This document shows positions 1 through 61,543 of a stretch of DNA of 61,543 nt, piece after piece. The stretch spans positions 1 through 61,543 of the forward strand of contig DYHH01000024.1 in the NCBI GenBank assembly GCA_020724265.1. The letters are read 5' to 3'. The translations under genes were made by a program, and so were the position numbers. The notes beneath the pieces were generated by a model. It made no database searches. It worked only from the letters and a program-made list of their open reading frames with translations, and was not told the origin of the DNA. Origin of the DNA: Melioribacter roseus. Its GTDB lineage: Bacteria; Bacteroidota; Ignavibacteria; Ignavibacteriales; Melioribacteraceae. The first letter of the stretch is position 1. Each line of letters starts with the position of its first letter.

Positions 1-4
1 ATTA

Positions 5-55
5 TGACATTTCTAAAGAGTTTTACATACTGACATTTCTAATGAGTTACTACAT
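5..55. repeat. Two tandem copies of a ~26-bp repeat at the window edge
   Basis: Two head-to-tail copies start at positions 5 and 31, both opening with TGACATTTCTAA, followed by AGAG or TGAG. The first 18 bases differ at one position, and each copy ends in a TACAT-like tail. Multiple short terminal direct repeats of this kind are known at the ends of some insertion sequences, for example the IS21 family. No transposase is visible, so an insertion-sequence end is only inferred. The repeat lies at the very start of the window, where a repeated element would also break an assembly. Confidence 0.5.
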
Positions 56-127
56 AAAAATATTCCTCTATTAAATGAAGAATTTATTTTGGACTTCAGG
101 GAAACAGCTAAGTAGAAAACCCGTACT

Positions 128-373
128 TTAATTGGTAATATTATTCTCAAACTTTATTCGGTTAAGAATGTTTTTTTGCAAATACTCGGGGGACTTAGTA
201 GATGAGAATCTTTCTTTAAGAAGATTTTTTATTTGTAACTGTATATTATATTCTTTACTAAGTATTTTATCGCACTTAATTTTTGCGTGAAGATTTTGAC
301 TATTCTCAGAATCAAGTTCGTTATCAACGAGTGCGGTTATTAACTCAAGAATATTTTCAGAATTGCTTTTCAT
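128..373 (-). CDS. Small anti-sigma-factor-like protein
   Basis: This 81-residue protein directly follows the ECF sigma factor gene; its ATG at 373 lies one base after the sigma stop. An upstream ATG at 418 would overlap the sigma gene by 44 bases and has no ribosome-binding site, whereas AAAGAGAAAA precedes position 373. Residues 8-20 (ILELITALVDNEL) resemble the N-terminal helix of short cytoplasmic anti-sigma domains. The zinc motif of the ZAS group (H-x3-C-x2-C) is degenerate: only H29 and C34 remain. No membrane segment is present. Its role as the sigma partner is inferred from position, length and this weak similarity. Confidence 0.6.
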   Translation of the reverse strand: MKSNSENILELITALVDNELDSENSQNLHAKIKCDKILSKEYNIQLQIKNLLKERFSSTKSPEYLQKNILNRIKFENNITN

Positions 374-374
374 T

Positions 375-980
375 TTAATTTGTTGTTTTCTCTTTAATAT
401 ATCCTTTGTCTTTCCCATAATCGTAAAGTGTAGTATAAAGCATTTTTCTTGCTCTATGTAACCGCGATCTTACTGTTCCAACAGGAGAATCAATAAAATC
501 TGCAATTTCATCGTATGAAAAACCTTCAATGTCACTTAGAATAATTACGGTTCTAAAATCTTCGGGGAGCTTTGCTATTGCTTCGGAAACTTCATCATCC
601 AATAAACTACTGAATGCATCTTCTTGCACGTGTTGTGACTTTACCTCGTATGCTTTTATATTTTCGTAAAAATTCTGGATATCGTCATAATCAACTTTGT
701 TTGGTTCTCTGGCTGTTTTTCTGTATTCATTTATAAAAGTGTTTTTCATTATACTAAACAACCAAGCTTTCGAATTAGTGCCCTTCTCAAACTTATCAAA
801 GAACCGAAAAGCTCTTAAAAAAGTTTCCTGAACCAGGTCATCTGCTTCATCAGTATCATTTGTCATTTTCAAAGCAAAATTATATAAGGCGTCCATATGA
901 GGAAGAGCTTCGGAATGAAAGTCTTCATACTTTTGCTGAAGTTCTAAATCGATTGTATTTTGATTTTTGTTAATATACAT
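375..980 (-). CDS. ECF-family RNA polymerase sigma factor
   Basis: A 201-residue ECF (group 4) sigma factor. Region 2 contains the core-binding and -10 recognition stretch DEADDLVQETFLRAFRFFD, with NSKAWLFSIMKNTFINEYRK after it. Region 4 near residues 130-185 holds the helix-turn-helix GFSYDEIADFIDSPVGTVRSR. It directs polymerase to a stress or envelope regulon that the sequence does not reveal. It appears co-transcribed with the small anti-sigma-like gene downstream. The acidic region-2 linker and long inter-domain loop resemble the RpoE/SigH-like ECF group. Class is certain; target genes are unknown. Confidence 0.95.
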   Translation of the reverse strand: MYINKNQNTIDLELQQKYEDFHSEALPHMDALYNFALKMTNDTDEADDLVQETFLRAFRFFDKFEKGTNSKAWLFSIMKNTFINEYRKTAREPNKVDYDDIQNFYENIKAYEVKSQHVQEDAFSSLLDDEVSEAIAKLPEDFRTVIILSDIEGFSYDEIADFIDSPVGTVRSRLHRARKMLYTTLYDYGKDKGYIKEKTTN

Positions 981-1034
981 GAAGCGAATATTTGGTTAAA
1001 CGAATATAAGAAAATATAAAATTGAACTTCTGAT

Positions 1035-2417
1035 TTACGGATAGACTATCCCATTACCGTTAAATCTGATTGATTTGTTCGAATCAATTAAATAACCATT
1101 TATTACAATGTATCGAATTTTATTACATGTACTTAAAAAAAAGTTTGCAGGTAAGTCGACATCTAATTCGGGAGATGGTTTTAGAGTTGAATAAAAATTT
1201 ATCGGTTGCTCGGTCCAGTTTATTTTCCCGATTTTTTTCTTTACGAATAATATTCCATTATTATGATAATCGTTTATCGTTATATTATTCTGAGTAGTGA
1301 ATTTAGGAAGTTGTAAATTATATCCGAACATATCAAATTCCTCATAACCAAAAAAAGTTGAGAGATCGCCTATATCAGCGATTAAACCTTTTGTGTAGAT
1401 TTTATTACGTTCTGAATCATAGTAAGTCTCATGCTTAATTGCAATATCGGAATAGAATGATTTGCCTGCTTTTCCGATTGAGACATTTCTTAAAATCATG
1501 TCATAAAGAATTTCCTTGTTTTCCGGAATATTATCGTAATCTTCTAATTTTTCTTTTTGATAACAAAGATCACTTATTGAAAGCAAACTTTTTAATAATG
1601 CGGCGAAATAAATTTTTCTAACAAATTCACGCTCGGGATCATTAGTCCAGCCACCGGCTTCAATAAGTATTGTTGATATACCATCGTTTGAAAAATTATC
1701 ACCAAATGCACGGGGTTCAAATTCATCATCATAGCGGGCAATATGTCCGGGTATTAATTTCGTTAATTCTTTATAAATGGATACAATTAATTTCATCGAT
1801 CTACTTCTAGATTCATTTACTTCTAACTGATGATTAAATGGTGGAGCTAATAATGAAATTGTTGATGATTTATAATTCATTCCCGCAGAGTAACCCGGGC
1901 TCTGATCGTGCAGGTTGAATGCAAAGTCAGGATTAATTTCATTTTTTGTTTTATATAAAATTTCCGCCTCAGGGGATTGCTGTGAAAGTGCATCACGGTT
2001 AATATCAATCAGCTGAGCATTTCTTCTTGAAAAAATTTCGGCACCGTCCGGGTTCAGCATTGGAATTATATAAAGTGTAACCGAATGCAAAATATCTTTT
2101 CTTGTTTGATTATTTTCATCAGACATGGTTAAGAAATTAATTAGATCAAGAATCGCACGTGTAGAGGTTGATTCATCGCCATGCATTTGTGACCATAATA
2201 GTATTTTGGTTGTGCCTTTTCCGATTTTAATTAAATGAATTTCTCTTCCTTCGTAAGATAAACCGATACTCTTGAAATCTAAGGAAGATTGTTCTGCTGA
2301 TTTGTTGAGATAATTTCTTATATGTTCATATTTTACAATTCTTCCAAAGACAGAGGATTCTTTGTACTTTTCATAATCGTATAAAATTGATGATATTTGA
2401 TATGAATGAGTTTGCAT
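1035..2417 (-). CDS. M14-family zinc carboxypeptidase
   Basis: A 460-residue member of the M14 metallocarboxypeptidase family. The zinc ligands fit H79 and E82 in QMHGDEST and H170 in FNLHDQSPG. The substrate-binding stretch NPDG...RRNAQ...DINRD spans residues 122-142, and the catalytic glutamate fits E253 in ILIEAGG. The chain continues about 190 residues past the catalytic domain as a less conserved C-terminal part. No signal peptide is apparent at the chosen ATG, so it may be cytoplasmic or start differently. The family cleaves C-terminal residues of peptides or peptidoglycan stems; the substrate here is unknown. Confidence 0.88.
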   Translation of the reverse strand: MQTHSYQISSILYDYEKYKESSVFGRIVKYEHIRNYLNKSAEQSSLDFKSIGLSYEGREIHLIKIGKGTTKILLWSQMHGDESTSTRAILDLINFLTMSDENNQTRKDILHSVTLYIIPMLNPDGAEIFSRRNAQLIDINRDALSQQSPEAEILYKTKNEINPDFAFNLHDQSPGYSAGMNYKSSTISLLAPPFNHQLEVNESRSRSMKLIVSIYKELTKLIPGHIARYDDEFEPRAFGDNFSNDGISTILIEAGGWTNDPEREFVRKIYFAALLKSLLSISDLCYQKEKLEDYDNIPENKEILYDMILRNVSIGKAGKSFYSDIAIKHETYYDSERNKIYTKGLIADIGDLSTFFGYEEFDMFGYNLQLPKFTTQNNITINDYHNNGILFVKKKIGKINWTEQPINFYSTLKPSPELDVDLPANFFLSTCNKIRYIVINGYLIDSNKSIRFNGNGIVYP

Positions 2418-2491
2418 TTATTTACATGAAAGATTTGTTTACCGTAATTAATTTAATAAAATTATCTTTGTAATAAATCATTGGAGATTTT

Positions 2492-2977
2492 GTGGAGTTT
2501 TGGGAATTAGTTATCGTTATAATCGGTGCTTTGCTAAGCTTAGCCGGAATTATTGGTTGTCTGCTTCCGTTTATTCCCGGTCCACCGCTTAATTTTATCG
2601 CTATTTTATTAATTCATTTTTTTGGTATAGCGGAATTCACTGCTCAATTTTTAATCACCTTTTTTCTATTAAATGTTGCGGTAATAATTTTTGATTATAT
2701 CCTTCCGGTTTACGGTGCTAAAAATTATGGAGCTTCAAGAAAAGGAATTTGGGGTTCAATAATTGGATTAATTGTTGGTGGTTTTGTTTTTCCTCCCTTC
2801 GGAATCATAATCGGGGCTTTGGTTGGTGCTGTTATCGGAGAGTTGATTGCAGGCAAAAGTAATTCGGAAGCACTTAGAACTGGATTCGTTACTTTTATTG
2901 CAAGCATATTAATGATTGCAGTTAAGCTGATTTTAGCAGCATCACTTACGTTCTATTTTGTTCAAGCTTTGATGTGA
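2492..2977 (+). CDS. DUF456 family membrane protein
   Basis: A 161-residue, almost wholly hydrophobic protein with four to five predicted membrane segments. The N-terminal stretch with GCLLPFIPGPPLNFIAILL and the glycine-rich second half (GSIIGLIVGGF...GIIIGALVGAVIGELIAG) are typical of the DUF456 family, whose molecular role is not established. Translation starts at GTG 2492 with GGAG about seven bases upstream. It is convergent with the Xaa-Pro aminopeptidase gene and shares a hairpin with it. Confidence 0.85.
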   Translation: MEFWELVIVIIGALLSLAGIIGCLLPFIPGPPLNFIAILLIHFFGIAEFTAQFLITFFLLNVAVIIFDYILPVYGAKNYGASRKGIWGSIIGLIVGGFVFPPFGIIIGALVGAVIGELIAGKSNSEALRTGFVTFIASILMIAVKLILAASLTFYFVQALM

Positions 2978-2981
2978 AAAA

Positions 2982-3008
2982 GTGAGCCGGCTTTAGAAAC
3001 CGGCTTAC
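2982..3008. terminator. Hairpin between convergent genes
   Basis: A nine-pair stem (GTGAGCCGG against CCGGCTTAC, one G-T wobble) with a nine-base loop sits between the ends of the DUF456 and aminopeptidase genes. On the minus strand it is followed by ACTTTTTC, so it can terminate the aminopeptidase transcript. On the plus strand there is no clear T-run. Confidence 0.7.
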
Positions 3009-3014
3009 AAGCAA

Positions 3015-4406
3015 TTACTCAGTGCAGATTTTTTCAACTTCATCAATAGTTTTCGGAATCGGTTTATTTCCGAGCACTTCACATCCTGAATCAGTTACAA
3101 CAATATCATCTTCAATTCTTATTCCGCCGAAATCTTTGTATGCTTCAACCTTATCATAATTAATGAATTCTGTGAATTTATTCTCAGACTTCCACTTATC
3201 AATTAATTCCGGTATAAAATAGATACCGGGTTCAATTGTTAATACATAACCAGGCTGTAAATCTTTTGCAAACCTCAAGTAAGCCAAACCGAATTGATCA
3301 CTTCGTTTTGTGTCTTTATCATAACCGACTAAGTTTTCGCCAAGTGCTTCCAAATCATGGACATCAAGACCCATTGCATGTCCTAAACCATGCGGGAAAA
3401 AAAGTGCATGTGCACCATTGGCAACTGCTTCTTTTGGATCACCTTTCATCAAACCAAGATTTTTCAAACCGTTTGCTATTACTTCTGCGGCTTTTAGGTG
3501 AACTTCTCTAAACCGGATTCCGGGTTTAACGGACTCAATTGCTTTTAATTGTGAAGATAGAACGATGTTATAAATTTCCTTCTGCTTATTAGTAAACTTC
3601 CCGTTTACAGGAAAAGTACGTGTGATATCGCTTGCATAATGGAGTAATGATTCTGCACCGGAGTCAATCAATAACAGATCACCGTCGCTTAGAGTATTAT
3701 CATAATGATGGTTATGAAGCGTTTCACCATGTACAGAACAAATTACAGGGAATGATACACCTCTTCCCATTGAGTTAGCAATACCGTTAAGTGCTCCGTA
3801 AATCTCTCTTTCTTTTTTACCCGGTTGCGCTAATTTCATTGCAGCCGTGTTCATTTCATAACTTATATCTAGAGCGTAATTAATCTCGTTTAATTCTTCT
3901 TTGCTTTTAACCGAACGCTGTTCAATTACCGCTATTGTAAACTCTTCGGAACGATGATTGTTTATTTCATAACTCTTAGTACCCAATAATTTTTCAAGAC
4001 GAATCATATTCTGAAACCTGTATTGAGGTAAGTAATGTATTACTCTTCCGCTTGCTTTGGCATCTTTTATGAATTCATCCAATTTTTCAAGCGGATAAGT
4101 TTCAGACACACCGACTTTTTGAGCACTTTCGGAAATTTTCGGTTGAGGTCCCATCCATACTATATCGTCAATTGTATAATCATAGCCGAAGATTAAATCC
4201 TTATCGTTATCAACATCTATAACGGCAAAAAGTCCGTCTCTATCCAATCCGAAGTAATAGAGAAAAGTACTATCTTGTCTATAAGTATAGCTGTTAGCGG
4301 GGTAGTTCATAGGTGCTTCTTCGTTACCTGGTATTAATAGAATACCGGATTTAATCTTTGATTTTAATTTGCTTCTTCTTTCAACATAAGTATTAGCAGA
4401 AAACAT
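3015..4406 (-). CDS. pepP: Xaa-Pro aminopeptidase (M24B)
   Basis: A 463-residue cytoplasmic metalloaminopeptidase that removes the N-terminal residue before proline. The aminopeptidase P N-terminal domain covers roughly residues 1-140 (NYPANSYTYRQDSTFLYYFG). The pita-bread catalytic domain follows. The five dimetal ligands are visible in DSGAE, SDITRTF, HGLGHAMG, TIEPGIYF and GIRIEDD. Length is normal for the family. The ATG at 4406 has a strong GGAGG four to five bases upstream. Confidence 0.95.
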   Translation of the reverse strand: MFSANTYVERRSKLKSKIKSGILLIPGNEEAPMNYPANSYTYRQDSTFLYYFGLDRDGLFAVIDVDNDKDLIFGYDYTIDDIVWMGPQPKISESAQKVGVSETYPLEKLDEFIKDAKASGRVIHYLPQYRFQNMIRLEKLLGTKSYEINNHRSEEFTIAVIEQRSVKSKEELNEINYALDISYEMNTAAMKLAQPGKKEREIYGALNGIANSMGRGVSFPVICSVHGETLHNHHYDNTLSDGDLLLIDSGAESLLHYASDITRTFPVNGKFTNKQKEIYNIVLSSQLKAIESVKPGIRFREVHLKAAEVIANGLKNLGLMKGDPKEAVANGAHALFFPHGLGHAMGLDVHDLEALGENLVGYDKDTKRSDQFGLAYLRFAKDLQPGYVLTIEPGIYFIPELIDKWKSENKFTEFINYDKVEAYKDFGGIRIEDDIVVTDSGCEVLGNKPIPKTIDEVEKICTE

Positions 4407-4446
4407 CTTTCCTCCGATAAATTATCAAGTAAAACAAATATATAAT

Positions 4447-5847
4447 TTAAATTCCATTTTTCTTAAGTCCGCATTTGCTTATCATTTTATGAAGGTTTGT
4501 TCTATTAATTCCAATTGATTCTGCCGCCTTCGATATATTCCATTCAAACTTATGAAGAAGATTTTCTAAAAAGACTCTTTCGATTGCTCGGCTGACAGAA
4601 TTTATCGATTCTTTTTTCATTTCGTTCAACTCTTCTAAAGTATTAGGAATCTTGTCAATACTGATTTGGTCACTATCATTAATTTGTTGTATGCGGGAAT
4701 TAATATGATGCGGCTTTATTTCTTCTCCGTTTGCAACAATTGTAGCCCGGATTATATTATTCTGCAATTCTCTAATGTTGCCCGGCCAATCGTATTGCCG
4801 TAATAAATTAATTGCTTCGGTTGATATACCCGGGAAAGGAATTTTTAATTCTTCGCAGCTTAATTGAAGAAAATGAGCAACCAAAGCCGGTATATCTTCT
4901 TTACGTTCCCTTAAAGGGGGAACATGAATCGGAAGCACATCCAGTCTATAATAAAGATCATCTCTAAATAAATTTTTATCGACCAATTCTTTTAGATCTT
5001 TATTTGTAGCTGCAATAATCCGAATATCCACATTAATAGTTTTTGTACTGCCGACTCTTTCAAATTCTTTTTCCTGTAATACGCGAAGAAGTTTTACTTG
5101 TGCATCCAAGTGAAGTTCTGAAACTTCATCTAAAAAGATTGTTCCATGATTTGCAATTTCAAACTTGCCGAGTTTTCTTTTATCCGCACCGGTAAATGAA
5201 CCTTTCTCATGCCCGAACAATTCACTTTCAATTAATTGATGCGGAATTGCAGCACAATTTATTGCTATGAAAGGATCATCTTTTCTTTTGCTTAATCTAT
5301 GAATTTGCCGGGCTACAACTTCCTTCCCGACTCCGCTTTCGCCTGTGATTAAAATTGTATTTTCGTTTTTAGCAAAAAGAGTTACTTGTTCTTTTAGTTT
5401 TTGAGATACAGTACTGTCACCAATTAGAAATTTGAATTTATGATCCGATTGCTGCTGTAGAGTTTTTGTATGATATTTTAACTGTCGTTCCTTTAGTGAC
5501 TTTTGTATTATGAGTTTTAGTTTTTCTAAGTCGGGTGATTTTGATATATAATCGTATGCACCGAGTTTTATTGCTTCGACAGCATTGTCGACGGATGAGT
5601 AATCGGTAATAATGATTATCGGAACACTATCATCCTCAAATTTAATTTTTTGCATCACTTCTAAACCGTTGGTTCCGTCGTTCAGCATAAGATCCAATAA
5701 AATAATGTCGGGACTTTTTTGTCTAAAAAGTTTGATACCGTCTGAAGAATTAGTCGCCGAAATTAAATCATAATCTTTTTGCAGTAGAATGGAAAAATCT
5801 GCAATAAAATCCGAATCATCGTCTATAATTAAAAGAAGTGTTCTCAT
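4447..5847 (-). CDS. NtrC-type sigma-54-dependent response regulator
   Basis: A 466-residue regulator in three parts. The receiver domain spans residues 1-120, with acidic DDD at 9-11 and phospho-acceptor D52. The AAA+ domain spans about 140-375, with Walker A GESGVGK at 169-175 and Walker B FLDE ending at 241. The Fis-type helix-turn-helix is at 425-466 (NISKAAESIGINRTNLHKMI). The loop that contacts sigma-54 reads GSFTGA at 216-221 instead of the usual GAFTGA. The gene begins two bases after the stop of the large sensor kinase, so the two form a cognate pair. Targets are unknown. Confidence 0.95.
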   Translation of the reverse strand: MRTLLLIIDDDSDFIADFSILLQKDYDLISATNSSDGIKLFRQKSPDIILLDLMLNDGTNGLEVMQKIKFEDDSVPIIIITDYSSVDNAVEAIKLGAYDYISKSPDLEKLKLIIQKSLKERQLKYHTKTLQQQSDHKFKFLIGDSTVSQKLKEQVTLFAKNENTILITGESGVGKEVVARQIHRLSKRKDDPFIAINCAAIPHQLIESELFGHEKGSFTGADKRKLGKFEIANHGTIFLDEVSELHLDAQVKLLRVLQEKEFERVGSTKTINVDIRIIAATNKDLKELVDKNLFRDDLYYRLDVLPIHVPPLRERKEDIPALVAHFLQLSCEELKIPFPGISTEAINLLRQYDWPGNIRELQNNIIRATIVANGEEIKPHHINSRIQQINDSDQISIDKIPNTLEELNEMKKESINSVSRAIERVFLENLLHKFEWNISKAAESIGINRTNLHKMISKCGLKKNGI

Positions 5848-5849
5848 TT

Positions 5850-8800
5850 TTAGTATCCTTCTTGAAGTTCGATAATAAAAATAGTTCCTGATTGACGATT
5901 GCTATCAACAAGCGAAATATTTCCACCGTATTTTTTTAAGATGTTTTTTGCAGTGAACAATCCTCTCCCGGAACTACCGCTGGTTGAAAAACCGTCCTCA
6001 AAGATTTTTTCTTTTAGTTTGGTTGGAATTACTTTCCCCGTGTTTAAAAACTCAATAATTATTTTGGGGGCATGCCATTTTAAGAATATAGTTATTCTTC
6101 TATTACTATTGCCTTCAAAAGAAGTAAATGCATTTACAAATAAGTTATCGAGAATATCAGCAAGCTCAAATGGTTTTATTAATGCTCTTCGATTCCCGTT
6201 ATATTCTTTGAGAAGTTGAAAATCTATTTTTTTCTCAGTTAACAATTCGGAATGATTACTGCTTAATTGTGAAATAACCATGTGAGGATCGCATGAGTAA
6301 CCTTCAAAATAGTTGTCTCTTAATTCACTTAAATAGATTTTCAGCTGTTGAAATTTTAAAGCAAGATCTGTTTTATTTGATCCGGTTTTATTATTAAAAA
6401 AATGCTCTAACTCATTATCTATTTGAATTAATAACCTCGATATTTGTTTTAAATTGTTATTTGCTATTCCGGCTATTGATGCAAGTTCAATTATCTTTTT
6501 TATGTTGTCTTTTGTTAATCCTTTGTAAGTTTCAATTCGCTTTGACAATTGTTCTTCATACTCTGAATTTCTTGTTTCTGTAATATTCTTGAAAAAAAGT
6601 ATCAAACTGTTTAGATTTTTTAACGCCCATTCGCCATGTGAAAAATTTCTAAGTAGTTCGAATAATTCATCCCCTGCAATAATAGATACTCTTTTTTGTC
6701 CGATTAAACTGCTCCAGTAAAAGCCGAAATTTGTTAAAATAATTCCAACTATTAGTACAACCGCCGGTAAAATAAATTTTATTAAAGATGAAGTTGAGTT
6801 ATAAGATGCAATAAATATTATCCAGAAAAGAAGTAAGTGAGCCGAACCAATCCAATAAGCATTTTTCAACCCCCAATTAAATTTTTTTACTCCGAAGCGA
6901 ATTCCTAAATAAACAAACATGATTGCACATATAAAAAGCAAAATATAATATTGAACTTCTCTTTGAATTATGAAACGGAATAAAGAATTCGGCATTGTGT
7001 AAAAAGTTGAAGCAACCGGACCTAATTCATTTATGGTAATAGAAGAACCCGGTTTAATGTTCTTTTTAACCAACTCTTTCCCTTTATAAAATTTTACTCT
7101 TGCATTATAAACTTTTTTTTCATCGACACCAAAATGAGCTGTTAAATCGTTAAACTGATTTTCCCCAAAACTTTCTGACCCGATTTGTTTGTAGCTCCAC
7201 AATTTTTCTTCGTTACCTATTATCTCGTATAACCAGATTTTTGCTGAGATACCGAGGTTGTTACTAATTACTCCTTTCAAATTTATTTTTATATAATTGT
7301 TGTCATCTCTTGTATTTATCCAGAGAATGTTACTATTTGAAGAATAGCCGAATAGATCAATATCACCATCGTTATCAATATCTGCGGCAACAGCACCTTT
7401 AACTGTTGGAAATTTCAAGCCGTAAATTTCAGCTTCATCAACAAAGTATTCTCCGTTTTTATTTATCATCAGATAATTTTCATTAATTTCAGGATCTTTA
7501 AGAGTTATAAAAATATCATCAAACCCATCATTATTAAAATCTGCTACACAAATATTACGTATACTTACCCGTTCAATAAATTTTGAACTAATAGTGTTCA
7601 ATTTTGTTTGCTCGGTTACATCCTTAAAGTACCCCTTTCCGTCATTCTGATACAAAGTCAGGAAAAGAGTATCTGATAAGACCAATATGTCAAGATCACC
7701 ATCATTATCATAATCGAATGCTGAAGCACCATCAGATTCAGTCCTGATTAAATTTTCAAACCTGATTTGTGCTTCTTCCCGCCAATAGTTGCCATGTTTA
7801 ACTAATAACTTGTTTTTATCCCACATATTAACAATATAAATCTCATTATTATCGTCGTTAGTAAAGTCGGCAAAAATAGTTTGTACATTCCAACCTGATG
7901 TTGCTTTTATAAGTGATGTATCTATTGAAATATTTTTTCCCAATATCGAATTACGCAATATGATTTCTCCGCCTCTTGCAAAATTTTTACCATAGTAAAG
8001 TGAAAGGTTTATATCCAGGTCTCCGTCACCATCAAAATCAATTGTTGAAATATTTCTTATAGGTTTTTGGTTATAATCTTTCGGAAGATAAATTGTAACC
8101 GGCGGAACTTGAATTTTACTTTCTGTGTTGATAAATATTTTTACTGAAGCACCGTTTGAATCAATTGATGATACGATCATATCAATTTTGTCATCGCTGT
8201 TTATATCAGAAAAAGTAAAAACAGAAGAGCTTATATTTGGGAAATAGTCATTAAATATTGACGATTCCGTAAATGGCGAATTTGGTTTGTTTAGATAAAA
8301 ACTTGAATGCTCATCGGGATTTGAATTGAATACAAATAGATCGGGATTTCCTTCACCGGTAATATCGATAAATGCCGCACCCAACGTGTTTGAGTAAGGA
8401 GAACCTTCTACTTTATATGCTCGTGCTAAATTGATGAATGGCGAAATTTCAATTGGTGTGCCGATATAAATTTTACCCGAACGGCTTGAAACAATCAATG
8501 TTGAATCTGTAAGAAACTTGTAACTTGTCATTTCAAAATCGGAAGGAATTTTAACTGTTAATTTATTTTCTTCTGGTGAGTTAACATCAATTCCAACAAA
8601 TCCAAATTTTTCGAAAGAATATTTTTGCCAATCCTTGTTTTGGAATTTTCTCCCTTTAACAAAGACGTTATTTTCAAGTTGAAAAACATAACGAGAATTT
8701 ATAAGTACTTCGGTAATCGAGTTATCATCGAAATTGAATTGATAAAAATCTGCAGTTATCTCATCATCAATATCATATGAAACAAAATCTTGATGATTGA

Positions 8801-9338
8801 ATTTGTAGATTTTATCTGCTGAAATACCTAACCAAATATTTTCCTCTTTATCAACTGCAAATGAGTTTACATGTTTGGTGAATGGGGTATCGATCTTCTT
8901 CCATTTACCATCACTCAAAGTCAAGAATGAACCCCAAGCACCAACTGCATAAATTTTATTTTTTGCTTTAAAAATATTAGTTATTGGATTGGTGTGTACG
9001 TAATCGAATTTTTTCCATATAGATTTTTCAAAACTATAAAAATGGGTCTGCCATTTTTGATCAACTGCTGCACAAAGTATTAATTCTTTATCCCACCAGA
9101 ATATGTATGGATTTAGAGAAAGATCGGTGATTATACTAATATCTGTCCATTTACCGTCTTTAAATTCAAATAATTCGCCATCACTATTATATACAATTAT
9201 TTCCGCAGGAGTAATAGTACCTAATAATACAATTGAATTCTCAGTTGGAGATTGGATCTCATCCCAATGATAGTTTATTCTTTGAGCGAAAGAAGAGAAG
9301 TAAATAATAATTATAAAAGACAAGTATATCTTTTTCAT
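5850..9338 (-). CDS. Large sensor histidine kinase with FG-GAP/VCBS and ASPIC/UnbV-like extracytoplasmic region
   Basis: A 1162-residue membrane kinase. The ATG at 9338 is preferred over an upstream TTG at 9359 because it begins a clean signal peptide (MKKIYLSFIIIIYFSSFAQ). Residues 20-310 look propeller-like. About 320-670 carry at least six calcium-loop-like repeats of the D-x-DGDGDLD or D-NNDGFDD type. About 680-770 resemble the ASPIC/UnbV domain (NNYIKINLKG, LTAHFGV). Three membrane helices fall near 796-815, 829-847 and 852-875. A possible phospho-acceptor is H901 in NFSHGEWALKNL. The C-terminal ATPase domain shows the N-box (LDNLFVNAF), an NTG in place of the usual DxG box, and GRGLFTAKNILKKYGG. 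It is followed two bases later by its NtrC-type regulator. Confidence 0.85.
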   Translation of the reverse strand: MKKIYLSFIIIIYFSSFAQRINYHWDEIQSPTENSIVLLGTITPAEIIVYNSDGELFEFKDGKWTDISIITDLSLNPYIFWWDKELILCAAVDQKWQTHFYSFEKSIWKKFDYVHTNPITNIFKAKNKIYAVGAWGSFLTLSDGKWKKIDTPFTKHVNSFAVDKEENIWLGISADKIYKFNHQDFVSYDIDDEITADFYQFNFDDNSITEVLINSRYVFQLENNVFVKGRKFQNKDWQKYSFEKFGFVGIDVNSPEENKLTVKIPSDFEMTSYKFLTDSTLIVSSRSGKIYIGTPIEISPFINLARAYKVEGSPYSNTLGAAFIDITGEGNPDLFVFNSNPDEHSSFYLNKPNSPFTESSIFNDYFPNISSSVFTFSDINSDDKIDMIVSSIDSNGASVKIFINTESKIQVPPVTIYLPKDYNQKPIRNISTIDFDGDGDLDINLSLYYGKNFARGGEIILRNSILGKNISIDTSLIKATSGWNVQTIFADFTNDDNNEIYIVNMWDKNKLLVKHGNYWREEAQIRFENLIRTESDGASAFDYDNDGDLDILVLSDTLFLTLYQNDGKGYFKDVTEQTKLNTISSKFIERVSIRNICVADFNNDGFDDIFITLKDPEINENYLMINKNGEYFVDEAEIYGLKFPTVKGAVAADIDNDGDIDLFGYSSNSNILWINTRDDNNYIKINLKGVISNNLGISAKIWLYEIIGNEEKLWSYKQIGSESFGENQFNDLTAHFGVDEKKVYNARVKFYKGKELVKKNIKPGSSITINELGPVASTFYTMPNSLFRFIIQREVQYYILLFICAIMFVYLGIRFGVKKFNWGLKNAYWIGSAHLLLFWIIFIASYNSTSSLIKFILPAVVLIVGIILTNFGFYWSSLIGQKRVSIIAGDELFELLRNFSHGEWALKNLNSLILFFKNITETRNSEYEEQLSKRIETYKGLTKDNIKKIIELASIAGIANNNLKQISRLLIQIDNELEHFFNNKTGSNKTDLALKFQQLKIYLSELRDNYFEGYSCDPHMVISQLSSNHSELLTEKKIDFQLLKEYNGNRRALIKPFELADILDNLFVNAFTSFEGNSNRRITIFLKWHAPKIIIEFLNTGKVIPTKLKEKIFEDGFSTSGSSGRGLFTAKNILKKYGGNISLVDSNRQSGTIFIIELQEGY

Positions 9339-9567
9339 AAAGTGAATATAGGAAAACAAAATTCAAAAGGCATTAGAATTATGTAATAATGTTGCTGTTA
9401 AAGACTACACTGATATCCTTTATAGAATCACATTAAATAATATTCAATGTTCTATTACTAGAAAACATCCCAAAACAGAATGATTATTTACATTTATTAG
9501 AATAGATCACATGGAATAAAATTTGACTTATATATCCTAGATCATCCAACAAAAGAGGAGTACACAA

Positions 9568-10023
9568 ATGAAATATCTAAAAACATTATTCTTTATTCTC
9601 TCGCTGGTATTAATCTTTGTAGCTTGTGACAAAGAGGATAAAAGCGATCCGGTAACACCACCGCCACCGCCGCCACCGGCAACAACCGGCACAATAGCTG
9701 GCGTAATATCTGTTCCTCCTGGTTCCAGTGCTAGCCCAGCAAACACAAGAGTTGCAATTTATGCAAATTACGATGACTGGCTGAATGACAGAACTTTACG
9801 TACCGTAGCTGCAGATGCAAACGGAAATTATTCTATAGGTAATATACCACCCGGATCATATTATTTAGATGCATGGAAAGACCAAAATGGTGATGGAAGA
9901 ATAAGTCTTGGGGATCTTTATAATGTTTACGGAAGTGGTACCTGGCCTAACTACCAATTAAGTCCTATTTCTGTTGTTGCTGGGCAAACTGTAACGGTGA
10001 GCTTACAGCTAGTACAATTGTAA
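9568..10023 (+). CDS. Lipoprotein with a carboxypeptidase-regulatory-like beta-sandwich
   Basis: A 151-residue secreted lipoprotein. The lipobox FVAC places the lipidated cysteine at C20. An acidic linker and a run of prolines (PPPPPPP) lead to one domain resembling the carboxypeptidase-regulatory or DUF2141 fold, with TGTIAGVISVP at the start, the GNYSIGNIPPGSYYLDAWKD signature in the middle and VAGQTVTVSLQL at the end. An EF-hand-like loop, DQNGDGRISLGD, lies near residue 110. The ATG has AGAGGAG upstream. Function is unknown; the domain usually acts as a surface or binding module. Confidence 0.75.
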   Translation: MKYLKTLFFILSLVLIFVACDKEDKSDPVTPPPPPPPATTGTIAGVISVPPGSSASPANTRVAIYANYDDWLNDRTLRTVAADANGNYSIGNIPPGSYYLDAWKDQNGDGRISLGDLYNVYGSGTWPNYQLSPISVVAGQTVTVSLQLVQL

Positions 10024-10039
10024 TTGGAATGACTTCTTT

Positions 10040-10264
10040 ATGCAAAAAGAGAAAATAAAAATAGAGTATAAATATAAACTTTGTCCTGTTTGCTCTTTCT
10101 TCTGCAACATAAATGAGCAAGATAAATTTTGTTCTTTTTGCGGGAGTCAATTAATTGAAGCATGTCCCGAATGCGGTGAAGCTATTACAAATCCATATGC
10201 AAAATTTTGTAAGTATTGCGGTAAAAATTATCCAGGTAGAAATACAAAAGGTAATTTAGAATAA
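10040..10264 (+). CDS. Double zinc-ribbon protein
   Basis: A 74-residue protein with four CxxC knuckles: CPVC, CSFC, CPEC and CKYC. They are arranged as two zinc ribbons, the second reading ACPECGEAITNPYAKFCKYCGK. It starts 16 bases after the preceding lipoprotein gene and ends before a strong terminator, so the two are probably one transcript. Zinc ribbons of this sort bind nucleic acid or protein; nothing here narrows that. Confidence 0.75.
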   Translation: MQKEKIKIEYKYKLCPVCSFFCNINEQDKFCSFCGSQLIEACPECGEAITNPYAKFCKYCGKNYPGRNTKGNLE

Positions 10265-10319
10265 TTGACATTGCATGCTCACCCAATGTTGCAATGGAAT
10301 GTGGTAAACGAGGGCTAAG

Positions 10320-10349
10320 AGAAGGGGTTTATACCCCTTCTTGTTTTTT
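10320..10349 (+). terminator. Rho-independent terminator
   Basis: GAAGGGGT (10321-10328) pairs with ACCCCTTC (10333-10340) across a TTAT loop and is followed by TTGTTTTTT. It lies about 55 bases after the zinc-ribbon gene. Confidence 0.9.
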
Positions 10350-10449
10350 CGGGTTTGCATAACCTAAAACTGGTATTAGAAAGTGTTTGATTTAAAAAAT
10401 AATATGTAAGAATAATAATTGAGACAATTAATTGTTTTGGGAGGGTGCG

Positions 10450-10545
10450 ATGTTAAACGTCAAATTATTCCCTCAATCTTTTTTCGTGATATTTGTACTG
10501 AACCTTTTTCTAACTGCTGATTTTTATTCTCAATCTTACAACTAG
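10450..10545 (+). CDS. Signal-peptide-only mini-ORF (31 residues), possible gene remnant
   Basis: A 31-residue open frame has a strong ribosome-binding site, GGGAGGG, four bases before its ATG. The peptide has a basic start (MLNVK), a hydrophobic core (FFVIFVLNLFL) and a polar end with Gln after Ser (DFYSQ), then stops three residues later. This is the shape of a complete export signal with no mature protein. GAGGGTG before the ATG also precedes two real secreted-protein genes here (at 12029 and 43191). It may be the remaining 5' end of a lost secreted-protein gene or a genuine small peptide. The 10265-10595 interval otherwise holds only the terminator and an imperfect inverted repeat. Confidence 0.45.
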   Translation: MLNVKLFPQSFFVIFVLNLFLTADFYSQSYN

Positions 10546-10595
10546 ATAACTACCTACAACTCCGAAGTTAGGTTTAAAGCAAAATATGGAAATAT

Positions 10596-11381
10596 ATGAA
10601 ACCCGATATTCAACATATGCATGAAGTATGGAGTCAAGTACAAATTGAAGAAGGATCATCAAGCAGTCTGTATCAAATAAATTTTAATGAAGTACTTAGT
10701 TCAATTTTTACGTTGGGTCCAAGTTATTCATTCATAATTGACTTTACGGATATGAGTCTTTCACATATGAGCAAAAGTTTTGAGCTAATTCATGGAATTA
10801 GTTTAAATGAGATCAAGAACATAGACGATATTTTGAATCTGACTCATCCGAACGATATCGAATTTGTTACTAAAGCCGAAGAGAAAGCGTTGAATTTTGT
10901 AATCTCCGAAATCGGAGCTGAGAAATTCACTAAATACAAAGGATCTTATAATTTTAGATTACAGGTTGCTGATGGAAGCTATGAGTTATTTAATCACCAA
11001 GCATTGGTCGTCAGCATGGATGAGAATTATAAATTCATCAAATCACTTAATATACATACGAACATTAATCATCTTACAAAAACAAATAATTACAAATTCT
11101 CTTTGATTGGGTTGGTTGATGAACCTTCTTATCTTAATTTAGATGTAGATACTTCGAAAAATGAAAATGCGGGTGATCCAAGTCCGCCGATTATCTTTAC
11201 TAAAAGAGAGATAGAAATAATAAAACTTCTATCGGAAGGAAATAAAACAAAAGCTATCGCGGAAAAACTTTTCATTTCACAAGCTACAGTAGAAACACAT
11301 CGAAAAAATATTTTAAGAAAATCCGGCTGCAATAATTCTGTTGAATTGGTATCTAAAAGTTTAGCTGAAGGTTGGATCTAA
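10596..11381 (+). CDS. PAS-domain LuxR/NarL-family transcriptional regulator
   Basis: A 261-residue regulator. The middle part, about residues 45-160, resembles a PAS/PAS-fold sensor (FIIDFTDMSLSHMSKSFE, then the ISLNEIKNIDDILNLTHPND pattern). The last 65 residues form a GerE-type helix-turn-helix: TKREIEIIKLLSEGNKTKAIAEKL then ISQATVETHRKNILRKSG. There is no receiver domain, so it probably senses a ligand or partner directly. This architecture is common in Bacteroidota-group genomes. A NarL-like palindrome lies about 40 bases after the stop. The ribosome-binding site is weak. Confidence 0.88.
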   Translation: MKPDIQHMHEVWSQVQIEEGSSSSLYQINFNEVLSSIFTLGPSYSFIIDFTDMSLSHMSKSFELIHGISLNEIKNIDDILNLTHPNDIEFVTKAEEKALNFVISEIGAEKFTKYKGSYNFRLQVADGSYELFNHQALVVSMDENYKFIKSLNIHTNINHLTKTNNYKFSLIGLVDEPSYLNLDVDTSKNENAGDPSPPIIFTKREIEIIKLLSEGNKTKAIAEKLFISQATVETHRKNILRKSGCNNSVELVSKSLAEGWI

Positions 11382-11422
11382 TCCTATAGCTTGTCCACAA
11401 ATCTCTTCACATAAAAAATAAA

Positions 11423-11438
11423 TACCCATTTACGGGTA
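11423..11438. promoter_or_regulatory. NarL-like 7-2-7 palindrome, candidate operator
   Basis: The sequence TACCCAT-TT-ACGGGTA forms two inverted heptamers separated by two bases. TACCCAT matches the NarL heptamer consensus TACYYMT; the other half (TACCCGT read inward) differs at one position. It lies in the intergenic region between the LuxR/NarL-type regulator and the UPF0158 gene, 70 bases before the latter's ATG. There is no T-run, so it is not a typical terminator. Binding by the neighbouring regulator is inferred. Confidence 0.5.
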
Positions 11439-11508
11439 TGTTCAATCCCATATCCTAAATCTATATTCTTTTGTAATTATAGCTGATTTCTAATTTTAGG
11501 GCTTATTA

Positions 11509-11982
11509 ATGAGAAGTATAAGTCTTGAAGATATAGTTAATGAATTAGAACTTATATCCGATGATGGACTTTCGTTTTTTCAAAAACTATCCGGTGAATT
11601 AATACACATTAGCAGTTACGAATTAAAAAATCTCTCCAAAGCAAAAACAAATTCAAGCAATGAAAAATTTGCTGAAAATGATTACTTAAAACTTCCCAAC
11701 AAAAAAGAAATCAATGAAGAAAGTCTGATGTTAAAATTTCTTCTCAGCAACCAAAACCAAAATGTAAGAGAAGCGATAACAATTTTACAAAAAAATCATA
11801 AGCTGAATTACTGGCAATTAAGAAATGTTATTCTGCATTATAATATTGGAAATGAGTGGTATAAATATAAACGAGAAGCATTCCAAAAAATCGCGATTGA
11901 TTGGTGTAAGAAAAACATTGAGAGTATGCCACAAAGTATTCTCCAAGAAATTCAGATTAGTAATAATATAAATTGCTCTTAA
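11509..11982 (+). CDS. UPF0158-like protein
   Basis: A 157-residue protein of unknown function. The N-terminus (LEDIVNELELISDDGLSFFQ, then SGELIHIS) and the C-terminal part (GNEWYKYKREAFQKIAIDW) resemble the UPF0158 family, in which a tyrosine or phenylalanine before a Gly-Glu turn and the W-F/Y-x-F/Y-R-x-x pattern near the end are conserved. Middle residues 45-75 are lysine/asparagine-rich and poorly conserved. It stands alone between the LuxR-type gene and the T9SS protein gene. Confidence 0.55.
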   Translation: MRSISLEDIVNELELISDDGLSFFQKLSGELIHISSYELKNLSKAKTNSSNEKFAENDYLKLPNKKEINEESLMLKFLLSNQNQNVREAITILQKNHKLNYWQLRNVILHYNIGNEWYKYKREAFQKIAIDWCKKNIESMPQSILQEIQISNNINCS

Positions 11983-12028
11983 TCAGGAAATGAATTTAGA
12001 TCATTTTAAATAAACACGTGAGGGTGTT

Positions 12029-14761
12029 ATGAAAAAAAATGTTTTATTTTTAGTTGGGGTGTTATTGCTGGTTTTTAATGACATAACTTTTACACAAACC
12101 AAGCTAAACAAGATTTTGAGTAATCCAACAGGTTCTTCTTATCAGAAAGTCGAATTTGTCAATGAAAATGTTGGATGGATAGTTGACGAAGACGGTGTAC
12201 GGAAAACAAATGACGGCGGAAAGTCCTGGGAAATTCAAATTACTTTTGATCGAGACCGATATATGAAATTTGACGGTTATGCAGATTTTATTAATTCCCA
12301 AGTAGGGTACTTCATTCTTAATTCAAACAGTTCAAATGGTTATCCTCCTTATGATGTTTTTCTCTTTAAAACAATTGACGGAGGGAATACCTGGACACGG
12401 AGTAAAATTGAAGGGTCTGATTTTGTAAGCAATTTTAGTGTAAGACAACTTACATTTCTAAATGAGAATTATGGTTTTGCAATTAATTGGTATTGGCAAA
12501 CTCCACAGATTCTTCAACTAATTCGAACAACAAATGGTGGTTCAACATGGGAGTTAGTTAAGAATGACTTCGGATATATTGACCGGTTATATTTTGGCGA
12601 CCAATTAAATGGCTGGGCAATTTCTTCGAATTCTACAACTCTTTATAAAACTACTGACGGGGGATTTACATGGTCTGAGGTCCAAATTCAAGGAGCAACT
12701 TATTACGTTGATATTTCAATAATTGGATTACAAGTTTGGGTTAAAGCCCGAGGTAACGGGGAAGCCATATTCTATTCCGGTGATAGTGGCATAACATGGA
12801 GTAATATAGGTTCCCAAGTACCAAGCGGAAGCCCTCTAATTATGTTCGATGATAAGAATGGCATAATACATGGAAACGTTACAACAGACGGAGGATATAC
12901 ATGGACTCTGAAAGATAATGCAAGTTATCTGGGTAGTTCCGGTTTTAATAATATCTGGTTTTATCGATCTGCCCCTAGTGGTTATCCTGCTTATTATAAA
13001 ACAAATGATTTATTTGAAAGTTCTGAAATTGTATTCCCTCTTTCGAATTCTTCTTATCGCAGTATCAAAATGCTGAATGATGATATTATCGTAATTGCGT
13101 TTAGCAATGGGGAGATAATTCGTTCAGTTGACGGTGGAAAAACCTGGAGTGCGATCTGGGATATATTTAATTGGAGAGAACCAGGATATACTTTTGGAAT
13201 AAGTGACATATCTTTTGCAGATGATGCTGTTGGGGTTGCGGTTGGATCACATTGGCAGCTTACACATGCGTACACTCTTGGATTTATTGCTCAAACAACA
13301 AATTCCGGAGCAAGCTGGGAAATGGTTTTGAACTACACGGAAGAAACAAATTCGAGCGCAATATCATCTGTTGCTTATGCAAATGATCAATTCTTGGCAA
13401 ATACTAATGGAAGCATGCTCTATTCGTCTGATGAAGGCAGAAATTGGACTCGAATTGAAAGTCAATTCGGTCCGATTTTTAATATGCAATTCATTGGTAA
13501 TACTGGTTTTGGAATTGGTTCTGCACTAAAAAGAACAAATGATTTTGGTGCAAATTGGACAGATGTTCTTGGTAATGCTAGTAATCCTTTAAGTTATGTA
13601 TCAAATAATTTGGTTTATGTTTCTCAAGGCGGTAATATGAATAAAAGTACTGATGGTGGTAATTCATGGGAAATAATTGAATGGCCAAACATAAATAGTA
13701 GATATGCGCTATTTCATGATAGCATGATTGGAGTTGCCCCAGGAGGAGGGAGCGATCCATATTGGTCCCAAACATTTATGACGAAAGATGGCGGACAATC
13801 CTGGGAGTTAATTTATTCTTTACCGTACGGTGCTGACGCATCTATAAATCCATCATCTCTTGATTTTAGATCGGCAGATAATGGTTTTGTTATAGACGGG
13901 GGTAATACACTTTTCACTACCAAAAGCTATGGAATAATTGATACAACAAGTTCGGGCGGTGGTGAACCCGAACAAAGAGTTGTAATAGACGAAAAATTTG
14001 ACGATGCACAATTCCCGCCAAATGGTTGGACAGTAAATCAAACTCATCAAACAAATACTTGGATGGCTGGTAATATTACAGACCATAATTTCAGCTCAAT
14101 TGACCCGACTAATGTAAACTCTGCAATTTGTCCATGGATAGCGGCAGATCAAAATGAATGGTTAATAACACCTTCGTTTGCACTTGCAAGTGGAACAGCT
14201 ACAGTGGAATTTTATGCCGGTTATAGCACAGATTGGCTAGCATATGCAACATTAAAATTGCAGATATCTACAAACGGAGGAACAAATTGGACTCAAATTT
14301 GGGAAGCTGTAAATGATGGGCAGCCATGGAGCTGGAGATATCAAAATGTAGATATTACACAATATGCAAATAACCCAAACATGAAATTAGCATGGCAGTA
14401 TGTAGGTAATGATGGAGATGCAACGGCAATTGATAATGTAAAACTAACCGGGTTTGTTAATGTAACTGATGTAAAAGAAGAAAATGAAAAAATACCAAGT
14501 ACTTATGAACTTTCACAAAATTATCCCAATCCATTTAATCCAACTACAAAAATTAATTACTCTATTCCAATCAGTTCAAAAGTAAGTTTAATTGTTTATG
14601 ATATACTTGGAAGAGAAGTAAAATCGTTAGTAAATGAATTTCAGAATGCAGGAAGTTATTCAATTTATTTTAATGCAGAAGGTTTATCGAGCGGGGTTTA
14701 TTTTTATAGACTTACATCAGGTCAGTTCTCAGAAACTCGAAAATTGATAATCTTAAGATAA
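12029..14761 (+). CDS. Secreted T9SS-sorted protein with Asp-box (YCF48-like) repeats
   Basis: A 910-residue exported protein. The signal peptide covers residues 1-23 (ends ITFTQ). About 12 Asp-box motifs of the TDGGxTW or TNDGGKSW type run through residues 45-620 and predict one or two beta-propellers of the BNR/YCF48 kind. A galactose-binding-like 'choice-of-anchor' domain follows at roughly 640-815 (DEKFDDAQFPPNGW, NEWLITPSF). The C-terminus is a type-A type IX secretion signal starting YELSQNYPNPFNPTT and ending GVYFYRLTSGQ...RKLIILR. It should be transported across the outer membrane and anchored or released. Ligand unknown. The ATG is preceded by GTGAGGGTG. Confidence 0.9.
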   Translation: MKKNVLFLVGVLLLVFNDITFTQTKLNKILSNPTGSSYQKVEFVNENVGWIVDEDGVRKTNDGGKSWEIQITFDRDRYMKFDGYADFINSQVGYFILNSNSSNGYPPYDVFLFKTIDGGNTWTRSKIEGSDFVSNFSVRQLTFLNENYGFAINWYWQTPQILQLIRTTNGGSTWELVKNDFGYIDRLYFGDQLNGWAISSNSTTLYKTTDGGFTWSEVQIQGATYYVDISIIGLQVWVKARGNGEAIFYSGDSGITWSNIGSQVPSGSPLIMFDDKNGIIHGNVTTDGGYTWTLKDNASYLGSSGFNNIWFYRSAPSGYPAYYKTNDLFESSEIVFPLSNSSYRSIKMLNDDIIVIAFSNGEIIRSVDGGKTWSAIWDIFNWREPGYTFGISDISFADDAVGVAVGSHWQLTHAYTLGFIAQTTNSGASWEMVLNYTEETNSSAISSVAYANDQFLANTNGSMLYSSDEGRNWTRIESQFGPIFNMQFIGNTGFGIGSALKRTNDFGANWTDVLGNASNPLSYVSNNLVYVSQGGNMNKSTDGGNSWEIIEWPNINSRYALFHDSMIGVAPGGGSDPYWSQTFMTKDGGQSWELIYSLPYGADASINPSSLDFRSADNGFVIDGGNTLFTTKSYGIIDTTSSGGGEPEQRVVIDEKFDDAQFPPNGWTVNQTHQTNTWMAGNITDHNFSSIDPTNVNSAICPWIAADQNEWLITPSFALASGTATVEFYAGYSTDWLAYATLKLQISTNGGTNWTQIWEAVNDGQPWSWRYQNVDITQYANNPNMKLAWQYVGNDGDATAIDNVKLTGFVNVTDVKEENEKIPSTYELSQNYPNPFNPTTKINYSIPISSKVSLIVYDILGREVKSLVNEFQNAGSYSIYFNAEGLSSGVYFYRLTSGQFSETRKLIILR

Positions 14762-14777
14762 CTTAGGTAAGTAAAAT

Positions 14778-14804
14778 AAAAGGGGCAGCGTGCCCCTTTT
14801 TTTT
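14778..14804. terminator. Bidirectional terminator
   Basis: AAAAGGGGCA (14778-14787) pairs perfectly with TGCCCCTTTT (14791-14800) over a GCG loop, followed by four more T. It lies between the convergent T9SS-protein and deoxyhypusine-synthase-like genes and has A/T runs on both sides, so it can serve both. Confidence 0.92.
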
Positions 14805-14805
14805 A

Positions 14806-15849
14806 TTATACTTCGGCAGATTCTTTCATAAACATTTTATTGAGTTCTTTTCTCTCTCTACCTTTAAACGCACCTTTGTGATATGCATATCCGGCAATTA
14901 GCGGCATTGCTAGAGTAGCTTCGCTGTAAACCATTTGTTCATATGATTGAGATACTTTGCCCCATGATGATGCTTCTTTCAAAGTAGAACTTGAAAGCGC
15001 ACCATCTCTTACATCTGCTACAGTGATTTGAACTGCGTATTTATGCATCGGTGCATCTTCGGATAATATATCAGCGGCAACTACAATATCTTGTGTAAAG
15101 TTTTTCGGAACACCGCCGCCAATCATAAAAATACCGGTTTCTTTACTAGCCAATTTTATTTTAGTGATTTCAAGAAAATCTTTACCCGAATCGAATGATA
15201 AGTGTTTATCAGGATTTTTGTGTTGATGCATTACAATTCCGAATCCTGCCGAACAATCTGAAAATGCCGGAACGAAAATCGGGACATTATTCTTGTAAGC
15301 CGAATATACAACACTATCATCAACTTTTGGTCCGCCGTTATCTTCGAGATACTTTCCAAAGTACCATAGTAGTTCACGTGATGAATATGGTTTGGGCTCA
15401 AGACTATCAAAAATTTCTGCGGTTGTATCATCACAAATTCTTAATTCATCTTCATCTATATATGTATCGTAAATTCTGTCTATGTGAAGATCACGTAATT
15501 CATTATCATCCGAGAAAGGTGTTCCGATATAATGTTTGAATCCAAGCGCTTCGAAGAAATCTTGATCAACCATAATTGCACCGGTTGATACAATTGCATC
15601 AACCATATTATTTTCGATCATATCGAAGACAACCTTTTTTAAACCGGCACTGAATAAACTGCCCGCTAAGGTTAAGATTACTGTGTTGTCTTTATCCTCG
15701 AGCATCATTTCATAAATCTTTGCGGCACGATGTAAGTCTCTCGCACTAAAAGCCATTTCGCCCATAGAATCAACAAGTTTTACAACATTGTGTTCTTTAA
15801 TATCGATATGCTTAATCACATCTTTTAAATAATCTTTTTTTGTTGCCAT
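14806..15849 (-). CDS. Deoxyhypusine synthase-like enzyme (possibly homospermidine synthase)
   Basis: A 347-residue member of the deoxyhypusine synthase family, which transfers an aminobutyl group from spermidine using NAD. The catalytic lysine fits K298 in SSWGKV, matching the eukaryotic VSWGKI motif. NAD-fold elements (LTLAGSLFSAGLKK, DAIVSTGA, FMIGGGVPKNF) are intact. Bacteria lack hypusinated eIF5A, and bacterial members of the family include homospermidine synthases, so the acceptor is probably a polyamine rather than a protein. GGAG precedes the ATG. The SulP transporter gene upstream on the same strand is about 100 bases away. Confidence 0.85.
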   Translation of the reverse strand: MATKKDYLKDVIKHIDIKEHNVVKLVDSMGEMAFSARDLHRAAKIYEMMLEDKDNTVILTLAGSLFSAGLKKVVFDMIENNMVDAIVSTGAIMVDQDFFEALGFKHYIGTPFSDDNELRDLHIDRIYDTYIDEDELRICDDTTAEIFDSLEPKPYSSRELLWYFGKYLEDNGGPKVDDSVVYSAYKNNVPIFVPAFSDCSAGFGIVMHQHKNPDKHLSFDSGKDFLEITKIKLASKETGIFMIGGGVPKNFTQDIVVAADILSEDAPMHKYAVQITVADVRDGALSSSTLKEASSWGKVSQSYEQMVYSEATLAMPLIAGYAYHKGAFKGRERKELNKMFMKESAEV

Positions 15850-15947
15850 TTATATCTCCTTTTTTGTAATCATTATTGTCAATCAATATTAGAATAATTT
15901 TACCTTCTTTCAAGAAAAAATGAAAATTAATCGTAAAAAAGTTGGAC

Positions 15948-17657
15948 TTAATTCTGCTGCTCTCGTTTTACATCCGGCACGAAATTCTTCGGTCTGCCTA
16001 ATTTTGGGAGACCTAACAATTCTCTCGATCGATCCAATGCATCGTCAATATTTCCAAATATATTATCTTCACCGATTTCGTCTATAAGTTTGTACTGTGT
16101 TAGGGCAAATAATGGTTGCGTATGTACACCGGATAAAATTAAATGAATTCCGTCTTTTTTATTATCGTTATATATTTGACTTAATAAATTCAGTCCGGTT
16201 GCATCAATCGCCGGGACATTTCTCATTCTTAAAATCATAACCTTCGGGGGATTTTCTACGCGATGCATGATTTCCTTAAATTTTGAAGCGGCACCGAAAA
16301 AGAAAGGTCCGTTAATTTCGTAAACTTCTACACCTTCAGGAATTTCCTTTGTTTGAATGGAATTGGCATCTACAAAATCATCAACATCTTTTAACTCTCT
16401 TTTTACTACATCAATATTTGATACTGCCGACATGCGCTTCATAAATAAAATTACTGCGAGTATCATTCCAATTTCGATTGCAATTGTTAAATCGAAAATT
16501 ACAGTTAAGAAAAATGTTGTTAACAAAACTATAACATCGCTTCTGGGGCTTTTTAATAATTTTCTAAAAATATGATGATCACTCATATTATAAGCAACTA
16601 TTATCAATACCGCTGCAAGTGTTGCCATTGGTATCAACATAGCAAGATATCCGAGAAATATCATAATTAATAACAATACAATTGCATGAACAATTCCGGC
16701 GATTGGAGTGCGTCCGCCGTTTTTAATATTTGTCGCTGTTCTTGCAATTGCCCCGGTAACGGGAATTCCACCAAACAAAGGTGAAACAATATTTGCAACT
16801 CCATTTGCAACAAGTTCCATGTTGGATTTATGTTTACCGCCTATCATGCCATCAGCAACTACTGCTGATAATAGCGCTTCAATTGCGGCTAGTATTGCAA
16901 TAGTTGTTGCAGGAAGAATTAAAGCTCGTATTGTCGCTAAATCAATTTCAGGAATTGAAGGTGAAGGAATAGATGATGGGATTGAACCAAATCTTGATTC
17001 GATTGTTGCTACATCTAAATTAAAAATCTGAACAATTACTGTAGTTACAAAAATAGCAACAATTGAACCCGGAATCTTTTTCGAAATCTTTGACCAAAAT
17101 ATTATAATTAATAAAGCCGATAAACCGATTAATAGAGTTTCATAATTAATTGAAGAGAAGTTTTTAAAATATTCACTCCACTTTTCTATAAAATCGGCTG
17201 GAAGGTTTTCGATATTCAATCCGAAGAAGTAGTTAACTTGACTTGAAAAAATTACAACTGCAATACCGCTAGTAAAACCGACTATAACAGGATAAGGAAT
17301 AAACTTAATCATCGAACCAAATTGAGCAAGACCCATAATAACGAGTATAACACCTGCCATAATAGTTGCAATCATTAACCCGTTAATTCCGTATTGCTGA
17401 ACGATACCGTAAACGATAATAATAAACGCTCCGGTTGGTCCGCCGATTTGCACACGACTTCCGCCTAGAAAGGAAACAATAAACCCACCAATTACTGCCG
17501 TTATCAATCCTTTTTCAGGTGATACACCTGATGCAATTCCAAACGCAATTGCCAATGGTAGAGCAACTATTCCAACTAAAATACCGGCAGTTATGTCTTT
17601 AAGAATTTGATCTTTGGTGAGTGAAGAAAATAAAACAAATAATTTTGGCTTGAACAT
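15948..17657 (-). CDS. SulP (SLC26) family anion transporter with STAS domain
   Basis: A 569-residue inner-membrane transporter. The transmembrane core covers residues 15-410 with the family signature [16 protein letters not shown] near 65-80 and the [15 protein letters not shown] stretch. The cytoplasmic STAS domain occupies about 435-545 ([18 protein letters not shown]). SulP proteins carry sulfate, bicarbonate or dicarboxylates. No carbonic anhydrase or sulfur genes lie next to it, so the substrate cannot be chosen. A six-pair inverted repeat (17661-17676) lies directly upstream of the start. Confidence 0.92.
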
Positions 17658-17881
17658 ATAAACTTCTTGTGAAGTTATGTTAGTAATAGAACTAGCTAAT
17701 AATAAATAGAACTCTTAATTAAATAAAATTGGGTACAAATCTATAAAATTGCTTTATCTTTATAAAGAATTATTTTCTTTGCAAAATTATAATCACTTTC
17801 ATGTTAGTCAAACAAAGAAAGTATTACTTCTCTTAAAAATAGATTTTTTTTGGAACTATTAAGCAATTGGAATAAAAATCT

Positions 17882-19183
17882 ATGATCAATCTTTATGTAG
17901 TTGGAACCGGTTTAGAAAGCCTTGTGCATCTAGAAAAAATAACTTCCAAACTTGTTGAAGAATTAGTTAATCAAAATTTTTCAATTTCGTTTCAAGGATA
18001 TTATAACTCGTCCTCATTATTAAAAAATCATTTTAGAGATTTACAAGCGAATACAAATGCCGCGATTATAATTAACACCTCAGGAGGCACGGAAGATTTT
18101 ATAAAAACGATAACGACAAGTAGTAATTCTCCGATTCTTATTATAGCTGATCCCAAAGGAAATTCTTTTGCATCTTCTTTAGAATCATATGCCTATTTAA
18201 AAGAAAATCATAAACTCAAAATCGCTTATGGCAAAAATGATTCGGAGAAAATTGAAGCTGTTAAATTATTTTGTAATGTGATCTCCGCGATTGATAAGAT
18301 AAATAACGCTAATTTCTGTCTAATTGGTGAACCATCTGACTGGTTATTAACTTCAAAGAAATTTAACGATTTCGGAAAATTTAAAACAAAGTTTACAAAA
18401 CTCAGTATGAATGAAATAGTTAATAAAGTTAAAACGATTTCCGTAAATGAATATCAATTAGTAAAAGAAAATTGGGAATCGACATTTAATGAAATTTTAG
18501 TTGATGAAAATTCTTTAAGCGATTCAGCTAAAGTTTATCTGGCATTAAAAGAAATTGCTAAAGAAAATAAAGCTGATGTACTTTCGGTGAGATGTTTTGA
18601 TTTACTTCCTTATAATTACACAGCTTGTATGGGAATAAGTCTTTGCAACGATGAGGGAATAACTTCAGGCTGCGAAGGAGATATACCGACTACTTTTACA
18701 ATGATGGTTGCGCAATATTTAAGCGGACATGCGGTCTGGATGGCAAACCCATCTTCAATCAATTACGAGAATAATGAAATAACTTTTGCTCATTGTACTG
18801 TTCCGACTTCATTTCTTGCTGATATTTCTTTATCCGGATTAACGACGCACATGGAATCAAAGAAAAGTACAGCAATAAGAGGTCCACTTAATTCCGGTGA
18901 TGTTACAATTATGCGATTCTCAAGTTCATTCGATAAAGTTTTGGCAGTCACTGGAAGTATTAAAGAAAGTGATATGAAAGAGGAAAATCTTTGCAGAACA
19001 CAAGCTGTTATCCAAATTAATTGTGATGTAGAAAAATGGATTGAATCAACTTTAGGTAATCATCATGTTATAGTTTATGGAGATATTACTCCGGAATTAC
19101 AATCCTTTTGTGATTTTTCATGTATAGAGTTTTTCATTTTATCTTCTTCCAGTACCAAAGAAATTTCACCGGACTTGAATTAG
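17882..19183 (+). CDS. L-fucose isomerase-like (FucI/AraA fold) protein
   Basis: A 433-residue protein resembling the L-fucose/D-arabinose isomerase superfamily. The best-matching stretch is near residues 235-310: SVRCFDLLPY, then GCEGDIPTTFTMMVAQYLSGH and a conserved AHC-like segment. The glutamate of GCEGD is in the position of a metal ligand in this fold. The N-terminal half (IIINTSGGTEDF) matches the substrate-facing domain. It is not next to sugar kinases, aldolases or sugar transporters, so the substrate is open. It is followed 46 bases later by a histidine kinase gene. Confidence 0.65.
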   Translation: MINLYVVGTGLESLVHLEKITSKLVEELVNQNFSISFQGYYNSSSLLKNHFRDLQANTNAAIIINTSGGTEDFIKTITTSSNSPILIIADPKGNSFASSLESYAYLKENHKLKIAYGKNDSEKIEAVKLFCNVISAIDKINNANFCLIGEPSDWLLTSKKFNDFGKFKTKFTKLSMNEIVNKVKTISVNEYQLVKENWESTFNEILVDENSLSDSAKVYLALKEIAKENKADVLSVRCFDLLPYNYTACMGISLCNDEGITSGCEGDIPTTFTMMVAQYLSGHAVWMANPSSINYENNEITFAHCTVPTSFLADISLSGLTTHMESKKSTAIRGPLNSGDVTIMRFSSSFDKVLAVTGSIKESDMKEENLCRTQAVIQINCDVEKWIESTLGNHHVIVYGDITPELQSFCDFSCIEFFILSSSSTKEISPDLN

Positions 19184-19229
19184 ATTTTACAAAAATTATG
19201 TATTTTAAAGTATAGGTTTGGAATAGTCT

Positions 19230-20498
19230 ATGGAAATTGAAAAACCAATAAGACTTCAGATAGCTAAAAAAATAATTGAAATATTTGTCCCCTCTATGTT
19301 TGTAGCGGTCATATTGTTATTCTTTAATTTAATTATCTTCGACACGAGTCAACCTACTAGAGTTTTAATAATAGTGACAATATCGTTAATATCTCTTTAC
19401 AGCTTAAGGCTTTCACGCAAAAATCGTATTTGGCTTGCTACAAAAATATTTGTCTATAGTGCTTACATTATACTACTCATTGGCATGATATTAAATGGAG
19501 GAGTTTTTGCGCCTTCCTTTTTTGCATTGGGAATAATTGTATCTATCGTGGCTTGGCTCTATCCATCCCGTTTTGCTTACTCATTTGTTGGAATTACAAT
19601 AATTCTAACGGGAGCAATAATGGTACTTGAACTAAATGGAATGCTTGTCAGTATAAATACTCCCAGCCCTGAGGCGATGTGGATAACGATTTGTATTATC
19701 ATCACATTAATAGCAATGACATCAATTTATCCCAATAAAATGCTGCATGAAGCTCTCTTAAAAAGCGAGAAAAGTAAGGAAGAAATTTTAAAAGCAAAAC
19801 AAAGGATAGAAAGTGCGGATAAACTTAAAACAGAATTCCTTTCTCAAGTATCTCATGAAATAAGAACACCACTTAATTCAATAATTAGTTTTTCTAATTT
19901 GCTTAGATTGGAGACCGGAAAGATAATTCCGGAAGATTTGGCGAGAGGATTTTCAATTATTGAAAGATCAGGAGAGAGAATTATTCGAACTATTGACCTA
20001 TTAATTAATATGTCTCAAGTAATTACGAATTCATATGAAGCACATTTTTCAAAAATTGATATCGTTGAGTTAATCCAAACGGTAATTTTTGAGCAAAGAC
20101 AAAAAATTACGAAGGATATTAAACTTAATCTGATTACAAATTTAGAAAAGTGTTTTGTGAGTTTAGACCATTATTCTTTTACTCAAATTTTAAATAACCT
20201 TGTTGACAATGCTATTAAATTTACAAATGAAGGAAGAATAGATATAAAATTAGATAAATACGAAAGTAAAATTACTCTAAATGTTGAAGATACGGGAATA
20301 GGGATAACTAAAGAATTTATAGAAGAAATATTTACTCCTTTTTCTCAGGAGAGTAAAGGTTACTCAAGAAGTTATGAAGGAAATGGTCTTGGCATGTCTC
20401 TCGTTAAGGAATTTTGCAAGTTAAATAATATTGAAGTTTTTATTAGCAGTGAAAAAAATATTGGAACGACAGTGAGTCTCCACTTTAGCGCTGCTTAG
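19230..20498 (+). CDS. Membrane-bound sensor histidine kinase
   Basis: A 422-residue kinase. Six hydrophobic segments between residues 18 and 168 form an integral membrane sensor with almost no periplasmic loop. A short coiled linker leads to the dimerisation domain with H209 in FLSQVSHEIRTPLNSI. The ATPase domain has N-box ILNNLVDNAIKFTNEG, G1 VEDTGIGI and G2 GNGLGMSL. No response regulator gene is adjacent, so it is an orphan within this window. Confidence 0.93.
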   Translation: MEIEKPIRLQIAKKIIEIFVPSMFVAVILLFFNLIIFDTSQPTRVLIIVTISLISLYSLRLSRKNRIWLATKIFVYSAYIILLIGMILNGGVFAPSFFALGIIVSIVAWLYPSRFAYSFVGITIILTGAIMVLELNGMLVSINTPSPEAMWITICIIITLIAMTSIYPNKMLHEALLKSEKSKEEILKAKQRIESADKLKTEFLSQVSHEIRTPLNSIISFSNLLRLETGKIIPEDLARGFSIIERSGERIIRTIDLLINMSQVITNSYEAHFSKIDIVELIQTVIFEQRQKITKDIKLNLITNLEKCFVSLDHYSFTQILNNLVDNAIKFTNEGRIDIKLDKYESKITLNVEDTGIGITKEFIEEIFTPFSQESKGYSRSYEGNGLGMSLVKEFCKLNNIEVFISSEKNIGTTVSLHFSAA

Positions 20499-20538
20499 TT
20501 AAGTAAATCATGAAAAAGACAATCATTAATTTCTAAAA

Positions 20539-21282
20539 TCATTTCTCAGTATTAACAATTAATCCCATTCTCAATAGATCATAAAACTTACCATCAATTA
20601 AACATTCGTTTCTAAAAATTCCTTCGACTTTAAAGCCCAATTCTTGATTAAGTCTTATGTTTCTTACATTAGTTTGTAGAGTGTTTAGATAAATTTTCTG
20701 TAATCCTAAATTAGAAATGCCGTATTGTATCCAAAGTTTTGTAGCCTCTTTACCAAATCCTTTACCGCGGTATGCAGGTTCGCCGATTAATTTTCTAAGC
20801 TCACCTTTTTTTTGCGACTTGTCATAATCAAGGAATGCCATAATTCCGATAGGGGTATTATCTTTTAAAGTTATAATGCCGAGAATATGATTTTCGTCCT
20901 CTATTAATCTGTCTACATTATATGTTCTAATCGTTGCTCTGGTTAATATAAAATATCTACCGATGGCATCTTCCATCCAGCGTTTAAGATTGTCGGCATC
21001 CATATCTTTATTAAATTCCCTCACTACAATATTTTCACCTTTAAGAGGCAAAATAAATTTCAAATTAGGATCATAATAAACACTATTGATGTTGTTGCCG
21101 TTTTGAGAACCGGTATCAATTTTAATGGCACTGTCGAGAAGTAAGTTTGCAAGTTTAAGATAATCACCTTTCTGAAAGCCGATTTCTTTAGCTTCTTTAA
21201 TAATACTTTTTGCAATAACTTCAATTGAGAGTTCGTTAACTAATTTTTCTTTTAAAATCTTTTCTTCCATCGGGCAAACCAT
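20539..21282 (-). CDS. GNAT acetyltransferase with N-terminal helical extension
   Basis: A 247-residue protein. The C-terminal 160 residues are a RimJ/RimL-type GNAT domain with the acetyl-CoA loop YRGKGFGKEATKLWI and the typical ending NQELGFKVEGIFRNECLIDGKFYDLLRMGL. The first 80 residues are helical and not part of the fold (ELSIEVIAKSIIKEAKEIGF, then DYLKLANLLLDSAI). Their role is unknown. ATGs at 21282 and 21270 are both possible; neither has a good ribosome-binding site. Substrate not predictable. Confidence 0.8.
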   Translation of the reverse strand: MVCPMEEKILKEKLVNELSIEVIAKSIIKEAKEIGFQKGDYLKLANLLLDSAIKIDTGSQNGNNINSVYYDPNLKFILPLKGENIVVREFNKDMDADNLKRWMEDAIGRYFILTRATIRTYNVDRLIEDENHILGIITLKDNTPIGIMAFLDYDKSQKKGELRKLIGEPAYRGKGFGKEATKLWIQYGISNLGLQKIYLNTLQTNVRNIRLNQELGFKVEGIFRNECLIDGKFYDLLRMGLIVNTEK

Positions 21283-21588
21283 TTTTTTATTTTACTAACA
21301 TCAAAGTTAATCAATATTATCCATTGAGTATAATTAAAAGTTTTAGAACAATTTATGAGATGCAATGTAAAGAAAATGTCGGTAATTTCGACATGTGTGT
21401 TAAAATACAATTCTATATAATTTCATTCAGAATCATTATATTTAATTTAAAGTTTGTTTAGAAATAAATTCTTTACCATATTAAAAATTTGTGGGGGCGT
21501 AAAAACCTAACTAATAGATTTTTTTGATTTTTATGACACTCAACAAATTTTGCAAGCATTTATGTTCTGCAAAAAATGAAAATAATAA

Positions 21589-21636
21589 CTAAAACACCAT
21601 CTTTGCCGACTTCAAAATTCCTTGCTTCCACGGAAC
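21589..21636 (-). pseudogene. Relic: duplicated 3' end of an SDR epimerase gene
   Basis: These 48 bases match the last 48 bases of the epimerase gene at 22370-22417 in the same orientation, with eight mismatches and no gaps. Read in the gene's frame they encode [15 protein letters not shown] plus a stop, against [15 protein letters not shown] in the intact gene, so nearly all changes are synonymous. Similarity ends sharply on both sides. The toxin-antitoxin pair lies exactly between the two copies. The rest of the 21283-21731 interval holds only a six-base inverted repeat (21376-21394) and AT-rich sequence with nothing recognisable. Confidence 0.75.
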
Positions 21637-21731
21637 TGAATAGAAATACTACAATTAAGAAAATTTTGAATAAGGAATAGGAAGGTTGTTTTATTGAAGC
21701 AAAACTCAGATATTTAAAAGAAGCTAAAAAT

Positions 21732-22040
21732 ATGAGAAGCATTATGAATTATCAGCTAAATACAAGTGATGAACAAATAGCACAATACTGTACTAAAAAC
21801 GGAATTAAAAAACTTTCGTTTTTCGGCTCTGTACTTACTAACAAATTTACATCTGAAAGCGATATAGATATTCTCGTTGAGTTTGAAGATGAAAAAATAC
21901 CGGGACTCCTTGCTCTGACAAGAATGGAAAGAGAATTAAGCGAATTGTTTGGGCGAAAAGTTGATTTAAAAACTCCCGACGAATTAAGCAGTCATTTTAG
22001 GTCTGATGTTGTTAAAGAAGCTGAAGTTAAATATGGATAG
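21732..22040 (+). CDS. mntA: MNT-domain nucleotidyltransferase antitoxin (MntA-like)
   Basis: A 102-residue minimal nucleotidyltransferase. The signature is intact: G32-S33 in FFGSVLTNKF and the metal-binding D44 and D46 in SDIDILVEF. In the MntA-HepT systems this enzyme AMPylates the tyrosine of the HEPN toxin and so silences it. The toxin gene overlaps its end by eight bases. An internal ATG four codons in is also possible as a start. The pair is flanked by a duplicated epimerase 3' end, which suggests it was inserted. Confidence 0.88.
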   Translation: MRSIMNYQLNTSDEQIAQYCTKNGIKKLSFFGSVLTNKFTSESDIDILVEFEDEKIPGLLALTRMERELSELFGRKVDLKTPDELSSHFRSDVVKEAEVKYG

Positions 22041-22368
22041 AGCGGACAAAATTCGTATTCTACACATGATTGATGCTGCAGATGAAGCATTAAAATTTGC
22101 TGAGAATAAAACCATTGATGATTTTAGAAATAATAGAATGCTTGTATTATCAATCGTAAAGGATATTGAAATAATAGGGGAGGCAGCATCAAAAATTTCT
22201 CCTTCAACTAAAGTGAGATTTAATGACATTCCATGGAAAGACATTGTAGGAATGAGAAATCGGCTTATCCATGGTTATTTTGATGTTGACATCAGAGTGA
22301 TAAAACAAACTGTTGATAACGACATCCCTCAATTGCTGGCTCAACTAAAAGATATTCTCATTAATTAA
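22033..22368 (+). CDS. hepT: HEPN-domain toxin (HepT-like, DUF86)
   Basis: A 111-residue HEPN ribonuclease of the HepT/DUF86 group. The active motif is complete as R75-x4-H80-x-Y82 (RNRLIHGY); Y82 is the residue modified by the partner in studied systems. The ATG at 22033 overlaps the antitoxin stop (ATGGATAG) and removes nine upstream residues that lack similarity. The reading frame is undamaged, unlike the toxins of the HicA and RelE loci further along. The stop lies one base before the convergent epimerase stop. Confidence 0.88.
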   Translation: MDRADKIRILHMIDAADEALKFAENKTIDDFRNNRMLVLSIVKDIEIIGEAASKISPSTKVRFNDIPWKDIVGMRNRLIHGYFDVDIRVIKQTVDNDIPQLLAQLKDILIN

Positions 22369-22369
22369 A

Positions 22370-23407
22370 TTAAAACACCATCTTCGCTAATTTCAAAATA
22401 CCCTGCTTCCATGGAACCCTGTGTGAAACACCCGATTTATTTTTGAATGATTCCAAATTATCAAGATACCATTTGTAATTTCTAATCAATGCATCTTTAT
22501 TTGAGTATTTAGGAGCATAACCAAGTATCTTTTCAGCTTTTTCAATAGATACAAACGAATCTTTTGAAGCGGTTTCATAAACCCATTTGTAAAGTGGTGA
22601 GAGTTTTAAAGCTTCTAAAAATCTAAGAGTCCAAATGATAGGTTTTTCCGGAAGACCGATAATCTTCTTTCCGTGACCTGCATAATCAAGCACTGCTTGG
22701 TAATCTTCTTTCATCGTTGTGAACTCTTTTGCACCTATATTAAAAGTGTCGTTTACTTTTTCTGCGGGTAGAGTCATAGTTAAAAAAGTTGCTTCACATA
22801 AATCTTCAACGTCAAGTAATTGATAACGATTATTTCCATTACCTATCATCGGAAAGTTGTGACCGGTTAGTGCCCAATCGTATAATAATGCAAACACGCC
22901 CAACCTTTCCGGTCCAATAAAAGATTTTGGACGAAGTATGGGTACACACATTCCTTCCTTTCTGTATTCTTCACAAATTTCTTCAGCTTTAACTTTAGCT
23001 TTACCGTACGGACCAACACCATCAAGTTTATCGGTTTCGTAAAGTGGATGATGATCCGGTATCCCGTAAACCGCAGTAGATGAAATATGAATAAATCTAC
23101 TTACATTTTTTTGTTTTGAAATTTCGAGGAGCAGTTTTGTTCCGTCAATTCCAGTTGTCATAATTTCATTTTCTTCGTAAAGTGGAAGTGCCATAGCGGA
23201 GTGAATGACAATATCGCATCCCTCAATTGAATCTAAAACATCTTTCTCAATTCTAATATCACCAGTTACAATTTTAATTTTGTCAATTACATCGGGGTAA
23301 TCAAACTTTGCTACATCGAGAGAAACAACATCATATTCTTTTTTTAATAAAAAACGAATTAAATTAATCCCGAGAAATCCAGCACCACCCGTGACCAGTA
23401 CTTTCAT
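22370..23407 (-). CDS. NAD-dependent epimerase/dehydratase (extended SDR)
   Basis: A 345-residue extended short-chain dehydrogenase. The cofactor loop is TGGAGFLG at 6-13; the catalytic pair Y134-x3-K138 lies in GPYGKAK, with S109/S110 as the serine. It likely acts on a nucleotide sugar or a related hydroxylated substrate; residues 165-330 give no clear identity. The gene stands alone and is divergent from the DUF4412 gene. Its last 48 bases have a diverged copy 780 bases away. Confidence 0.88.
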
Positions 23408-23510
23408 TTTATATCCATTTTTAATGTTGTTAAGAGCACAAAATGTGTAATTGATTTTCCTATTAAGTATTCTTTTTTTATATTAAAATCTACAAACTAA
23501 AGGAGGAAAA

Positions 23511-24140
23511 ATGAAATTTGTTAAGATTATTCTCGCTATTTTATTCTTTTCTATTGCACTTGCAGGACAAGGATTTGAAGGTTTCGTTAAATATAAAATG
23601 GAAAGCGAAGGCGAAACTATGTTTATGAAATATTTTAAGAAAGGTGAAAGTGTCAGAATGGAACCAGAGATGGAAGGTGCAATGGGAGGTGCCGTTCTTT
23701 TTAAGGATGGGAAAACTTACATGTTGATGCCCCAGCAAAATATGTATATGGAATTCAATATGGATGAATATGAAAGCATGGAAGAAAAAGGAGAAGATTT
23801 CAAAGAACCTGTTAAAACAGGTGAAACAAAAGACATTCTTGGTTATTCATCTGAGAAATGGATTTTTGAAGATGAAGAACACACAACGGAAGTTTGGGCG
23901 GCAAAAGGTTTAGGTGAATTCATTTTTATGTCAACACCAATGGGTGAACAAGATATGCCGAAATGGTATAAAGATCTTTCGTCCGGAGGATTTTTCCCGA
24001 TGTTAATTATTGCTCGTGATAAAACAGGGAAAGTTGATGGAAGAATGGAAGTTGTTGAAATTAAAGAACAATCGATCTCATCAAGTATGTTTGATATTCC
24101 TGCAAACTTTCAAAAATTTAGTATGCCGGGTGGGTTTTAA
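23511..24140 (+). CDS. Exported DUF4412-like protein
   Basis: A 209-residue exported protein. A signal peptide covers residues 1-19 (ends ALAGQ). The mature part resembles DUF4412: FEGFVKYKMES at the start, repeated methionine- and glutamate-rich strands, and a DILGYSSEKWIF...EVWAAKGLGEF core. Methionine content is high (about 10 percent). GGAGG precedes the ATG. The next gene begins at the base after its stop codon, so they are co-transcribed. Function unknown, probably periplasmic. Confidence 0.8.
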   Translation: MKFVKIILAILFFSIALAGQGFEGFVKYKMESEGETMFMKYFKKGESVRMEPEMEGAMGGAVLFKDGKTYMLMPQQNMYMEFNMDEYESMEEKGEDFKEPVKTGETKDILGYSSEKWIFEDEEHTTEVWAAKGLGEFIFMSTPMGEQDMPKWYKDLSSGGFFPMLIIARDKTGKVDGRMEVVEIKEQSISSSMFDIPANFQKFSMPGGF

Positions 24141-25172
24141 TTGAAAAAAATTATTGCGGCAGTATTATTTTTATTTTTGATTTCATGTACCGAAAAATAT
24201 GATTTTCAAATTGATGATAGAACTCAATATAAGGTAATCTCTGAAATTGAGTTTAAGGAAATAAAAATAGAAGGTGAGATTGCCCATAGAGAATCAGAAA
24301 TATCCGGGCTTGCCTGGTATAATGATTATTTAATTTTACTGCCGCAGTTTCCTTTTAAATTTGGTGACGGATTAAGCGGTTCGCTTTTTTATATTCCCAA
24401 ATCAAAAATTATCTATCATCTTCAATCAAAATCTCAAACTCCACTAAAACCTGTGAAGCTCAAACTATACGCTGACGGATTAGAACAATTTAATCGCCGG
24501 GGTTCCGGGTATGAAGGAATTATTTTTAATGATAATGATGTATATATAGTTTTTGAATCGTACAAAAATTCTAATGCATTTGTTGTAAAAGGGGCGATTG
24601 ATTTTTTAAATAATTCAGTTACACTTGAAGCAGCTACTCTGCAGGAAATTGAAGTTCCGGCAAAACTTCCGAATCTTACCGCCGAAACAATAACAATGTT
24701 TGAAGATAGAATTCTTGTCATATATGAAGTAAATGGAATTAATTTAATTGAGAATCCCAAAGCAAAACTTTTTTCATCAGAACTTTCAAGTAGTACGGAA
24801 ATTTCATTGCCGAATATTGAATACCGCGTTACCGATGCAACCGAAATTGAAAAGGACAGCACGTTTTGGGTAATTAACTATCTATGGCCAGGCGAAATTA
24901 ATTTTATCAAACCGCATAATGATGTACTTTTTGATAAATACGGAATTGGAGAATCTCATAAAAATTTCCCATCAGTGGAAAGATTGGTAAAATTGAAAAT
25001 TAGAAATAACGAAATACTATTTGCCGATCAACAACCGATTTATATTCGATTAAATTCTAACCGTGGAAGTAGAAATTGGGAAGGATTAGTAAAATTAGAT
25101 GAAATTGGCTTTTTGGTGGCAACAGACATGTTCCCCCGTACAATTTTGGGCTTTATTCCTTATTCGGAATAA
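24141..25172 (+). CDS. Lipoprotein of unknown function, propeller-like
   Basis: A 343-residue lipoprotein starting with TTG at the base after the upstream stop. This start is supported because it begins a good lipoprotein signal (KKIIAAVLFLFLISC). The mature part has repeated beta strands and the segments SEISGLAWYNDYLILLPQFP, GYEGIIFNDNDVYIVFES and RNWEGLVKLDEIGFLVATD, a pattern like propeller proteins with an 'SGLA' and 'EGL' turn. The family was not recognised with confidence. It is coupled to the DUF4412 gene. Confidence 0.7.
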   Translation: MKKIIAAVLFLFLISCTEKYDFQIDDRTQYKVISEIEFKEIKIEGEIAHRESEISGLAWYNDYLILLPQFPFKFGDGLSGSLFYIPKSKIIYHLQSKSQTPLKPVKLKLYADGLEQFNRRGSGYEGIIFNDNDVYIVFESYKNSNAFVVKGAIDFLNNSVTLEAATLQEIEVPAKLPNLTAETITMFEDRILVIYEVNGINLIENPKAKLFSSELSSSTEISLPNIEYRVTDATEIEKDSTFWVINYLWPGEINFIKPHNDVLFDKYGIGESHKNFPSVERLVKLKIRNNEILFADQQPIYIRLNSNRGSRNWEGLVKLDEIGFLVATDMFPRTILGFIPYSE

Positions 25173-25205
25173 AATCAATTTTGAATTTCTACTTTAATTG
25201 AAATC

Positions 25206-25234
25206 TTGACTTTCCTAAAGAATCCGAATATATT
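25206..25234 (+). promoter_or_regulatory. Sigma-70-like promoter of the rplM operon
   Basis: TTGACT (25206-25211) and TATATT (25229-25234) are separated by exactly 17 bases, 40 bases before the rplM start. This is close to the classical sigma-70 consensus, although housekeeping promoters in Bacteroidota often differ. Confidence 0.65.
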
Positions 25235-25273
25235 TACAAGCTCTATAAAAATCTCTTTAACGGAGGATTTGTT

Positions 25274-25714
25274 TTGAAACAGGAAAAAATTACAAGGTTT
25301 GTTAAAACCGAAGAAGCTGATAGAAAATGGTATGTAGTTGATGCTACGGATCAGGTTTTAGGCAGATTAGCAACTAAAGTTGCAAGTGTTATTAGAGGAA
25401 AACACAAACCTTCTTTCACTCCTAATATGGATACCGGTGATTTTGTTGTTATTGTTAATGCTGATAAAGTGAAAATGACCGGAAAACGTGAATTATTGAA
25501 AACTTATTTTAGACATTCCGGTTATCCTGGTGGTGTTAAATTATTGACTTATCAGCAAATGAAAGAGAAACATCCCGAACGTATTGTCGAATTTGCAGTA
25601 AAAGGGATGCTTCCTAAAAATAAACTTGGAAGAAAATTAGGATTAAAATTAAAAGTTTATGTTGGTGCTGATCATCCTCATTCAGCACAAAAACCTGAAT
25701 TATTAAGTTTATAA
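25274..25714 (+). CDS. rplM: 50S ribosomal protein L13
   Basis: A 146-residue L13 of normal length. Family signatures include [19 protein letters not shown] near the start and the [21 protein letters not shown] segment. The start is TTG at 25274, ten bases after GGAGG; the initiating peptide [18 protein letters not shown] fits the family N-terminus. It is the first gene of the rplM-rpsI-rpsB-tsf series. Confidence 0.97.
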
Positions 25715-25726
25715 AAGGTAGATTTA

Positions 25727-26113
25727 ATGACAGATAAAATATTTGTTGGACGAAGAAAAAATGCAACCGCCCGCGTATTTTTAAGAAGCGGCAGCGGAAA
25801 AGTTACAATCAACAAAAGAGAATTTGAGAATTACTTCCCGCTAAAAGATAATCGCGATGACGTAATCCTTCCCTTCAAGGTAACCGAAACTGCCGGTAAG
25901 TATGATGTTTACGTTAACGTAAACGGCGGCGGTGTTTCTGGTCAATCGGAAGCTATTAGACTTGGAATTGCAAGAGCACTTGAAAGTATTAACCCTGATT
26001 TTAGACCGGCTCTGAAAGCTGAGGGATTATTAAGAAGAGATCCTCGTATGGTTGAGCGTAAGAAATACGGTCGTCCGAAAGCTCGTAAAAGATTCCAGTT
26101 CTCTAAGAGATAA
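25727..26113 (+). CDS. rpsI: 30S ribosomal protein S9
   Basis: A 128-residue S9. The N-terminus [18 protein letters not shown] and the basic C-terminal tail [17 protein letters not shown], which reaches the ribosomal P-site, are both intact. It follows rplM after 12 bases, the usual order in bacteria. Confidence 0.98.
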
Positions 26114-26226
26114 TTTTTATTTATTAATTAACAATATTCATATTCTCGGATCTGCCCCCTGTGTCTCGACCTGAAAACGGGATTAAAGGCGGAGTTGAAG
26201 GGAATAGAAGAAAAACAGGAGTAATC

Positions 26227-27177
26227 ATGCCAAAGTTAGAATTAACTAAGCTTATCGAAGCCGGTGCACATTTCGGGCACCTTACACGTCGTTGGAACCC
26301 TAAAATGAAACCTTACATTTTCATGGAGAAAAAAGGGATTCATATTATTGATCTAAAGAAAACTCAGCAAAAAGTTGAAGATGCAGCTAAAGCCGCTTAT
26401 GAAGTTGCTGCCAAAGGTCATAACTTTCTATTTGTAGGAACAAAGAAGCAGGCTAAAGGAGTAATTGCTGAACAAGCTAAAAGATCCGGTAGTCATTGGG
26501 TTAGTGAAAGGTGGCTTGGCGGAATGCTTACTAACTATAGTACTATTAGAAAAAGCATTAAGAGACTTCAAAATATTGAAAAGATGGAATCTGACGGAAC
26601 ATTTGAAAAGATTACCAAGAAAGAAGCACTGCATCTTTCGAGGGAACGTGATAAATTAAGAAAAGTACTCGATGGTGTTGAGAATATGGGAAGAGTTCCC
26701 GGTGCGATTTTTATTGTGGATATTAAAAAAGAATCTATTGCCATAAACGAAGCGTTGAGATTGAATATTCCGATTTTTGCAATTGTTGATACCAATTGTG
26801 ATCCTGATCCGATTGATTATATTATACCTGCTAACGATGATGCAGTTAGTACAGTTGAATTAATTACTAAAGAAATAGCAGATGCAATAATTGAAGGTAG
26901 CCAGAAAGCTAAGGAATTGAAAGCTGAAGAAAATGCAGAAAGAGAAAGACAGAAGAAAGTATCGGAAGAAAGTGAAGAAAAGAAAAAACCAAGAAAAGGA
27001 AAAATCAGAAAAGTAAATCTTGAAACCAAAGAAGAAAAAAAGATCGATAAAAAAGAACCGGAAAAAGTTGAAACGGAAACCAATACTCAAACTGTAGACT
27101 TAAAGCCAAATCAAGAGGAAGTAAAAACCGAAGAGGATAAAGGTAAATCCGAAGAAACCGAAACTGAGAAAAAATAA
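26227..27177 (+). CDS. rpsB: 30S ribosomal protein S2 with charged C-terminal tail
   Basis: A 316-residue S2. The ATG at 26227 has AGGAG upstream and starts the standard N-terminus [17 protein letters not shown]; an in-frame GTG at 26161 would add 22 unrelated residues. The globular part ends near residue 230 ([18 protein letters not shown]). The remaining 85 residues are nearly all Lys, Glu and Thr, low in complexity, and make the protein longer than typical S2 (about 240-260). The 113 bases between rpsI and this start may be a leader. Confidence 0.97.
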
Positions 27178-27188
27178 GGATAAATAAA

Positions 27189-28058
27189 ATGTCAATATCA
27201 GCAGCACAGGTTAAAGAATTAAGAGAAAAAACTGGCGCAGGAATGATGGACTGCAAAAAAGCGCTTACCGAAGCAAACGGTGATTTCCAGAAAGCTATTG
27301 AAATTTTGCGCAAGAAAGGCGCATCAGTTGCTGCTAAAAGAGCAGAGAGATCGGCTAATGAAGGTGTTGTTATTACTAAAGTTTCCGATGATTATTCAAA
27401 AGGAATAATTCTCGAAGTTAATTGTGAGACGGATTTTGTTGCTAATAGTAATGACTTCATTCAGTTTGCTGATTTTGTTTTAAATGCAATCGAAGTTCAT
27501 AACCCTAAAAATCTTGATGAGTTGTTTTCATTAACTCATGAAGCGAAAAACTTAAAAGACGCTTTAACCGATATCATAGGAAAGATTGGAGAGAAAATCG
27601 AAGTATCCCGTTTTGCAGTTGAATCTTCTGAAAACGGAGTACTTGTTGGTTATATACACCACGGTTCAAAATTAGGTGTTCTTGTAAAAGCAGATAATGT
27701 AAAAGAAGAAGGCAAGGAAGATTTAGCCGTTATTTTAAAAGATGTTGCAATGCAGATTGCCGCCATGAAGCCTGATTATATAGCACCTGAGAATGTCCCG
27801 GCGGAAGTCATTGAAAAAGAAAAGGAAATCTACCGCGAAGTTGCTAAAAAAGAAGGCAAACCTGAAAACATTCTTGAAAAAATAGCTGAAGGCAAGTTGA
27901 AAAAGTACTATGAAGAAAATACACTTGTTGAACAAGCTTATATTAAAGATAATACAAAAACTATCGGTGACTTAATAAAAGAATATAACAAAAAGTATTC
28001 ATCCGATGCGAAAATAACTCTTTTCCATCGCTTTCACCTCAGCGATGAGAATAAATAA
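27189..28058 (+). CDS. tsf: Translation elongation factor Ts
   Basis: A 289-residue EF-Ts, the nucleotide exchange factor of EF-Tu. The N-terminal UBA-like domain and contact motif [18 protein letters not shown] are present, as is VNCETDFVA near residue 80. It follows rpsB after 11 bases and is closed by a strong hairpin terminator. Confidence 0.98.
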
Positions 28059-28069
28059 TTCATTTCATG

Positions 28070-28102
28070 AAGGTCTTATTTTTTAATAAGACCTTTTTTT
28101 TT
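28070..28102 (+). terminator. Terminator after tsf
   Basis: AAGGTCTTATT (28070-28080) pairs perfectly over 11 bases with AATAAGACCTT (28085-28095) across a TTTT loop, then a run of seven T. It separates rpsB-tsf from pyrH-frr. Confidence 0.93.
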
Positions 28103-28117
28103 ATATTTCTAAAGCCT

Positions 28118-28867
28118 ATGAAAAATAAAATAAAATACAAAAGAATATTATTAAAACTAAGCGGTGAATCATTAATGGGAAAGAAAGGACATGGGATTGA
28201 TCCCGAAGTTCTTGATTTCTTTTCACGCGAAATAAAGAAAATTAAAGACCTCGGAGTTGAAGTCGGTATCGTTATTGGAGGTGGTAATATCTATAGAGGT
28301 TTAAATGCCAGTGATCAAGGAATTGATAGAGTTACAGGCGATCAAATGGGTATGCTTGCTACCTTAATAAATTCTCTTGCGCTTCAAAATGCTCTCGAAA
28401 ATCACGGGATGTACACAAGGCTTATGAGTGCAATTAAAATGGAGGAAATAGCCGAGCCTTATATAAGGCGCCGCGCAATCCGACATCTCGAAAAAGGTAG
28501 AATAGTAATATTTGGTGCAGGTACCGGTCATCCTTATTTTAGTACCGATACAGCCGCATCGTTGCGTGCAGTAGAAATTGAAGCCGATGCAATTCTTAAA
28601 GGAACTCGTGTTGACGGCGTTTATAATGCTGATCCGGAAAAAGACCCCGAAGCTATTCAATTTGAATCAATTTCATACATAGATGTGCTTAAGAAAAATC
28701 TGAGAGTAATGGACCTAACTGCAATCAGTTTGTGCCAGGAAAACAGCTTGCCTATTATAGTTTTCAATATGGATAAAGATGACAATTTACTCAAACTGGT
28801 TCTCGGTGAAAATGTCGGAACTAAAGTTAGTAATATTGAGTATTCAAATGAGAAAACAATAAATTAA
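28118..28867 (+). CDS. pyrH: UMP kinase
   Basis: A 249-residue hexameric UMP kinase of the amino-acid-kinase fold. The start at ATG 28118 is chosen because an upstream in-frame ATG (28067) lies before the tsf terminator and would translate the hairpin itself. Motifs: [43 protein letters not shown] and [17 protein letters not shown]. It makes UDP for RNA and envelope precursors. Frr follows after 12 bases. Confidence 0.97.
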
Positions 28868-28879
28868 CTTGAGGCAATT

Positions 28880-29434
28880 ATGAACCCCATAGTGAAAGAT
28901 GCCAAACATAGAATGGATATTTCCATTGAAAATTTCAGACAAGAAATTACCAAGATCAGAACAGGAAAGGCGACAACCGCATTATTAGACGGTGTTAAAG
29001 TTGATTATTATGGTACAATGACCCCGCTAAAACAAGTCGGAAATGTTTCGGTGCTTGACCCCCATACTTTATCAATAACACCATGGGATAAAGGAATGGT
29101 GCAAAATATTGAGAAGGCAATATTAACTGCAGATTTGGGTTTAAATCCTGCTAATGATGGAACAAACATCCGGATTCCAATCCCTCCTTTGAATGAAGAA
29201 AGAAGAAAGGAACTTGTTAAACTTGTTAAAAAGTTTGGTGAAGAATGCAAGGTTGCTATAAGAAATGTAAGACGAGACGCAAATGATCAGCTGAAAAAAG
29301 AAGAAAAAGAAAAAAGTATTTCTGAAGATGAAAAAAAACGTTTAGAAGATGAAGTTCAAAAAACAACTGATGAGCATACTAAAAAAGTCGATGAACTGAT
29401 TGAACACAAAGAAAAAGAAATTATGGCTATATAG
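28880..29434 (+). CDS. frr: Ribosome recycling factor
   Basis: A 184-residue RRF of normal length. It has the helical bundle core (FRQEITKIRTGKATTALLDG) and the conserved IPPLNEERRKELVKLVKK segment. It splits post-termination ribosomes together with EF-G. The usual pyrH-frr order is kept and a terminator follows. Confidence 0.98.
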   Translation: MNPIVKDAKHRMDISIENFRQEITKIRTGKATTALLDGVKVDYYGTMTPLKQVGNVSVLDPHTLSITPWDKGMVQNIEKAILTADLGLNPANDGTNIRIPIPPLNEERRKELVKLVKKFGEECKVAIRNVRRDANDQLKKEEKEKSISEDEKKRLEDEVQKTTDEHTKKVDELIEHKEKEIMAI

Positions 29435-29452
29435 TGTATTTGATTTTCTTAC

Positions 29453-29478
29453 AAGCCGTCCAAATGGACGGCTTTTTT
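29453..29478 (+). terminator. Terminator after frr
   Basis: AAGCCGTCC (29453-29461) pairs with GGACGGCTT (29466-29474) over an AAAT loop, followed by a T-run. Confidence 0.93.
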
Positions 29479-29554
29479 GTTTAACGAAACTTTCCTAACT
29501 TTGAAAGACAAAGTTATCCTAATTATCTCATTTTAATATCTAAGAGGTACAAAT

Positions 29555-31810
29555 ATGAGTATCAAAAAAGAGGAAGCTCTAAAGTATCATAGTGAAGGGC
29601 GTAAGGGAAAAATTGAGGTAATAGCAACTAAACCTTGCTTTACTTCTAGGGATTTGTCACTAGCATACTCACCAGGGGTCGCAGAACCTTGCAGAGAGAT
29701 TGAGAAGAATGATGATGATGTTTATAAGTACACTGCTAAAGGTAATCTTGTGGCTGTTGTTTCAAACGGCACTGCTGTTTTGGGTTTAGGAGATATAGGT
29801 GCACATGCCGGGAAACCTGTTATGGAAGGAAAGGGGGTTCTATTCAAAAGATTTGCAGATATTGATGTTTTCGACATTGAATTGAAACCGAAAGACCCAA
29901 AAGAAATAATTAAAACTGTTCAGTATTTAGAACCTACTTTTGGAGGCATTAACTTAGAAGATATTAAAGCACCGGAATGTTTTGAAATCGAAGAGGAATT
30001 GAAAAAAACAATGAACATTCCTGTTTTCCACGATGATCAGCACGGGACTGCGATAATTTCTTGTGCCGCATTGTTGAATGCTGCTGAACTTGCAGGTAAA
30101 AAATTAGAAGATATGAGAGTTGTTGTTTCAGGTGCAGGGGCTTCTGCAGTCGCATGTTGTAATATTTATATTCGCGCCGGTATCAAGTTAGAAAACATAG
30201 CTATGTTCGATTCTAAAGGGCATATTCACAAAGGCAGAAAAGATCTTAACAAATACAAAGAAAAGTTTGCAACTGAAAAAACTTTTGCCTCTTTGGAAGA
30301 AGGTATGATTGGAGCAGATGTATTTATCGGACTTTCAAAAGGTGGAGTTGTTAGTAAGGATATGGTAAAAGTTATGGCTGAGAAACCGATAGTATTTGCT
30401 ATGGCAAACCCCGATCCCGAAATTAGTTACAACGATGCAGTTGAAGCTCGTAAGGATGTTATAATGGCTACTGGGCGGAGCGATTATCCTAATCAAGTTA
30501 ACAACGTTCTTGGTTTCCCGTTTATTTTTAGAGGCGCATTAGATGTACGCGCCACTGCAATTAATGAAGAAATGAAAATGGCGGCAGTAACCGCACTTGC
30601 CAATCTTGCTAAAGAAAATGTTCCTGAAGTTGTAATAAATGCATACGGTGGACAGGAATTTTCATTTGGTCCCGAATATATAATTCCGAAACCTTTCGAC
30701 CCGAGAGTGTTATGGACTGTTGCTCCCGCTGTTGCAAAAGCTGCAATGGATTCTGGTGTGGCTAGAATAAATATTGAAGATTGGAACAAGTATAAGGAAG
30801 AATTAAAAGAAAGATTAGGATTCTCAAAAGAAATTATCAGGTTGATGGTTCATAAAGCACAGAAAAATCCTAAGAAAGTTGTTTTCCCGGAAGGAGAAGA
30901 AGAAAAAATTATTCGTGCGGCAAACTCAATTCTTGAAGAAAAAATTGGAAAACCTGTTCTAATTGGTCGTGAAGATGTAATAAAATCAAGAATTCAAGAG
31001 CTGGAATTTGACATAAATAATTTTGAAATACGCGATCCGAGAACATGCGAGAAGTGTGAAGATTATGCAATGGAGTTTTATAGAAGACGACAAAGAAAAG
31101 GAACAACTCTTTTAAGTGCTAAACAATCTATTAAACAACCGAATTACTATGCAGCTATGATGGTTCAGGTCGGTGATGCAGACGCTATGGTTGGAGGGTT
31201 AACTTCTCATTACCCTGATACTATTCGTCCTGCACTTCAATGTGTAGGAAATAAAAAAGGTCTTGGTGTTGCTGCCGGTTTATATATTGTAATGATTAAG
31301 TCAAAAGTTTATTTCTTTGCCGATACAACTGTAAATATTGACCCAACTCCCGAACAACTTGCAGAAATTGCAATTATGTCTTCGGATACAGTTAAAGAAT
31401 TTGAGATTGAACCGAAAGTGGCTATGCTCTCCTTCAGTAATTTTGGTAGTGCAAAACATCCATTGTCTGATAAAGTTAAACATGCTGTTTCGATTGTGAA
31501 ACAAAGACGCCCGGATATTATTGTAGATGGTGAAATGCAAGCAGATACAGCAGTTGTTCCATCTATAATTGACGAAGTCTTTCCGTTTTCATCATTGAAA
31601 GGTGGCGCTAATGTATTGATATTTCCTGATCTTGCTGCGGGAAATATTGCTTATAAACTATTGGCGCGTTTAACTGATGCTACGGTAATTGGTCCTATTC
31701 TTATGGGATTAAATAAACCGATTCATGTATTACAACGTGGTGCTACTGTTGATGATATTATAAATATGGCTGCCATAGCTGTTGTTGAAGCTAAAGACAG
31801 CAATAAGTAA
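29555..31810 (+). CDS. maeB: NADP-dependent malic enzyme fused to phosphotransacetylase-like domain
   Basis: A 751-residue MaeB-type enzyme that decarboxylates malate to pyruvate with NADP reduction. The malic domain ([31 protein letters not shown]) and NAD(P)-binding part ([17 protein letters not shown]) fill residues 1-420. The C-terminal 320 residues resemble phosphotransacetylase ([30 protein letters not shown]), a regulatory domain in studied members. The [11 protein letters not shown] motif is intact. It forms a single-gene unit closed by a hairpin. Confidence 0.97.
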
Positions 31811-31824
31811 TTATTCAATTTGTT

Positions 31825-31852
31825 GGGGCAGTTTCAACTGCCCCTAACTTTT
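31825..31852 (+). terminator. Terminator after maeB
   Basis: GGGGCAG (31825-31831) pairs with CTGCCCC (31838-31844) over TTTCAA, then TAACTTTT. Confidence 0.8.
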
Positions 31853-31928
31853 AATAAACCTCTATTCAAGATTCATTTTTCTTTAGTATATTTCCAAAAT
31901 TAATTAGAAACCATAAAATCAGATTACC

Positions 31929-32549
31929 ATGCTGCGTAATCTTGTCTATTTCAGTATAAGCATAATACTATTCTTTTGCGGAATGGTTGCCTATGGTATT
32001 GTCCTTAATCTAAGGGAAGATACTTTGGAAGAATCAATGAGACAGAAAGGCTTGACTTCTTTGTCCAACGTTCAATTGGTTATTTCAAGAAATAATTATG
32101 AATTAAATCTTTATTCAGATTCTGTCTTGGTAAAAACTTATAAAGCAATATTCGGACAAGGAACCGGTAGAATAAAAACATCGAAATTTGATAATGTAAC
32201 ACCGAGAGGAAATTATCAAATATGCAGCATTGATACGAATAATTATTACTATAAAAAGATGTTTATTAATTATCCCAACAAAAAAGATGCTTCCGAAGCT
32301 CTAAAAAATAATATTATAACCAAAGATGAATATGAGATCATTAGTTCATCAAAATCTAAATGTCCATCACATGAAACTCGGCTCGGTGCTGAAATTGGTA
32401 TTCACGGAATAGGCGAATATAATTTCATCTTTAAAAATCTTCCATTTGCTTTTAATTGGACAAACGGTTCAATTGCAGTAAGCAATGAAAATATTGATGA
32501 GCTAATTTCTGTTGTAAAAGTTGATACCAAAGTTGAAATCAGAGATTAA
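31929..32549 (+). CDS. L,D-transpeptidase-fold (YkuD-like) protein with Ser in place of catalytic Cys
   Basis: A 206-residue protein with one N-terminal membrane anchor (residues 4-26). The C-terminal part resembles the YkuD L,D-transpeptidase domain: NVTPRGNYQICSID, the conserved histidine H159 in IGIHGIGEY, and NWTNGSIAVSNENIDEL. In active enzymes this last motif reads GCIA. Here the cysteine is serine (S181; codon TCA), so normal peptidoglycan crosslinking chemistry is doubtful. It may be inactive or use another mechanism. The BamA/TamA-like gene starts four bases after its stop. Confidence 0.75.
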   Translation: MLRNLVYFSISIILFFCGMVAYGIVLNLREDTLEESMRQKGLTSLSNVQLVISRNNYELNLYSDSVLVKTYKAIFGQGTGRIKTSKFDNVTPRGNYQICSIDTNNYYYKKMFINYPNKKDASEALKNNIITKDEYEIISSSKSKCPSHETRLGAEIGIHGIGEYNFIFKNLPFAFNWTNGSIAVSNENIDELISVVKVDTKVEIRD

Positions 32550-32553
32550 AGAC

Positions 32554-34668
32554 TTGAAAAAAATAATCTTCCTTATATTATTCTCGGCAACAATTTTTGC
32601 GCAACCGGATGAAAGATTCGAACTAAAAAATATTTTGTTTGAAGGCAACAATAATATATCAAGCGATGAACTCAGAAGCATAATATTTTCAAAAGAATCA
32701 CCCGGATGGTTTTCGCAATTCCTTCACAGTTTTACAAGTTTTGGCGGTGAAGCAGTTTATTTCGATTCGCTTCTTATCTTTAATGATATTCGTCAAATGG
32801 AGAATTATTATTTTGATAACGGCTTCTTTAAAGTTTCTTTCTCCCACTCCTATACTTTAGATACTACAAATTATACTGCTGAACTTAAATATATAATTAA
32901 AGAAAATGATCCGGCATATTTTAGAAGTATAAATGTAACCGGTTTAGAGAATATTGCATGGCAAATTGCTGATGAGGTTAACGTATTAACAACGGTTGAT
33001 ACCACGAAACAATATTCGGCTTTCGAAGTTTCAAGAATTCGTAACCAAATATTAAGGCTTAGTTTAGATTTTGGTCATATGTTGATATCGTCTGAAGTAC
33101 CCGATATTCAAGTTGATACGGTAAATAACAAAGTAGATGTTTATATGGATTTTGATACCGGCGATCGTTATAGGGTTAGTGAAGTAAGAATTAATAAAAC
33201 CGGTCCAGGTGCCGATAAAGTTGATGATGATCTCCTTCGAAGAATTGCGGATATAGAGCCAAATGATTATTACAGTTTTTATAATTTACAACGCGCTCAA
33301 ATCCGTTTATATAGAACAAATCTCTTCTCGTCGGTTCTCTTATCAGGCATAGTTTCGGATACTAATAAAAACTATGTCCCTTTAGCTCTTAATGCCGATG
33401 TCGGGTTAATGAATGAATTATCACCGGAACTAATTGTTAATAACGAGGACAATGCATTTAATCTTGGTGTAGGGTTATCGTTTTCAAGAAAAAACTTTTT
33501 AGGCGACGCAAGGAAATTAACTTTAAGTACTTCAACTGCCGCACAAGATATTACTCAGTTAATTTCTAATCCTTCGTTAAGTGATACTAATATTTTTGGT
33601 TATGCTGATGTACGTGCAATTTTGGAGCAGCCGTATTTACTGGGAAGAAATATTAATACCAAATTAGAAGGTTACTATACTCTTCAAAAAAGACGAAATG
33701 AATATAATGCTACACTTTACGGTGGAAAAATTAGTTTTGATATCGAACTTCCGAGATATACTTACCTTACATCAATTGTATTTGGTCTTAGCATAGAACA
33801 ATCTAATTATATTTTTACGGAAGATTATACGTATGACATTTTATATAAGTTTCTTCAAATTAGAAGTCCGGGAATACCGCCTGTAATTATCGATAGTTTG
33901 GTTACGGATTTATTATCCACATCCGACGATTTTACAAGCCAGAAAAAAAATACAATTATTAGTGTTGATCTTGGCGCAAATAAGTCTAACAATTTACTTT
34001 ACCCTACAAAAGGGTATACACTTTCTTTACTTTTAGAAAATGGTAACACCTTAAGCTATCTTGTAAATAAAATTGCCGGTAAAGATTTTGATGATCCTCT
34101 GTATATAAAAGGATTACTTACAACAACAGCATATTTCCCGGTTTTCAAATCAGATATAGATGTGCTCGCGGCGAAATTCAGAATTGGTGCAATACAAACC
34201 TATGAAGGCGATAAATTTGAAATTCCATACAATCAACGTTTTTATGTAGGAGGCAGCAATTCGGTCCGAGGTTGGAAAACTCGTGAACTTGTGCCCGAAC
34301 AAAATGAAGGTGAGTTAAGTTCTAATCCCGATCCTGAAGAAATTGAAGCCGTTCTTCTACGGAATATAATTCCGGGCGGATTCGTAATTATCGAAGGTTC
34401 ATTCGAAGCAAGAAATAGAATTTTTGAAAAGCTTGGAACTTCTGTTTTTATCGATTACGGAAATGTGTGGAACGATTTCAACAGTGTTCAGCTAAATAAT
34501 TTTGCTGTTGCAGCCGGTTTTGGTATACGGTATTATTCTGATTTTGCACCGTTTCGAATAGATTTTGGGTTTAAGGTTTATGATCCGCTTGATAGAAGAT
34601 CTTTTTTCAAAAAGGGTTTCTTTACCGAGACTTTTGAATTCCACTTTGGTATTGGAGAAGCTTTTTAA
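32554..34668 (+). CDS. BamA/TamA-like outer membrane protein (Omp85 family)
   Basis: A 704-residue Omp85-family protein. TTG at 32554 is preferred because it opens a signal peptide (KKIIFLILFSATIFAQ) four bases after the upstream stop; a start at 32521 would overlap the previous gene by 29 bases. POTRA-like repeats cover about residues 20-285 (FELKNILFEGNNNISSDELR). The C-terminal 16-strand barrel contains FYVGGSNSVRGWKTRE near residue 570 and ends in an aromatic residue (FHFGIGEAF). It probably inserts outer-membrane proteins or is a TamA-like relative; the POTRA number does not decide. Confidence 0.88.
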   Translation: MKKIIFLILFSATIFAQPDERFELKNILFEGNNNISSDELRSIIFSKESPGWFSQFLHSFTSFGGEAVYFDSLLIFNDIRQMENYYFDNGFFKVSFSHSYTLDTTNYTAELKYIIKENDPAYFRSINVTGLENIAWQIADEVNVLTTVDTTKQYSAFEVSRIRNQILRLSLDFGHMLISSEVPDIQVDTVNNKVDVYMDFDTGDRYRVSEVRINKTGPGADKVDDDLLRRIADIEPNDYYSFYNLQRAQIRLYRTNLFSSVLLSGIVSDTNKNYVPLALNADVGLMNELSPELIVNNEDNAFNLGVGLSFSRKNFLGDARKLTLSTSTAAQDITQLISNPSLSDTNIFGYADVRAILEQPYLLGRNINTKLEGYYTLQKRRNEYNATLYGGKISFDIELPRYTYLTSIVFGLSIEQSNYIFTEDYTYDILYKFLQIRSPGIPPVIIDSLVTDLLSTSDDFTSQKKNTIISVDLGANKSNNLLYPTKGYTLSLLLENGNTLSYLVNKIAGKDFDDPLYIKGLLTTTAYFPVFKSDIDVLAAKFRIGAIQTYEGDKFEIPYNQRFYVGGSNSVRGWKTRELVPEQNEGELSSNPDPEEIEAVLLRNIIPGGFVIIEGSFEARNRIFEKLGTSVFIDYGNVWNDFNSVQLNNFAVAAGFGIRYYSDFAPFRIDFGFKVYDPLDRRSFFKKGFFTETFEFHFGIGEAF

Positions 34669-34736
34669 CGAAAAACAATCTTTGTAAACCAACCTAATTT
34701 TGGCTAAATTTTAAGCCATCTTTTTTAGGATTTTGT

Positions 34737-35612
34737 ATGCTTAGCAGTATGACAGGCTTTGGGAAGTCTGTAATTCAAAATAACGGTTTTTCAGTCGAAA
34801 CAGAGATAAAAAGTATTAATAGCAGATACCTGGACATATCTCTTAGACTACCTCGACCATTCTACCAGTTTGAACTCGATTTACGAGAGCAAATAAAGAA
34901 AAGAATATCAAGAGGTAAACTTTATTTAACGGTTTCCGCTAAATATGAAGGGATAAATGAAGAGTTATCCGATATTGATGTGAAGGGGTTAAATGCAACA
35001 ATTAATCTTTTAGAACAGATTAAAAAGAATGCTAATATAGTAGAGGAAATTAAACTCGAGCATGTACTTAATTTTCAAAATTACTTTATGAATGATACTC
35101 AAGACGCCAAAGAAGAAGAATATAAAATTATCGTTCAATCTGTGAATGAAGCATTAGATGCATTGGAAATAATGAGAAGAAAAGAGGGGGATGAATTAGT
35201 TGTCGATTTTCAAAAAAGACTTGAAATTATTGAAAATAGCATATCTGAAATTGAACGATTAAGCTCAGCTTCAATTAAGGAATATTTTAATAAATTAAAA
35301 GATAGGGCAATTAAATTAACTTCCGATTTGATTGATAACCAGGATAGATTATTGCAGGAATTGGCTTTCCTTTCGGAAAAATATGATGTAACAGAAGAAT
35401 GTGTACGTTTACGAAGTCATATAAAAATGTTCCGCGATGCAATAAAACTAAACGAACCATCCGGCAGAAGATTAAATTTCATTTCTCAAGAAATGAACAG
35501 GGAAGCAAACACTATTAATAGTAAATCCGTCTCTGCTGAGATAACCTCCTTCGGAATTACTATTAAAGAAGAATTAGAAAAAATTAGAGAGCAACTTCAA
35601 AATATAGAGTAG
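34737..35612 (+). CDS. yicC: YicC/YloC family endoribonuclease
   Basis: A 291-residue YicC-like protein. The N-terminus MLSSMTGFGKSV and the C-terminal signature NTINSKSVSAEITSFGITIKEELEKIREQ are typical. Members of the family are endoribonucleases and the gene is regularly found next to gmk, as here, where gmk starts two bases after the stop. Confidence 0.95.
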   Translation: MLSSMTGFGKSVIQNNGFSVETEIKSINSRYLDISLRLPRPFYQFELDLREQIKKRISRGKLYLTVSAKYEGINEELSDIDVKGLNATINLLEQIKKNANIVEEIKLEHVLNFQNYFMNDTQDAKEEEYKIIVQSVNEALDALEIMRRKEGDELVVDFQKRLEIIENSISEIERLSSASIKEYFNKLKDRAIKLTSDLIDNQDRLLQELAFLSEKYDVTEECVRLRSHIKMFRDAIKLNEPSGRRLNFISQEMNREANTINSKSVSAEITSFGITIKEELEKIREQLQNIE

Positions 35613-35614
35613 AC

Positions 35615-36187
35615 TTGAAAAAGACCGCTAAGCTTTTTGTCTTCTCTGCACCAAGTGGGTCGGGTAAGACAACAATAATTAGAAAAATTTTAGAGCTTTA
35701 TAGTCAGTTGGTTTTTTCAATTTCGGCTACAACAAGAAGTAAAAGAGGTGCTGAAGTTGATGGTGTAGACTATTTTTTTATTTCGGAAATAGAATTTCTT
35801 AAAAAAATAGATAATGATGAGTTTATTGAATGGGAAAAGTTTTATGATTATTATTACGGCACTTTAAAAAGTTTTGTTGAGACAAGAATTGAAAATAATC
35901 AATCTGTATTGTTGGAAGTAGATGTTAAAGGTGCTTTAAAAATCAAAGAAAAATATCCTAATTCAATTCTTATTTTTATTGCTCCGCCGAGTAAGGAAAT
36001 ATTAAAAGAAAGATTAATAAACCGTAATACCGAATCGAAGGAAGATCTTTTAAAGAGAATAACCCGCGCCGAAATGGAACTTGAGTATAAAGATAAATTC
36101 GATTACGTTGTAATAAATAATGAATTGAATGATGCTATTGAACAAGTAAAAAAAATAATTGATAAAGAAATAACTAGGAGAAAATAA
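35615..36187 (+). CDS. gmk: Guanylate kinase
   Basis: A 190-residue guanylate kinase. The P-loop is SAPSGSGKTTIIRK; the GMP-binding part is SATTRSKRGAEVDGVDYFF, followed by EFIEWEKFYDYYYGT. Translation starts at TTG 35615, which fits the N-terminus KKTAKLFVFSAPSGSGK; there is no ATG at this position. It converts GMP to GDP. RpoZ follows after one base. Confidence 0.96.
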   Translation: MKKTAKLFVFSAPSGSGKTTIIRKILELYSQLVFSISATTRSKRGAEVDGVDYFFISEIEFLKKIDNDEFIEWEKFYDYYYGTLKSFVETRIENNQSVLLEVDVKGALKIKEKYPNSILIFIAPPSKEILKERLINRNTESKEDLLKRITRAEMELEYKDKFDYVVINNELNDAIEQVKKIIDKEITRRK

Positions 36188-36188
36188 A

Positions 36189-36485
36189 ATGCCGATAAGA
36201 CCGATTGAACTTCGTAAGTTGGAAAATAAAACTGCGAATGTTTATGAAGCTGTAATTGTCGCTGCTAAAAGAGCGAGAAATATTAACGATAACGCTAAGC
36301 TCGAGTTTACAACATTGCTTAATACTATGATTCCTAACGTTGATGATGAATTTGAAGAGAAAGAAAATCCGGATCAGTTAAGACTTTCTTTAGAATTTGA
36401 AAACCGCAAAAAACCTCATTTACAAGCAATTGATGAACTGATTGAAGGTAAAGTAGAATTTAGATATAAAGAAGACCTCGTTTAA
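36189..36485 (+). CDS. rpoZ: RNA polymerase omega subunit
   Basis: A 98-residue omega subunit. The family core is YEAVIVAAKRARNIND near residues 19-34, matching the conserved AxxRAxxI pattern. The linkage gmk-rpoZ is standard. The acidic middle and C-terminal extension are typical for the Bacteroidota/Chlorobi side. Omega stabilises the beta' subunit. Confidence 0.9.
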   Translation: MPIRPIELRKLENKTANVYEAVIVAAKRARNINDNAKLEFTTLLNTMIPNVDDEFEEKENPDQLRLSLEFENRKKPHLQAIDELIEGKVEFRYKEDLV

Positions 36486-36495
36486 AAGTATTTTC

Positions 36496-36528
36496 CCGCC
36501 CAAATTTTATTTTATTTAATTTGGGCGG
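36496..36528 (+). terminator. Hairpin after rpoZ
   Basis: CCGCCCAAATT (36496-36506) pairs perfectly with AATTTGGGCGG (36518-36528) across an 11-base AT loop; T-rich sequence follows a few bases later. Confidence 0.8.
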
Positions 36529-36665
36529 CTTCTTAAATTCTTTTTTTGTTTCATATCTTCTTATTAATATTTGGGTAAAATTATCATTATTCAATGTCCT
36601 TTTTAATGCAGCTAATTTTATTTTTATTTATTTTCGAATCGATTGATGATACATCCGAATAAACC

Positions 36666-37421
36666 ATGGATTTGCAAAAACTAATAATAGAAGCACTTAA
36701 AGACCAGAAAGAAATCTTTGGTGACGAACTGTTGGAAGAGTTCAATTTTAATATACCCATGGAAAATAATTCTACTAATGACATTGTAATTATGAATTCA
36801 ACCAAGACGGAATTAGAAATAAAACCACAGAATTTGTTTGAAGAAGATTTTCAAAAAGCAAAATCATTAAAAGAATTATTCGATATTATTCACACATGTC
36901 AAAAATGTTCATTGGGAGAAACACGTACTAAATTTGTTTTTGGTACAGGCAATCCGAAAGCTGATATTATGTTAATCGGCGAAGCACCTGGAGCCGAAGA
37001 AGATAAGCAAGGTGAACCGTTTGTCGGTAGGGCAGGCAAGCTGCTTACTGATATTTTGAAAGCAATCGACCTTTCGCGTGAAGATGTTTTTATTGCAAAT
37101 ATTCTAAAATGCCGCCCACCGAATAATCGTGATCCGCTCCCATCTGAAGTTGAAAAATGCAGACCTCATTTGATGAAGCAAATAGAATTGATTAAGCCCA
37201 AAATGATTTTATGTTTAGGCAGAGTAGCGGCAATTGAATTATTAGGGAAAAAATTAACCTTAACAAAACTACGTGAAGAAGTCTATGAATTAGATGGTGT
37301 AAAGGTAATGGCGACATATCATCCCGCAGCATTACTGCGCAATCCCGGCTGGAAACGAGGTTGTTGGGAAGATGTTAAGAAATTTCGTAAGTTATATGAC
37401 GAGTTAACAGGTAAGAAATAA
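36666..37421 (+). CDS. Type-4 (iron-sulfur) uracil-DNA glycosylase
   Basis: A 251-residue family-4 uracil-DNA glycosylase. Four cysteines that ligate a 4Fe-4S cluster lie in [12 protein letters not shown] and [17 protein letters not shown]. The active-site motif is [20 protein letters not shown], and the C-terminal motif is [13 protein letters not shown]. The first 70 residues, acidic and variable, are an extension seen in some members. It removes uracil from DNA. The stop overlaps the dnaB ATG (TAATG). Confidence 0.95.
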
Positions 37422-38857
37422 TGTCAAAGGGAAACGGAAAAAATATTGATTTAGATAATTTGAAAAAATATTCAAATCAACCGCCGGCAGCCGTTGATGT
37501 TGAAAAGATGGTATTGGGTGCAATGCTTCTCGAAGTAGAAGCTGTTCCCAAAGCTATTGAAATTCTTAAACCGGAATATTTCTATGATAAAAAGCATTCG
37601 CATATATTTAATTCTATCCTTTCGCTTTATGATTCTAACGAACCTGTTGATACCGTTACTCTTTACGAAGAACTAAAAAAAGATGGAAAGTTAGATGAAG
37701 TCGGTGGTGCTTCTTATTTAAGCAAACTAGCCGAAGATATTTCATCTGCCGCAAATATTGATTACCATGCTAGAATAATTTTGGAAAAGTGGATATTGAG
37801 AAAACTGATATCCACATCATTTGAAATTGCAACCGATGCATATCAAGGTCAGGATGATGTATTCGATTTACTTGATCAAGCTGAAGCAAAAATATTTAGT
37901 ATATCGGAAGAAAGTACAAAGGAAACTTTTAAATCGATGGATGTTGCGGTTCGAGAAGCATTAGAATTAATTGAATCGATACATAGTAAAAATATTTCTG
38001 CCTTTTCTGTTCCTTCGGGATTTTATCAATTAGATGAAATGCTCGGCGGCTTTCAAAAATCAGATCTTATCATTGTTGCAGCTCGTCCTTCAATGGGTAA
38101 AACGGCATTTGCCCTTTCACTTGCACGCAACGCGGCAATTGAACACAAGGTACCAATTGCAATCTTCAGCCTTGAAATGTCAACCATACAGTTGGCAACA
38201 AGACTTATCTCTGCCGAAGCACGTATTAATGCACATAGTGTTAGAACCGGAAAATTTAGGGCGGAAGAAGGCGCAAAGATCAGCCGTACCGTTCATAAGT
38301 TAAGTAAAGCTCCTATTTATATTGATGATACACCTGCATTAAATATTCTTGAACTCCGTGCAAAAGCAAGAAGATTAAAAACTGAAAAGAAGATCGGTTT
38401 AATTATAGTTGATTACTTACAATTAATGAGTTCAAGTTTTAGAGCCGAAAGTCGTGAAAGAGAAATCTCAATTATATCACGTTCATTAAAAGCTTTGGCA
38501 AAAGAATTAGAAATTCCTGTTATAGCTTTATCACAATTAAATCGTGCGGTAGAGCAGTCTTCCGATAAAAAACCAATGCTTTCACATCTAAGAGAATCCG
38601 GCTCAATTGAGCAGGATGCGGACGTTGTACTCTTTCTCTACAGACCTGAAGTTTATTTCGATTCAATTCAAGGCGAAGAAGATATTAAAGGACTTGCAGA
38701 AGTTATAATCGGTAAACAGCGTAACGGTCCCATCGGTGAAGTAAAACTGCAATTTATCCAAGATTATGCGCGGTTTGAAAACCGGGAATTGTTCCGAGCT
38801 GAAATTCCGGAAATTGCCTCACCTTCCGGTACTCCCGATGAGGATTTCCCGATATGA
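37421..38857 (+). CDS. dnaB: Replicative DNA helicase DnaB
   Basis: A 478-residue DnaB of normal length. N-terminal domain: VEKMVLGAMLLE...EYFYDKKHSHIF. RecA-like helicase domain: Walker A ARPSMGKTAFALSLARN near residue 222, Walker B LIIVDYLQLM, and the ESGSIEQDADVVLFLYRPE segment. No intein is present. Overlaps both neighbours by a few bases, so UDG-dnaB-DUF1460 is a translationally coupled unit. Confidence 0.98.
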   Translation: MSKGNGKNIDLDNLKKYSNQPPAAVDVEKMVLGAMLLEVEAVPKAIEILKPEYFYDKKHSHIFNSILSLYDSNEPVDTVTLYEELKKDGKLDEVGGASYLSKLAEDISSAANIDYHARIILEKWILRKLISTSFEIATDAYQGQDDVFDLLDQAEAKIFSISEESTKETFKSMDVAVREALELIESIHSKNISAFSVPSGFYQLDEMLGGFQKSDLIIVAARPSMGKTAFALSLARNAAIEHKVPIAIFSLEMSTIQLATRLISAEARINAHSVRTGKFRAEEGAKISRTVHKLSKAPIYIDDTPALNILELRAKARRLKTEKKIGLIIVDYLQLMSSSFRAESREREISIISRSLKALAKELEIPVIALSQLNRAVEQSSDKKPMLSHLRESGSIEQDADVVLFLYRPEVYFDSIQGEEDIKGLAEVIIGKQRNGPIGEVKLQFIQDYARFENRELFRAEIPEIASPSGTPDEDFPI

Positions 38858-39705
38858 CCCGCGGAGTTATATTTCTTTTCTTTCTTCCATCTCTCTTTTT
38901 TGCACAGCCGAACTTAACAGATGATAATTTAGAAGTGTGTAATTCAAAATTTGCTTTGGCAATTGAAAAAGATTTATTCAATAAGCCGGTTAATGAAATC
39001 ATAATTGAAATAGGTAAGAGTTTTATAGGTCTTGATTACGAAGCCAATACACTTGAAAAGGGTGATAAAGAAGAATTAGTTATTCACCTTACCGGACTTG
39101 ATTGTTATACGTTTCTTGAAAGCTGTATTGTCTTTGCTCGCTGTATTCGGAAGAGCGATACTACCTTTAATTGTTATCGAAGTGAATTAGAAAATATTCG
39201 GTATAGAAACGGGAAACTTGACGATTATCCTTCGCGTCTTCACTATTTTTCTGACTGGATTTACGATATGAATAAAAGAGGAATTGCTGAAGATATCACA
39301 AAAAAGATCGGCGGCGAACCTTATGATAATTTTGTTAATTTTATGAGTACACATCCTAATTCTTACAAACGATTGAAACATAATCCGGATTTTATTGAAG
39401 AAATAGAAGAGATTGAAAAAGAAATAAACTCAAGGGAGTATTATTACATCCCTCAAACAAAGATCAAATTAGTTGAGGATAAAATTCAATCAGGTGATAT
39501 TATTGGTATTACAACTAACATTTCCGGCTTGGATATATCACATACCGGAATCGCAATTAGGATGAAAGACGGAAGAATACATCTACTCCACGCTCCGAAT
39601 GTCGGAAAGAAAATCGAAATTTCAGAAAAGCCCTTGGCTGAATATATACAATCAATAAAACAGCAAACGGGGATAATGGTTCTCAGGGTTTCTTCTTCTT
39701 TATAA
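38854..39705 (+). CDS. DUF1460 (amidase-like) exported protein
   Basis: A 283-residue exported protein with a short signal peptide (MTRGVIFLFFLPSLFFAQ). It resembles DUF1460, an NlpC/P60-like fold linked to peptidoglycan amidase activity: LTGLDCYTFLESC carries the presumed catalytic cysteine, and the histidine is probably in DISHTGIAIRM. Its ATG overlaps the dnaB stop by four bases (ATGA). Confidence 0.82.
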   Translation: MTRGVIFLFFLPSLFFAQPNLTDDNLEVCNSKFALAIEKDLFNKPVNEIIIEIGKSFIGLDYEANTLEKGDKEELVIHLTGLDCYTFLESCIVFARCIRKSDTTFNCYRSELENIRYRNGKLDDYPSRLHYFSDWIYDMNKRGIAEDITKKIGGEPYDNFVNFMSTHPNSYKRLKHNPDFIEEIEEIEKEINSREYYYIPQTKIKLVEDKIQSGDIIGITTNISGLDISHTGIAIRMKDGRIHLLHAPNVGKKIEISEKPLAEYIQSIKQQTGIMVLRVSSSL

Positions 39706-39770
39706 TAATTTCTCTCTTGATGTCGTTTAATTTTATCATTATTATTAATTAAATGTAATTGGGGTAATTT

Positions 39771-39977
39771 ATGAAGGAAATAAATTATGTAATATGGCGG
39801 GAAGATCAATATTATGTTGCTCGTTGTCTGAATGTGGAGGTTTCGAGTTTTGGTGAAACAATTGAAGAAGCGATAAATAATTTAAAAGAAGCTGTCGAAT
39901 TGTATTTTGAAGGTGATGAAGTTGAATACTCAATTATAAATCCAATTCTTTTGGGTAGAGATATAATTAATGCCTAA
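39771..39977 (+). CDS. hicB: HicB-like antitoxin
   Basis: A 68-residue HicB-type protein. The short partial RNase-H-like fold is recognisable: NYVIWREDQYYVARCLNVEVSSFGETIEEAINN followed by LKEAVELYF. There is no C-terminal DNA-binding domain, as in the short HicB group. The hicA-like frame starts eight bases before its stop. Its reading frame is intact although the toxin's is not. Confidence 0.8.
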   Translation: MKEINYVIWREDQYYVARCLNVEVSSFGETIEEAINNLKEAVELYFEGDEVEYSIINPILLGRDIINA

Positions 39978-40185
39978 GTTATATTCCTCTAAGGAAATTG
40001 AAAAGGTTTTACTTAAGTTAAACTTCCAATTAGTTTCTCAAAAGGGATCTCACTGAAAGTACAAAAATAATAGTGGTCGTGTTGTAATATTAGTTATGAA
40101 TAAAAAGGAAATTCCCATTGGGACATTTAAGAGCTTGTTGAAACAAGCTGATATTTCAGAGAAACAATTTAAAGAACTTCTTTAA
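39970..40185 (+). pseudogene. hicA: HicA toxin interrupted by an in-frame TGA
   Basis: Read through, the frame gives 71 codons with the HicA plan: start PKLYSSKEIEKVLLKLNF, core QKGSH, and end KKEIPIGTFKSLLKQADIS. A TGA at 40054-40056 falls at codon 29, directly after the catalytic histidine of GSH. Intact HicA proteins have a residue such as His or Trp there, followed by a K/R-Y pair, as in this frame (KY). TGG to TGA is a single-base change. The remaining 28-residue peptide cannot fold as a dsRNA-binding ribonuclease. The tail runs into the convergent nfo gene's stop. Confidence 0.8.
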
Positions 40186-41042
40186 TTATCATTCTTAATC
40201 AAATCTATAAGCACTTTCAAATTTTCAACATCTTCTTTCATTTCCTTTCCCTTCGGTGTTTCTAAAATTTTCGGGATATGAAGAAGTTTTTTATCGTTCA
40301 TAATAATTGTAAATCCTTCTCTGCCAATGAATCCTTTCCCGATATGTTCGTGTCTATCAACTCTACTGCCAAGTTCCTTTTTACTGTCATTTAAATGAAT
40401 ACATTTTAATAAATCCAAGCCAATTATGTCATCAAAATCTTTTATAGTTTTTTTATAACCATCAATTGACTTAATATCGTAACCGGCAGCAAAAATATGA
40501 GCGGTATCAATACAAACACACATTCGCTCCTTTTCATCAACAAGTTCAATAATTCTTCTTAATTGCTCAAACGTATAACCTAAGTTTGTTCCTTGTCCTG
40601 CGGTTGTTTCCAGCATACTTTTTACTTTATAGTTTTTTGTAAATGAATGAGCAATGTTGATTGAGTCGGCAATCATTTTTAATCCATCTTCTTCGCCTTG
40701 TCCTAAATGAGCGCCGGGATGAAAATTCAAATATTCTATTCCAAGCTGTTCACATCGTTGTAATTCATCGAGAAATGCATTGCGTGATTTCTTTAAAATA
40801 GTTTTATCCTTTGCACAAAGATTAATTAAGTAAGAATCGTGCACAACAACATACTTAATGTTGGATTGCTGCAATTTTTCCTTGAATAATTTAATTTCTT
40901 TTGCATCAAGAGGTTTTGCATTCCATTGATTGTTATTTTTGGAGAAGATTTGTATCGCGGTAAAATTAACTTCGGATGCTCTATCAATCGATTTTGAAAC
41001 TCCTCCCGCAATTGATGTATGTGCACCGAGTAAGTGCTGCAA
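40182..41042 (-). CDS. nfo: Endonuclease IV (AP endonuclease)
   Basis: A 286-residue Nfo. Family signatures: LLGAHTSIAGGVSKSIDRA, the TIM-barrel zinc ligands around HPGAHLGQGEEDG, VCIDTAHIFAAGYDI and HLNDSKKELGSRVDRHEHIGKG. It cleaves DNA at abasic sites. Translation starts at TTG 41042 with AAAGG upstream. It lies two bases after the gatB stop, so the two genes form one unit. Confidence 0.96.
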   Translation of the reverse strand: MQHLLGAHTSIAGGVSKSIDRASEVNFTAIQIFSKNNNQWNAKPLDAKEIKLFKEKLQQSNIKYVVVHDSYLINLCAKDKTILKKSRNAFLDELQRCEQLGIEYLNFHPGAHLGQGEEDGLKMIADSINIAHSFTKNYKVKSMLETTAGQGTNLGYTFEQLRRIIELVDEKERMCVCIDTAHIFAAGYDIKSIDGYKKTIKDFDDIIGLDLLKCIHLNDSKKELGSRVDRHEHIGKGFIGREGFTIIMNDKKLLHIPKILETPKGKEMKEDVENLKVLIDLIKNDN

Positions 41043-41044
41043 GA

Positions 41045-42478
41045 TTATCCTTTCAATTTTTTAGTCAGTATTTCATTTACAAGTTGCGGATTTGCTTTGC
41101 CTTTTGTTTCTCTCATTACTTGTCCGACCAAAAAACCGAATACTTTTTCTTTGCCGTTCCTGTACTCCTCAACTTGAATTGAATTAGATGATAAAATTTT
41201 GTCAATAACATTCTCTAGTTCAGAAGAATCTGTTATTTGAACAAGATTTTTTTCCTTTATTATTATTTCGGGATCAATATTCGATTTCAGTAATTCTTCA
41301 AAAAGCTCTTTCCCAATTTTTCCGGAGATCGTATTGTTGTTAATTAATTCAATCAATTTCCCGATATTTTTTGGTGAGATAGAAAAATCTTTTATCGAAA
41401 TTTTATTTTCATTGATAACTTTGGAAATATCACCCATCACCCAATTGCTAGCTGATTTATAGTCATCAGTAAACTCCAAAACAGCTTCATAATAATCAGC
41501 CATATCTTTTGTGCTTGTTAAAATTTCAGCATCATATTCCGGAAGGTTAAATTGCTTTATAAATCTTTCTCTACGAACTTTGGGTAACTCGGGCATTTTG
41601 GATGTAATTTTAGTTTTCCATTTTTCATCAATAACAATGGGCATTAGATCGGGATCGGGAAAGTAACGGTAGTCGTGCGATTCCTCTTTACTTCGCATTG
41701 GAAAAGCTTCATTTAGATCGGCATTCCAGAGTAATGTTTCTTGAGTAATAGTTCCGCCTTCTTCCAAAATTTCAATTTGTCTTTTTATTTCAAAATCAAT
41801 TGCCCGCTCAACATTTCGAAAAGAGTTCATATTTTTGACTTCAGTTTTGGTACCTAATTTATCACCGTATTTTCTAACAGAGACATTTGCATCACAACGC
41901 AGTGAGCCTTCTTCCATATTTCCGTCGCAGATTCCAAGATATGTAACAATCTGCTTCAAATTAATTAGATATTCGTATGCCTCTTTTGCTGAAGAAATAT
42001 CCGGCTCAGTTACAATTTCAATCAATGGTGTACCACAGCGGTTGAGATCAACCAATGTATCCGAACCTTGATCATGAATTGATTTACCTGCATCTTCTTC
42101 AAGGTGAATTCTTTTTATACGAATTATTTTATCTGATCCTTCTGCTGTTTTGACTTCGATATGACCGTTCTCACAAATCGGTTTTTCGAACTGAGATATT
42201 TGATAACCTTTAGGCAGATCGGGGTAAAAATAATTTTTGCGTGCAAAAATTGACTGTTCATTCACGACACAATTCACAGCTAATCCCATCAAAACAGCAT
42301 ATTCAATTGCTTGTTTGTTTGTAACAGGCAAAGCTCCGGGATGACCAAGACAGACGGGACAAACATTAGAATTCGGCGGTGAACCAAACTTAATTGAGCA
42401 AGCGCAAAATAATTTTGTGTTTGTTATTAATTGTGCGTGTACTTCTAACCCGATTACAGCTTCGTATTTTTCTTTCAT
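41045..42478 (-). CDS. gatB: Aspartyl/glutamyl-tRNA amidotransferase subunit B
   Basis: A 477-residue GatB that turns misacylated Glu-tRNA(Gln) or Asp-tRNA(Asn) into the amidated forms. Motifs: EAVIGLEVHAQL, the zinc Cys set CACSIKFG...CPVCLGHPGALP, LPKGYQISQ, EDAGKSIHD and KTEVKNMNSFRNVERAIDFE. The C-terminal YqeY-like tail ends EIL. GatC is encoded 19 kb away; gatA is not in the window. Confidence 0.97.
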   Translation of the reverse strand: MKEKYEAVIGLEVHAQLITNTKLFCACSIKFGSPPNSNVCPVCLGHPGALPVTNKQAIEYAVLMGLAVNCVVNEQSIFARKNYFYPDLPKGYQISQFEKPICENGHIEVKTAEGSDKIIRIKRIHLEEDAGKSIHDQGSDTLVDLNRCGTPLIEIVTEPDISSAKEAYEYLINLKQIVTYLGICDGNMEEGSLRCDANVSVRKYGDKLGTKTEVKNMNSFRNVERAIDFEIKRQIEILEEGGTITQETLLWNADLNEAFPMRSKEESHDYRYFPDPDLMPIVIDEKWKTKITSKMPELPKVRRERFIKQFNLPEYDAEILTSTKDMADYYEAVLEFTDDYKSASNWVMGDISKVINENKISIKDFSISPKNIGKLIELINNNTISGKIGKELFEELLKSNIDPEIIIKEKNLVQITDSSELENVIDKILSSNSIQVEEYRNGKEKVFGFLVGQVMRETKGKANPQLVNEILTKKLKG

Positions 42479-42537
42479 ACATATAAGGAATTTTGAAGGG
42501 TAAATATAAGGAAAGGATTAGACAATCGTGAAGATAG

Positions 42538-42558
42538 AGAGGGGAGCAAGTCCCCTCT
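42538..42558 (-). terminator. Hairpin after the outer-membrane protein gene
   Basis: AGAGGGGA (42538-42545) pairs with TCCCCTCT (42551-42558) over a GCAAG loop. It lies about ten bases after the barrel-protein stop and before gatB. The following T-run is weak. Confidence 0.7.
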
Positions 42559-42567
42559 TAATTTATA

Positions 42568-43191
42568 CTATCTAAACAAAATTCTTATCCCGGCATTCAA
42601 AGCCCAATTGTTTGCGGTAAAGGAAGGGTTGTCATCATCGTCAACATCTTCGAGGTCTAATTTTCTTTTAACAAAATGAAATGGTATTTCTGCAAAAATG
42701 GCAATCGTTTTTCCAATTTTGAAATCAATACCTGCTGCTATATAAAAACCAAATGCAGTTTTAAAATCTTCCTCTTCTGCAGGAGCAAATGCCTTATATG
42801 CAGATTCAGGTTCCCATTTTAGTTTTCCCATGTATGCGCCGCCACCTGCTTTTCCGTATGGTTGGATTGCTTCATTACCAATATTTACTCTCAAAAATCC
42901 GCCAAGGAATAATTGAGTAATCTGAACCTCGCCGACTTTAGTTCCGGATTGTTCAACTTCAAAAGCAAACGGAACTGCTGAGAAGCTTGCATCAGCACCA
43001 AATTGAAGCATCCCATCACCCAAAGTAATTTGAACACCGATAGGAACATAACCCGCTTGGTTTTCCGGCTTCATCTGGAAATCGTCAAAATCAAAAGCGG
43101 ATCTTCCGACACCAACATAACCGGCAACACTTGATTGAGCATGAATAGTAACTGCAAACAAAAAAATAAAAATAATAGAAAGTTTTTTCAT
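42568..43191 (-). CDS. Outer-membrane beta-barrel protein
   Basis: A 207-residue exported protein. ATG 43191 is chosen because GGAGGG precedes it and the signal peptide MKKLSIIFIFLFAVTIHAQ starts there. The mature part has alternating amphipathic strands, glycine-rich turns (AGGGAYMGKLKW, AAGIDFKIGKTIAIFAEIPF) and a C-terminal aromatic residue (IRILFR). This is the plan of the small OmpW/OmpX-like barrels. Ligand unknown. Confidence 0.78.
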   Translation of the reverse strand: MKKLSIIFIFLFAVTIHAQSSVAGYVGVGRSAFDFDDFQMKPENQAGYVPIGVQITLGDGMLQFGADASFSAVPFAFEVEQSGTKVGEVQITQLFLGGFLRVNIGNEAIQPYGKAGGGAYMGKLKWEPESAYKAFAPAEEEDFKTAFGFYIAAGIDFKIGKTIAIFAEIPFHFVKRKLDLEDVDDDDNPSFTANNWALNAGIRILFR

Positions 43192-43368
43192 TACACCCTC
43201 CACATTGATTAATTAAACAAGATAACTAAATCTTGATATTGCAATATAATTTTTTGTTATCAAATCAAATGTGATTTTGTTACTTAATAGAACATCACGT
43301 CCATTATTTTACTTTTTTGTGATTTATATGGATATTTATAAATCATTTAGATAATAAAAGGATATTGG

Positions 43369-44091
43369 ATGAATTTAGATGTACTTGTCTTTGCATCACA
43401 CCCGGATGATGCCGAACTTGGAATGGGGGGAACAATTGCAAAATTCGTTAACTCAAATTTTAAAGTCGGCATAATTGATCTTACTCGTGGTGAAATGGGT
43501 ACGAGAGGAAACGAAGACATTAGAAAACAAGAATCTGAAAATGCGTCGAAAATATTAAGAGTTTCTGCACGTGAAAATTTAGGGCTTCCGGATGGTAAAC
43601 TAAAATTAAATGAAGATTATGTTCATGTAGTAATTCAGCAAATACGCAGGTTCAAACCACAATTAATTTTTGCTCCATATTTTAATGACCGTCACCCGGA
43701 TCATATAGGAACAAGTAGAATTGTCAAAGAAGCTTTTTTCTTTAGCGGGTTGACAAAAATTGAAACGGAATTTGAAGGAGTTAAACAACATCCTTTTAGA
43801 CCGAATAAAATATTTTATTACATGCAGTATTATGAATTTACTCCCTCTTTTATTTGTGACATAAGTGATACATTCAAAACAAAGATGAAGTCTATTAAAG
43901 CATTTAGCACACAATTTTTTAATGAGGAAAACAAAATCGATGAACCGGAAACATTTATAAGTCAATTGAATTTTATAAAATTTATCGAAGCACGAGCAAA
44001 GTATTTCGGATTCAAAATTGGAAAAGATTACGGTGAACCATTCTTTTCTGAAGAAGAAATAGAATTAGATTTAACAAGCTTTTTGAAATAA
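43369..44091 (+). CDS. bshB1: Bacillithiol biosynthesis deacetylase BshB1-like (PIG-L family)
   Basis: A 240-residue PIG-L-type deacetylase. The zinc motif AHPDD is replaced by ASHPDDAELGMGGT with the same H-P-D-D, followed by the BshB1-like IDLTRGEMGTRG and RENLGLPDGKL; the second histidine pair is in FNDRHPDHIGTS. BshB1 removes acetyl from GlcNAc-malate in bacillithiol synthesis. The bshA and bshC genes are not in the window. It is 10 bases from the next gene. Confidence 0.88.
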   Translation: MNLDVLVFASHPDDAELGMGGTIAKFVNSNFKVGIIDLTRGEMGTRGNEDIRKQESENASKILRVSARENLGLPDGKLKLNEDYVHVVIQQIRRFKPQLIFAPYFNDRHPDHIGTSRIVKEAFFFSGLTKIETEFEGVKQHPFRPNKIFYYMQYYEFTPSFICDISDTFKTKMKSIKAFSTQFFNEENKIDEPETFISQLNFIKFIEARAKYFGFKIGKDYGEPFFSEEEIELDLTSFLK

Positions 44092-44101
44092 AGGAGTAGA
44101 A

Positions 44102-44962
44102 ATGAAAGTTGGGTTAATCGGTACCGGTTTAATGGGAAAACCGATGTCGCAGAAAATAAAGAATGCCGGTTTTAATATTACCGTATTTAATAGATCCATT
44201 GAAAAAGCAAAAGTACTTTCGGATTATGGAATTGAGGTTTCCAAATCTCCAGCCAAATTAATAGAATCAGTAGATGTTATAATTACAATGCTTTCCGATT
44301 TTAACGCTATTGTCAGCTCATTATTCATAGAGAATAGTTCGTTCAAAAATAAAACAGTAATTCAAATGAGTACAATCTCTCCCAAAGAGAGTATTCTATT
44401 AAAAGAGAGGATTAATAAATTTGGCGGCTATTATTTTGAAGCACCTGTTCTCGGAAGTCTTCAGCAAATTGAAGAAAAAAAATTAATTGTTTTGGTTGGG
44501 GGAAATGAAGAAGATAAAAATAAGTATGAAAAATTATTTGAATCATTCAGCAATAAAATTGTTTACATAGGTGAAGTGGGAAAAGCTGCTGCAATAAAAT
44601 TATCACTCAATCAATTAATTGCATCCGAAACCGCAGCATTCTCAATGAGTTTGGGTTACTTGCGTGAAAATAATGTTGAAGTTGAAAAATTTATGGATAT
44701 TCTTCGAGGAAGTGCTTTATACGCACCTACATTTGATAAAAAACTTCCGAATTTTTTAGAACGCAATTTTGAAAACCCGAATTTTCCGTTGAAACATCTT
44801 CTGAAAGATGTGCGGCTGATGATAAGTCAGTTTAAACAAGATGGAATAAACACATTGCCTCTTGAAGGTGTTGAAGAAATAATCAAAAAAGGAATTGAAA
44901 ATAAGTTATGCGAGAAAGATTATTCTTCTCTTTACAATGTTATTCATCCTGGGGCAAAATAA
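44102..44962 (+). CDS. NAD(P)-dependent beta-hydroxyacid dehydrogenase
   Basis: A 286-residue member of the 3-hydroxyisobutyrate dehydrogenase/glyoxylate reductase family. Cofactor loop GLIGTGLMGKPM at 4-15; catalytic lysine in GKAAAIKLSLNQLIAS. It reduces a small beta-hydroxy- or 2-oxo acid, possibly succinic semialdehyde or glyoxylate; substrate not determined. AGGAG precedes the ATG, and bshB1 is probably co-transcribed. Confidence 0.88.
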   Translation: MKVGLIGTGLMGKPMSQKIKNAGFNITVFNRSIEKAKVLSDYGIEVSKSPAKLIESVDVIITMLSDFNAIVSSLFIENSSFKNKTVIQMSTISPKESILLKERINKFGGYYFEAPVLGSLQQIEEKKLIVLVGGNEEDKNKYEKLFESFSNKIVYIGEVGKAAAIKLSLNQLIASETAAFSMSLGYLRENNVEVEKFMDILRGSALYAPTFDKKLPNFLERNFENPNFPLKHLLKDVRLMISQFKQDGINTLPLEGVEEIIKKGIENKLCEKDYSSLYNVIHPGAK

Positions 44963-44990
44963 ATTTGTCGGGGATGAAGTAATTTTGAAT

Positions 44991-45257
44991 CTATTTATAT
45001 ATTGAAAATCTTTTTTCCATTTCGTCGGATAAGATCAATTTAATTACTGAAGTATAACTAACATCTCTTTCGCTGGCATATGCTTTTATTTGGTTTAACA
45101 ATCTGTTTGGTAGCCGTATGCTTACAACTTTAGTAGGTTGTTCATCGATCAAATCAAACCCCAAATCCTTTAATTTTTGCGGATGATTCCGATCAATTAG
45201 AGTAGTAGTATCTTTATGATCATATTCAATTATTTCTTTTAGCTTTTTCTTCTTCAT
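44991..45257 (-). CDS. brnA: BrnA/CopG-like ribbon-helix-helix antitoxin
   Basis: An 88-residue protein ending in a ribbon-helix-helix: KVVSIRLPNRLLNQIKAYASE, then VSYTSVIKLILSDEM. The lysine-rich start overlaps the toxin gene's end by 32 bases. It follows the toxin gene, the usual brnT-brnA order. It should bind the toxin and repress the locus. Confidence 0.8.
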   Translation of the reverse strand: MKKKKLKEIIEYDHKDTTTLIDRNHPQKLKDLGFDLIDEQPTKVVSIRLPNRLLNQIKAYASERDVSYTSVIKLILSDEMEKRFSIYK

Positions 45258-45525
45258 ATACTTTTCTTTCTTTTTTTGATGCAGTTCTGCAGCTAATTAT
45301 TCTGATTTTTTTCAGTCTTACAGTGAACACCGATGTTAATATTCTATTAAGTATACTTGACCCATATGCAATCCATCGAATTTCTTCATGAGTTGAATGA
45401 ACTTTATCTTTATATATAACCAAATTATTGTCATAAAATATACTTTCTGCCTCCAGCTGTGAAACACCGTGCTTTGTTTCATTCTTTTGAATATTCCATT
45501 GATCCCAGTCAAAATTAATATTCAT
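45226..45525 (-). CDS. brnT: BrnT-like toxin (DUF497)
   Basis: A 99-residue ribonuclease-type toxin. Family pattern: NFDWDQWNIQKNETKHGVSQ, LEAESIFYDN, a STHEEIRW segment, FTVRLKKIRIISCRTASKKE and a final ERKVYEE. All of these are intact and no frame break is seen. Encoded directly before its antitoxin. Confidence 0.87.
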   Translation of the reverse strand: MNINFDWDQWNIQKNETKHGVSQLEAESIFYDNNLVIYKDKVHSTHEEIRWIAYGSSILNRILTSVFTVRLKKIRIISCRTASKKERKVYEEEKAKRNN

Positions 45526-45614
45526 AACAAAATCTATAAAAAATAAGATGTAGTATCAAGCACTACATAATTTTGAGAATACCATTACCTAAAAAATTAC
45601 TTTCTACTTACATT

Positions 45615-47153
45615 TCACTTTGCCCACAACGGCATTGTTTCAAGATCTATATTAAACACGAAAACACCGATAAGCAGAACTACTGAAGTAATTACTAATA
45701 TTCCTATGATGTTGAGTGCAAAACCGCATTTTACCATCTCATAAATTTTTACTCTTTGACTGCCGAAAATTATTGCGTTAGGGGGTGTGGCTACCGGAAG
45801 CATAAAAGCCATCGATGCAGATAGAGTTGCAGTCAACATAAGAAATAATGGATTAATTCCGATTGCTACCGAAACCGAGGCAAGTATCGGCAGAATCATT
45901 TCTGTTGTTGCTGTGTTTGAAGTTAATTCTGTTAAGAAATTTATAAACATTGCAACCAACAAAATCATTATTATATGAGAGATATTTCCGAGACCGACAA
46001 ATGAAGTACCGATATATTCTGATAGCCCGCTTGAAACAAAACCTTTTGCCAAAGCAAAACCACCGCCGAACAATAATATTATTCCCCAAGGAATTTTCTT
46101 AAAAACAGATGCATCTAAAATTGTTTTGGATTTATCAACACTTTTCCGTGTCGGGAAAACAAATAGTAATATCGACATTGCAATAGCAACTGTGCCATCA
46201 TTAATATAACCCGGATTACCGAAAATGTTAGACCAACCGGGAATTTGAATAATGCCTAAGTTAAGATCACTTCTGAATATCCAGAGAATTGCCGTCATTG
46301 CAAAAACAAGAGCAACGACTTTCTCTTCAAAATGCATCTTCCCGATTTTCTTCTGTTCATCTTTAATTATTTTCATATCGATTACCAAATCCTTAGCAAA
46401 TTTGAAATAAACTTTAGTGAGAAATATCCAGGCAACCGAAAGCATAATTATCGTAATAGGCAGACCCATTATCATCCAATCACCGAAAGAAATTTCCGGC
46501 GCTTCGGGAAAAATGATTTTTAATATTCTTGTAAAAGATAAATTCGGTGGAGAACCAATGATAGTTGCAACTCCGCCTATTGAACATGAATAACCGATAC
46601 CAAGCATCAATGCAACGGAAAAATTATGAGTTCTTTCAACGGAAAATTCCTCCTCTAATTTAATTAAGATTGATAAACCGATCGGCAGCATCATTACCGC
46701 GGTTGCAGTGTTTGAAATCCACATTGATAAAAAAGCAGATGCTATCATAAATCCGAGAATAATAAAATTCGGTTTGCCTCCGAAGAATCTTATGATCCTA
46801 AGTGCAATACGCCGGTGCAGATTCCATTTTTCCATAGCTAAAGCAATAAGAAACCCGCCCATAAAAAGAAAAATTGTTGAATTGATATAAGATGTTGCAG
46901 TTTCTTCACCGTTAAGTATTCCTAAAAAAGGAAAAAGTGCCACCGGAATTAAAGCGGTTGCAGCAAGAGGAATTGCTTCGGTTATCCACCAAATTGCCAT
47001 TAACACTGCAACAGCTGCCATCGGTTGCAGAAGTTGATTATGAGAATCGAATTCTATAAATAGAAATGTAAAAAGAGATGATGCAAATCCTAAAACTAAT
47101 CCAAAATTCTGTAGGAAAGTCCGAGATGAATGTTTTTCTTCGATATCAGACAT
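45615..47153 (-). CDS. DASS (SLC13) family sodium/dicarboxylate transporter
   Basis: A 512-residue membrane transporter. ATG 47153 is chosen because AAAGG lies upstream and the initial chain (MSDIEEKHSSRTF) has no odd leader; a further-upstream TTG at 47225 adds 24 residues without support. Two SNT motifs typical of the family are present (SNTATAVMMLPIG and TSNTATTEMILPI), in the two inverted halves. Likely imports di- or tricarboxylates with sodium. Confidence 0.92.
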   Translation of the reverse strand: MSDIEEKHSSRTFLQNFGLVLGFASSLFTFLFIEFDSHNQLLQPMAAVAVLMAIWWITEAIPLAATALIPVALFPFLGILNGEETATSYINSTIFLFMGGFLIALAMEKWNLHRRIALRIIRFFGGKPNFIILGFMIASAFLSMWISNTATAVMMLPIGLSILIKLEEEFSVERTHNFSVALMLGIGYSCSIGGVATIIGSPPNLSFTRILKIIFPEAPEISFGDWMIMGLPITIIMLSVAWIFLTKVYFKFAKDLVIDMKIIKDEQKKIGKMHFEEKVVALVFAMTAILWIFRSDLNLGIIQIPGWSNIFGNPGYINDGTVAIAMSILLFVFPTRKSVDKSKTILDASVFKKIPWGIILLFGGGFALAKGFVSSGLSEYIGTSFVGLGNISHIIMILLVAMFINFLTELTSNTATTEMILPILASVSVAIGINPLFLMLTATLSASMAFMLPVATPPNAIIFGSQRVKIYEMVKCGFALNIIGILVITSVVLLIGVFVFNIDLETMPLWAK

Positions 47154-47339
47154 AAAAACCTTTAGATTAGGAAATGATGTACATATTTGCTTTTTTAAAA
47201 TATCTAATTGTAAATGGACAAACAAAATTTATTTGTTTTATTTTATACTTTTTCTAAATCGTTCGGTTTTAAAAAATTCCTTTGTTGAATCCTTTATTAA
47301 AGACGAAGCATCTTATTTGATATAAAACATGGAGGAATA

Positions 47340-47726
47340 ATGAGTTACTATAAAGCAAAAATTGTTGACTTATCTTTTGAAGAAGCGATACAAAAAGCAA
47401 CAGATGAATTAAAGAAAGTGGGATTCGGAGTATTAACCGAAATTGATGTCAAAGAAACATTAAAGAAAAAAATAGATGTTGATTTCAGAAATTACAAAAT
47501 ACTTGGTGCTTGCAATCCGAAATTTGCGCATAAAGCTTTGACGGTTGAAGACAAAATTGGAGTACTGCTACCGTGTAATGTAATTGTTCAAGAAACAGAA
47601 GATGGAAAAGTTGAAGTAGCAATAATGAATCCGGCTGAAGCGATGTCTGTGGTTGGAAACGAAGAGTTGAATCCGATTGCCACCGAAGTGAATAAGCTGC
47701 TTGAGACTGCGTTAGAGAATATTTAA
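47340..47726 (+). CDS. DUF302 domain protein
   Basis: A 128-residue cytoplasmic protein. The whole chain fits DUF302: SFEEAIQKATDELKKVGFGV, the FRNYKILGACNPKFAHKAL motif and VGVLLPCNV-like stretch (IGVLLPCNVIVQE), then the PAEAMSVVGNEEL end. Molecular role not established. GGAGG is about six bases before the ATG. A hairpin follows. Confidence 0.9.
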   Translation: MSYYKAKIVDLSFEEAIQKATDELKKVGFGVLTEIDVKETLKKKIDVDFRNYKILGACNPKFAHKALTVEDKIGVLLPCNVIVQETEDGKVEVAIMNPAEAMSVVGNEELNPIATEVNKLLETALENI

Positions 47727-47734
47727 TATAATTC

Positions 47735-47768
47735 ATCCCTGCGTTTACTGATGCGGGATTTTTATTTT
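47735..47768 (+). terminator. Terminator after DUF302 gene
   Basis: ATCCC-T-GC (47735-47742) pairs with GC-GGGAT (47753-47759) with one bulged T and is followed by TTTTATTTT. Confidence 0.75.
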
Positions 47769-47772
47769 AACG

Positions 47773-48038
47773 TCAGGGAAATTTTTTGTAAATATCTTTT
47801 CGATGCAAAACTCTTTGTACAATTATTGTATCTTCTATCATTTTTAATCCAATTCTATAGCTTCCGAAACGGATTTTATAGTAATTCTTATAAGCTTTGA
47901 ACGATTCGATTTTATCTGTATCATAAATGGTTTTAAAAGATGGTAATTCTTTGAAGATGAATTTCTCGATTTTTTGTCTTATAGGTCAGGAATGGAAGCT
48001 AATTCTTTCAGGCATTTTTTACTATAAAGAACTTTCAC
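47773..48038 (-). pseudogene. RelE-family toxin, frameshifted
   Basis: The minus-strand frame starts at GTG 48038, overlapping the antitoxin stop by four bases (GTGA), and gives KVLYSKKCLKELASIPD before a TAA at 47981-47979. In another frame it continues RQKIEKFIFKELPSFKTIYD, then KNYYKIRFGSYRIGLKM, and ends RVLHRKDIYKKFP. Together these are a full RelE-type toxin with the typical YYKIR-x-GxYR and HRKDIY motifs. One base appears deleted (or two added) near 47980. The toxin is therefore not made in full. This accounts for the 47727-48034 interval. Confidence 0.82.
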
Positions 48039-48238
48039 TTTTCTTTAGAAAGCTTATTGTAATATTCTTGTGCCTCTTTTAACTCAAGTTTCTCTGAAAG
48101 TTCTTCTTCTTTCATTAATTCAACCAGCCCGTAATTTTCCAGAATTTCTTCTATTCGATTGAACGTATCAATATCTAATTGAACTGCTACTCGATTATTA
48201 TTTTCATCAACTATATATTTTTTCTTTACGGTTTCCAA
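48035..48238 (-). CDS. Antitoxin partner of the RelE-like locus
   Basis: A 67-residue protein: KKKYIVDENNNRVAVQLDIDTFNRIEEILENYGL then an acidic helical tail. This resembles the antitoxins that accompany RelE/ParE toxins, with an N-terminal beta hairpin-helix and a toxin-binding tail. It precedes the broken toxin gene and is itself intact. Confidence 0.68.
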   Translation of the reverse strand: METVKKKYIVDENNNRVAVQLDIDTFNRIEEILENYGLVELMKEEELSEKLELKEAQEYYNKLSKEK

Positions 48239-48399
48239 TCGTGATTACCTTTTTGCTTTAATAAAAATATCTATTTTCAAGATAGAAAACAATTCAAAAT
48301 AATTAAGTAATTCAATTCAGAAATCCAGTTCAATTTCTTTTATATTTGATACCTTTAATCCTCCATCCTTTTACTTTGTCTATTAATTTGTTAGATCGA

Positions 48400-48412
48400 A
48401 TCAGAATCTGAT
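48400..48412. promoter_or_regulatory. 6-1-6 palindrome upstream of moxR
   Basis: ATCAGA-A-TCTGAT is a perfect inverted repeat in the region before the MoxR-Bat operon. Operator function is inferred only from position. Confidence 0.3.
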
Positions 48413-48467
48413 CAAGTGATAGAATCTAAAGGTGGTTTTTGCAAAAATTAACAATATAAACGAAACT

Positions 48468-48482
48468 TTCTCGATTCGAGAA
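48468..48482. promoter_or_regulatory. 7-1-7 palindrome upstream of moxR
   Basis: TTCTCGA-T-TCGAGAA is a perfect 15-base palindrome 43 bases before the chosen moxR start. It has no following T-run and lies where a regulator could block or activate the operon. Function is inferred. Confidence 0.4.
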
Positions 48483-48525
48483 GTGTCTAAAACTTTTGAT
48501 TTTAAAAACAAACGAGGGTATTCCG

Positions 48526-49509
48526 TTGGAAATAACTGAACTTAATGAAAAAATTAAACGCGAAAGCGAATTTATCGATGTTCTTTTTAATGAAATCGGT
48601 AAAGTCATTGTTGGACAAAAAGATATGGTTGAACGCCTAGTGATCGGATTACTTGGCAATGGTCACATACTTTTAGAAGGTGTTCCCGGCTTAGCTAAAA
48701 CACTTGCTATCAAATCACTTTCTTCTTCAATGAAAGCTAAATTTCAGAGGATTCAATTCACTCCGGATTTGTTACCAGCCGATTTAATCGGTACGCTAAT
48801 TTATAATCAGAAAGACGGACAATTTGCTATAAAAAAGGGTCCCATTTTTTCTAATTTTATTTTAGCAGATGAAATTAACCGTGCACCTGCAAAGGTTCAA
48901 AGTGCATTGCTTGAAGCCATGCAGGAAAGACAAGTCACGATTGGTGAAAATACTTTTAAATTAGATGAACCATTTTTAGTACTAGCTACGCAAAACCCAA
49001 TTGAACAAGAAGGGACTTATCCGCTACCTGAAGCTCAAGTTGATCGTTTTATGTTGAAGGTGAAAATTACCTATCCTAATCGTAATGAAGAATTAAAAAT
49101 AATGAGACAAAATATTACTACTGAATTTCCGACAGTTAGCCCGGTAATTGACCCTGCAGATATTTTGAAAGCAAGAAAATTGGTAAATGAAATTTACGTT
49201 GACGAAAAAATTGATAAATATATTTTGGATATTGTTTTCGCAACACGTTCTCCAAAAGATTTTGGTCTTGACAGACTGACGGATTTAATTAGTTACGGTG
49301 GTTCACCAAGAGCGACAATTAACTTGGCTTTGGCATCACGCTCAATGGCATTCATAAAACGAAGAGGTTACGTTATCCCGGAAGATGTTAGAGCTGTTAG
49401 TATGGATGTTCTGCGGCATAGAGTTGCTGTTACTTATGAAGCCGAAGCTGAAGACATTACTTCGGAAAATATAATTGCAGATATACTTAATACAATTGAA
49501 GTTCCTTAA
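48526..49509 (+). CDS. MoxR-family AAA+ ATPase
   Basis: A 327-residue MoxR ATPase. TTG 48526 is chosen because GAGGG lies seven bases upstream; a TTG ten codons earlier has no binding site. Walker A is in GNGHILLEGVPGLAKTLAIK; Walker B is ILADEINRAPAKVQSALLEAM; sensor 1 is in LATQNPIEQEGTYPLPEAQ; the C-terminal lid follows. It acts as a chaperone for metal or protein assembly with the downstream DUF58 and VWA proteins. First gene of the Bat operon. Confidence 0.95.
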   Translation: MEITELNEKIKRESEFIDVLFNEIGKVIVGQKDMVERLVIGLLGNGHILLEGVPGLAKTLAIKSLSSSMKAKFQRIQFTPDLLPADLIGTLIYNQKDGQFAIKKGPIFSNFILADEINRAPAKVQSALLEAMQERQVTIGENTFKLDEPFLVLATQNPIEQEGTYPLPEAQVDRFMLKVKITYPNRNEELKIMRQNITTEFPTVSPVIDPADILKARKLVNEIYVDEKIDKYILDIVFATRSPKDFGLDRLTDLISYGGSPRATINLALASRSMAFIKRRGYVIPEDVRAVSMDVLRHRVAVTYEAEAEDITSENIIADILNTIEVP

Positions 49510-49613
49510 TAAAATAATTTTATAATTCCTTTTTTAACTCTTAGTCATAATCTTAATCCAAAGTTTGATACATATGAGAGTAAGAGAAAGACTATGATTA
49601 AAACTGATTAACT

Positions 49614-50489
49614 ATGCTTGCAAAAGAGTTATTAAAACAAGTAAGACAGATTGAAATACGAACTCGCGGAATTGTTAACGAAGTCTTCTCCGGAGAATAT
49701 CATTCGGTATTTAAAGGTAGGGGGATGGAATTTTCCGAAGTGCGTGAGTATCAAATTGGCGATGACATTCGTAATATTGATTGGAATGTAACTGCAAGAT
49801 TCGGGCATCCTTACATCAAAATATTTGAAGAAGAACGTGAACTTACGGTAATGCTCCTAATTGATATGAGCGGTTCATTATTATTCGGAAGTGCGGAGAA
49901 AACAAAACAAAGAATTGCTGCGGAACTATCGGCTGTACTTGCCTTTTCTGCATTGAAAAATAATGATAAAGTCGGGTTAATCCTTTTTACCGACCAAATT
50001 GAAAAATTTGTTCCGCCAAGAAAAGGAAGAAGTCACGTTTTAAGAATTATCCGTGATATTCTTTCATTTGAACCAAGCGGCAATAAAACCGATTTGCGAA
50101 GTGCTCTTGAATATTTTAATTCGGCAATTAAAAAGAAAAGTATTGCATTCTTAATTTCCGATTTTATGGATGAAGGTTATGAAAAGATCATTCGTATAGT
50201 TGGCAAAAAACACGATTTAATCGGGATTGTTCTTGAAGACCCCCGCGAGAAAGTATTACCCAAAGCCGGCTTAATTAAATTTCGGGATGCTGAAACCGGT
50301 GAAATTCGTGTTATAGATACTAGCAGTAAAATTGTACGTGATGAGTTTTATACTTTTAGAAAATATAACGAAGAAAAAAGAACACAGCTTTTCCGTTCCA
50401 GCAGAATAGATAAAATAGAAGTCGATACCGATAAATCATATGTTAAACCCCTAGTTGATTTTTTTAGACTGCGTGAGAAAAGATGGTAA
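49614..50489 (+). CDS. DUF58 domain protein (VWA-like)
   Basis: A 291-residue cytoplasmic protein of the DUF58 family always found beside MoxR. Motifs: GRGMEFSEVREYQIGDDIRNIDWNVTARFG and VWA-like LLIDMSGSLLFGS (MIDAS DMSGS). It probably binds the MoxR ATPase. It overlaps the next gene by seven bases. Confidence 0.93.
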   Translation: MLAKELLKQVRQIEIRTRGIVNEVFSGEYHSVFKGRGMEFSEVREYQIGDDIRNIDWNVTARFGHPYIKIFEEERELTVMLLIDMSGSLLFGSAEKTKQRIAAELSAVLAFSALKNNDKVGLILFTDQIEKFVPPRKGRSHVLRIIRDILSFEPSGNKTDLRSALEYFNSAIKKKSIAFLISDFMDEGYEKIIRIVGKKHDLIGIVLEDPREKVLPKAGLIKFRDAETGEIRVIDTSSKIVRDEFYTFRKYNEEKRTQLFRSSRIDKIEVDTDKSYVKPLVDFFRLREKRW

Positions 50490-51427
50490 TTAAAATTGTT
50501 AAATATTTTTTGGTATTTATTTTCCTCTCACTTCATTTGTTTGCGCAGGAATTTCGTGTACTAACAGAAGTGGACTCTTCAAAGTATTTAATCGGCGATT
50601 ATATTAATATCAAGTACCGTGTTGAATATATAGACGGTGTAGAGTTTCAAATGCCGTCCATAAAAGATTCTTTAAAAGAACTTACATTCATAAAAGAACT
50701 TCCGATTCAACAGTATAAAAAAGATAATTATATTATTGATGAACACACTTTCGTCTTTTCAAAATATGATTCTGCCGGAGTTGTAGTTCCTTCAATCAAA
50801 TTCGAATACACTGATTCAAATAAAAAAGTAAAAATAAGTTACTCAAATCAAGTTGAGTTACTTGTAACTACAATGGAAGTTAATCTTCAAGAAGATATTC
50901 AAGATGTAAAAGCTCCTATTCGTATTCCACTTAATTGGTGGATGATATTGTTGTATATTCTTATTCTGATTCTATTAACCGCATTGATTTATTTCTTATA
51001 CAAAAGATATATAAAGAAGAAAGAAACATTAATTGAATCTAAACCGGTAATCAAAATTCCACCACACGAAATTGCAATGAAAGCATTAAGAAGTTTGGAA
51101 GAACAAAAACTTTGGCAGCAAGGCAAAGTAAAAGAATATCATTCGGAATTAACAGATATAATTCGCCGCTATTTCGAAGGAAGATTTAATTTTCTGGCAA
51201 TGGAAATGCCTTCTTCTGAAGTAATTGAAAATCTTAAAAAACTTAGTAATGGTAAATTATTCGAAAAAGTAGAAAGCTTTTTCAGCAATGCAGACCTAGT
51301 AAAATTTGCTAAGTTTCAACCTCTTCCTTCTATTAATGAAAAGATGATGATACAAGCATACGATATCGTGAAATCAACAAAAGAAACTGTTGCAAACGAA
51401 ACGGAGGGAGCGAAATCCGATGTTTGA
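50483..51427 (+). CDS. Membrane protein of the Bat operon with large periplasmic domain
   Basis: A 314-residue protein with a signal peptide (ends HLFAQ), a beta-rich periplasmic domain to about residue 145, one membrane helix (WWMILLYILILILLTALIYFL near 152-173) and a cytoplasmic tail with helices LEEQKLWQQGKVKEYHSELTD. The position between DUF58 and BatA and the overall plan match the unnamed/DUF4381-like members in Bacteroidota Bat operons. Role unknown. Confidence 0.75.
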   Translation: MVIKIVKYFLVFIFLSLHLFAQEFRVLTEVDSSKYLIGDYINIKYRVEYIDGVEFQMPSIKDSLKELTFIKELPIQQYKKDNYIIDEHTFVFSKYDSAGVVVPSIKFEYTDSNKKVKISYSNQVELLVTTMEVNLQEDIQDVKAPIRIPLNWWMILLYILILILLTALIYFLYKRYIKKKETLIESKPVIKIPPHEIAMKALRSLEEQKLWQQGKVKEYHSELTDIIRRYFEGRFNFLAMEMPSSEVIENLKKLSNGKLFEKVESFFSNADLVKFAKFQPLPSINEKMMIQAYDIVKSTKETVANETEGAKSDV

Positions 51428-52421
51428 TTTTACCAACGTTGAATTTGCTTATCCTTATGTATTGTACGGGTTGATCCTAATTCCACTACTTGCCCTATGG
51501 TATTGGAAACGAAATAAAAAACTCACACCCGATATAACTTATTCGTCGTTAAAAATATTCGGTAGTTTGAAACCGACTTTGCGGGAAAGATTACGACACG
51601 TTCCGTTTTTATTAAGATTATTTGCTCTTTCACTTTTAATTGTGGGATTAGCAAGACCACAAACTTATTCAACCGGCGAAACAGTTTATACCGAAGGTAT
51701 TGATATAGTTCTTGTCCTTGATATTTCCGGAAGTATGCTTGCCGAAGATTTCAAGCCAAACAGAATTGAAGCAGCAAAAAATGTTATTAATGATTTTATT
51801 GACGGAAGAGTTAGTGATAGAATCGGACTAGTAATTTTTGCACGAGAAAGCTTTACTCAATGTCCGCTAACAATTGATTATTCCGTATTAAAGAATCTTT
51901 TAAAAGATATTACTAGCGGTATGGTAACCGATGGAACAGCGATTGGCAATGCAATTGCAAACGGTGTGAACAGATTAAAGGACAGCGATGCGAAAAGCAA
52001 AGTTATGATTTTACTTACAGATGGTGTTAATAACGCAGGAGAAGTTGATCCTTTAAGTGCCGCACAAATTGCAGAAACTTTTGGTGTTAGAATTTATTCA
52101 ATCGGTGTAGGTTCTCGAGGCGAAGCTCCTTATCCCTTCAATACCCCGTTTGGTAAACGATATCAGATGGTACCGGTTGAAATCGATGAAGAATTATTAC
52201 AGCAGATTAGCGCTCAAACCGGCGGAAGATATTTTAGAGCAACAAACAATGAAAAATTGATGGAAATCTACAGAGAAATTGATGAACTTGAGAGAAACCG
52301 TGTTGAAGTTCTTTCGTATAGAAGCACTAAAGAACTATTTTATTCATGGGTTGGTGCCGGACTTATTCTTTTGCTTTTTGAAATAGGGTTACTGAGAACT
52401 TATTTGAGACGATTACCGTGA
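51420..52421 (+). CDS. batA: BatA: VWA membrane protein
   Basis: A 333-residue inner-membrane protein. ATG 51420 with GGAGGG upstream is used; it overlaps the preceding stop by eight bases. Two N-terminal hydrophobic segments, a VWA domain with MIDAS DISGS (VLVLDISGSMLAEDFKPNR), and a C-terminal membrane helix (FYSWVGAGLILLLFEIGLL). In Bacteroides the Bat proteins support aerotolerance. BatB overlaps by four bases. Confidence 0.93.
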   Translation: MFDFTNVEFAYPYVLYGLILIPLLALWYWKRNKKLTPDITYSSLKIFGSLKPTLRERLRHVPFLLRLFALSLLIVGLARPQTYSTGETVYTEGIDIVLVLDISGSMLAEDFKPNRIEAAKNVINDFIDGRVSDRIGLVIFARESFTQCPLTIDYSVLKNLLKDITSGMVTDGTAIGNAIANGVNRLKDSDAKSKVMILLTDGVNNAGEVDPLSAAQIAETFGVRIYSIGVGSRGEAPYPFNTPFGKRYQMVPVEIDEELLQQISAQTGGRYFRATNNEKLMEIYREIDELERNRVEVLSYRSTKELFYSWVGAGLILLLFEIGLLRTYLRRLP

Positions 52422-53467
52422 GTAGTTTCAGATTTGCACATAGCGATTATTTATATCTTCTATATTTAATACCAATTCTTATAGTATTGTTTTGGTTGAC
52501 GCAAAGAAAAAGTAAAAAAATATTAGAAGAGTTTGCATCGATTAAGATGCGGTCGATTTTAATGCCGTATTACAGCCGTGTAAAGACTTTCGTTAAGTTC
52601 GGTATTATATCGTTCAGTGTAGTTCTATTGATATTTACATTGGCTAATCCGCAAGTAGGTTCCAAAATTGAAGAAGTTAAACAGGCTGGAATTGATGTTT
52701 ATATTTTGCTTGATGTTTCTAATAGTATGCAGGCTGAAGATATTAAACCCAACCGACTGCAAAAAGCGAAGTATGAAATTTCAAAATTAATTAATCGTTT
52801 ACGTGGAGACAGAATCGGCTTAATTGTTTTTGCCGGTCAAGCTTTCGTACAATTCCCGCTTACAACGGACTATTCGGCTGCAGATCTCTTTTTAAGTGCG
52901 GTAGACAATTCAACTGTGCCGCAGCAAGGAACTGCAATTTCAAATGCAATTGAATTATCTTTACAATCATTCAAGCATGATGAAGAGACAAAAAAAGCAA
53001 TTATTATTATTACAGACGGCGAAGACCACGAAGGTAACTTAAAAGAATCGGTTGATAATGCTGTTAAACAAGGTGTTGTAGTTTATACTATTGGAATGGG
53101 TTCACCAACCGGCTCTCCAATCCCGGTTTATAATTCTTACGGTATGCAAATAGATTTTAAGAGAGACAACGAAGGTAATGTCGTTCTCACAAAACTTGAT
53201 GAAGCAACATTACAGGAAATTGCTCAACTCGGAAACGGTGTGTATTACAGAAGTACAACAACCAGTGATGAGCTGAATTCGATTTATAACGATCTTTCGA
53301 AACTTGAGGCGACGGAATTTGGTACAACACGTATTACTGATTATGAAGACAGATATTATTATTTTTTAATTCCCGCTTTGATGCTTTTACTTGCAGAACT
53401 GTTTATCTCTAATAAAAAATCTCAACTGTTTAGAAAATTAGATGAAAAAGCAGCGGAGAAATTATAA
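52418..53467 (+). CDS. batB: BatB: VWA membrane protein
   Basis: A 349-residue paralogue of BatA starting at GTG 52418, overlapping the BatA stop (GTGA). Two N-terminal membrane helices; VWA MIDAS DVSNS in VYILLDVSNSMQAEDIKPNR; C-terminal helix FLIPALMLLLAELFI. It is followed immediately by batC. Confidence 0.93.
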   Translation: MSSFRFAHSDYLYLLYLIPILIVLFWLTQRKSKKILEEFASIKMRSILMPYYSRVKTFVKFGIISFSVVLLIFTLANPQVGSKIEEVKQAGIDVYILLDVSNSMQAEDIKPNRLQKAKYEISKLINRLRGDRIGLIVFAGQAFVQFPLTTDYSAADLFLSAVDNSTVPQQGTAISNAIELSLQSFKHDEETKKAIIIITDGEDHEGNLKESVDNAVKQGVVVYTIGMGSPTGSPIPVYNSYGMQIDFKRDNEGNVVLTKLDEATLQEIAQLGNGVYYRSTTTSDELNSIYNDLSKLEATEFGTTRITDYEDRYYYFLIPALMLLLAELFISNKKSQLFRKLDEKAAEKL

Positions 53468-54211
53468 ATGATGAAAAAAAATTTTCTATTTATATTATTA
53501 ATAGCACTTTGTGGAACGATTTACCCTCAGAGTGTTAGGTCACTTAATAATAGCGGCGTTGATAAATATGAAGAACATATTTTCCCCGATGCAGAAGTAA
53601 ATTTTAAAAAAGCTATTGAAGAAAATGCCGAAACTTTTTCTGCACATTATAATTTAGGCTCAGCACTTTACAAGCAAGAAAGATATGATGAAGCAATTAA
53701 GAGTTATCAAAATGCTTTATCCCTTGCAGAAAGTGAGGGGCAAAAATCTCAAATATTTTACAATAGGGGAAATGCTCTACTTAAAAGCCAAAAGCTTCAA
53801 GAGAGTATTGATTCTTACAAAGAAGCATTAAAAATAAATCCAAATGATCTTGAAGCAAAATATAATTTATCATACGCTTTGGAATTATTAAAGAATCAAC
53901 AAGATCAGCAGCAAAATCAAAATCAAGATCAACAAGACCAAAACCAGGATCAAAACCAAGATAAGCAGCAGGATCAAAACCAGCAGGATAACAACCAGGA
54001 TCAGGACAAGAACGATCAGCAGCAAAATCAACAAGATCAGCAAGAGAAAGACCAGCAAAATCAACAACAACAGCAGCAGCCAAAGAAAGATCAGATATCT
54101 AAAGAAGAAGCTGAACGAATTTTGCAGGCATTAAAAAATAACGAAGCCGAACTTCAAAAAGAATTAAGAAAACAAAAAGGAAAACAAGTTAAGACTGCCA
54201 AAGATTGGTAA
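53468..54211 (+). CDS. batC: BatC: TPR protein with Gln-rich segment
   Basis: A 247-residue exported protein (signal peptide ends TIYPQ). Three TPR repeats span residues 25-140 (AHYNLGSALYKQERYDEAIKS; ILFYNRG-type; LEAKYNLSYALELLK). A segment of about 60 residues rich in Gln, Asn, Asp and Lys (QQDQQQNQNQ and similar) follows, encoded by CAA/CAG-GAT repeats at 53894-54085. The C-terminal 45 residues are charged helix. The TPR and tail fit BatC; the Gln-rich part varies between organisms. Confidence 0.88.
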   Translation: MMKKNFLFILLIALCGTIYPQSVRSLNNSGVDKYEEHIFPDAEVNFKKAIEENAETFSAHYNLGSALYKQERYDEAIKSYQNALSLAESEGQKSQIFYNRGNALLKSQKLQESIDSYKEALKINPNDLEAKYNLSYALELLKNQQDQQQNQNQDQQDQNQDQNQDKQQDQNQQDNNQDQDKNDQQQNQQDQQEKDQQNQQQQQQPKKDQISKEEAERILQALKNNEAELQKELRKQKGKQVKTAKDW

Positions 54212-54213
54212 TA

Positions 54214-56037
54214 ATGATGTATAAATATGTGTTATACATAATGTTAGTTTTATTTTTTGTTTCGATTTCCTTTGCACAGAAGTTTGAAGCAACTGCTGAT
54301 AAAACTACTGTCGGTGAAAACGAACGTTTCCAGGTTTATTTTACGTTTGAGGGACAAAGCTCCAATGTAAGCGGCTTTAAAGCACCTTCATTTGAAGGCT
54401 TTCGTGTTTTGAGCGGTCCGAATCAATCTACAAATATGCAGATTATTAACGGTCAAGTCTCAAGTTCAATTACTTTTTCGTTTATTCTTGTCCCAACTCA
54501 GGTCGGAGATTTTACAATCGGTAAAGCTTCGGTAAATTATTCAGGCAGTCAATTCGAAACAAACCCGTTAACAATAAAAGTTGTGCCAGGAAGCGCAACC
54601 ACTCAGCAGCAATCACAGGAAGGAGAAATCTCTCTTGAAGAACTTCGTAAGAGTGTTTTCATAATTGCAACTGCAGATAAGAGAAATGTTTATCAAGGTG
54701 AGCAAGTTACGGTTACTTATAAACTATATACTAAGTTACAGATTGCTTCAATTCAAATAGCTAAACTTCCTACATATACCGGATTTTGGCAGGAAGAAAT
54801 TCCTACTAGTAATACTATCAATTGGGAAATTGAAATGTATAACGGCGAAAGATTTAGAACAGCCGTTATAAAAAAGGTTGCGTTATTCCCATCTAAAGCA
54901 GGTGAATTAAGTGTAACTCCTTTTGAATTAGACGTACCTATAGTTGTAAAAAAAAGAAGAACATCTAATACTTTTTTTGATGATTTTTTCAACGATTCGT
55001 TTTTCGGAAGAACTGAAACTATTGATTATACTGCTAAATCAAATACAATAAAAATTAATGCAGATCCTTTACCCCAGACAAATATACCAGCATCATTTAA
55101 CGGTACAGTTGGTGAATTTAATTTAACTTCAGAAATAAGTACAACATTTTTAAAAGCAAATGAGTCATTATCGCTGAAATATACAGTCAGCGGCAACGGT
55201 AATATTCAATTACTTGATCTTCCTAAGTTACAGCTTCCAGCCGGATTTGAAATGTATGAACCCAAGTCTAATTTGACTATAAATAGAAGCAATAAAATAT
55301 CCGGTACAAAAACTTTCGAATATTTAGTGATCCCTCGAGTTCAAGGTAAAAAGAAAATTCCGGCAATGGAGTTTTCATTTTTTAATCCCACTAAAAGACA
55401 ATATATAACACTATTTTCACCGGAATACGAAATAGAAGTTGAAAAAGGAGACGGTGCTGTTGCATCAACAGGAGGATTTTCAAAAGAGGATATTAGGTTA
55501 CTTAATGAAGATATAAGATTTATTAAAGTCTCCGATTTTAAATTTAAAAGCAGAAACGGAAATCAATTAATTCCTACATGGTTCTGGATCGGATTAATTT
55601 TGCCTGCATTGTTCTTATCTGTGATTTTGGGAGTTCATAAAAGAAATCAAAAGCTTTCAACAAACACACAATTACTTAAATACCGTAAAGCAGAAAAGAT
55701 TGCAAAGAAAAGATTAAAGACAGCACAAAAATTAATTTCCGGCAGTGAGAGCTTAAAATTTTATTCAGAAATTTCACAAGCAATGACGGGTTATCTTCAA
55801 GATAAACTTGATATTCAAAAATCGGATTTCACATTAGATAAAACGATTACAAAACTACAAGAAAGTAATATTTCGGAAGACCTGCAGCAGAAAGTAAAAG
55901 ATATTTATGAAAGATGTGAGTTCGCAAGATTTTCACCAGCAGCACAAAATTTAACAGCAGAACAAAGCATGTATGATGAAGCATTAAATGTTATCGTTAA
56001 AATTGAACATCAACTCAACTCAAATAAGATAAGATAA
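54214..56037 (+). CDS. batD: BatD: oxygen tolerance protein
   Basis: A 607-residue membrane protein. Starts considered: TTG 54205 overlaps batC by seven bases; ATG 54214 (or 54217) is preferred, giving MMYKYVLYIMLVLFFVSISFAQ as signal peptide. The mature part has repeated immunoglobulin-like strands typical of BatD (FEATADKTTVGENERFQVYFTF), a membrane helix near residue 455 (IGLILPALFLSVILGV), and a cytoplasmic tail. Its stop overlaps the batE ATG by one base (TAATG). Confidence 0.92.
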   Translation: MMYKYVLYIMLVLFFVSISFAQKFEATADKTTVGENERFQVYFTFEGQSSNVSGFKAPSFEGFRVLSGPNQSTNMQIINGQVSSSITFSFILVPTQVGDFTIGKASVNYSGSQFETNPLTIKVVPGSATTQQQSQEGEISLEELRKSVFIIATADKRNVYQGEQVTVTYKLYTKLQIASIQIAKLPTYTGFWQEEIPTSNTINWEIEMYNGERFRTAVIKKVALFPSKAGELSVTPFELDVPIVVKKRRTSNTFFDDFFNDSFFGRTETIDYTAKSNTIKINADPLPQTNIPASFNGTVGEFNLTSEISTTFLKANESLSLKYTVSGNGNIQLLDLPKLQLPAGFEMYEPKSNLTINRSNKISGTKTFEYLVIPRVQGKKKIPAMEFSFFNPTKRQYITLFSPEYEIEVEKGDGAVASTGGFSKEDIRLLNEDIRFIKVSDFKFKSRNGNQLIPTWFWIGLILPALFLSVILGVHKRNQKLSTNTQLLKYRKAEKIAKKRLKTAQKLISGSESLKFYSEISQAMTGYLQDKLDIQKSDFTLDKTITKLQESNISEDLQQKVKDIYERCEFARFSPAAQNLTAEQSMYDEALNVIVKIEHQLNSNKIR

Positions 56038-56795
56038 TGAAGAAGATTGAACCGTTGATACTCTTTACTTTTTTCTTTCTTGTAACTATAAATTCTCAAC
56101 CTGTTGAACAGTTGATGCAGGAGGGTAACCAATATTATATAAATGAGCAATGGCAGGATGCAGTTGAAAGTTATAATAAAATTTTAAATCAAGGATATCA
56201 AAGCGCATCACTTTACCATAATTTAGGTAATGCACATTTTAAGATAGGAGATCTTGGTGAAGCAATCCTGAATTACGAACGTGCCTTAAAATTAGAACCA
56301 CGTGATGAAGATATCAGGTTCAATTTGCGACTTGCGAACGCAAGAACAATTGATAACATTAAAGAAGTTCCGCAAATATTTCTTGTTGAATGGTGGAATG
56401 GTTTTATATCCGTTTTCACAGTTTCCGGGTGGGCGTTTATTTTCCTTTTAATTTATTTGATAATGTTAGCCTTTATCGGAATTTATTTCCTTTCACAAAA
56501 TATCAATCTGCAGCGGTTTAGTATTTACGGCGGATTTGCAAGTCTAATTTTACTTTTTATTACTCTATTGATTTTTATTTCTGCTTACGAAAGAGAAGCT
56601 TCAACAAATTACGGAATCATACTTGTAAATTCTGTTAATGTAAAAGTTTCGCCGACATATGAAAGCAGTGACTCATTTATCATTCACGAAGGATTAAAGT
56701 TTGAAATACAAGATCAACTTGATGATTGGGTTAGAATAAAATTAGCCGACGGAAAAGTCGGTTGGCTGCCGGGTAATACTTTCGGAAAAATTTAA
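56037..56795 (+). CDS. batE: BatE: TPR and SH3-domain membrane protein
   Basis: A 252-residue protein with a signal peptide (ends TINSQ), two TPR repeats (YHNLGNAHFKIGDLGEAILNYERALKL), two or three membrane helices around 120-190 and a C-terminal SH3-like domain (SVNVKVSPTYESS...DWVRIKLADGKVGWLP). This is the BatE arrangement. Last gene of the Bat operon; no clear terminator is visible. Confidence 0.88.
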   Translation: MKKIEPLILFTFFFLVTINSQPVEQLMQEGNQYYINEQWQDAVESYNKILNQGYQSASLYHNLGNAHFKIGDLGEAILNYERALKLEPRDEDIRFNLRLANARTIDNIKEVPQIFLVEWWNGFISVFTVSGWAFIFLLIYLIMLAFIGIYFLSQNINLQRFSIYGGFASLILLFITLLIFISAYEREASTNYGIILVNSVNVKVSPTYESSDSFIIHEGLKFEIQDQLDDWVRIKLADGKVGWLPGNTFGKI

Positions 56796-56960
56796 AATTA
56801 TTCAAAAACCGGCTCCATTTTTCCCTCGCAGTTAATTCCCAAAACTAAAATTTTTGATTTGAAGTTTTGTTCGATTAGAAACTTTTAAAAATATTTCATT
56901 ATATTGAACCAAAATCGGATTTGAGGTGTTAAAATATTGTCAAAACGAAAGGAGTGCGAT

Positions 56961-57284
56961 ATGAAAAGGTTTTTTGTTATCTCAATTACGGCAATAATTA
57001 CATTGGGGTTCACTTTTACAGCCGATACCTCTCAGAAAACGGCTGAAACTAATTGTCCGTATCTGAATGAAATTCATTCTAAAATAAAGAATGATAAATC
57101 TTCCTGTCCGTATTTGGAAAGTAAAATATCAAAAAAGAACGAAAATAAAGCGAGTACTAATAGCTGTCCGTTCACCGGTAAAATTGAAAATGAAAATTCC
57201 AAATGTCCATTTTTAATTAAGGAAAAAAATCAGAAGACAGATAATATTACACCGGCAAAGCATAAGAAACTAAGAATTTCTTAA
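56961..57284 (+). CDS. Small secreted protein with four CP[YF] repeats
   Basis: A 107-residue exported protein. ATG 56961 is used because AAAGGAG precedes it; an earlier TTG at 56937 adds eight residues in front of the signal peptide. Signal peptide residues 1-21 (MKRFFVISITAIITLGFTFTA). The mature chain holds four repeats of a cysteine-proline-aromatic motif at C32 (CPYL), C49 (CPYL), C69 (CPFT) and C82 (CPFL), each followed by charged sequence, spaced 17, 20 and 13 residues. There are no other cysteines. It is Lys/Asn-rich and otherwise disordered-looking. Family not recognised. CP motifs occur in haem-regulatory sites, but that is only a suggestion. Confidence 0.65.
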   Translation: MKRFFVISITAIITLGFTFTADTSQKTAETNCPYLNEIHSKIKNDKSSCPYLESKISKKNENKASTNSCPFTGKIENENSKCPFLIKEKNQKTDNITPAKHKKLRIS

Positions 57285-57297
57285 ATCCATTTCTGTT

Positions 57298-57365
57298 GGG
57301 TTGATTAAAATCTAATTCACATTGACAAAAAATTATCATGAGTTTTGATCAACCCTCTTTTTTTA
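57298..57365 (+). terminator. Long-loop terminator
   Basis: GGGTTGAT-T-AAAA (57298-57310) pairs with TTTT-G-ATCAACCC (57343-57355), one mismatch, across a 32-base loop and is followed by TCTTTTTTTT. Confidence 0.75.
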
Positions 57366-57415
57366 ATTAACAATCCTAATCGAACACATCAACTTTTCTT
57401 ATATTTGCAATCACA

Positions 57416-58507
57416 ATGAAATCAAAATCGAAAAAGTACAGCAACATAAAGCTCGGTATAGGTATCGGGAAGGGAGCAGTAACATTTATATTAATACTTC
57501 TTTTTGTATTGCTTGGCTACAGTCAATCACTTGAAGAATTAATTAGAAGTTATGTTCTAAACGATTATTTAGTCTTGCTGATTTTCATTTTTGTAATTGG
57601 ATTATCTTCTTCAATAATTTTCTTCCCAATTAATTTTTACAGTGAATTTATTCTTGAACATAAATACGAGCTTTCAAATCAAACATTTGTTAAATGGCTT
57701 TGGGAAAATTTTAAGGGTACGTTAGTTGCCGGTGCAATCGGCATTCCATTATTGTTGGCTTTTTACTTTTTCTTGAATTTATTCGGGAGTATTTGGTGGC
57801 TTCCTTTTGCAATATTAATGTTCATCGTTTCGGTTTTACTCGCTCAAATTGTACCGATTATTATACTACCCCTATTCTATAAAGTATCTCCGATTGAAAA
57901 TGAAGAGTTAAAGGAAAGCATAATTCGTTTAGCAAAAGAAGTAGGAATGAATGTTCAAAATGTATTTTCGTTTAATATGAGTAAAAATACAAAAAAGGCT
58001 AATGCAGCTTTTACCGGACTCGGTAAAACAAAAAGAATTATTCTTGGTGATACTCTTTTAGAAAACTATTCTACAGAAGAAATCGAAACAGTAATTGCAC
58101 ACGAGTTGGGTCATTACAAATACAAACATATTGTAAAAAACATTTTGATCGGAACAATCTTTAGTTTTCTAACTCTGTTTTTAATTGCTACACTTTATGA
58201 ATTATCAATTAACTGGTTTGATTTCTCAACAATAACGCAAATCGCAGCGCTACCATTACTTACTTTGTGGGGAATGTTAATCGGATTAATTATATCGCCC
58301 ATCTCAAATATTATTTCGCGAAAATATGAATATCAAGCGGATAAATACGCTGTTGAATCCACAAAAAATCCTGATGCTTTTAAACAAACTCTGATAAAAC
58401 TCAACGAACAGAATTTGGGTGATGAAAATCCGCATCCGTTTGTTGAGTGGTTTTTTTACAGCCATCCTTCAATAAAAAATCGTATTAAAGCGATTGATGC
58501 AGTGTAA
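57416..58507 (+). CDS. M48 family metalloprotease (Ste24/CAAX-type)
   Basis: A 363-residue membrane zinc protease. HELGH (catalytic HExxH) in IETVIAHELGHYKYKHI and the third ligand glutamate in YEYQADKYAVE are intact. Six or so membrane segments, including a long N-terminal part absent from HtpX, favour the Ste24/CAAX-prenyl-protease group over HtpX. Bacterial members process membrane proteins. It stands alone behind a terminator. Confidence 0.93.
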   Translation: MKSKSKKYSNIKLGIGIGKGAVTFILILLFVLLGYSQSLEELIRSYVLNDYLVLLIFIFVIGLSSSIIFFPINFYSEFILEHKYELSNQTFVKWLWENFKGTLVAGAIGIPLLLAFYFFLNLFGSIWWLPFAILMFIVSVLLAQIVPIIILPLFYKVSPIENEELKESIIRLAKEVGMNVQNVFSFNMSKNTKKANAAFTGLGKTKRIILGDTLLENYSTEEIETVIAHELGHYKYKHIVKNILIGTIFSFLTLFLIATLYELSINWFDFSTITQIAALPLLTLWGMLIGLIISPISNIISRKYEYQADKYAVESTKNPDAFKQTLIKLNEQNLGDENPHPFVEWFFYSHPSIKNRIKAIDAV

Positions 58508-58687
58508 ATGTTGTTAAAAATATGTCCGAAAATTTTACATAGACTTAAAATGAGACAATCACACTTCTCTAAAAACTTCAATTAAAGTAAATTATTAAGT
58601 CGGAACGGAATTTGTCCTTATTTCATTTCACATTACGCAAATTGCGATATATTTATTAATTTTAGGTACAATTAAAAGGGCATACTA

Positions 58688-60226
58688 GTGAAGACGTACT
58701 TGAGGGCACTTGTATATATTTTAATAACCGCTTTCTTTGTTTCATGTTCATTCAGCGGTGATGATGATTCGGTTACAGAACCGACAGACCCGACTTTACC
58801 GCGGGCTCCATTACCTTCTAATAATGCACAAAATCAACCTCTTGTGGTTACACTCTCTTGGATTTATGATGGTGCAGAGAGCTTTGATATATACTTTGGT
58901 GAAAGAACTCCACCACGTACATTGATAGCTGCCAACCGTGTACAAAATAGTTTAATTGTTCCGGGTTTGGATTATAGTACACGCTACTATTGGCAGGTAA
59001 TAGCAAAACTTCCGGGTGGTAATAGAGTAGAGGGACCTATTTGGTCCTTTGTAACAAAACCTCGCGGAACGACTGATGAAGGATATGTTCTAATTGATTA
59101 CGGACTTGAAACAGAATTGCCTTCTTTTGTAAATGTTTACTTTCAAGTAATCGACTTAAACGGAATTGGGATTGATAATCTTACCGCAAGTGATTTTGAA
59201 GTGTATGAAGATGGCGAACGTGTTTCCGAATCAGAATCTCAAATACAAATTATTAAATCAGCTCAACTTCCTTACACACTGCAAATAGTATTAATGCTTG
59301 ATAATAGTTCGAGTTTATTAAATCAGCTTGATGATATAATTATTCATGCAACGAATTTTGTAAACAGTTTAAGCCCGCAATTTGAAATGGCAGTTTTTAA
59401 ATTCTCGGAAGATCCGATTCTATTGCAAGATTTCACATCAAATAAAGCACTGCTTATTAATGCTATAAATGATATTCGAAATGATGTATTTGAAACCACA
59501 GATTTATACGGTGCTGTTATTGCCGGTGCAAACAAAATGGAAGACTCATTCGAAAGAGATGAAATTATTCAAAGCGCAATGATAATCTTTACCGATGGTG
59601 ACGATACACAAGCCGAACATACACTTGCGGAAGCCCTTAAAGCAGCCAGCAGCAAGCGGGTTTATACAGTTGGTCTTGGTCCGGATATAAAACCGGAAGT
59701 TCTTGAAAAAATTGGTAATGCCGGTTTCTTTGCAATTGGAGATGTTGGTGAATTAACCGACACATTTATGGAAATAGAATTTGAATTGGAAAAATATGCA
59801 AATAGTTTTTACCAGCTTCGATACAAAAGCCCTAAACGCGGTAATAAATTGCATGACCTTCTTATTCAAATGGTGAATAATCCAAACAATTCTGTTATTA
59901 GGGGAACATTTAACAGCAGAGATTTCTTTTCTGCAAACGCAGGTTTATATATTAATCCAACTGCTAATAATCCGGATGGAATTTCCGAATTAACATTAAT
60001 AGCGGGAGGCAGCCAATTAGTGAAAGCTGAAAGTTTCCATGGCGGGAATTCCCCTGAATACGAATGGTTATCGCTTGCACCTAATATTGTAGAAGTAGAA
60101 GTGAATACAGATAATCCGGCTTATGCAACAATTAGGGCAGTCGGGTCTTCGGGTCAAAGCGGTGTTGTAAGAGTCCGTGATTTAGCTAATGGTTTTACAA
60201 AGACGCTGACAGTTAGGATACAATAA
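58688..60226 (+). CDS. VWA-domain lipoprotein with Fn3-like and Big-like domains
   Basis: A 512-residue lipoprotein starting at GTG 58688 (AAAAGGG upstream). Lipobox FVSC gives C20. Residues 30-120 look like an Fn3 domain (VTLSWIYDGAESFDIYFG; STRYYWQVIAKL). A VWA domain follows at about 165-380 with MIDAS DNSSS in VLMLDNSSSLLNQL. Residues 415-512 resemble a bacterial Ig-like (Big-2) domain (GISELTLIAGGSQL; ATIRAVGSSGQSGVV). Probably a surface adhesion or sensing protein. GatC starts two bases after its stop. Confidence 0.82.
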   Translation: MKTYLRALVYILITAFFVSCSFSGDDDSVTEPTDPTLPRAPLPSNNAQNQPLVVTLSWIYDGAESFDIYFGERTPPRTLIAANRVQNSLIVPGLDYSTRYYWQVIAKLPGGNRVEGPIWSFVTKPRGTTDEGYVLIDYGLETELPSFVNVYFQVIDLNGIGIDNLTASDFEVYEDGERVSESESQIQIIKSAQLPYTLQIVLMLDNSSSLLNQLDDIIIHATNFVNSLSPQFEMAVFKFSEDPILLQDFTSNKALLINAINDIRNDVFETTDLYGAVIAGANKMEDSFERDEIIQSAMIIFTDGDDTQAEHTLAEALKAASSKRVYTVGLGPDIKPEVLEKIGNAGFFAIGDVGELTDTFMEIEFELEKYANSFYQLRYKSPKRGNKLHDLLIQMVNNPNNSVIRGTFNSRDFFSANAGLYINPTANNPDGISELTLIAGGSQLVKAESFHGGNSPEYEWLSLAPNIVEVEVNTDNPAYATIRAVGSSGQSGVVRVRDLANGFTKTLTVRIQ

Positions 60227-60228
60227 TT

Positions 60229-60528
60229 ATGTCTGTTTCTAAAGATGAAATAAAAAATATTGCCAAACTCGCAAAACTTAACTTGAATGAAGCGGAAATA
60301 AATGAATTTACCGGCGACATGAATAAAATATTGGATTATATGGATAAGCTTAATGAACTTGATACCGATAACATTCGACCACTTTCAAATCCGCTTGAAA
60401 CCTACAATGTTTTAAGAGAAGATGAATTAAAAAGATCGATAGATAGAGAAGATGCGTTGAAGAATGCACCCGGTAGAAACGATGAATTTTTTAGAGTACC
60501 AAAAGTTATCAAATCGGATAAAAAATAA
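60229..60528 (+). CDS. gatC: Aspartyl/glutamyl-tRNA amidotransferase subunit C
   Basis: A 99-residue GatC that holds GatA and GatB together. The conserved pattern is VSKDEIKNIAKLAKLNLNEAEI at the start, LDYMDKLNELDTDNIRPLSNP in the middle and REDALKNAPGRNDEFFRVPKVI at the end. It is placed between the VWA lipoprotein gene and kdsB, with kdsB three bases downstream. Confidence 0.95.
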   Translation: MSVSKDEIKNIAKLAKLNLNEAEINEFTGDMNKILDYMDKLNELDTDNIRPLSNPLETYNVLREDELKRSIDREDALKNAPGRNDEFFRVPKVIKSDKK

Positions 60529-60531
60529 TTT

Positions 60532-61305
60532 ATGATAGTTGGCGTAATTCCAGCCCGCTTTGGATCTTCCCGGTTGATGGGGAAACCACTTGCAAACATA
60601 GGTGGTAAACCCATGATTCAGCATACCTACGAAAGTGCACGCAAATCCAAGTTACTTGATGATATTATCATTGCTGTTGATGATGAAAAAGTTTTCAAAG
60701 TTGTAAAAGAATTTTGTAATCACGTTAAGCTTACGCCAAAGGAAATTCCCACCGGTTCTGATAGAATTGCCCATGTAGTTAAAGAAATGACTTCCGCAAA
60801 AATTGTAGTAAATATTCAGGGCGATGAACCGTTTATTCCCGGCAGAATGATTGACCAGGCAATTGAACCTTTATTATTCGATACATCGGTTGAAGTTTCT
60901 ACACTTGCAAAAAGGATTACACGAGTTGATGAATTAACAAGTCCTTCAATACCCAAAGTTGTCTTTGATTATAATAATTTTGCATTATACTTTTCACGGT
61001 CACCAATACCATTCGTAAGAGATGCCAAAACAAACTCGGAGAGAATTAAGAATTACGAAATTTACAAACATATAGGTCTTTATGTTTATAGAAGAGAAGC
61101 ATTGCTGAAATTTACCAAACTGAAACCGACTGATCTGGAACAAATTGAAAGACTTGAACAATTACGAATGCTTGAAAACGGTTTTAAGATAAAAATTGTG
61201 GTTACCGAATTTGAAAGTCTATCAGTTGATACCGATACCGACCTTCGAAAAGCAAGAGAGTATTACGATAAGTATATTAAAGATATTGATTCAAGTGTAA
61301 GCTGA
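60532..61305 (+). CDS. kdsB: 3-deoxy-manno-octulosonate cytidylyltransferase
   Basis: A 257-residue CMP-KDO synthetase that activates KDO for lipopolysaccharide. Motifs: IPARFGSSRLMGKPLANIGGKP, the CTP/Mg site VVNIQGDEPFIP and the YFSRSPIPFVRD segment, with KHIGLYVYRREALLKF later. Presence shows that the organism makes KDO-containing LPS. Confidence 0.96.
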   Translation: MIVGVIPARFGSSRLMGKPLANIGGKPMIQHTYESARKSKLLDDIIIAVDDEKVFKVVKEFCNHVKLTPKEIPTGSDRIAHVVKEMTSAKIVVNIQGDEPFIPGRMIDQAIEPLLFDTSVEVSTLAKRITRVDELTSPSIPKVVFDYNNFALYFSRSPIPFVRDAKTNSERIKNYEIYKHIGLYVYRREALLKFTKLKPTDLEQIERLEQLRMLENGFKIKIVVTEFESLSVDTDTDLRKAREYYDKYIKDIDSSVS

Positions 61306-61367
61306 TTAATTGACTTTCTTATTCTGCTGTAATTATTTTTTGTGTTAATAATTGAGGTAAAATAAAA

Positions 61368-61543
61368 ATGGAAAAGAAAATAAGGGTAATAGTTGCAAAA
61401 GCCGGATTAGACGGACATGACCGCGGTGCAAAAGTAATTGCTGCAGCTTTGCGCGATGCAGGAATGGAAGTTATTTACACAGGCTTGCGTCAAACACCTG
61501 AAATGATAGTTGAAGCGGCAATTCAAGAAGATGTTGATGCAAT
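61368..61543 (+). CDS. Methylmalonyl-CoA mutase B12-binding subunit, partial
   Basis: The frame begins at ATG 61368 and runs off the window after 58 complete codons. It reads [17 protein letters not shown], then [20 protein letters not shown]. The DxHxxG cobalamin-binding motif is DGHDRG. This matches the C-terminal B12-binding domain of methylmalonyl-CoA mutase, encoded as a separate gene in many members of this group. The 63 bases before it show GAGGT eight bases upstream of the ATG. Confidence 0.92.

Follow-up and report, generated by a model that had tools for sequence, protein, structure and literature searches.

An undescribed protein family of Ignavibacteria with conserved Cys-Pro-aromatic motifs that point to a haem- or metal-binding 'sponge'

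A four-cysteine protein gene downstream of a Bat operon

The DNA analysed here (the window) is the whole 61,543-nucleotide stretch of Melioribacter roseus contig DYHH01000024.1 (assembly GCA_020724265.1). Downstream of a Bat operon, and on the same strand, lies an open reading frame for a 107-residue protein, referred to below as the CP[YF] protein after its repeated motif. The features of the locus are as follows.

48496..56795, + strand: Bat operon upstream, with AAA ATPase, DUF58-type, BatA/B-type VWA, TPR and BatD-type genes (assigned by eye)
56948..56954, + strand: AAAGGAG, ribosome-binding-like, before the ATG (from the sequence)
56961..57284, + strand: coding sequence of the 107-aa CP[YF] protein, stop included (translation, homologues, dN/dS)
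56961..57023, + strand: signal-like N-terminus, approximately residues 1–21 (by eye; helix at 2–18 in the model)
57054..57062, + strand: CPY motif 1, C32 (CP[YF][LIM] in all 28 family members)
57105..57113, + strand: CPY motif 2, C49 (translation, alignment)
57165..57173, + strand: CPF motif 3, C69, followed by TGK (translation, alignment)
57204..57212, + strand: CPF motif 4, C82 (translation, alignment)
57298..57364, + strand: terminator-like hairpin and U run (from folding; unlisted by a simple scan)
57416..58507, + strand: Ste24-type M48 protease carrying an N-terminal CAAX-protease domain (Pfam PF01435 and PF16491, both above cut-off)

The protein contains exactly four Cys residues, C32, C49, C69 and C82, in CPY, CPY, CPF and CPF triplets respectively. 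When residues 22–107 were shuffled 200,000 times, more than two CP[YF] triplets were never obtained, and among 199 stop-to-stop frames of at least 60 residues in the window one other contained the triplet, a single time. Translation and shuffling therefore confirmed the four spread motifs, every Cys followed by Pro and an aromatic residue, described in the initial annotation of this DNA, and a chance origin of the motifs was ruled out by the shuffles together with the homologues described below. The gene is present in a single copy in this genome. Folding of positions 57280–57370 produced a long hairpin at 57298–57355 that has 14 outer pairs and precedes a U run (-16.4 kcal/mol; z -2.47, with 4 of 200 shuffles equally good), while a simple scan for terminators with loops of 3–8 listed none 3' of the gene; the claim that the gene has its own terminator is thus borne out by the folded structure but not by the scan.

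The N-terminus resembles a Sec signal when judged by eye from the sequence, although it may alternatively be an uncleaved membrane anchor, and the protein is apparently exported to the periplasm or the cell surface. Asp, Glu, Lys and Arg make up 31% of the mature part and disorder-promoting residues 71% of the chain counting from residue 19. AlphaFold, supplied with nine sequences, predicted a disordered chain (mean pLDDT 56.5, pTM 0.16) in which the signal region is helical and two further short helices have low confidence. Composition and model both support the earlier description of the chain as charged and unstructured. No convincing relative emerged when PDB sequences were searched by profile, and the sole match, to a CCCH zinc-finger protein (E 1.6), was judged to be due to chance.

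Family membership and motif conservation

Relatives were sought with the window protein in 58 related genomes and subsequently with a 12-row profile in 164 genomes of the order at E values up to 0.01. The profile matched in 32 of the latter, and 28 matches were retained once the frames had been read. The resulting alignment of 28 members, including the window protein, draws 15 from one taxonomic family (f1) and 13 from another (f3). Left out were a 52-residue frame that was not gene-like (G144), a match within a 414-residue frame (G143), a match containing a stop (G105, locus L076) and a small exported-looking protein with two CPY triplets in other Cys surroundings (G073, locus L090). The last, which begins at position 8416 of its locus (+ strand), contains CSGVCPY and GCVCPY, matched the profile marginally (E 0.0045) and is perhaps a remote variant of the family.

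A class-wide profile search yielded matches in 24 of 391 genomes, 20 of them within the order and four marginal; among these four a CP-bearing frame on the matched strand was shown only for L139, a YHS-like protein. Across the phylum 14 of 395 sampled genomes matched, all inside the order. Both searches scored a subset (mostly 12) of the first-look candidates in every genome, and absences are accordingly soft. The search for CP[YF] proteins in the phylum proposed in the initial annotation, run here by profile, thus places relatives in the order only, the four marginal class matches aside. The gene appears patchy within the order, since no match was obtained in G001 or G003, both incomplete genomes of the same genus as the window.

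Other candidate relatives were rejected. Nineteen viral-contig stretches fit a search pattern and none codes for a relative, and a motif cluster in G019:C7 turned out to be no fusion protein but a pair of short frames containing repeated sequence. A DNA pattern for CP[YF]-x-G was uninformative in the 58 related genomes, giving approximately 160 matches against approximately 150 with the reversed control. At locus L233, short frames at 10052–10369 and 13697–13873 (+ strand) both carry repeated RARxPCPYI-type sequence and resemble an interspersed repeat more than a gene.

Among the 28 members, 109 of 111 mature Cys residues are followed by Pro and 101 lie in CP[YF]. The first motif is CP[YF][LIM] in every member. 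Of the 81 later motifs, 43 have Ser or Thr at the fourth position, and CP[YF][ST]GK is a frequent form there. The number of CP dipeptides per protein ranges from 2 to 6, four being the commonest (11/28), and their spacing from 2 to 29 residues, with a median distance between Cys residues of 15. This variability in number and spacing suggests independent sites and argues against one fixed metal centre. Across nine pairs the CP-x positions were 73–100% identical; linker identity was 27–62% in eight of these pairs and 95% in the remaining one, whose members are very close. The contrast is somewhat inflated because the alignment program favours motif matching. A simple Nei-Gojobori count gave dN/dS of 0.02–0.23 in six of nine pairs and was not estimable in three; dS exceeded 1 in five of the six, and comparison with a relative of the same genus (L063) gave approximately 0.16 with dS near saturation. 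Taken with the acceptance of 28 relatives, the low dN/dS indicates that the 107-residue frame is a real gene, and together with the contrast between motifs and linkers it indicates that the frame is translated and that the motif is the part kept by selection. The initial annotation had made its reading depend on conservation of the cysteines in homologues, and Cys, Pro and the aromatic residue proved to be the conserved part.

Genomic neighbourhood and the Bat–M48 interval

In family f1, 13 of 15 loci have Bat genes just upstream of the CP[YF] gene, in some cases separated from it by a small ORF, and in 11 of the 15 the CP[YF] gene is followed directly by that of an M48 protease. In the window the last Bat-operon gene before the CP[YF] gene is TPR/SH3 by Pfam. 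The gene was initially described as lying alone after the Bat operon; it does stand by itself between the TPR/SH3 and M48 genes, but that position is itself conserved in f1. The adjacent protease raises an improbable alternative, that the protein is a precursor cut by the Ste24-type M48 enzyme into Cys-bearing peptides, or a structural peptide forming disulphide cross-links in the envelope. Repetition of the motif along Lys-rich linkers and a C-terminal Ser, Thr, Ile or Val in all 28 members would fit processing of this kind, but none of the 28 C-termini shows a CaaX box, no conserved repeated cleavage site was seen by eye between the motifs, and M48 is not adjacent in f1 loci L061, L062, L065 and L073.

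In f3, the source of 13 of the 28 members, the gene lies away from Bat in the fetched loci. There it follows an MFS-type transporter gene in six loci, is divergent from a TauE/SafE-like permease gene in L078, L081 and L083 and adjoins a YceI-like protein gene in L077 and L078, all three labels being assigned by eye. In L068, also of f3, the CP[YF] gene lies 88 bp from a gene for an exported protein that is YHS-like (24.0 bits, under the cut-off of 30.3). No haem genes were recognised among the inspected neighbours.

Eighty Ignavibacteria loci were fetched through the M48 protease and 75 were used, those with M48 near the locus end (L148, L208, L211, L214 and L216) being left out. A CP[YF] gene lies no more than 3 kb upstream of M48 in seven of the 80, and at approximately 5.8 kb in L153. 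In the 75 loci an upstream Bat TPR gene was lacking in 14, far away in three and close in 58; for these 58 the gap to M48, here called the slot, was at most 212 bp in 32 and at least 432 bp in 26. When gaps of at least 300 bp were compared under one rule applied to all gaps of the same loci, with a crude signal-peptide criterion, 17 of 22 slot gaps and 3 of 116 others contained a small ORF bearing a signal and no fewer than three Cys residues. Two ORFs of L203 were tallied under the other gaps, though on reading the locus they belong to the slot. Because the loci are related, the Fisher value of 1.1e-14 for this comparison is not a true probability and denotes association only. By type, slot occupants are CP[YF], YHS-like, and CC-rich or Cys-tailed exported ORFs; the types other than CP[YF] have Cys in common with CP[YF] proteins but not the CP[YF] motif itself.

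Exported YHS-like proteins were observed between the Bat operon and M48 in L184, L196, L205 and L210 (by Pfam) and in L201, L203 and L207 (by eye), with a CC-rich exported protein beside the YHS-like one in L201 and L203. The slots of L147, L164, L192, L197 and L219 contain small exported Lys-rich proteins that have either CC pairs or Cys in the tail, and Pfam detected nothing over cut-off in the slot proteins of L147, L164 and L219.

Several types of small Cys-bearing ORF in the slot, and Bat genes directly upstream of the CP[YF] gene in most f1 loci, are consistent with a periplasmic thiol redox buffer, in which sacrificial or relay Cys residues would work with the Bat proteins to trap oxidants or pass on reducing equivalents. 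Bat has been suggested as an exporter of reducing power into the periplasm, reducing agents having partly rescued a mutant (Tang 1999, as cited in PMC3557215), and this would accord with such a role. We regard a redox buffer as rather unlikely, given that the f3 genes lie away from Bat and that the window protein has single Cys residues only, without the CPYC/CXXC pair of glutaredoxin or thioredoxin, and no confident fold. Moreover, no role of Bat in oxidative stress was found in Leptospira biflexa (PMC3557215). Aerobic potential does not separate carriers of the gene from non-carriers, COX1 being present in 14 of 15 and 41 of 43 respectively.

Comparison with known families and putative ligands

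The initial annotation did not recognise the protein type, and this holds against Pfam, for which 12 members were scanned, and against NCBIfam, which returned for the window protein a single match at E 0.53. Pfam matches to the window protein were all sub-threshold, the best being to the presequence of aminolevulinate synthase (ALAS), which is haem-regulatory (PF09029; E 7.7e-4, 20.3 bits where the cut-off is 21), followed by cytochrome haem lyase (PF01265; E 0.027) and DUF2020 (E 0.094). At E values up to 1, the ALAS presequence matched six of the 12 members and cytochrome haem lyase three. The ALAS match survived weakly in three of five shuffles that kept the triplets (E 0.019–0.35) and in none of five full shuffles, indicating that the resemblance comes from the haem-type CP motif and not from ancestry. 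The window protein does not contain the CXXCH site of c-type cytochromes.

Three kinds of known protein provide comparisons. Metallothionein-like proteins are small and unstructured without ligand, and Cys is their conserved feature. CP[YF] proteins are similar in these respects but differ in that their Cys residues are mostly single, far apart and each accompanied by Pro and nearly always an aromatic residue. The YHS/TRASH group (PF04945, PF24273, PF08394) includes small exported proteins of the slot whose first knuckle, CPVSGE or CPVSKE, is near to CPYSGK, but the second knuckle (CCxxC) is missing from CP[YF] proteins: no CC pair was seen by eye in the 28 alignment rows, and PF04945 did not appear among the Pfam matches to the window protein up to an E value of 10. 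Haem regulatory (CP) motifs, as in the ALAS presequence, the N-terminus of cytochrome haem lyase and Irr, also have an aromatic or hydrophobic residue directly after Cys-Pro. ALAS carries several copies of the CP motif in disordered segments (PMC9329541) and bacterial Irr a Cys-Pro-Trp (PMC11442138). The CP[YF] protein differs from these haem regulatory proteins in consisting of the motifs alone, attached to no enzyme or regulator, and in being apparently exported.

A rival reading is an envelope scavenger of soft metals (the Cu, Zn, Cd, Hg class), in which CP-x-x-G-K would act as half zinc-knuckles sharing metal between motifs and the protein would be equivalent in role to the YHS/TRASH-like and CC-rich slot proteins. 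We consider this unlikely, though it would account for the exported YHS/TRASH-like occupants of the slot, for the YHS-like neighbour in L068 and for the frequency of CP[YF][ST]GK in later motifs. Plain thiolate binding needs neither Pro nor an aromatic residue, no metal-efflux gene was recognised beside the CP[YF] gene in the window, and YHS domains were not associated with the gene (9 of 15 carriers against 24 of 43 non-carriers, and none in the window genome).

The initial annotation named haem binding, metal binding and redox activity together as possible roles. Tentatively, and as a possibility short of probable, we favour a multivalent extracytoplasmic thiolate sponge with haem as the likeliest putative ligand. 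The exported, disordered chain would display several independent Cys-Pro-aromatic thiolate sites, each reversibly taking one ligand, with Pro orienting the Cys and the aromatic residue packing on or co-ligating the ligand, the way haem regulatory motifs do. It is in this sense that the protein would act as a modest-affinity multivalent buffer, most likely for ferric haem and possibly for soft metals too. Whereas a conserved translated gene, its predicted disorder, motif-centred conservation and a position conserved in one family are shown above, export, the free thiols, the ligand and the buffering role are inferred. Cys-based haem motifs as short peptides bind ferric haem at approximately 0.4–6.4 uM, yet CP alone is insufficient for haem and negative net charge appears inhibitory (PMC6356037). 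Net charge is positive in 23 of the 28 members. Against haem, the motifs of the window protein are without the positive charge typical of good haem peptides, its four motif 9-mers having net charges of -1, -1, 0 and 0; family-wide, 31 of 109 such 9-mers are negative, 43 neutral and 35 positive. HmuY, sought by profiles in the 58 relatives, was likewise not associated with the gene (1 of 15 carriers, 7 of 43 non-carriers). The gene's patchy distribution and the failure to recognise haem genes among the inspected neighbours also count against this reading. For the motif itself the nearest precedent is haem, whilst the other slot occupants favour general thiol or metal chemistry and suggest that all have a thiol function in common, not necessarily one involving haem.

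Literature searches found no paper joining Ignavibacteri with heme regulatory motif and none joining Cys-Pro motif with heme, periplasm and bacteria, and searches with motif strings, or with Ignavibacteri, cysteine-rich and periplasm, returned nothing that looked related. The host bacteria rely on cytochromes. If the peptides bind haem, they would represent a disordered, multi-site extracytoplasmic haem buffer made of little besides haem-regulatory-type motifs.

A broader reading, which we regard as doubtful, is that the Bat-to-Ste24 slot of Ignavibacteria accommodates fast-evolving exported thiol proteins whose several sequence types are unrelated, with CP[YF] as the haem-loading version, and supplies Bat with its thiol- or ligand-buffering partner. 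The function of the Bat operon is still called elusive (PMC3557215). Such a slot would account for the long-standing idea that Bat provides the periplasm with reducing power, and would give the operon concrete, testable candidate thiol partners. As a separate observation, a TPR protein of the Bat operon in the window (53468–54211, + strand) contains a long Gln/Asp/Asn-rich low-complexity stretch.
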